Shown here piece by piece: positions 1 through 22,185 of a stretch of DNA of 22,185 nt (position 1 is its first letter; the number at the start of each line of letters is the position of its first letter). Both the position numbers and the translations under genes were made by a program. The stretch spans positions 1 through 22,185 of IMG/VR virus record IMGVR_UViG_3300031963_008951, one strand, 5' to 3'. The DNA comes from a virus. A model generated the notes under the pieces. It was not told the DNA's origin and searched no databases. It worked only from the letters and a program-made list of their open reading frames with translations.

Positions 1-426
1 GACCGTAGTTTCTAACCCAAAAACCAATCGGAAGCGAGGCCAGTTTTCCCGCGTGGACGGCGAGTAATACCCAAGCGTTAGATATTTTTTACAGATATCA
101 AGTTCAAGAGCTTGTTCAACAGTTAGCTCTTGCTTTTGTACTTTGTTACCGTCTTGATCTTTATGGTCTGCCTGGTTATCAATATCGACAATAATCAGTC
201 CAGCTTTTATAACACCAGTTGAGTTTCTCTGTCTTTTACCATCTTGTAAATGCCAGGCACATAAACCCGCTTGCTGACCCAACACCGAAGCCAGTTCACC
301 CGTGGTGAGCTCGCAAGCATCCCAGTTCGAGTTGAACGCAGAGAAGTTGCCACCGTCAGCGATCTTGCCCAGCTCGGGATGGAGGTGAGGGACCACCCCG
401 AGGTTTACAGAGCAAATGAACTTCAT
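1..426 (-). CDS. AEP-type replicative primase, N-terminal part (cut by window edge)
   Basis: The frame is open from an ATG at 426 to the left edge (142 residues seen, no stop). Residues around 80-90 contain a hydrophobic strand ending in DIDN (IIVDIDNQ), the hhhDhD metal-binding motif of archaeo-eukaryotic primases. Farther on comes a YYSPST segment followed by RFRLVFGLE, the layout seen in primases of cyanobacterial plasmid and phage replication proteins (CyRepA/PriCT type). The His expected in the sxH motif is not obvious; a Thr stands there. The protein probably primes replication and may carry a helicase domain beyond the edge. No ribosome binding site is visible. The frame is in phase with the upstream exonuclease, separated from its TAG stop by 34 codons without another stop. 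The AEP assignment is inferred from these motifs only. Confidence 0.68.
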   Translation of the reverse strand, partial: MKFICSVNLGVVPHLHPELGKIADGGNFSAFNSNWDACELTTGELASVLGQQAGLCAWHLQDGKRQRNSTGVIKAGLIIVDIDNQADHKDQDGNKVQKQELTVEQALELDICKKYLTLGYYSPSTRENWPRFRLVFGLETTV

Positions 427-528
427 GGGTTGTCGCTGAGCGCTTCTAGTATGACCTGGTTTGGGGCTTTTGGAACCGAAGAAATGCTGAAGAACCCAGA
501 GCCCGCCTGCCTTCCGGTGCGATTGATT

Positions 529-1308
529 CTACGCTGCCGGGTTTAGTTCGTAGTACTGTTTGACAACTTGGAACCAACTTTCTTCGTCTTTTTCTATTTC
601 TTCGCCTCCAAATGTAAATATCTGAGTGTTGAATTCTTTGATTGCCGTAGTGACAATAATTTGTGTTTTACTAATTTTAATCCCCAAGCAAGCTTCTGCG
701 GCTGCTTTATAAGCTGCTAGCTGCAGTCTGGTCTTCTTTGTTTTAAATACTCCGGAAATTAGAGCCTTTCGAGTTCTTTCGTCGATGTTTTGATTTTTGT
801 TCGGGAATCTAGCTGAGTAGGGTCCGTTACTCGTCTTGAAGTCGGCGAGGACAATCTCAGCGTTTGCGTTCATGTAAATCAAATCGCAGCAGCCGGCATA
901 CCCGTGCCCTGTTTTCTCATCGTAATAATGAATACGACCGACACCATCATCACCAACGTATCTAGCCCAGCGTGGTTGATTAAAAGGTTTTTCAGACCAC
1001 AGCACTCGACCACCTTCTAAAAGGTTATCCAGGAGCTCTGGCACTCCGTCCCAATATGGTTTGTACTGCTCTGATGGTATTACGCGAAGACCCCTCAAAT
1101 AATCTTCTACGCTGTTGTGAATCCAAGTTCCTCTAGTAGCAGCTGCATCAGCAGCTCCTGGATTTAACGCATTCCAGTGAGCCAGCTTTGCCCGCGTGGC
1201 TTCTGTTTGAGTAGCGCTGAGAATAGAAGTGACTGAAGGTAGAGGTTTGGGTACGCCGTTACAAACGTAGTGCCTTAAACCATTAACCGTTACGCGTGTA
1301 TCGGACAC
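529..1308 (-). CDS. PD-(D/E)XK (RecB/Cas4-like) exonuclease
   Basis: This 259-residue protein has the order of motifs of the RecB-like PD-(D/E)XK nuclease superfamily: PSVTSIL near residue 24; RGTWIHN with His64 followed by Glu68; a Glu at 106; CCDLI with Asp142; the DFK motif (Asp156, Lys158); and the QLAAY motif with Gln196. Phage members are 5'-3' or single-strand exonucleases used in recombination and genome processing. The start is GTG at 1308; no good Shine-Dalgarno is present. It sits between the acidic-tail protein (26-nt gap) and the primase, consistent with a replication/recombination operon. All expected catalytic residues appear present, so it is probably active. Confidence 0.8.
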   Translation of the reverse strand: MSDTRVTVNGLRHYVCNGVPKPLPSVTSILSATQTEATRAKLAHWNALNPGAADAAATRGTWIHNSVEDYLRGLRVIPSEQYKPYWDGVPELLDNLLEGGRVLWSEKPFNQPRWARYVGDDGVGRIHYYDEKTGHGYAGCCDLIYMNANAEIVLADFKTSNGPYSARFPNKNQNIDERTRKALISGVFKTKKTRLQLAAYKAAAEACLGIKISKTQIIVTTAIKEFNTQIFTFGGEEIEKDEESWFQVVKQYYELNPAA

Positions 1309-1334
1309 AATAAAGGTGTCAATTCTTTCTCAGC

Positions 1335-1655
1335 TTAGAATGAACTTGAGATCATAGTTCCTTCGTCTTCATCTTCATCATCTTCGTCGTCACCACCGAG
1401 GAAGAATTCTTGTTTTTGATACTGATAGTCTCTATTACGCTGCTCGAGCTCAGACATTAGGCACAGTGCCGCAGAGAAACTTTCTATAGTGATGTCTGCA
1501 CACTCCTCTGCTGTGCGTGCGTTGCCCTGGTAATCAACACACTCAGTTAAAAGCTGCTGACCCACAAGCAACGCACTGATCTTATCTAATAAGATGTTCT
1601 GTTCTTTTTGAAGTTCAATTAAATGATCGAGCTGCTTGTACAGACGCTTGCTCAC
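1335..1655 (-). CDS. Small acidic-tail protein of unknown function
   Basis: A 106-residue protein from a GTG at 1655 that overlaps the TGA stop of the upstream gene as GTGA; this coupling is why the start was chosen, since an ATG farther upstream (1745) would lie deep inside the neighbouring gene. The first half looks helical (Leu/Lys/Glu heptads, LYKQLDHLIELQKEQ). The C-terminus is a run of Asp/Glu (DDEDDEDEDE) ending in a short Ser-rich stretch and a final Phe. Acidic tails with a terminal aromatic residue are known from T7 gp2.5 and bacterial SSB, where they bind partner replication proteins. Here that is only an analogy; no OB fold is evident. The gene lies in the exonuclease/primase operon. 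Confidence 0.7.
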   Translation of the reverse strand: MSKRLYKQLDHLIELQKEQNILLDKISALLVGQQLLTECVDYQGNARTAEECADITIESFSAALCLMSELEQRNRDYQYQKQEFFLGGDDEDDEDEDEGTMISSSF

Positions 1656-2188
1656 AGCTTTAAGTCTTGAGGGCGGTGCCAGCCTACTTCGAAATCTATT
1701 TGTGTATTGACAGCAGCTGCTCCTGCTTTTTGAAAAACAAACCACGCAGACGTCACAGGATCTTTTGCAGTTGTACCATCGGCACGAAATGAAGGCCGAG
1801 GACTCAAGATCTTAATGTTTGTGAGAGATGAATCTTGTAAGAAATCTTCTCGTGCCCGTGTGGGCTCCAAGAACGTTAAACGATCTAAGATGCACACACC
1901 TTTTCTAGAGATCTGGAGTCCACACTCTGTTATCCACTTCGTGTAGTCTTTCATACCTTGTGTAATTGCTATCGTCCAGTCCACACTGTTTTTGTGCGTA
2001 GCCCACCAGTCAAGATCAACTAGGTTCTCTTCGTTATCGTTTGACTTGATATCTGTTATTCCTTTCTTTCTGATCTGTTTTTCGAGCTGCCCACTGAAGT
2101 CGCAAGGCAGTAAAACCACACCTTCGATCAGATTGCTGTTCCCGATAGGATCAAAGATATAACGAGGAACGGTGTAGAAGTTGGACAT
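1652..2188 (-). CDS. Degenerate adenine-methyltransferase-like protein
   Basis: A 178-residue protein laid out like the phage class I SAM-dependent N6-adenine methyltransferases. A motif I-like loop (PCDFSG, residues 28-33) is followed by an acidic turn (NDN, about 50-52), a segment DWTIAITQG (70-78) where active enzymes carry NPPY/NPPF, and a downstream block (LDRLTFLEP, then PRPSFR, then AWFVFQ) matching the family's second half. The catalytic Asn-Pro-Pro-aromatic motif is missing, so methyl transfer to adenine is unlikely; it may bind DNA or SAM, or be a structural relic. The ATG at 2188-2186 shares the palindrome CATG with the ATG of nblA on the other strand. Its own promoter would have to lie inside nblA. 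The family assignment is from pattern matching and is moderate. Confidence 0.6.
   Translation of the reverse strand: MSNFYTVPRYIFDPIGNSNLIEGVVLLPCDFSGQLEKQIRKKGITDIKSNDNEENLVDLDWWATHKNSVDWTIAITQGMKDYTKWITECGLQISRKGVCILDRLTFLEPTRAREDFLQDSSLTNIKILSPRPSFRADGTTAKDPVTSAWFVFQKAGAAAVNTQIDFEVGWHRPQDLKL
2133..2163 (+). promoter_or_regulatory. Possible sigma70-type promoter for nblA
   Basis: TTGCTG at 2133-2138 and TATAAC at 2158-2163 are separated by 19 nt, a long but tolerable spacer. The element lies inside the N-terminal codons of the divergent methyltransferase-like gene. Transcription would begin near 2170, about 17 nt before the nblA ATG. The hexamers fit well but the spacing is not optimal, so this is a candidate only. 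Confidence 0.35.
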
Positions 2189-2420
2189 GTCAAAAGGGCT
2201 GCTGGATAAACTTAAGTCACACTTGACTCTTGAGCAGAGTTTTACGCACCGTGCGTTTCTAGATGGGTTTGAAAAGCTGAACCCGCAAGAAGCTCGCGAG
2301 GTTCTTGAGATTGTATATGCAAACTACCTAATTCGAGGCAAGCTACTCGAGAAGATCATAGATTATTGTGTTGCGTATGGTGTTTACTTACCTTCGTTTG
2401 GTGATCTTATAGACATGTAA
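2187..2420 (+). CDS. nblA: NblA-like phycobilisome degradation protein
   Basis: The only plus-strand gene encodes 77 residues from the ATG at 2187. Residues 13-65 follow the NblA pattern: LTLEQSF, a helix with RAFLDGFEKL, then NPQEAREVLEIVY, then a helix with IRGKLLEKII followed by YGVYLP. NblA is a small helical adaptor that brings the Clp protease to phycobiliproteins so that the light-harvesting antenna is degraded; it is known in cyanobacteria and in freshwater cyanophages such as Ma-LMM01 and PaV-LD. A TTG six bases upstream (2181) has a GAGGAA sequence about 11 nt before it and is an alternative start. The gene ends just before a terminator hairpin. It implies a phycobilisome-bearing host. 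The match is by eye but covers nearly the whole length. Confidence 0.8.
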   Translation: MSKGLLDKLKSHLTLEQSFTHRAFLDGFEKLNPQEAREVLEIVYANYLIRGKLLEKIIDYCVAYGVYLPSFGDLIDM

Positions 2421-2427
2421 CCACAAA

Positions 2428-2463
2428 AAAGGACGCTGTAGTAGCGCCCTTTAGTGATTTTTT
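2428..2463. terminator. Convergent intrinsic terminator
   Basis: Arms 2428-2437 and 2443-2452 enclose a 5-nt loop. On minus-strand RNA they form ten pairs including one G-U, followed by a run of six or more U, making a strong terminator for the gene ending at 2477. On plus-strand RNA the stem has one A-C mismatch and is followed, after a few bases, by six U, so it can also end nblA transcription. It lies between two convergent genes. Confidence 0.85.
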
Positions 2464-2476
2464 GATGACTAACTGG

Positions 2477-3307
2477 TCAGAAGTCCAGACCTGCTGCTTG
2501 GAGAGCTGCTTTCTGTTCTTCCGTCAGATCCTTTTTGGCAGTTGCCTTTTTGGGAGCCGGCGGTTCCGTGGCCTCAGGCTTAGCTCCTGGTGTTCCGGCG
2601 CCAGCTGGCAGAGCTGACAACCCAGCCGGAGCTGCGCCTTCGAGACGTTTGGGGTTCGCTTCTATAAAGGCTTCTTTAATCGCCCCGTGATCTTCCCCCA
2701 GAGGAAGCTCAACCAGATTCGAACCGGGGATAGAAGAACGTAGTGCAGATGCCACCAGATCTCCTGAGCCAGCGTCAAGCCACGCTGCAATATCCTCGAT
2801 GAGTTTGCGCTCTTCGTCAGTTTGTGCGGGCCGATCTTTGAATTCCAGCGCGTTGTAATTAATCTTGGCTCCATCGGCCCCCGTCATCGGGTCCCTCTCG
2901 TTGAAGGACTTCTGAACGAATTTAGTCGATGTGATTACCTCACCAACGTTAATCCGATTGTTGTAGAGCGTCTGGAAGTAGGAGATAAAGTTCTTTTGAC
3001 TCGATTTACCGCTGATGATGCTAGTACATACGCAGCGTGGAGGAAGCAGACGATGAGAAGGTGTGACACCAATGTAACTAATACGAATAAACTCTTCATG
3101 CGACCGCATACCGAGGTTACCGAAATACGGCGTGAACCCAAGAAGGATGAATTCAATCGGTATACCGTTGTCGTTGGAGTCCGTGATGGCCGCATCAGGG
3201 TCAGTATCGGATTTCCAACGGCGTGCTTGAAGATCGATTCGGAGCGTGTGAGGCGGGATTTGGCAGAGAATTTCATCAGCCGAAAATTTGCCAGCAATAA
3301 AAACCAT
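2477..3307 (-). CDS. Putative single-strand DNA-binding-like protein
   Basis: A 276-residue protein from an ATG at 3307, nine bases after the SSB-like gene. The first 170 residues look beta-rich (PIEFILLGF, then FIRISYIGV). The next part is a low-complexity Ala/Pro/Lys linker (about 220-260), then a short helix and the terminal sequence AAGLDF. This shape, a folded domain plus a disordered tail with a hydrophobic tip, is that of phage ssDNA-binding or recombination-mediator proteins. The neighbour's tail also carries LDF. No family was recognised, so the function is inferred from architecture and context. It is the last gene before the terminator at 2428-2463. Confidence 0.5.
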   Translation of the reverse strand: MVFIAGKFSADEILCQIPPHTLRIDLQARRWKSDTDPDAAITDSNDNGIPIEFILLGFTPYFGNLGMRSHEEFIRISYIGVTPSHRLLPPRCVCTSIISGKSSQKNFISYFQTLYNNRINVGEVITSTKFVQKSFNERDPMTGADGAKINYNALEFKDRPAQTDEERKLIEDIAAWLDAGSGDLVASALRSSIPGSNLVELPLGEDHGAIKEAFIEANPKRLEGAAPAGLSALPAGAGTPGAKPEATEPPAPKKATAKKDLTEEQKAALQAAGLDF

Positions 3308-3316
3308 GATTGTTAA

Positions 3317-3964
3317 TCAGAGAGAGAAGTCCAGTGATCCGAGAGCAGCCGTAGAGACGCGACCTTTATCGGGGTCTGCCGCTTTGGCGGGAGCAGCTTT
3401 TTTGCTGCGAGGCAGGTAGAGAATTTTCTCCACACCGTAATTAAGATACTTGCGATCTTCCTTTTCGGAAGTACTTACGCGACCCACAGCAATAGTCGGT
3501 GTGCCTGGCGCAAGTTCGGCAAGTTGAGTTGAAAGGCTGTCCCAAGCTGTCAGCTTGAACCAAGCGGTTTCACCTTTTTCATCTTGCCAGGCCAGCGAAC
3601 GGTTGGTTACTGTGTTGTCACCGAGCTGAGTTTCTTCAGTCGCAGGACCGAGGCCACCTGTGGAGATGAACAGGTTTACTGCCAGCAGGTCATCCCAGTT
3701 CTTGTCTGTAACAACCAACATGGGCTGCATCTGTAACACTCCATCCGGTGTTGTCTTGGTTGGCCCAATCGCAAGGATCGTTTGATTTTCTTCGAGAGTC
3801 TTGAGGATCTTGCCAACGTAATGATCCTCCTTCATTGAGAGCTGGACCTTCGTGGCTACCCGCTTGTCGCTAGAAGGAAGGGATTCAGCGAGTACGTGTG
3901 TGATTTTGTTTTCGTCGGTGTCGGCGCCATCAGTGACGCGGAGCCCGAGTGTGAAGATGTTCAC
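3317..3964 (-). CDS. SSB-like OB-fold single-stranded DNA-binding protein
   Basis: A 215-residue protein from a GTG at 3964. Residues of about 122-185 carry an OB-fold SSB pattern: NRSLAWQDE, then AWFKLTAWD, LAELAPGTPTIAVGRV, and a final strand ending in KILYLPRSK. A Lys/Ala linker and a short tail (GSLDFSL) follow, comparable in position to the partner-binding tail of SSB proteins. It would coat ssDNA during replication next to the polymerase and exonuclease genes. The first 120 residues are an extra domain not typical of bacterial SSB. Its start overlaps the end of the upstream HNH/HTH-like gene by 35 nt; no Shine-Dalgarno is clear, so the exact start is uncertain. Confidence 0.65.
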   Translation of the reverse strand: MNIFTLGLRVTDGADTDENKITHVLAESLPSSDKRVATKVQLSMKEDHYVGKILKTLEENQTILAIGPTKTTPDGVLQMQPMLVVTDKNWDDLLAVNLFISTGGLGPATEETQLGDNTVTNRSLAWQDEKGETAWFKLTAWDSLSTQLAELAPGTPTIAVGRVSTSEKEDRKYLNYGVEKILYLPRSKKAAPAKAADPDKGRVSTAALGSLDFSL

Positions 3965-4487
3965 GGTTTAACGTCCGGTAAATCGTTGAGCGATGTACGT
4001 TGAGTGCCTTGGCGATTTCCCTAGCAGGGACGCCCTGGCTGGAGAAGGCTAGTACCAAATTCACGTCCGCGTCCCCTAGTTTTGAGGCCTTCATTTTTTT
4101 GTAAGAATTGTGGTAAGGGTTTACACACAATGGGTTTGAGCATGACGGTTTGACACAACCATCTTTATTTATTTCTAAGTAATCTAAAATCAGTGGACGC
4201 ACGTAATATTTCTGTTTCAGAGCATAGATGACGGGAGACTTGTTGCAAAACCTGCCCCACCACTCATCACACTCTTCGTGCTTGAAATCGCTCGTAGCCA
4301 GCCGCCTGAATAAATAGGACAACTTGCTTTCTTTTACGCTCTTGTACGTCAGAGCAAACGTATCTGCCTGTAGAGCTCTGGCTATATCGGAGGATTGCGC
4401 TTGCGCGTGGCCAGCGTCATTCGCGGCTAAAGCTATTTCTAAAGTGCTGTCTGCCTTACCTAGTACCAAGCAATAACTAGTAGACAT
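3930..4487 (-). CDS. HNH-like zinc motif plus helix-turn-helix protein
   Basis: The 185-residue protein has a Cys/His cluster (Cys111, Cys116, Cys121, His126, in CVKPSCSNPLCVNPYHN) resembling the C-terminal half of HNH homing endonucleases (CVNPxH). It ends with a helix-turn-helix at about 152-173 (GVPAREIAKALNVHRSTIYR), like the resolvase/IS30-type HTH found at the end of HNH enzymes. A clear first catalytic His is not evident, so it may be a DNA-binding regulator rather than a nuclease. It overlaps the small upstream gene by 11 nt and the SSB-like gene by 35 nt, which is unusual for a freshly inserted homing gene and suggests a settled role. Confidence 0.6.
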   Translation of the reverse strand: MSTSYCLVLGKADSTLEIALAANDAGHAQAQSSDIARALQADTFALTYKSVKESKLSYLFRRLATSDFKHEECDEWWGRFCNKSPVIYALKQKYYVRPLILDYLEINKDGCVKPSCSNPLCVNPYHNSYKKMKASKLGDADVNLVLAFSSQGVPAREIAKALNVHRSTIYRTLNREHLHTRAPRH

Positions 4488-4611
4488 CGTTTGGCTGGAA
4501 GTCGGCCGCCTCCAAGATACGCCTGCGGTCTTCCTCGTTAGCCGCGAAGATTGGATAAAGATTCAGCCATCTGCCGAACCTACCTTCCAACAGCTTTTTA
4601 AAAAGTTTCAC
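4477..4611 (-). CDS. 44-residue microprotein with a strong ribosome binding site
   Basis: A short frame starts with GTG at 4611, preceded by GGAAAGAGGATA, one of the few good Shine-Dalgarno sequences in the window, and ends with TAG at 4477. The product begins MKLFKKLLEGRFG and has a basic, amphipathic N-terminus followed by an acidic/Arg segment (NEEDRRRILEAADF). It overlaps the ATG of the HNH/HTH-like gene by 11 nt, so the two are probably translationally coupled. No family is recognised. The ribosome binding site and the coupling are the evidence that it is real. Confidence 0.6.
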   Translation of the reverse strand: MKLFKKLLEGRFGRWLNLYPIFAANEEDRRRILEAADFQPNDVY

Positions 4612-4662
4612 TATCCTCTTTCCGATAACTACTCAAGCGTAAACGCTCAGACGCTCGGCGTC
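4612..4662 (-). repeat. Two tandem intercistronic hairpins
   Basis: Directly after the stop of the upstream gene (4661) the minus strand holds GACGC-CGA-GCGTC and then AGCGT-TT-ACGCT, two perfect 5-bp stems. Neither is followed by a U tract, so they look like RNA-stabilising or processing hairpins rather than terminators. They precede the Shine-Dalgarno of the 44-residue gene. Confidence 0.5.
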
Positions 4663-4924
4663 ACTGCTTTGGCTTTTCGATCGTTCTGAAACCTGTAAAT
4701 ACAGGGGCTGCAGCTTTGGGTCCCTGTTTCTCTTCAAAGGTTTTAAAACCAGTAAATACTTTTGCGGCTTCTGTCCCACCCACAGACCTAGGCCCCGTGG
4801 GAGCCGCCTCAGTTCTCTTTGCAGGGGACCGAAGCTCTGGGTAGTAGTCCAAAAGGACTGAGGAGGTGTTTCCGGAATTACCTAAGGAAATTCCGAAGTA
4901 ATCACCTGCGTATCTGGTTGCCAT
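4661..4924 (-). CDS. Hypothetical protein with duplicated VFTGF motif
   Basis: An 87-residue protein from an ATG at 4924. The N-terminal 35 residues look folded or partly so (YAGDYFGISLG); the rest is Ala/Pro/Lys-rich and probably disordered. Two copies of a short motif, VFTGFKTFE and VFTGFRTIE, lie about 18 residues apart near the C-terminus. Such repeated motifs in a disordered tail often bind a folded partner, possibly a replication protein here, since the gene sits between the polymerase and SSB-like genes. No family was recognised. Confidence 0.6.
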   Translation of the reverse strand: MATRYAGDYFGISLGNSGNTSSVLLDYYPELRSPAKRTEAAPTGPRSVGGTEAAKVFTGFKTFEEKQGPKAAAPVFTGFRTIEKPKQ

Positions 4925-4949
4925 CTATGGAGACCTCAGTCCTTAGATT

Positions 4950-5846
4950 CTACTTATTTTCTATAAAAAACCTCTTAAGGTCAAACCCTGGACCTACCGT
5001 ACCCTTTAGAACACGCATAGTCATTTTAGCTTTTTCGTGACATGTAAAATACATAGCTTTTTCTTTGTTTGATGTGTAGCTTACTAAGTTGCGCCTTTCT
5101 TTATCTAAGCACTCACTTACATACATCGAGTCTTTAATAATTACCCACACTTCTTGGAAACGCAGGAGCGGCATCGCCTTGGTCTCGTCGAGTGTGTACA
5201 GTCTCGACCTTAAGGTTACCTTTTTATTAGTTTTCTTGACTACACATTTTGTAGTTTCTTTTGTCTTTTTTTTGGTTTCTTTACAATCTTGCTCTATCGG
5301 GTTTTCCAATAGCCTCTTGAGGTTTCGTGCTTTGTTAGCTGCCTCTAGTGCACTCGAAAAAACATCAGACGTGAAGCAGATTCCGTTAGTTGTACGGGCA
5401 CAACCGACGTAACCGTTTTCCGTTTTTGCGGTGAATACTTCTTTATCTTCAACGACCTGCAAGTTAAAGATAGTCACAGAAGTTGTCGACTTCTTTTTAC
5501 TTTGCTTGGGGACTACATCTACTTTTATTGGCTTCTCTAGTTCTTGTGCAACGACAGAAGCCTCGTGGACCTTCAAGCGATTCTGTTCGTGTTCAGTCGT
5601 CGATTTCATCCCATCCCACAGGATCGAAGCAAAATGCCTCCTGTCTCCTCTTTTGTTTGTTTTGACAAATACTTCTTTCACTGTCCCTAGCCGCGTGTTG
5701 TTCACGTAGCCAGCAATCTTGTCCTTAAGCTTTTGATCAGAGAACTCACTGTAGCAAGTGATGTTCTTGATACCCAGTGTGACTCGATCACCAATTTTGA
5801 GCTTGCTTGGTGAGAGGGGACGTTCGCGCTTTTTGGTGTTACTCAT
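4950..5846 (-). CDS. Hypothetical Lys-rich protein, possible SH3/KOW-like N-domain
   Basis: A 298-residue protein whose ATG overlaps the polymerase stop as ATGA, so it is co-translated with the polymerase. Residues 15-85 (LKIGDRVTL, then LGTVKEVFVK, then FASILWDG) have the strand pattern of a small SH3/KOW-like barrel. A Lys-rich linker (about 110-122 and 190-215) separates it from a second beta-rich domain that contains several Cys residues. The charge and position suggest a nucleic-acid-binding polymerase accessory protein, but this is inference; no family was recognised. Confidence 0.65.
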   Translation of the reverse strand: MSNTKKRERPLSPSKLKIGDRVTLGIKNITCYSEFSDQKLKDKIAGYVNNTRLGTVKEVFVKTNKRGDRRHFASILWDGMKSTTEHEQNRLKVHEASVVAQELEKPIKVDVVPKQSKKKSTTSVTIFNLQVVEDKEVFTAKTENGYVGCARTTNGICFTSDVFSSALEAANKARNLKRLLENPIEQDCKETKKKTKETTKCVVKKTNKKVTLRSRLYTLDETKAMPLLRFQEVWVIIKDSMYVSECLDKERRNLVSYTSNKEKAMYFTCHEKAKMTMRVLKGTVGPGFDLKRFFIENK

Positions 5847-7732
5847 TTTTCAGACCAGGTTTCTCCGTAACTAGCGTCTGCTTTAGCAGGCACCTCCTTT
5901 AAAATCGTTTCAGCGGCTTCTTTCATACAGCGCTCAAGTACTTCTTTGTAGTACTCAACTTTTGTTTCTACAGCCTCTAAAACGATTTCATCGTGGACAC
6001 AGGCAACTAAATAAGCTTCGTCGCACAGATAAGGATTGAGCTTCGCTAACGACAGCTTAAGGATATCAGCACCGGCACCTTGTATAAGCGTATTGGCACA
6101 GGCAGTCATGGTTGCATCTGAGTACGAAAGCAGACGCCTGCGACCTAACGGAGTTCTCACGAAGGTCCACCCATCTTCGACCATCGCAGCACGCTCCCGG
6201 TGCCACTGCCTTAAACGTGGGTATGCGTTATGGAACGCTGTGTGAGCTACTTTTGCTTCTGATAGAGAAATGATTTTTCCGCTTTGAGCTGCGTACGTTT
6301 TGTACTTACGGAAGCCCATGCCGTATAGCAATGCAAAGTTAAGCGTTTTACCTTCCTGTCGCTGGTTCTTCTGAACCTCTTCTAAAGGTATGTTGTAGAT
6401 CAAACTAGCGGTAACCGTATGGAGATCATGACCTTGTTTAAACGCCTCAATCATCTGAGGGATTCCGATCAGCTCCGCACCGAGGCGTAGCTCAATCTGA
6501 CTGAAGTCACAGATGATCAGCTTGTAGCCAGGCGTGGCTACGAAACATTCCCGAAACTCTTTGTCTCTCGGAATCTGTTGAGCGTTGATCGCAAACTGAC
6601 TTTTAACTTTCTTGGCCGCTGTTTTCTTAGCTCCGCTCGAAGTAAATCTTCCGGAGTTTGCTCCGTACTGGTTATAACCTGAGTGAATTCTGTGTGTTAT
6701 AGGGTTGATATTTGCGATTAGTTTTTCTGCGTGTTCGAGTTGAGTTTCGATTTTTGTGCGCTTTCGATAGAGGTTTAAGAGCGGGTCATCCGAATCAAAT
6801 TCCGCGAGCTGGATCTGATTAAGAGTGCTCTTTCCTGTTCCTGGATTTGTTGGAAGTGCAATGCCAAGTGCTTCGAAACACTTTGTGCATTGGACACCGG
6901 ATCCGGGGTTGAACTCTTTGCGTAAGTTTTTTCCAATTGCCAGTGATCCATCGGTTCTCCTGGGTAGCTTTAGATCCTCTGGTAGAGCGTCGTCAAGCTT
7001 AGTGCAGAATTCTAGAGTAATTTCATCTAACTTTTGCTCGATCGTGTGCTTTAGGGCTATTAGCTTAGTAACATCTACGTTAAATCCTTTGTGACACATC
7101 AGTGCCACGGGGCGTACGCATTTCGACTCCAACGAGTAAACATCAAGCAGAGCTTCTTCTGCTAGCTCTTTAAGTTGATCCGCAGCGATCGTGGGGAGAA
7201 GGTCAACGTCCTTTGCTGCGTATTCGATTTGCTCTATATCAAGATCAGGTTTGCTCCAGTCAGAGATCTGTTGTTCTTTACTAATTTCAATCTCGAGTCG
7301 TCGCTCAACAACAGCCTTCAGTGAGCAGCTAACGTCATCGAAATATGGCTTTTGGAGTTTCGGGCTAACTTTCTTTTCCTTAAAACCAGCCCGCAAACAA
7401 CGCTCAGCTACATAAGTATCGAATACCTTTCCTTGATAGTCGATGCCGAGAGACAGCAGGAACTGAAAATCGAAATTTAAGTTGTGGCCGAGAATCATTT
7501 CCCGGCTTTCGATAAATTCCTTTAGCCCACTGGTATCGGTGATTTTGAACAGATCGAGAACGTATACCGTTCTGTCAATAGTCTCTGTCGTACACAGCTG
7601 AAGCAGTCGAGCTTTAGCCACGTGCGAGTCCAAACCAGTCGTCTCGAAGTCCAGGCATACCTTGGGAATTAGCTGCAGCTCCCCAAGAGCTTTTTGGTAC
7701 TCGCTGTTGCTTGTGATGTAACGGATCTGCAT
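5843..7732 (-). CDS. Family A DNA polymerase with 3'-5' exonuclease domain
   Basis: This 629-residue replicative polymerase has a DnaQ-like proofreading domain: ExoI DFETTG with Asp28 and Glu30, ExoII HNLNFD ending in Asp88, and ExoIII YAAKD with Asp175. The polymerase domain follows: motif A CDFSQIELR with Asp409; O-helix RQEGKTLNFALLYG with Arg458, Lys462, Phe466 and Tyr470; motif C VHDE with Asp581. There is no 5'-nuclease domain, as in phage polymerases. All catalytic residues are present. Phe466 sits where T7 polymerase has Tyr526. The start is ATG at 7732, only about 30 nt after a terminator hairpin, so expression must rely on readthrough or an unseen promoter. It is followed by a coupled accessory gene. 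Confidence 0.95.
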   Translation of the reverse strand: MQIRYITSNSEYQKALGELQLIPKVCLDFETTGLDSHVAKARLLQLCTTETIDRTVYVLDLFKITDTSGLKEFIESREMILGHNLNFDFQFLLSLGIDYQGKVFDTYVAERCLRAGFKEKKVSPKLQKPYFDDVSCSLKAVVERRLEIEISKEQQISDWSKPDLDIEQIEYAAKDVDLLPTIAADQLKELAEEALLDVYSLESKCVRPVALMCHKGFNVDVTKLIALKHTIEQKLDEITLEFCTKLDDALPEDLKLPRRTDGSLAIGKNLRKEFNPGSGVQCTKCFEALGIALPTNPGTGKSTLNQIQLAEFDSDDPLLNLYRKRTKIETQLEHAEKLIANINPITHRIHSGYNQYGANSGRFTSSGAKKTAAKKVKSQFAINAQQIPRDKEFRECFVATPGYKLIICDFSQIELRLGAELIGIPQMIEAFKQGHDLHTVTASLIYNIPLEEVQKNQRQEGKTLNFALLYGMGFRKYKTYAAQSGKIISLSEAKVAHTAFHNAYPRLRQWHRERAAMVEDGWTFVRTPLGRRRLLSYSDATMTACANTLIQGAGADILKLSLAKLNPYLCDEAYLVACVHDEIVLEAVETKVEYYKEVLERCMKEAAETILKEVPAKADASYGETWSEK

Positions 7733-7736
7733 GTGA

Positions 7737-7770
7737 CTTAAAAAGGGCGCCTTTCGACGCCCCGTTTTTG
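7737..7770 (-). terminator. Intrinsic terminator upstream of the polymerase gene
   Basis: Arms 7745-7749 (GGGCG on the plus strand) and 7758-7762 (CGCCC) enclose an 8-nt loop. Both sides are flanked by runs of five T/A, so on minus-strand RNA the hairpin is followed by UUUUU. It ends transcription after the gene that stops at 7789. Its position about 30 nt before the polymerase ATG suggests partial termination as a level control. Confidence 0.75.
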
Positions 7771-7788
7771 TGGTTGTTGGATGAAGCT

Positions 7789-8601
7789 TTAAGCAGCGTA
7801 GACCCTTCTTTCGCGGATGCGACTACTCCACTGGTGGCTGATGAAGTCTGAGATGTCGCCCCATTCGTGCGCCACTTTCTGTCCCATCGCTGTGGGAGTC
7901 ACAGCATAGACAGTCCGGCGCAGCTGACGGCTGTTTTCATCCAGATCTTTATCCTTGCTACCGAACTCGATGTGTTCGCTCATTTCGATAAGCCCCCACT
8001 CTTTGAGCAGAGCTGCCCCATCACGAACCGCGTTATACATCGGAGAGGCGTGGTAGCAGGCAGACCGAGGGATGCCTGGCCCCTGATTCAAAGTTCGGTA
8101 GTGCCCATCTGCATCTTTTACAAAGCCCATGAAGCACTGCGAGTCTGGGCTCACAGATCCCCGGTAGGCCATCCCATTGACGGAGCTAGTGGCGATTTGT
8201 CGCAGGGTCCGGCTATTGCCGTCCGAGATACCGTCGAGAATCATGGCAGCTCCAATTGCTTTCAAGCTCTTCATTTGACAAAGAGCATCGATTGCTTGAG
8301 CCGGTTGGCTGAAGGTCTCCTTAACTTCAATCCTTGAGATCCGGTTTGCGTCCGTACGCGTATACGTACGCTTTTTAGGAGTCTCGACACCTTCGATAGC
8401 AAAGCGTGCTGCTAAGGAAGCAAGCGTGGGATTTTTGGTTTCCACGCTGATCGAAAACAGCTTTTTGGCATCGATCATTGTTGGATCGATGTGCTCGGCA
8501 ATGTCTACGACAATTGCGCTATCACGGCCTGCTGCACTCAAGAGAGCACGAGCTTCGCTGTTGTCCAGGCTGGTTTCACCGATTTTGAACTTGAAGTTCA
8601 T
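7789..8601 (-). CDS. Hypothetical protein with possible winged-helix C-terminus
   Basis: A 270-residue protein from an ATG at 8601. Residues 193-245 have a winged-helix look: a helix ALLKEWGLIEMSE, a charged loop, then a strand YAVTPTAMG and a helix. The pattern is like regulators that read 'gets more specific, then LTxxG', but is not decisive. The middle part (100-145) is helical. No enzyme motif is visible. The gene is the last of its unit, followed by the terminator at 7745-7762, and it stands just before the polymerase gene. No family was recognised. Confidence 0.65.
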   Translation of the reverse strand: MNFKFKIGETSLDNSEARALLSAAGRDSAIVVDIAEHIDPTMIDAKKLFSISVETKNPTLASLAARFAIEGVETPKKRTYTRTDANRISRIEVKETFSQPAQAIDALCQMKSLKAIGAAMILDGISDGNSRTLRQIATSSVNGMAYRGSVSPDSQCFMGFVKDADGHYRTLNQGPGIPRSACYHASPMYNAVRDGAALLKEWGLIEMSEHIEFGSKDKDLDENSRQLRRTVYAVTPTAMGQKVAHEWGDISDFISHQWSSRIRERRVYAA

Positions 8602-8682
8602 GTAATGAAAAAATGGAACGAGAGAAGCCTATCTTTCCAATGCACACCCAGCCAGATACTTCAGATTATCTTAAGGTTTTAG

Positions 8683-9111
8683 TTAATGCGGTTTACCCAT
8701 CAGCACTTCGTTCGCTAGTGTCATAAGGTCGTACCAGTGCAGCATATCCGTCACTATCTGCATTGACATCAACTCAAAGTCATGTTCGCTCAGCATCAGA
8801 GCCATCTCTACCTCCGCTTTGTTGCTAAGTTTGCGTACACCATAATTCTTGTGTAAAAAGTTGCTCAGCAAAATGCAGTGTTCTGTTATGTTTTTGTCTA
8901 CTAATCTTGTTATGTTAAATAGTTCCGTTGTTGGGACATAGATAATAACTGCTTCTCGGAACCTAAATAATGCTGACTGGTTCTCAGTTAAATTATGGTA
9001 CGTATCAAATAATTGTTGAGCTACCCAATCCTCCAGCTCAAATCTCTCCGTGGCAGGAGAATACTCTGCTTCTAATCTTTTAATAGCGGCTGCTTCAGCT
9101 TGTCGGTTCAC
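8683..9111 (-). CDS. Hypothetical helical protein
   Basis: A 142-residue protein starting with GTG at 9111. It is predicted mostly helical with a long Glu/Ala-rich N-terminal helix (EAAAIKRLEAEY) and a C-terminus containing ALMLSEHDFELMSMQ. There is no signal peptide or membrane segment. A hairpin (9112-9133) lies directly before the start codon and could restrict ribosome access. It follows the VWA gene by 53 nt. No family was recognised. Confidence 0.6.
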   Translation of the reverse strand: MNRQAEAAAIKRLEAEYSPATERFELEDWVAQQLFDTYHNLTENQSALFRFREAVIIYVPTTELFNITRLVDKNITEHCILLSNFLHKNYGVRKLSNKAEVEMALMLSEHDFELMSMQIVTDMLHWYDLMTLANEVLMGKPH

Positions 9112-9133
9112 TTAGGAGACAGCGCTTGTCCCC
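9112..9133 (-). promoter_or_regulatory. Hairpin abutting the GTG start of the 142-residue gene
   Basis: The minus strand reads AGGGGACA-AGCGC-TGTCTCCT, an 8-bp stem with one mismatch and a 5-nt loop, ending two bases before the GTG at 9111. There is no U tract. Its position suggests control of translation initiation or mRNA processing between this gene and the VWA gene. Confidence 0.4.
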
Positions 9134-9164
9134 TAATTTAAACCTGGTTTATATGGTCTGTGTT

Positions 9165-10706
9165 TTATCGCATCGCGTCTTGAAACAGTTCGGCACTGCT
9201 TGGGTCGTCTAGAGGATCTACAGTGTGTACATTATCACTGAACTCTTTTAGCACACGGGCCTGTCTGCCTATGCAGAAGCTGTTCCACTGAACACCGTGC
9301 TCTTGTTTGAACGCATTTAGACGGCGCACGAAAGGATCAGATACTTCGGCGTTTCCGTCTGTAATCATCAAGATGTCCGCTTTTTCAACGAAATTGATCT
9401 TTGTCAGCGCGTGGTCGATCACCGAACAGAACGAAGTTCCGCCTTTCGTTGTCCAACTAAGAACAAAGTTCAGAAGTTTTTCGTTGTCGGCTCTGTCTTT
9501 CTCCAGATGAATACTTTTCTGAACCACCGTGTCGAATAGGTGAATGTGTGTTGCCCTGTTTTGCTTCAAGCATTCCTCTGCGATGACATAAGCCATAGCT
9601 TTCGACCAGAGCTCTGACTCACCTGCCATCGATCCGCTGATATCGATGTACATAACAACAGGACCTTTATCAAGCTCTTTGATCTTTGCTTCGTAGTCCT
9701 TAGTGAGTAGAGTCTTTTGGCTGTACTTAAGAGCAAACAAGGCCCGCCCTTGCTCCGTGGCAGCCAGCGCGATCTCAGCTGGGTATGCTTTGATGACTTC
9801 ATCAGAGAATTTCGCTCCAACGATGTCACTGTATTTTGTCTGTGCTTTACGTGCACGCTTCCGATCCGCCCAAGCTTGACGCAGAGCACCTAACTTCCGG
9901 ACCAGTTGCTTGAGGCCAGGGTTTGCACCAAGCCTTCGTGCAAGCTTGCGCTTTTGCTCCAGATCGTTCAGCGCCACACCCTTCCCTGCTTCGGAACCAG
10001 CAAGCTGGCTCATTGCTTCCTGAGTGTCCTTAGCGCTTTGGTGCGCTTTATCAATCGCTTTATCCACTTGTGGTTGGAGAGCTTCACCTGCTCGTTGGAC
10101 AGACTCTTCGAGCTGTTGGCCTAGCTCCTTTCCTTTTTGGCGAAGTTGAGCTGCCTTTGCATTATCCCCTTCTCTTTTAGCGGCCATGAACTGTTCTCGG
10201 ATGTCCTGCAGCTCTTTGCCTGCGTCTGCCAATAGTGCGACGTCAAGAATCCCCTGTTCGATTTGAGATTCGATTACTTCACTCAGCTCATTGAGCACAT
10301 TGACAGCATTGTTTCCTGCAGTGAACTGATCGCCGACCGAGAGACCCATCAACCGTGGCCATGCCGGTGACTCACACACTTGAATGAATAGGTTCACCCA
10401 AAAAGCTGATTCAGGCTTGTAACCCTTTGGGAACTCTGGATTCTGGCCGTTCTGTTTCGCACGAAAGTACGTTTCAGCTTCATCCAGAGTGATGACCGTA
10501 GTGCACTGACCGCCGTTGTACAGGAAGTCGAACAACTCTTTCCCGAAACGAGAGAGCTGTTTGATGTTGTACCGATCCTCCAGATACTTAACGATCGGCC
10601 GAGTGTCCCGAACAAAGTCATCCCACAGGAAGTCCGACAGTGGAGAAACAGCAAGAACCAAAGGTTCGTTGTTTATCAGGCGGAGGAACTCGGTGTTTGT
10701 TTTCAT
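9165..10706 (-). CDS. ViaA-like VWA-domain protein
   Basis: A 513-residue protein whose ATG overlaps the stop of the AAA+ gene as ATGA. The N-terminal third is unknown and helical; 160-290 is a charged coiled coil. From about 300 the sequence matches the ViaA pattern: PAEIALAA, then KGPVVMYIDISGSMAG, then E.W.KAMAYVIAEE. The VWA MIDAS is complete: D355-x-S357-x-S359, Thr424 in KGGTS, Asp450 in ITDG. VWA partners of MoxR/RavA ATPases bind targets or substrates in a metal-dependent way. Together with the next gene upstream it forms a RavA-ViaA-like pair. In E. coli that pair is linked to aminoglycoside sensitivity and respiratory complexes; the phage role is unknown. Confidence 0.85.
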   Translation of the reverse strand: MKTNTEFLRLINNEPLVLAVSPLSDFLWDDFVRDTRPIVKYLEDRYNIKQLSRFGKELFDFLYNGGQCTTVITLDEAETYFRAKQNGQNPEFPKGYKPESAFWVNLFIQVCESPAWPRLMGLSVGDQFTAGNNAVNVLNELSEVIESQIEQGILDVALLADAGKELQDIREQFMAAKREGDNAKAAQLRQKGKELGQQLEESVQRAGEALQPQVDKAIDKAHQSAKDTQEAMSQLAGSEAGKGVALNDLEQKRKLARRLGANPGLKQLVRKLGALRQAWADRKRARKAQTKYSDIVGAKFSDEVIKAYPAEIALAATEQGRALFALKYSQKTLLTKDYEAKIKELDKGPVVMYIDISGSMAGESELWSKAMAYVIAEECLKQNRATHIHLFDTVVQKSIHLEKDRADNEKLLNFVLSWTTKGGTSFCSVIDHALTKINFVEKADILMITDGNAEVSDPFVRRLNAFKQEHGVQWNSFCIGRQARVLKEFSDNVHTVDPLDDPSSAELFQDAMR

Positions 10707-11887
10707 GAGGAGAGGTTCGAGATGGATGTAGCTACAGATTGAGAGGAGGATTCGATTGCTTGGGCGAGTTTGGTAGCAGTTTGTCTAGCACCTGCACTGA
10801 TTCGATACTGACCTGATTCTAAGATGTTGTCTAGTTTGTTAGAGAGTGTATCCAGATCACGGTGCATCTTTCGCAGCTTACCTACCAGCCGGTTTAGATC
10901 CTCTACGCTTTTAGATTCCTGTGAGTGAACCGCGTGGTATTCCGTCAGGATTCCACTGTGAGCACGCTTGATACTCTCCAGGAGACGTTCTGCTGTAGGT
11001 ACTGCTTGCTCTAGAACTTCCTTGATAACTTGTACATCATCTTGTGTTTGATACACAATGTGCACTAAGGATCTGTGCAGGTGCTCTGGATAGAGTTCTT
11101 CATCTCCTTGCACAAGCGCCCAACCACGCAAGAACTTAAGAATCTGAACTCGGCGGCGATCGCTGATAGTGATTCCCCGCGTAGCCAGAAGGTCAATTAC
11201 TTGCGAGAAGGAATCAAGAAACTCATCGCTAGCTTTGATTGATACAACCTCTTGTTGTAACTGTTGAAGATCTTCGAAAGTTAGATCTGACTTAACGGTC
11301 GGTCTGTCCTTGAGACCGAGGGCCCATGCGTCAAGCGTGCGCTTCGATGTGGGTTTCTTGAGAAGATCTACTGTAGGTCTAAACAAGAATCGATCACAGA
11401 AGGCTTGAAGAGATTCCTCTTGAGGGAAGCTGTTCGTAGCAGCAACGATTGATTGAATCGGAGTTTCGATTACTTCGCGACCGTTGTTGAAGATACGCTC
11501 GTTGAGAATAGTCAGGAGAGAGTTAAGTACAGCAGAGCTGCCACGGAACAGCTCATCTAAGAATGCAATGTTGGCACTGGGTAAGTATCCAGAGACATCA
11601 CGTACATACTCGTCTTTCAGGAGCTTCGAAACTGCCACCGGGCCGAATAGTTCACTTGGGTCCGTTGTGGGCGAGAGCAGGTAACCAAAGAACTGAGATC
11701 CTTTGAATCCGTTCGAAACAGCCCGTACCAATTCGGATTTACCCGTACCAGGCAATCCAAACAAGAAGCAATTTTGTTTAGTGATAAGTGAAGCCAGAAG
11801 TCCGTCGACAATGTCTTCACGTTCCAGGAAGCTGGTGTTGAGCGAAGAGCGGAAGCCTTGGAGGTTTGCAAAGAGAGTGTCGTTCAT
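10703..11887 (-). CDS. RavA/MoxR-type AAA+ ATPase
   Basis: A 394-residue AAA+ protein with Walker A GLPGTGKS (44-51), a MoxR-type insert (GYLPSANIAFLDELFRG) with Walker B Asp111/Glu112, the helix LNSLLTILNERIF, and sensor 1 Asn152 in VAATN. These are hallmarks of the MoxR clade, nearest to RavA. The C-terminal 130 residues are helical and coiled-coil rich and replace the usual RavA LARA domain. MoxR ATPases act as chaperones or remodellers with a VWA partner, here the adjacent ViaA-like gene. Its ATG shares one base with the TGA of the 46-residue gene (TGATG), so the two are translationally coupled. Confidence 0.92.
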   Translation of the reverse strand: MNDTLFANLQGFRSSLNTSFLEREDIVDGLLASLITKQNCFLFGLPGTGKSELVRAVSNGFKGSQFFGYLLSPTTDPSELFGPVAVSKLLKDEYVRDVSGYLPSANIAFLDELFRGSSAVLNSLLTILNERIFNNGREVIETPIQSIVAATNSFPQEESLQAFCDRFLFRPTVDLLKKPTSKRTLDAWALGLKDRPTVKSDLTFEDLQQLQQEVVSIKASDEFLDSFSQVIDLLATRGITISDRRRVQILKFLRGWALVQGDEELYPEHLHRSLVHIVYQTQDDVQVIKEVLEQAVPTAERLLESIKRAHSGILTEYHAVHSQESKSVEDLNRLVGKLRKMHRDLDTLSNKLDNILESGQYRISAGARQTATKLAQAIESSSQSVATSISNLSS

Positions 11888-12027
11888 CAGTCGAAGATTT
11901 TGTAAAGGGTCTCGGCGAGAGCCTTGAAGAAGTTTTTCTTACGCGTGTCGCGGTAAGGTCCACTCAAGCTTTTCGTTGCTAGCAGCAGAACGATTGCTTT
12001 TTGATCCAGATTAGAAGTCAAGTTCAT
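11887..12027 (-). CDS. 46-residue microprotein inside the AAA+/VWA operon
   Basis: A short frame from an ATG at 12027 to TGA at 11887. It overlaps the end of the coiled-coil gene by 17 nt and the start of the AAA+ gene by one base, so it fills the gap between them exactly. The product has a helical hydrophobic segment (KAIVLLLATKSL), then a basic stretch (RDTRKKNFFKALAE). It may be a regulatory or adaptor subunit of the AAA+/VWA complex (inference from context). The tight packing on both sides is the main evidence that it is real. Confidence 0.65.
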   Translation of the reverse strand: MNLTSNLDQKAIVLLLATKSLSGPYRDTRKKNFFKALAETLYKIFD

Positions 12028-13228
12028 CAGTGGTTTCTGCTTCAATAGTTTTTACCTCGTCGATCAGATCATCCAGGTTTGCTGATTGAGCTTTCACTAG
12101 CTCAGTTCGTTGATCGAACAGAATTTGTAGATGCTTAGCTCGTTGTTGGTAGACATCTTTTTCTACTTGAAGTTCCTGATGGAGTTCATCTAATTGCTCT
12201 TGTGTTTCTGCTGTGTTTATCTTCGTGAGTAGGTCACGATAAGTATTAGAAAGAGCCAGCGATTTCTTCAGGGACTCAAGTCCGTCGCTGGAGTTTCGAG
12301 AGCTGACGATTGCTTCGAGTTCATTACGAATCTTGCCCTTCAGATCCGCATACTCTTTAAAGGCTTGGTTCTTTACCTTTGCAGAATCACTCTGAAGCCT
12401 TACACCTACATCGAGTAAATCTTCCGAAAGTTTGAACAGATCTTCGAAACCTGGGCAGTGTCTAGTAATCAGCTGCAGCGTTTCCGCTGTGATCTGCCAC
12501 GAACCGCGCCGCCGAGCTCCGCCGGTTTGGCGCTCACCAACCTTAGATGAGACTCGAACGTCTAGGTCATCGAGAAGTTCGGCTGCTTTGGCCAATGCCC
12601 GATCAGCAGCACCTTCACGGGCAGCCTCAAGAACTTCGTTTGTGTTGAACAGAGCGGCTTCCTGAATCGCTGTGGAAATAGAGTGCTCCTCTTTGTTTTC
12701 AGAAACAACCAAGCTGACTGGGTTTGGTCCGACCACAAAGACTCTGATTGGATTCTCGAACTCCTGCTTGGTAGGGAAGATAGTTAAGTAAGCTTCTTTA
12801 GCTAGCTTGAAACCTTCGGGGTCATCACGGAACAACGGCTCAAGAAAGCCTTCAACTGTGTTCGACCAGCGAGTGTATTCTTCCAGCCAAAGTTCGTTCA
12901 GCTGTTCGTTGTACTTCGCAGCGTCAGAACGAATCTTGGCGATTCGCTCCATAGCTTCTTCAAAGTAGTCCTCGTGGAGGAAGTGAACGTCACCGTTGTG
13001 AATTGTGCACTCGTCGTACAACTTACGTTGTTCGATCCTCAGAAGATTAAGGAACTCCTTCAATCTCCCAGAGAGCGTAGGACGCACTGAGACTGATTGT
13101 TGTTTCTCGAGTACGTCGATAACAGCACCAGGCAGTTGAAGGTCTGCCATCTTTATCTGAGTGCTCTGTCGAACAGAGGCACTCACAGAGCAGTGAATCA
13201 GGAAGATCTTTTCGTTATTCACGATCAC
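12011..13228 (-). CDS. Coiled-coil protein of the AAA+/VWA operon
   Basis: A 405-residue protein. The start is taken as GTG at 13228, which overlaps the upstream TGA as GTGA; an ATG 26 codons later (MADLQLP) is an alternative. A helical N-terminal third is followed by a short beta segment (IRVFVVGPNPVSLVV, about 160-175) and a long coiled coil from about 260 to 395 (LHQELQVEKDVYQQR and similar). It ends in TTDELDF, a terminal LDF also found on the SSB-like gene's neighbour. It is probably a scaffold or substrate adaptor for the AAA+/VWA pair, judging only from gene order. No enzyme motif or family was recognised. Confidence 0.7.
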   Translation of the reverse strand: MIVNNEKIFLIHCSVSASVRQSTQIKMADLQLPGAVIDVLEKQQSVSVRPTLSGRLKEFLNLLRIEQRKLYDECTIHNGDVHFLHEDYFEEAMERIAKIRSDAAKYNEQLNELWLEEYTRWSNTVEGFLEPLFRDDPEGFKLAKEAYLTIFPTKQEFENPIRVFVVGPNPVSLVVSENKEEHSISTAIQEAALFNTNEVLEAAREGAADRALAKAAELLDDLDVRVSSKVGERQTGGARRRGSWQITAETLQLITRHCPGFEDLFKLSEDLLDVGVRLQSDSAKVKNQAFKEYADLKGKIRNELEAIVSSRNSSDGLESLKKSLALSNTYRDLLTKINTAETQEQLDELHQELQVEKDVYQQRAKHLQILFDQRTELVKAQSANLDDLIDEVKTIEAETTDELDF

Positions 13229-13650
13229 TTAAGACGACGGAAGACTGCGGTGATTTTGTCAGTGACCAGATCGACTGCCCCAGTCAAGTTGAGTTGCTTA
13301 ATCAAGCTGTCGCGTTCGATCTTCGCCAGCTTCAGCTTGCGCTCTAGGTCTGCGATCTTGTCGTTGATCTTGTCAAGTTTGATGTGAGGCGAGGGGCTCC
13401 GGTCGATACGTACAACGATGTTCGTACGGAACTCAGGGAACTTAAACAGGGAGTCGTCGCCCTTGAAGACGGACAGATCCAACCCGAAGTGATCCGCGTG
13501 GCAGAGCATGGTTGTGAGGTTGCTCCGAGCAGCTTCGTACTCTGTCCCGAAACTTCCGTTCAGCTCGGCCAGGGCGTTGTCGCACGCGTCGTAACGCTCT
13601 GCACTGATGCGCCCCTGTTCGACCAGGGATTGTGTAGTGACCTTAGTCAT
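13225..13650 (-). CDS. Coiled-coil protein, first gene of the AAA+/VWA operon
   Basis: A 141-residue protein from an ATG at 13650, about 50 nt downstream of the predicted transcription start. The N-terminal 90 residues look globular (FGTEYEAARSNLTTMLCHAD, then FRTNIVVRIDRS). Residues 91-120 are a coiled coil with a Lys/Asp/Glu pattern (INDKIADLERKLKLAK), and the end is basic (FRRLK). Its stop overlaps the next start. The protein may pair with the 405-residue coiled-coil partner. No family was recognised. Confidence 0.75.
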   Translation of the reverse strand: MTKVTTQSLVEQGRISAERYDACDNALAELNGSFGTEYEAARSNLTTMLCHADHFGLDLSVFKGDDSLFKFPEFRTNIVVRIDRSPSPHIKLDKINDKIADLERKLKLAKIERDSLIKQLNLTGAVDLVTDKITAVFRRLK

Positions 13651-13707
13651 TTGATGTGATTCGAAGGAGGCGCACCACGTTTAGGGCCGGTGCCGCCCAT
13701 GCAGAGC

Positions 13708-13736
13708 AATGTACATCACTCAGCTTACCGTGTCAA
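13708..13736 (-). promoter_or_regulatory. Sigma70-type promoter of the AAA+/VWA operon
   Basis: On the minus strand a perfect -35 TTGACA (13736-13731) and a -10 TACATT (13713-13708) are separated by 17 nt. Transcription should begin near 13701 and give a leader of about 50 nt. It faces the five-gene unit. A palindrome GCAGA-AATTTA-TCTGC (13744-13759) adjoins the -35 upstream and could be an operator. Confidence 0.75.
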
Positions 13737-13741
13737 CCCTT

Positions 13742-13800
13742 GCGCAGAAATTTATCTGCACACGCTTGGCGGGGTACTATGTGTAACTTTTCATAGTTAA
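13742..13800 (-). promoter_or_regulatory. Paired palindromes upstream of the operon promoter
   Basis: Two inverted repeats sit within 65 nt of the -35 box: GCAGA-AATTTA-TCTGC near 13744-13759 and CTATG-TGTAACTTTT-CATAG near 13778-13797. Both have 5-bp arms. They are candidates for repressor or activator sites; no binding protein can be named, though the MarR-like protein encoded at 14447 is a natural suspect. Confidence 0.35.
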
Positions 13801-13878
13801 ATTTCTTTTTCTATAAAAAGATTATCAACAAACCTGGACATACTTAAATACTTTTATCTTTCTCATCTGAGTCTTACG

Positions 13879-13898
13879 GGATCTCTCTGCAGAGATCC
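13879..13898 (-). repeat. Hairpin after the dCTP deaminase gene
   Basis: Arms GGATCTCT and AGAGATCC (8 perfect base pairs) enclose a 4-nt loop, starting 8 nt after the dcd stop on the minus strand. There is no U tract, so it is not a classic intrinsic terminator. It separates the dcd unit from the AAA+/VWA promoter region and may protect the mRNA 3' end. Confidence 0.55.
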
Positions 13899-13905
13899 GT
13901 TTAGA

Positions 13906-14421
13906 TCAGAGGAGACCTTTCGATCTGGCTACCTTGGCATCGTGATTGTATCTGCCTGTGTACCTGTAGCTAACTTGAGGCGTGTCAGACATTTCAGTAA
14001 AGATGATCTGACCGCACCGCATACCAGGCCACAGAGGGAAAGCACTAAACCTTTTAGCGTTCTTGAACTCGAGAGTCAGAACAGAATCATTGAAGCCTGG
14101 GTCGATGTAGCCCGCCATCAGGTGCTCTAATCCCGCACGGGCGAGGGATGACTTAAGCGCAAACTGAGCGCAGATAAAGTCTGGGATGTTAAAGACTTCT
14201 GCGCTTTGAGCCAGGATGAACTCGTTAGGAAGCAGTAAGTACGGATTAGATCTTGTGTGATCTGAGATGTCTTTAGGCAGTAGACCTCCGTCTTCAACCT
14301 CTATGAAAATGTTTGTTCCGAGAGTTATGTCCAGACTGGCCGGGTTGACCATCGTGGGATCAAAAGGCTCGATCATCCCACCTTGGCAGAGAGCTGTGAT
14401 CCGCCAGTCTGGAAGCACCAT
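13906..14421 (-). CDS. dcd: dCTP deaminase
   Basis: A 171-residue enzyme of the dCTP deaminase/dUTPase family: PASLDITLG (28-35), ALKSSLARAGL (88-98, substrate-binding Ser/Arg), a GYIDPGF turn (104-110), TLEFKN with the catalytic-type Glu118, then GMRCGQIIF and a C-terminal GRYNHDAK closing segment. It converts dCTP to dUTP and so feeds dTTP synthesis for phage replication. The ATG at 14421 is chosen because it gives the family's MVLPDWRI start; a TTG nine bases upstream would add three residues. Bifunctional dCTP deaminase/dUTPase activity cannot be excluded by eye. Confidence 0.9.
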   Translation of the reverse strand: MVLPDWRITALCQGGMIEPFDPTMVNPASLDITLGTNIFIEVEDGGLLPKDISDHTRSNPYLLLPNEFILAQSAEVFNIPDFICAQFALKSSLARAGLEHLMAGYIDPGFNDSVLTLEFKNAKRFSAFPLWPGMRCGQIIFTEMSDTPQVSYRYTGRYNHDAKVARSKGLL

Positions 14422-14446
14422 AAGAAGCAATAAGCTGACAGAGAGA

Positions 14447-14761
14447 CTAACTCAGTTTGCTGTGAATTTCATCAAAGAGTGCCCGACCCTTCTCTGTTAG
14501 TTTCACAAACTTGATTCTTTGATCTGCGTGCCAGGGTTCCCTGCTGATGAGGCCCATCCCAGGTTCACCCTTTTGAGTTTGTGAATCTAGGATGCTGCAG
14601 TTTCTACTAACGCTTGACTTTGGGATGTCTAGCTTCCTGGCTATGTCCGTCTGAAGGAGTCCCTCTTGAGACTCCCCTACGGCAAGAAAGATAAGTAATG
14701 TCGTACAAGATACTTCACGCGGGTTATACCGAGCGAAGGGTTCTATTGCGAGCGAGAGCAT
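14447..14761 (-). CDS. MarR-like winged-helix regulator
   Basis: A 104-residue protein with a winged-helix pattern typical of MarR: LLQTDIARKLDIPKSSVSRN (recognition helix region about 37-56), a wing from GLISREPWH to RIKFVKLTEKGRALFDEI, and a C-terminal helix. MarR proteins are dimeric DNA-binding regulators, often ligand-responsive. It is shorter than typical MarR (about 140) and lacks much of the dimerisation helices. It overlaps the upstream 65-residue gene by 19 nt. A target could be the palindromes near 13742-13800 (inference). Confidence 0.7.
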   Translation of the reverse strand: MLSLAIEPFARYNPREVSCTTLLIFLAVGESQEGLLQTDIARKLDIPKSSVSRNCSILDSQTQKGEPGMGLISREPWHADQRIKFVKLTEKGRALFDEIHSKLS

Positions 14762-14940
14762 TCAGGTTTTAGTTGCAGTAATTTAATGTCAAGGTCATGC
14801 AGATTCACCAGCGTAGCTGTGATCTCTTCTTTCATCGACTCAGAGGCAGACAGCAAGTTAAGTTCCTGCCTGACAACTAAAGCATTTAGGGCACGTCGGA
14901 GCGTGAGAATCTCCTTGAGCGTGAAGCTTACTTCTGACAT
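14743..14940 (-). CDS. Hypothetical helical protein (65 residues)
   Basis: An ATG at 14940 begins a 65-residue, all-helical, Leu-rich protein (TLKEILTLRRALNALVVRQ, then EEITATLVNLHDLDIKLLQ), probably a helical hairpin or coiled coil. It overlaps the exported 40-residue gene by 13 nt upstream and the MarR-like gene by 19 nt downstream. It may be a dimerisation partner of the regulator. No family was recognised. Confidence 0.6.
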   Translation of the reverse strand: MSEVSFTLKEILTLRRALNALVVRQELNLLSASESMKEEITATLVNLHDLDIKLLQLKPECSRSQ

Positions 14941-15050
14941 TGTTCTTGGTTGACTTCGGTGTATTGCCCTGTGTGATGCGCGTGGGCAGCCACAGAGCTA
15001 AAAGAAACAAGACTGATTGAGATCAGGATGAGGTTAGTGAGAAGCTTCAT
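14928..15050 (-). CDS. Exported 40-residue micropeptide
   Basis: A short frame from an ATG at 15050 to TAA at 14928. The first 24 residues are a classic signal peptide: basic MKLL, a hydrophobic core, and a cleavage site after AHA. The mature part would be only about 16 residues (HHTGQYTEVNQEQCQK) with one Cys and two N-terminal His. It lies with other exported proteins in the same transcription unit. Its stop overlaps the next gene's start by 13 nt. No family was recognised. Confidence 0.6.
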   Translation of the reverse strand: MKLLTNLILISISLVSFSSVAAHAHHTGQYTEVNQEQCQK

Positions 15051-15072
15051 GCTTGGGGTGTGCGTCAGAAGT

Positions 15073-15327
15073 CTACTTGGATAGGTCTTCCAAGATCGGG
15101 ATGAGTCGATTTGCTAACTCACGAGCTGGCTTGCTCTTGCTCCCCTTGATCACAGAGAGCAATGTTTGAGGGCTTATGTTTGTGTAGGTGATGTGTTTGC
15201 TGCTGATCTGAGAGTGAAGAACGATGGTGATTGGGGAATTCACAAGCAGCCGGAGGTTTCGGGTTGAGTTTAAGGTTGAATCTTCATCAGCAACCAGGTC
15301 CGTAATGGAGTTTGCCGTTGGGAGCAA
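15073..15327 (-). CDS. Hypothetical protein (start uncertain)
   Basis: Up to 84 residues in an open frame ending with TAG at 15073. No ATG is in frame; TTG at 15327 is the likeliest start but would overlap the exported 52-residue gene by 41 nt. The C-terminal half looks folded (LLVNSPITIVLHSQISS, then a helix ELANRLIPILEDL), and the codons look genuine. No motif was recognised. The gene lies between two exported micropeptides. Confidence 0.45.
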   Translation of the reverse strand: MLPTANSITDLVADEDSTLNSTRNLRLLVNSPITIVLHSQISSKHITYTNISPQTLLSVIKGSKSKPARELANRLIPILEDLSK

Positions 15328-15445
15328 CTGGGCATTGCATCGAATCCGTTTTTGCCACTGTTCCTCCTCGCATCACAGCACTCAACAAAACTGAAGCAGA
15401 GAAGATTAGGGCGAAGATCTGCAGTTTCTGGTAAGTGGTGCGCAT
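15287..15445 (-). CDS. Exported 52-residue protein
   Basis: The ATG at 15445 shares a base with the TGA of the L,D-transpeptidase gene (TGATG), so the two genes are coupled. Residues 1-24 are a signal peptide or membrane anchor (QIFALIFSASVLLSAVM). The mature part has two Cys (SMQCPVAPNGK, then GPGC at the end), possibly a disulfide. It is probably a periplasmic partner of the transpeptidase (inference from coupling). An overlapping frame beginning at 15458 was rejected because it has no signal and no coupling. Confidence 0.65.
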   Translation of the reverse strand: MRTTYQKLQIFALIFSASVLLSAVMRGGTVAKTDSMQCPVAPNGKLHYGPGC

Positions 15446-16188
15446 CACGATTGAACAATGAGTTTGGATACGTTGAAGTGCTTGATCCACGTCACGAGCT
15501 TTACAGTTGCGTCGACGTTCTCAAGACCGATGCAGCCGCTAGTGCCTGACTCTCCGTTGAGTTTGCCCCAGGAAGGGTCAACGTGAAAGCCAAGATCGGA
15601 TCGCCCTGTGGCGAACATAGGTGTGATCGGCACCCAATAGCCGCTACCTAGTTCGGGATCGCTGAAGGGTCCGCTTTCGATTCCTGCTCGCTCAATCCGG
15701 TAAGTTCCGACAGGCAGAGGGGCCTTTGTGCCAGCGATGTGACGATTAACTGCTTGTCGGGACGCTCTACCCGTCACAGCCTGCAGGCTATCTAGGACAG
15801 TTCCATCCTTACTGATCAGCTGGAGTGTCCAAATAGGATCTTTAGTTGATTTGATCGACTGCGATGATTTTTTAAGTACAAGGAACGGTGCGTTAGATAG
15901 TGGAGGAAGTGCTGGAGGTTGATTCGTGAACTGTATGGAGGGGCGTAAAGATCCTGGTTCGTTTTGGTAGCCTGGCTCAGGTGTAGCGTCCAGAGGTAAC
16001 CCACCATCAGGATAAGTTCGAGCCGGATCGTTGCCCAACTCTAAGGGTTGTTCCATGGCGAGCAGCATCTGTTGGTGATACTCGCTGACTTCCCCTCTTG
16101 ATTCAAAAAACTTTTGACCTTGATGGATGCCGAGAGCTAGTACAACGCCACCGACTGAACCAATTAAAGCGTACATTTTGAGTTTCAT
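15445..16188 (-). CDS. Membrane-anchored YkuD-type L,D-transpeptidase
   Basis: A 247-residue protein. Residues 4-22 form an N-terminal membrane anchor, followed by a Pro-rich periplasmic linker (50-105) and a catalytic domain. The domain ends in GFHVDPSWGKLNG...SGTSGCIGL with His202 and Cys219, the HxxD...SxGC signature of the YkuD family, which makes or edits 3-3 peptidoglycan cross-links or attaches lipoproteins. Here the third-position His of classical SHGC is replaced by Gly's neighbour Ser (TSGC). Encoded early among exported proteins, it may remodel the host wall rather than lyse it. Start ATG at 16188. Confidence 0.82.
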   Translation of the reverse strand: MKLKMYALIGSVGGVVLALGIHQGQKFFESRGEVSEYHQQMLLAMEQPLELGNDPARTYPDGGLPLDATPEPGYQNEPGSLRPSIQFTNQPPALPPLSNAPFLVLKKSSQSIKSTKDPIWTLQLISKDGTVLDSLQAVTGRASRQAVNRHIAGTKAPLPVGTYRIERAGIESGPFSDPELGSGYWVPITPMFATGRSDLGFHVDPSWGKLNGESGTSGCIGLENVDATVKLVTWIKHFNVSKLIVQS

Positions 16189-16191
16189 TAG

Positions 16192-16590
16192 TTACATGTT
16201 CCCAGGGCCTGTTTGTACAGACGGAGGAGGTAGGTAAGGAGCAGGTGACTCGAAGTTACCCGGACCCACTGTAGGCGCTGGCGGGGCAGCAACATGTGCT
16301 GGGTCAGCTTGTTGAAACACAGCCGTTTCAGGCGCTGGTTGTTGTTCCTTTGGTGCCTCTGCCTCTGGTGTTTCCTTGGCTTCTTTCGAAGCGGTCGGGC
16401 CACCACCTTCGAGCTGCTGTAGCCACTCAGATTTTGCCGCCTGCTGTGGGTCAGCTTCGAGTTTCCCTGGTTTGTCTTTAGATGCGCCGGGTATCAAAGC
16501 TGATACAACCATACCCCCTAAACTTATGCAGATTGAAGCCACGAGGAAGGCGCCAACACCTGCAGCCACTAAAGCTATCTTGCGAAACAT
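16192..16590 (-). CDS. Single-span membrane protein with Pro-rich tail
   Basis: A 132-residue protein with a basic N-terminus and one membrane span (about 5-33, LVAAGVGAFLVASICISLGG), then an Ala/Pro/Glu-rich disordered exterior. The end carries two similar GPGN units (VGPGNFESPAP and TGPGNM). It is placed directly before the L,D-transpeptidase gene (3-nt gap) and is probably its membrane partner or a periplasm-spanning element. It is preceded by AACAATCATG, the same start context as the gene at 3307. No family was recognised. Confidence 0.65.
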   Translation of the reverse strand: MFRKIALVAAGVGAFLVASICISLGGMVVSALIPGASKDKPGKLEADPQQAAKSEWLQQLEGGGPTASKEAKETPEAEAPKEQQPAPETAVFQQADPAHVAAPPAPTVGPGNFESPAPYLPPPSVQTGPGNM

Positions 16591-16600
16591 GATTGTTCAG

Positions 16601-16990
16601 TTAGTTGACGGCTTCGCTACCCCAGCGATTCAAGACTGCACGGAGTCCAGCTGCTTGAGCATCAGGACCATTACGATCCTTACAGGAGTAGTAACCCTCT
16701 AAATAAACTTCTTGAAGTTCCCTATCTGTCGGCCGCTTGTCTGAGCCTCGCGGTTTAGGACGACGAGCCTCACGCAGTTTTTTCACAAGGATTCTTCGTT
16801 GAAACTTAGTACCACAGCAGGGATCAACTTCAACTAAAGCACAACACGCTTCTAGCTCCGTATCTGCACCCCACTGAGCAGCTTCGTTAGCTACATCAAT
16901 TACCCACTGATTTGGGGGTAGAGCTTTAGCCCCTAGAAACCATCGCTGTACCAATGCTTGTGATGGGGTGACTGGATGTTCTTGAGTCAT
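16601..16990 (-). CDS. Hypothetical cytoplasmic protein (129 residues)
   Basis: Starts at the ATG at 16990 (MTQEHPVTPSQALVQRW); an upstream extension to 17095 was rejected because it overlaps the SH3 gene and reads as noise. The body has a helical region (WVIDVANEAAQWGADTELE) and a cluster of Cys (ACCALVEVDPCCG), then a basic helix rich in Arg/Lys (RRILVKKLREARRPKPRG) suited to nucleic acid binding. It ends with a conserved-looking SCKDRNGPDAQAAGL segment. No family was recognised, but the sequence resembles small phage-specific proteins. Confidence 0.7.
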   Translation of the reverse strand: MTQEHPVTPSQALVQRWFLGAKALPPNQWVIDVANEAAQWGADTELEACCALVEVDPCCGTKFQRRILVKKLREARRPKPRGSDKRPTDRELQEVYLEGYYSCKDRNGPDAQAAGLRAVLNRWGSEAVN

Positions 16991-17015
16991 TTTTAAATTA
17001 AATACTGTTTTGAAA

Positions 17016-17294
17016 CTATCTGCATAGATAGTCAGAGCGCATCCAACCCACGAGTCCGTTGTACTCAACTTTCCACCAGCGCAGTTTGTCTCCACCCCAC
17101 ACCCAAGTCAGTGCACGGAGATAACTTTCATTCGGGATCGAAGCAACAACAGTTGCTCGTGTTGATGGTTGTGTCCGTAGATTTACTGAGCTGTTGTAGT
17201 CACGAGTGCAAGTCATCGCCCACTGAGCTTTAGCCGGCGTGGCGATGAGAAACGAAGCGAAAGAAGAAAGGAGTAAGGAAGTAAGGAGTTTCAT
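17016..17294 (-). CDS. Exported bacterial SH3-domain protein
   Basis: A 92-residue protein from an ATG at 17294. A signal peptide (1-23, cleaved after AKA) is followed by a single SH3b domain: SSVNLRTQPSTRATVVASIP and then WWKVEYNGLVGWMRSDYL, matching the NlpC/P60-associated SH3_3 pattern. SH3b domains bind peptidoglycan or peptides. It stands alone without a catalytic domain, so it may act as a wall-binding or inhibitor protein alongside the transpeptidase. A pair of Cys (28 and 91) could form a disulfide. Confidence 0.82.
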   Translation of the reverse strand: MKLLTSLLLSSFASFLIATPAKAQWAMTCTRDYNSSVNLRTQPSTRATVVASIPNESYLRALTWVWGGDKLRWWKVEYNGLVGWMRSDYLCR

Positions 17295-17296
17295 GG

Positions 17297-17551
17297 TTAG
17301 TTGAGGGACTGAGGGATTACATCTTCGAGAGGAACTAGAAGCTTAATTGTCCAGGCCCTGAAGTTGTTACTAGTGCGGTCGATTTCTACAAGTTTCCGTT
17401 CTTCTAATGAAGCAACAGCTTTTAGAAAGACGTTTTGCCTACTTGCTGTGACTTTGCCGAGGTAGCAAGGTTCGTCGGGATAACGGTGTTCGTGTTGTGC
17501 TACCAAACGTATGAGGTTACGTTGGTTAGTTCGCAGGTTAGGCAGAGGCAT
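17297..17551 (-). CDS. Small winged-helix-like protein
   Basis: An 84-residue protein. Its ATG shares a base with the upstream TAA (TAATG), so it is coupled to the 121-residue gene. The sequence RNLIRLVAQHEHRYPDEPCYLG then VFLKAVASLEERKLVEIDR has the layout of a winged helix (a recognition helix, then a 'get specific' LVEI strand). It is probably a DNA-binding transcription factor of the phage, but this is uncertain. It ends three bases before the SH3 gene begins. Confidence 0.6.
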   Translation of the reverse strand: MPLPNLRTNQRNLIRLVAQHEHRYPDEPCYLGKVTASRQNVFLKAVASLEERKLVEIDRTSNNFRAWTIKLLVPLEDVIPQSLN

Positions 17552-17916
17552 TAGTGCATTGGAACGCGGCTAACAGTGTAATCCTGCTTGTCCACCATGG
17601 GGATGACTTCGTTCTGTGTAGTCAGAAACCACTCGAAATTAGTTTGTGACACACAAGCACCGCAGAACTCACGCAAGATAACGTGCAGGCGAGACTTAGT
17701 TGTGTTTGTTCGCCACCCACAGTTGTTGACTGTTACATCGTCGGGAGTCACCGTGGCGATGAGGTTGTTGTGCAGGTAGACATTGCAGCGGTCGATGATG
17801 CGATCTTCAGAATCCACAGGATGTGGGAAGTGAATACACTCAACGCGAGTGTTATCCAAGCTGAAGTTCTTGCGCTCGATGATTGCGCTGAGCATCTTCT
17901 TTTCGATGGTTCTCAT
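17551..17916 (-). CDS. Conserved small phage-type protein (121 residues)
   Basis: Starts at an ATG that forms an ATGA overlap with the upstream stop. The central part, CNVYLHNNLIATVTPDDVTV followed by GWRTNTTKSRLHVIL, is a pattern I have met in small phage proteins of many lineages (LHGNxIA, then a W-T-TTKSRLN). The role of that family is unknown. The fold looks like a small beta domain with a helix. There is no signal or membrane segment. Confidence 0.7.
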   Translation of the reverse strand: MRTIEKKMLSAIIERKNFSLDNTRVECIHFPHPVDSEDRIIDRCNVYLHNNLIATVTPDDVTVNNCGWRTNTTKSRLHVILREFCGACVSQTNFEWFLTTQNEVIPMVDKQDYTVSRVPMH

Positions 17917-18284
17917 GATTCAGTGTTGTAATGGTTGACTACAGCTTCGAACGAATCAGGCGAAGCGATTGGTTTGAACCGACGAACTTGGTTTAGCCAC
18001 TGATCTTTGTGTACCCAGGATTTTGCATCAGGCTCTGAGCCGGGTAGTTCATCTTTGAACGTGAGATCCCACGCTTTAGCTAGTTTGATTGCTTCGTTCA
18101 TGGGACCGTTATACCTGCCGGCCGTCATTCCTGACTCAATGTGAGTGATTGTCCAGGTGCATTTCTCTTTGCTGAGTTTGCCACCGAAACCGACAACTGG
18201 GCGGTGGACAGCCAAGGCTTCTCCCATCCACTTAGTAGGGATCTTGAAAGCGCCTTCGTTCGTGTTAATCGTCACCATCTTCAT
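17913..18284 (-). CDS. Hypothetical protein (123 residues)
   Basis: The ATG at 18284 (MKMVTINTN) is preferred; it overlaps the upstream gene's stop by 20 nt. The sequence begins with a beta-rich stretch (MVTINTNEGAFKIP), a WMGEALAVHRPVVGFGG loop, and then TWTITHIESGMTAGRYNGP, which looks like an N-terminal beta domain followed by a helix (AIKLAKAWDLTF). Late in the sequence a basic W-rich segment appears (SWVHKDQWLNQVRRFKP). No family was recognised. Confidence 0.65.
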   Translation of the reverse strand: MKMVTINTNEGAFKIPTKWMGEALAVHRPVVGFGGKLSKEKCTWTITHIESGMTAGRYNGPMNEAIKLAKAWDLTFKDELPGSEPDAKSWVHKDQWLNQVRRFKPIASPDSFEAVVNHYNTES

Positions 18285-18468
18285 GGTCTGCAATGGATTG
18301 TTTAAGCTGGTCGATTGCCTGCATCAGGCGATGGGCACGCGCTGAAGTTATGCAGTCTTCGAGTGAAGATTCCAATTCATTCAGTGCATGGCGTGCATCT
18401 TCAATAGTTAGGAAAGTGTCGACGGCGTACGGTGCGCCATACTCATCATCAACGACAATTTGAATCAT
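18265..18468 (-). CDS. Hypothetical small helical protein (67 residues)
   Basis: The ATG at 18468 shares a base with the upstream TGA (TGATG) and gives MIQIVVDDEYG; a longer version from TTG at 18525 was rejected. A short beta strand is followed by a long helical part (TIEDARHALNELESSLED, then LMQAIDQLKQSIAD), ending in acidic EDGDD. No family was recognised. Confidence 0.65.
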   Translation of the reverse strand: MIQIVVDDEYGAPYAVDTFLTIEDARHALNELESSLEDCITSARAHRLMQAIDQLKQSIADHEDGDD

Positions 18469-18692
18469 CAGATCATCCCGTGAGAGTCGATGTGGGCTTG
18501 AATCATGTCGTCTGTAGGTTCCCAACCTTCGAGATACTCAAGGGCAGGGATGATGTTGTCCTCGATCTGCTCGATTACATCTGCGGGAATCGTGTCATCG
18601 TGCCGCACGATTTGCTTGAAGCGAGCGAGAGAGTGATACGCGAGAGAGTGCCAGCTCAAGTTGTAAAGATCGTAAGGAATGTGATTTGTCAT
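18468..18692 (-). CDS. Hypothetical protein, first gene after promoter (74 residues)
   Basis: The ATG at 18692 (MTNHIPYDLYNLSWHSLA) is preceded by TTGATC, giving the TGATCATG context seen at other starts; an extension to 18743 would overlap the promoter and is rejected. The protein is helical (SLARFKQIVRHDD, then IEQIEDNIIPALEYLEGW) with acidic and His residues, and ends in SHGMI. It lies about 43 nt downstream of the predicted transcription start. No family was recognised. Confidence 0.65.
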   Translation of the reverse strand: MTNHIPYDLYNLSWHSLAYHSLARFKQIVRHDDTIPADVIEQIEDNIIPALEYLEGWEPTDDMIQAHIDSHGMI

Positions 18693-18741
18693 GATCAAAA
18701 ATGATGACCGTAGAAGATGTGATGCAGCGAGAGGCCGCCAC

Positions 18742-18769
18742 ACTATACCATGCCTGTCGGAACAGTCAA
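18742..18769 (-). promoter_or_regulatory. Strong sigma70-type promoter
   Basis: Minus strand: -35 TTGACT (18769-18764), 16-nt spacer, -10 TATAGT (18747-18742) with a TG extension just before the -10. This is the best promoter match in the window. Transcription should begin near 18735, about 43 nt before the ATG at 18692. A palindrome ACAGT-CAAGGC-ACTGT (18762-18777) overlaps the -35 and could be an operator. Confidence 0.8.
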
Positions 18770-18778
18770 GGCACTGTG

Positions 18779-19096
18779 CTAGTAGTGGATGGATACTGTT
18801 GCGATACCATCAATCGGTACACCTAGGCGATAGGCTGCGCCAGCTGACAAGTCGATCGAGTTACACTCGCAGCGATCTGTGATTGGTACAGTCAGGGTTC
18901 GCCCCTTGTGCTGAACGCGAACCTTTGTGCCGCAAGGTAACCAAGGGTGAGCAGCTGAAATACCCCAGTGCTGGTAAGTTTGACCGCAGTAAGTTTCTCT
19001 CGCGTGATACCACTCGTGGTAAACAGTTGCAGTAACTGGGCGAGCACTAACTGGGTTGATGAACATCATAGGGAACAACAAAAGCAATCGTTTCAT
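18779..19096 (-). CDS. Exported double-psi beta-barrel (RlpA-like) protein
   Basis: A 105-residue protein: a signal peptide at residues 1-18, then a compact barrel. Hallmarks are GTKVRVQHKGRTLTVPITDRC with Asp74, and IDLSAGAAYRLG with Asp82 and Ser84, as in RlpA/expansin-like double-psi barrels, where the Asp is catalytic or sugar-binding. Four Cys suggest disulfides. RlpA proteins cut or bind denuded glycan strands. It is smaller than typical RlpA and lacks a SPOR domain. Its leader is the hairpin repeat A, and its ATG is the last before the strong promoter. Confidence 0.78.
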   Translation of the reverse strand: MKRLLLLFPMMFINPVSARPVTATVYHEWYHARETYCGQTYQHWGISAAHPWLPCGTKVRVQHKGRTLTVPITDRCECNSIDLSAGAAYRLGVPIDGIATVSIHY

Positions 19097-19140
19097 GTGA
19101 TGTTGAAGTGATTGTGTGAGTTGGCCCCGCTTCAGCGGGC
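19097..19140 (-). repeat. Hairpin-leader repeat, copy A
   Basis: Minus strand: hairpin CCCGC-TGAA-GCGGG, whose loop holds the TGA stop of the upstream gene, then a CA-rich leader (CCAACTCACACAATCA, then CTTCAACA) reaching the ATG at 19096. Positions 19101-19130 are identical over 30 nt to copy B at 19542-19571. No Shine-Dalgarno is present. Confidence 0.8.
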
Positions 19141-19536
19141 ATTAAGGATCGCTTCGATGTCGATTAGTTTGTTGCTGTTGTCGTAGTAAGTGCAATCAGC
19201 TGAGATACCTGCCCGACTATCGTATGAAGTCCACACGATCTTCATGAACTTGCTGGTCATTAGGCAAGCGTAGTGATCAGTGATGAAGTCAAAGATCTCG
19301 TTGTCGCTGTTGATTTCCTCCGTGTCCATTGTCACTGTGAGCTTGTCGCCGACAAGTTCTACATAGTTTGAGACTTGATCAGCAAACTCTTCGAAGGAAG
19401 CACAATCCTGCAGAGCTTCGGGGATCTCGTCTTCGTGGTTAGTCAAGTAGTCATAAAGATTAGAGCAGAGATCATTAACGTCGAGCACGTTGTTAATGCT
19501 GCAGGTAGCGATTGCGCAGTGTTGTGTGAAAGACAT
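19132..19536 (-). CDS. Hypothetical acidic protein (134 residues)
   Basis: Starts at the ATG at 19536 behind leader repeat B. The sequence is acidic and mixed: NLYDYLTNHEDEIPEALQD and FADQVSNYVELVGDKLTV, then NEIFDFITDHYACLM, with a strand KIVWTSYD. It has several Cys. No signal peptide or motif was recognised. Its stop is part of hairpin A, tying the two genes together. No family was recognised. Confidence 0.65.
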   Translation of the reverse strand: MSFTQHCAIATCSINNVLDVNDLCSNLYDYLTNHEDEIPEALQDCASFEEFADQVSNYVELVGDKLTVTMDTEEINSDNEIFDFITDHYACLMTSKFMKIVWTSYDSRAGISADCTYYDNSNKLIDIEAILNAR

Positions 19537-19580
19537 TGTGTTGTTGAAGTGATTGTGTGAGTTGGCCCCGCGTTAGCGGG
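19537..19580 (-). repeat. Hairpin-leader repeat, copy B
   Basis: Minus strand: hairpin CCCGC-TAAC-GCGGG immediately after the stop of the 71-residue gene (19581), then the same CA-rich leader as copy A to the ATG at 19536. Copies A and B share 30 identical bases although their flanking genes are unrelated. Confidence 0.8.
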
Positions 19581-19796
19581 TTAGGTTAGGTAGTCGCTGT
19601 CTAGATTGTCTTGCTCAAGCTTTAGCTCAATCGCTTCTTGATAAGACTCAACGACATTCATAAGATCCTGCAGACGTTGGTGCATACGAGCGTGGAGATA
19701 CTCGTGATTAATTACAAGTTGCTCAGCATCGTGCAGTAGTGTCCACAGATCTATTGCTCTAGTTTGTTCACGGACTAGGTTGGCTGATTGTTTCAT
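19581..19796 (-). CDS. Hypothetical helical protein (71 residues)
   Basis: ATG at 19796, overlapping the upstream gene's end by 29 nt. All-helical (TRAIDLWTLLHDAEQLVINHE, then HQRLQDLMNVVESYQEA), with an acidic end (LEQDNLDSDYLT). It could form a helical bundle or dimer. Hairpin B follows its stop directly. No family was recognised. Confidence 0.6.
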   Translation of the reverse strand: MKQSANLVREQTRAIDLWTLLHDAEQLVINHEYLHARMHQRLQDLMNVVESYQEAIELKLEQDNLDSDYLT

Positions 19797-19959
19797 TGTC
19801 TGGGTAGATAAGTTTCTGCTGTTTGAGCAAGATCATGTGATCAAGCGCGTCACCTAAAGTCGACCGAATGTACTCATCTTTAAGTGCTGCAAACTCATAA
19901 GCTTCGTAGATAGCTGTGTAGAGTTTGTCAAACTGTGTCTGTGTCACGATTCCCTCCAT
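19768..19959 (-). CDS. Hypothetical protein (63 residues)
   Basis: ATG at 19959 (MEGIVTQTQFDKLYTAIYE), overlapping the upstream 55-residue gene by 16 nt. It is a helical protein (KLYTAIYEAYEFAALKDEYI, then LGDALDHMILLKQQK). The heavy overlaps on both sides are the support for the start and the reading frame. No family was recognised. Confidence 0.6.
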   Translation of the reverse strand: MEGIVTQTQFDKLYTAIYEAYEFAALKDEYIRSTLGDALDHMILLKQQKLIYPDNETISQPSP

Positions 19960-20111
19960 GCTTTACAGCAACGTGAACTGATGTAATAGTCGGCTGAGTA
20001 ATCACAGATTTGATACTCATGCAGCGTGGCTTTAGCCTCTTTGTGAGACTCGAACTCGTCAACAGTTTCTAGGTAGTTGTGGTTGATTGAACGGCGTTGG
20101 ATGTAGTACAT
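19944..20111 (-). CDS. Small conserved-looking phage protein (55 residues)
   Basis: A frame from an ATG at 20111, two bases after the previous stop, to TGA at 19944. The sequence (MYYIQRRS, then LETVDEFESHKEAKATL HEY, then YYISSRCCKAW at the end) matches a small protein type common in tailed phages, with the pattern TVDEF..KEA..L..EY and YYISSR.CKAW. Its function is unknown. It was found by reading the gap between its neighbours. Confidence 0.72.
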   Translation of the reverse strand: MYYIQRRSINHNYLETVDEFESHKEAKATLHEYQICDYSADYYISSRCCKAWRES

Positions 20112-20113
20112 AG

Positions 20114-20395
20114 TCAGGCGAAGGTAAGTTCTTCGTAGGGACGGAAGTAGCGATCCTGTAGATACTCAATGTCTTCGTGAGTTAGTGACTTCGATGCACT
20201 GTGAAACACATTCACACAACGCTTGCAATGTAGAAACGTGTCGCTGTATTCTTGCGGCCACTGTTCGTTGTTAGCTTGAACGTGAACCTCTGTGGTGTTA
20301 GCTAAGCGAGCAACGTGGACATTAACGCACCTACCTGACGGTAGTTGTACGTATTCTGTGCAGCCACGATGAAGATTAAAGACGGAAAGTTTCAT
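20114..20395 (-). CDS. Hypothetical protein (93 residues)
   Basis: ATG at 20395 behind leader repeat C. The first 50 residues form beta strands (MKLSVFNLHRG, then CVNVHVARLANTTEVHVQA); the rest has CKRCVNVFH (a Cys pair) and a helix EDIEYLQDRYF. The CxxC pair is too isolated to call a zinc finger. It contains no signal peptide. No family was recognised. Confidence 0.65.
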   Translation of the reverse strand: MKLSVFNLHRGCTEYVQLPSGRCVNVHVARLANTTEVHVQANNEQWPQEYSDTFLHCKRCVNVFHSASKSLTHEDIEYLQDRYFRPYEELTFA

Positions 20396-20437
20396 GGTGA
20401 TGTTGTTGGTATTGTGTGAGTTGGCCCGCGTTAGCGG
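20396..20437 (-). repeat. Hairpin-leader repeat, copy C
   Basis: Minus strand: CCGC-TAAC-GCGG, overlapping the TAA stop of the upstream gene (20431), followed by CCAACTCACACAAT and a CA-rich stretch up to the ATG at 20395. It is a diverged copy of repeats A and B: the hairpin and the 14 bases next to it are conserved while the bases near the ATG vary. Confidence 0.75.
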
Positions 20438-20655
20438 TTAGGTTCTACTTCGCCGAACATTTGATCAAACAGAGAAGGCTCGGATTCATACTTAATCTGC
20501 TCACGAACGTTGCGCAGTTCGGATAACAAAGCATCATGCTTGAGCTTCATCTTGTGTAGTTCATTCCAGCTAGCTAGAACATCACGCTGGAGGGTGAATT
20601 GCTTGTTGATGAGATCGTCCATGATGATGTAAGTGTCGTCGATGTTGTTAGTCAT
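20431..20655 (-). CDS. Hypothetical helical protein (74 residues)
   Basis: ATG at 20655, in ATGA overlap with the upstream stop. A helical, probably coiled-coil protein (TLQRDVLASWNELHKMKLK, then ALLSELRNVREQIKYE) with an acidic C-terminus (FGEVEPNR). Its stop lies inside hairpin C. No family was recognised. Confidence 0.65.
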   Translation of the reverse strand: MTNNIDDTYIIMDDLINKQFTLQRDVLASWNELHKMKLKHDALLSELRNVREQIKYESEPSLFDQMFGEVEPNR

Positions 20656-20966
20656 GACCAGAAGTTACCTAAACGAAACTCAGAAACGAAGCTGTGGGCG
20701 ATAGATTCTGCAGCCACAAGGCGCTCAGGTTTGGGAAACATAGCGTTCCACGATGTAGCCATAGAGCCGTAGCAGAGTTTGTAATCTTTAGCAGCTGGCA
20801 CAAGTAAATAACGCTCGATGTAAGCAATAGCCCGGTCGAGACTAAACGTACCTTGCTTGTAGAACTTAGATAGAGTCTTGCCCACTGTGTTGTAGTGAGC
20901 AGATGAGAAGTTGACTGCGTACACTTCTAGTTCGCGTGCAGCAACTGTGTCGATTGTGTGAGCCAT
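20652..20966 (-). CDS. Hypothetical protein (104 residues)
   Basis: ATG at 20966 (MAHTIDTVAARELEVYAVNF), three bases after the stop of the 53-residue gene. It appears alpha/beta with a helix (LDRAIAYIERYLLVPAAKDY), a KLCYGSMATSW loop, and a helix ERLVAAESIAHSFVSEF. There is no signal or membrane segment. Its stop overlaps the next gene's ATG. No family was recognised. Confidence 0.65.
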   Translation of the reverse strand: MAHTIDTVAARELEVYAVNFSSAHYNTVGKTLSKFYKQGTFSLDRAIAYIERYLLVPAAKDYKLCYGSMATSWNAMFPKPERLVAAESIAHSFVSEFRLGNFWS

Positions 20967-20969
20967 TTG

Positions 20970-21131
20970 TCAGACTTGCAGGGCGAATGTTTGGAAAGCT
21001 TCTAGGAGGTTGTAAAACTCGTCTCGCTCGATAGGATCAATCTCGCCAGACTGTGCGAGTTGATTAAGCGCAGCGAGAGTGAACTCAACCTCACGACGAC
21101 TAACGAAGTTAAAGTGCGGGATCGGTTGCAT
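20970..21131 (-). CDS. Hypothetical helical microprotein (53 residues)
   Basis: A frame from an ATG at 21131 to TGA at 20970, filling the gap between two tightly spaced genes. The start sits in the TGATCATG context also found at three other starts, and two bases after the upstream stop. The product is a small helical protein (FVSRREVEFTLAALNQLAQ, then IERDEFYNLLEAFQTFALQ). No family was recognised. Confidence 0.62.
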   Translation of the reverse strand: MQPIPHFNFVSRREVEFTLAALNQLAQSGEIDPIERDEFYNLLEAFQTFALQV

Positions 21132-21133
21132 GA

Positions 21134-21532
21134 TCAATCAATGTCGCTAACAAGTTCATCACCTGAGAGGGTGAATGGGTCGCCGTTGATGTAGTCAACG
21201 CAGTTAAATGACGGGCACGCAGACCACGTTTCAGTTTGCATAAAGTGATCAAGTGCAAACTGTGTGAACATCTTAGCGCCAGAGTTTCTGTAGAACTGAC
21301 CGAGACAATAGTGCATTGTCTGTGTCTCAAACTGTGGATTAACAGTTATAACCTCAGCGAACAATAGGCCAAGAGTCCTACCCTCACCAATACGGAATGA
21401 CACAGTGAACTTATAGTTATCGTCTGTGTAGAAACTAACATCCTGAGTGTAGATTCCACCGATCTCAGGCTCACCATCCCACTGCCAATAAGCACTCCAT
21501 TCGAGTTTGGATTGTGTGAATGTGGTTGTCAT
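21134..21532 (-). CDS. Hypothetical beta-rich protein (132 residues)
   Basis: ATG at 21532 (MTTTFTQSKLEWSAYWQWDG) in the TGATCATG context. The sequence is beta-rich and aromatic (YTQDVSFYTDDNYKFTVSF, then LGLLFAEVITV), with CLGQFYRNSGAKMF and a late SCPSFNCVDY (Cys pair). It ends with an acidic DELVSDID. No signal peptide or family was recognised. Confidence 0.65.
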   Translation of the reverse strand: MTTTFTQSKLEWSAYWQWDGEPEIGGIYTQDVSFYTDDNYKFTVSFRIGEGRTLGLLFAEVITVNPQFETQTMHYCLGQFYRNSGAKMFTQFALDHFMQTETWSACPSFNCVDYINGDPFTLSGDELVSDID

Positions 21533-21563
21533 GATCAGATTGCAATGGTGTTAGTTACAGTTA

Positions 21564-21869
21564 TCAGGAAGAATAACGGCCGACGATGACATCGTTGCCG
21601 CACAACTTAACTAGCGTTCCTGTGAAATAGGAATCGTTAGCGATACCGTGCCAACCCTTAAACGGACCGTCAGGGTTAGTGTTAGTCAGGAACTCGCAGA
21701 GGTTGTAATACCAACCGCGATAGCGAAAGAATGAACAATCGCGGTCGAACTCTTCATCGCTCATCCAATCAAATTGGTGGCGCAGTTTGGCACGCTGAGA
21801 CTGCGAAAGTTCGCAGGGGTTGAACAACGGGCGTGGTTGATTGTTGGTCTTAATTGTCAGTTCAGTCAT
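21564..21869 (-). CDS. Conserved-looking small phage protein (101 residues)
   Basis: ATG at 21869 (MTELTIKTNNQPRP). The centre, LSQSQRAKLRHQFDWMSDEEFD and FFRYRGWYYNLCEF, has the look of a small protein widespread in tailed phages (QFDWMSDEE, FFRYRGxWY). An upstream ATG at 21983 in the TGATCATG context would add a signal-like hydrophobic N-terminus (SFVSAFVCVTLSLCVT); that longer form is possible but the downstream ATG better fits the family start. Function unknown. Confidence 0.68.
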   Translation of the reverse strand: MTELTIKTNNQPRPLFNPCELSQSQRAKLRHQFDWMSDEEFDRDCSFFRYRGWYYNLCEFLTNTNPDGPFKGWHGIANDSYFTGTLVKLCGNDVIVGRYSS

Positions 21870-22185
21870 GTAAATACACCTGTGAAACTGTTGTAAACGG
21901 TGAGGGTAGAGGCCCTCAGTGTGCATCGTAACACACAGTGAGAGCGTCACACACACAAACGCAGAAACGAAACTTTGCACCATGATCAAATGTGATCACG
22001 AATACAAAGAAATCCACCCCTAAGTAGAGCCCGGTAGGTAATACCAGGCCCCACTAAAGAGTGATTCCGGGAAACTGACCCCAAATTAAAGTCAGTTATG
22101 GCGCACATTATGCGCACAAAAGCTATTAAATTGTGCCAAACCTGCAAAATTAAAAGCTTGCGGGCATGGCTGCAGAGACGATGAC
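21870..22185. promoter_or_regulatory. Gene-free leader/regulatory region with inverted repeats
   Basis: No convincing gene is seen in these 316 bases. They hold AACTGAC-11 nt-GTCAGTT (22073-22097, perfect 7-bp arms), GCGCA-CATTA-TGCGC (22101-22115), GCCCGGTA/TACCAGGC with one mismatch (22029-22049), and a TGATCA pair on either side of 21985. On the minus strand TGTGCGC is repeated 11 nt apart (22116-22099). No sigma70 promoter fits well, so the early promoter may be of another type or farther upstream. It is the likely origin of transcription for the small-gene run. Confidence 0.5.

Follow-up and report, generated by a model that had tools for sequence, protein, structure and literature searches.

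Why would a phage carry, beside its DNA polymerase gene, a RavA-like ATPase and a VWA protein together with further genes of no known family? The question is raised by a window of 22,185 nucleotides (the whole stretch of DNA that was analysed), which belongs to an 85-kb phage genome. In this genome the recognised structural genes lie on the plus strand and the replication genes and the operon on the minus strand, the operon being placed in a region of replication and nucleotide metabolism and adjoining a downstream gene for a family A DNA polymerase (5843..7732, minus strand), which was recognised by profile matches. The nearest isolate is the freshwater cyanophage S-EIV1, which shares with this lineage the terminase, a portal-like protein and the major head protein and does not carry the operon. 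This kinship points indirectly to a cyanobacterial host.

The first-pass annotation had described five tightly coupled genes under one strong promoter. All five ORFs are present on the minus strand in the ORF list of the window, where it had placed them, in the order cc1 (13225..13650, 141 aa), cc2 (12011..13228, 405 aa), a micro-ORF that is overlapped by cc2, a AAA+ ATPase (10703..11887, 394 aa) and a VWA protein (9165..10706, 513 aa). GTGA, TGATG and ATGA were confirmed as junctions, and in most relatives listed cc1 and cc2, and likewise the ATPase and VWA genes, overlap slightly or are a short distance apart. In several close relatives an alternative start of cc2 is an ATG two codons downstream. 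A promoter-like site, TTGACA followed after 17 nt by TACATT (13736-13708, minus strand), precedes the set, and all 12 relatives aligned over it keep the TTGACA unchanged; a leader hairpin before cc1 was not supported (z-score -0.17).

The assignment of the ATPase to the MoxR/RavA type was borne out by matches in Pfam, NCBIfam, PHROGs and PDB. Its best Pfam match was bpMoxR (E = 7.5e-57; 192.2 bits, cut-off 27), which places it in the RavA/bpMoxR group of MoxR AAA+ proteins, and strong matches were also obtained to the RavA model (E = 5.9e-39), phrog_19600 (4.1e-71) and RavA in PDB (8e-36). The catalytic residues are intact, as G44, P46-S51, D111/E112, N152, R166 and R170 are invariant in 16 aligned relatives; we take G44 with P46-S51 to be Walker A, D111/E112 to be Walker B, and N152, R166 and R170 to be the sensor and arginine residues. 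The protein is nevertheless no RavA equivalog, scoring 134.5 bits against the cut-off of 681 for NF010054, and only its residues 13-298 align, to positions 15-304 of the 498 in that model. Across 261 aligned positions the core and E. coli RavA share 34% identity. With both the RavA model and E. coli RavA itself, the C-terminal half of RavA, where the LARA domain lies (domain limits as given in passages of PMC4124505), found no match in the phage protein. In the tree all 19 ATPases of the lineage included form one clade (support 1.0), with a branch of cyanophage vB_AphaS-CL131 and a viral contig as sister (0.989). A scan of genome contigs with two short peptide patterns found no relatives of the ATPase in cellular genomes.

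The second enzyme of the pair likewise proved to be of the ViaA type, matching the ViaA model (E = 1.6e-16), phrog_24053 (4.6e-30) and VWA domains of solved structure. It does not belong to the ViaA equivalog NF008230 (60.6 bits, cut-off 500), and its match to VWA_CoxE falls just below the cut-off (26.1 versus 26.4 bits). The residues D355-x-S357-x-S359, T424 and D450, presumably the MIDAS, are kept as had been claimed, being invariant in 16 aligned relatives. The model (pLDDT 66) predicts a helical N-terminal part, a long helix and a C-terminal VWA domain; the apparently complete C-terminal MIDAS, the predicted helical N-terminal part and the gene position beside MoxR suggest a ViaA-type VWA cochaperone.

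Is the linkage of this pair to the additional genes more than a peculiarity of one genome? Of 65 viral loci retrieved with cc2, 61 show the order cc1-cc2-AAA-VWA and the remaining four end inside the operon; in two of the 61 the VWA gene is incomplete. Starting from the ATPase, 55 of 63 loci contained the four genes in order and the other eight again end inside the operon. Polymerase loci of the lineage with 6.5 kb upstream carried the four genes in 29 of 29 cases. The polymerase loci, 79 in all, came from the best 80 of 82 matches, and the linkage count omits eight weak ones among them (L168-L175). The order is thus conserved in dozens of viral loci, beyond chance, and a RavA-ViaA-type pair is linked to two extra genes in other phages as well; an AAA+ gene alone, or extra genes never linked to it, were not encountered among these loci. 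At one locus, L120, the polymerase gene is preceded by a different ORF, and that phage may lack the operon, as S-EIV1 does.

The five-gene unit of the first-pass annotation did not survive in this form. The micro-ORF (11887..12027, minus strand) encodes 46 aa from the ATG at 12027, or 52 aa from the TTG at 12045, ending at 11887. Two pairs of moderate divergence gave dN/dS values of 0.10 and 0.17, which suggest that it is apparently a real gene; near-identical pairs with few changes gave 0.07, 0.27 and 0.58, and distant pairs, compared unaligned, were left out. Since relatives have either nothing or other ORFs in the slot between cc2 and the ATPase gene, with no conservation of the micro-protein in other sub-clades, the micro-ORF was not counted among the core genes, and the conserved set consists of four.

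The two proteins encoded upstream are without recognised family. For cc1 nothing was found above the cut-off in Pfam and nothing of weight in PHROGs or NCBIfam, and cc2 matched no sequence family. Weak matches of both to LemA, Takusan, XhlA and the like were below the cut-off and probably represent helical noise; a PDB match of cc1 to Tako8 (E = 1.1e-4) was discarded, as no stretch of it passed alone. Both proteins had been described as coiled coils; the model of cc2 (moderate confidence) predicts helices together with two long strands rather than a plain coiled coil. No known fold was detected for cc2 in PDB (best E = 0.15). Among viral models Foldseek placed a DUF3150 protein first (probability 1.00, TM 0.25/0.34); the other five of the top six models are unnamed or uncharacterised. 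DUF3150 genes had been expected to lie beside MoxR-VWA genes, which was not confirmed. Classification of cc2 as DUF3150 was rejected, as PF11348 gave no sequence match in eight records (six of the lineage), nor in further sets of four, two and 42; one named control genome responded, below the cut-off, in the 8-, 4- and 2-record scans and none in the 42-record scan, which makes these negatives weak for records outside the lineage. A scan of genome contigs with two short peptide patterns yielded no cellular relatives of cc2, which, as far as the scans reach, was detected in this viral lineage alone.

One feature of cc2 is strongly conserved. Its C-terminus (DELDF; codons at 12014..12028, minus strand) belongs to a mostly acidic tail that ends in F in 69 of 69 unique C-termini, in DF in 67 and with D or E at position -4 in 58. 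The same count restricted by a profile filter to matches reaching the end gave F in 56 of 56, DF in 54 and D or E at -4 in 51. The likeness is to the tails of SSB as much as to a MIDAS ligand, and its docking role is a proposal. A common DF tail with the neighbouring 276-aa protein was rejected, as just 19 of the 47 unique homologues of this neighbour retain DF.

Phage-encoded MoxR-VWA pairs are not restricted to this lineage. Records of Salmonella, Campylobacter and Escherichia with RavA/ViaA matches resemble host DNA and were set aside. Among the matches listed (the best 80 of 123), a VWA gene was found near the RavA-type ATPase in 46 of 47 non-lineage viral loci, and a DUF6744 protein was additionally present nearby in 40 of the 47; Moorella phage MTATph1 has such a three-part neighbourhood too. 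Neighbour lists were drawn up for 33 of these loci, and a profile built from 19 of their proteins and the one of Moorella phage MTATph1 was then searched against all 47. Phage MoxR-VWA pairs thus often have a third protein, for which the literature searched yielded no mention of the name DUF6744. The set studied here resembles these loci in having additional proteins in the neighbourhood, whereas DUF6744 (PF20529) was detected in none of 11 lineage records (G000-G010, G000 being the window and contained in G001), with the Moorella phage, G013 and G043 responding as positive controls. No kinship between cc2 and DUF6744 was detectable, hhalign giving a probability of 0.3% with one sequence and 2% with deep alignments versus 100% for a positive control in which the DUF6744 set was split and its halves compared. 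Here cc1 and cc2 may replace DUF6744.

A near parallel is the MoxR-VWA-clamp locus of Aphanizomenon phage vB_AphaS-CL131, likewise a cyanophage, with the sister ATPase branch and a replication gene beside it; it differs in an upstream gene with an LPD29 domain, and DUF6744 is absent from its record. No cc2 match was obtained in the phage collection, which includes this phage, and a viral scan found no relatives of its ATPase. This phage and a fecal scaffold (scaffolds MT83xxxx are marked UNVERIFIED) had led us to expect linkage to replication genes. As a general rule such linkage failed: among the matches listed, PolA was present in six and a clamp in three of 42 other contigs, and by our reading of the coordinates either lay within about 6 kb of the ATPase in four of 42. 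Five of the 47 non-lineage loci (L231, L239, L253, L258 and L278) were left out of the 42-contig scans. Cyanophage S-CREM1 also carries a MoxR gene, which unlike ours was assigned to the CGN rather than the RavA subfamily and for which the passages describing it mention no VWA partner (PMC9964418).

What does the set do? Our preferred reading, to which we give a probability of about 45%, is an ATP-driven protein-remodelling machine of the replication region in which cc2 would be a dedicated adaptor or the client, its Phe-terminal tail perhaps being used for docking. By analogy with its family, the ATPase would form a RavA/MoxR-type ring. The VWA protein would serve as cochaperone, coupling the motion of the ring to a bound client via its metal site as in NorQ/NorD, where the MIDAS is needed for client activation and not for ring binding and where acidic client residues are likely ligands, according to passages of PMC9976466. 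The constant partners cc1 and cc2 would join this complex, cc2 acting as adaptor or being itself the client, and its acidic tail with D-F at the end could be a docking peptide that either binds the metal site of the VWA protein as its ligand or offers the ring an end to grip. The machine would most likely act early, possibly on replication-stage complexes of phage or host, because the operon has a promoter-like site of its own and is situated next to the polymerase gene in the replication region, at a distance from recognised structural genes.

Virus-encoded MoxR-VWA machines have been associated with virion assembly, and a role in folding or remodelling a structural protein, for instance of the tail or portal, is a rather unlikely alternative here. 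In ATV, p618 is a major component of the virion with p892 (VWA) and three virion proteins as binding partners, and it was concluded to act in tail development; ATV and SMV1 thus resemble our phage in combining a MoxR AAA+ with VWA and further partners, and differ in being archaeal spindle-shaped viruses in which several partners are virion proteins (passages of PMC4124505). Their MoxR AAA+ proteins are also among the matches of our ATPase. For the pair of group 2.2 jumbo phages, a similar phage-encoded chaperone and cochaperone, virion assembly was likewise proposed, although their VWA protein is fused to a metallopeptidase (passages of PMC7824862), a domain that Pfam did not match here. Against such a role in our phage speak the promoter-like site, the replication region and the strand opposite to the recognised head and tail genes, the last two of which make assembly less likely than in ATV; moreover, S-EIV1 has the same terminase, portal-like and head proteins without the operon. 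Takeover of the host or counter-defence, with cc1 and cc2 as target-specific adaptors for dismantling or redirecting a host complex (membrane, RNA polymerase or defence), is similarly doubtful. The restriction of cc2 to this lineage, the variable slot between cc2 and the ATPase in different sub-clades and the MoxR-vWA cores of predicted bacterial conflict systems would fit, and the ternary form of these systems also combines MoxR, VWA and a third component (passages of PMC7159879), bpMoxR being the best Pfam match of our ATPase. Their VMAP, iSTAND, FtsH and beta-propeller domains are, however, absent by Pfam among the 10 window proteins scanned, which places our set outside these systems; PADLOC matches are weak (best E = 0.0011), and presence of the four genes at all 29 polymerase loci counted resembles a core more than an accessory function.

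Maturation or metal insertion for a phage or host enzyme in the manner of NorQ/NorD is a known role of a MoxR/VWA pair (passages of PMC9976466) and would agree with the near-threshold VWA_CoxE match; it appears quite improbable, as Pfam recognised no metalloenzyme gene in the operon and the ATPase is nearest to RavA/bpMoxR models. The possibility that the pair is simply a host RavA-ViaA that was captured and acts on respiration or membranes can nearly be dismissed. The ATPase core, a ViaA-type VWA protein and the order of their genes are shared with E. coli, but the LARA-bearing half of RavA is not matched, the ATPases form a viral clade with CL131 as relative, and the phage set is placed beside a DNA polymerase gene and linked to two extra constant genes in the loci tested.

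Viral MoxR-VWA pairs were already known, from few cases and with little mechanism; the partner set cc1/cc2 is new. Kept in every testable polymerase locus but one (from the best 80 of 82), it offers a small testable system of ATPase, cochaperone, candidate adaptor and candidate docking-like peptide, which bears on the question of how MoxR-VWA machines choose their clients. A bolder extension of the remodelling reading, which we regard as distinctly unlikely, is that tailed phages possess a virus-specific MoxR-VWA class that relies on a dedicated partner, in many of them DUF6744 and in our lineage cc1-cc2, and that in the cyanophage branch the machine would be part of the replication apparatus, the SSB-like Phe tail of cc2 docking the ATPase/VWA ring onto replisome components for remodelling. 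Elsewhere such remodelling is performed by clamp loaders or host chaperones.

All five genes are encoded on the window's minus strand, with overlapping junctions: cc1 (13650-13225), cc2 (13228-12011), a micro-ORF encoding 46 residues (12027-11887), a MoxR AAA+ ATPase (11887-10703) and a VWA protein (10706-9165), the last two being identified by family matches as well as by their ORFs. The close coupling claimed in the first-pass annotation was thereby confirmed, and so was its claim of intact enzymes, as the Walker and MIDAS residues showed no variation across 16 chosen relatives. The ATPase matched the Pfam family bpMoxR (7.5e-57) and showed 34% identity to E. coli RavA over 261 aligned positions; its match to the RavA model (5.9e-39) was far under the cut-off and covered the model's first 304 positions alone. 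The VWA protein matched the ViaA model under the cut-off (1.6e-16). Structure prediction gave it a modest model (pLDDT 66), whose VWA part is similar to solved VWA domains including the human MDN1 MIDAS and NorQD. Judged from their sequences, the two proteins are RavA-like and ViaA-like, respectively. For cc1 and cc2, family searches (Pfam, PHROGs, NCBIfam) yielded nothing above the cut-off.

A promoter-like site (TTGACA, 17 bases, TACATT; 13736-13708, minus strand) precedes cc1. Since shuffled sequences gave a mean of 4.6 such sites and only two were observed in the region, conservation rather than the match itself is the evidence for a promoter: TTGACA was invariant in all 12 relatives chosen for alignment, as were parts of the second box. 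Between this site and the cc1 start lies a conserved GC-rich leader (GGGCGGCACC...GGTGCG; 13651-13705, minus strand), whose hairpin fold was no better than those of shuffles.

Searching with a cc2 profile yielded 65 viral loci, 61 of which carry cc1, cc2, AAA and VWA genes in the same order on one strand (VWA incomplete in two, L061 and L097); in the remaining four the stored sequence stops within the operon. All four genes were likewise found in 55 of 63 loci obtained with the AAA profile, a set overlapping the first, the other eight stopping within the operon. As an operon-independent control we searched with the adjoining family A DNA polymerase (5843-7732, minus strand), leaving out eight weak, unrelated matches; 71 loci of the lineage were among the matches listed. 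Among these matches, the four genes were present in 29/29 loci with at least 6.5 kb upstream, and the VWA gene in 43 of the 44 whose upstream sequence reaches 2.5 kb or more. The sole exception (L120:1-1818) has no VWA gene in that stretch, which carries an opposite-strand ORF of 606 aa; the contig is short and compatible with loss or rearrangement alike. No cc2 relatives were detected among the named phages searched or in cellular genomes scanned with two short patterns.

Of the five-gene order expected at first, the cc1-cc2-AAA-VWA part thus recurs in other phages, whereas the micro-protein slot differs between sub-clades. Elsewhere the slot between cc2 and AAA measures 2-38 bases, or 93 without such an ORF, and in further sub-clades it holds an ORF of 75-79 aa or two of 73 and 218 aa. 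Different small ORFs thus occupy this variable slot by sub-clade, in some also the AAA-VWA gap (window 11887-12045; L016:7216-7455; L071:9176-10040 and 11303-11479). The micro-protein is accessory. Purifying selection seems to act on it: by simple count, dN/dS was 0.10 and 0.17 for two pairs of moderate divergence, and 0.07, 0.27 and 0.58, on few changes each, for near-identical pairs; distant pairs were unaligned and left out.

To place the set among other phages, a mixed viral MoxR profile was used, and the best 80 of 123 viral loci were analyzed. Within these best 80, cc2 was present in 33 and absent in 47. In 46 of the 47 cc2-less loci, a VWA gene is located no more than 2 kb away in the same orientation; the last one (L278) stops shortly past the ATPase gene. 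A homologue of the DUF6744 protein of Moorella phage MTATph1 was found in 40 of these 47, in 38 of them within these 2-kb, same-strand limits, using a profile derived from proteins of 19 of these loci plus the Moorella protein; without three copies or near-copies the count is 37/44. In L280, one of the seven loci remaining, DUF6744 lies just outside the fetched stretch. Pfam DUF6744 was matched by 18/18 aligned members. Many phage MoxR-VWA pairs are thus accompanied by a third protein. The DUF6744 profile found no homologue in the 33 cc2 loci of the best 80, nor was one found in 11 lineage records including the window. Here, cc1 and cc2 may occupy the place of the third protein, either by replacement or by divergence past detection; hhalign gave a probability of 2% for cc2 against DUF6744. 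The DUF6744 proteins often contain a GGxYFVP-like stretch (loci L228-L307, e.g., L228:4982-5872).

In a FastTree phylogeny of 71 AAA proteins, the lineage formed one clade comprising all 19 members included (support 1.0). Its sister group (0.989) consisted of cyanophage CL131 and contig L305; the next deeper nodes were less well supported. DUF6744 is absent in both relatives. A beta clamp gene directly follows the VWA gene in CL131, and in L305 one lies about 2.3 kb past it. Among contigs tested, many of them possibly fragments, PolA (6/42) and the clamp (3/42) are rare.

The window corresponds to positions 50,277-72,461 of the viral contig G001 (22,185/22,185 bases identical). This contig of 85,268 bases is probably complete, since it has an exact 114-base terminal repeat. 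A PHROGs scan of 20 larger proteins (19 from G001, one from the window) recognised terminase, portal-like, major head, tail-fibre or collar, endolysin and primase proteins; a glycosyltransferase and a Nol-like carbamoyltransferase were identified as well. Among isolates, the closest one found is Synechococcus phage S-EIV1, with 47% for the portal-like protein, about 53% for the terminase and 69% for the head protein, which makes a cyanobacterial host likely. It matched 22 of the 138 G001 ORFs (E 1e-4) and none of the four operon proteins (profile search, filters off; best E 0.12).

On the plus strand of G001, at about 2 to 35 kb, are those head and tail genes that were recognised; primase, polymerase and operon are on the minus strand at about 48 to 64 kb. 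Promoter and location of the operon suggest that it would act early and near replication. Judging by its family, the AAA protein would form a ring whose motion the VWA partner would pass on to a client, and we propose cc2 as adaptor or client. The main rival is a role in virion assembly, as proposed for ATV (PMC4124505) and jumbo phages (PMC7824862). The available parts of these two and of PMC7159879, PMC6293099, PMC9976466, PMC9964418 and PMC9489729 describe no cc1/cc2-type set or DUF6744; in the literature searched, no paper named DUF6744 or dealt with DUF3150 together with phage.

The predicted cc2 model (pLDDT 77, pTM 0.54) is made up of helices apart from strands at residues 7-17 and 161-172, and a PDB search returned no similar solved structure. 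In a viral-model library a DUF3150 protein ranked first, and five unnamed or uncharacterised proteins made up the rest of the top six (probability 0.97-1.00, E 2e-4 to 5e-3, TM 0.21-0.34 for all six); from the seventh onward listed probabilities were below 0.4. All 69 unique cc2 C-termini, counted without a filter on profile end, finish with Phe, 67 with Asp-Phe, and in 58 the residue at -4 is acidic, the preceding residues being mostly variable; these sequences are related and not independent events, with identity to the window protein as low as 42%. By analogy, this tail might be reminiscent of SSB tails; the annotated SSB of S-EIV1 ends in DEPF. Since MIDAS sites accept an acidic ligand from the client (PMC9976466), the acidic Phe-terminal tail also recalls a cochaperone ligand and could be a candidate for one.

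Two further minus-strand proteins of the window had no PHROGs match. One of 247 aa (15445-16188), present in some relatives only (tblastn), has a hydrophobic N-terminal stretch and the motif SGTSGCIGL, which presumably resembles L,D-transpeptidases. The other is a replication-region protein of 276 aa (2477-3307); among 47 unique homologues, 19 terminate in DF.
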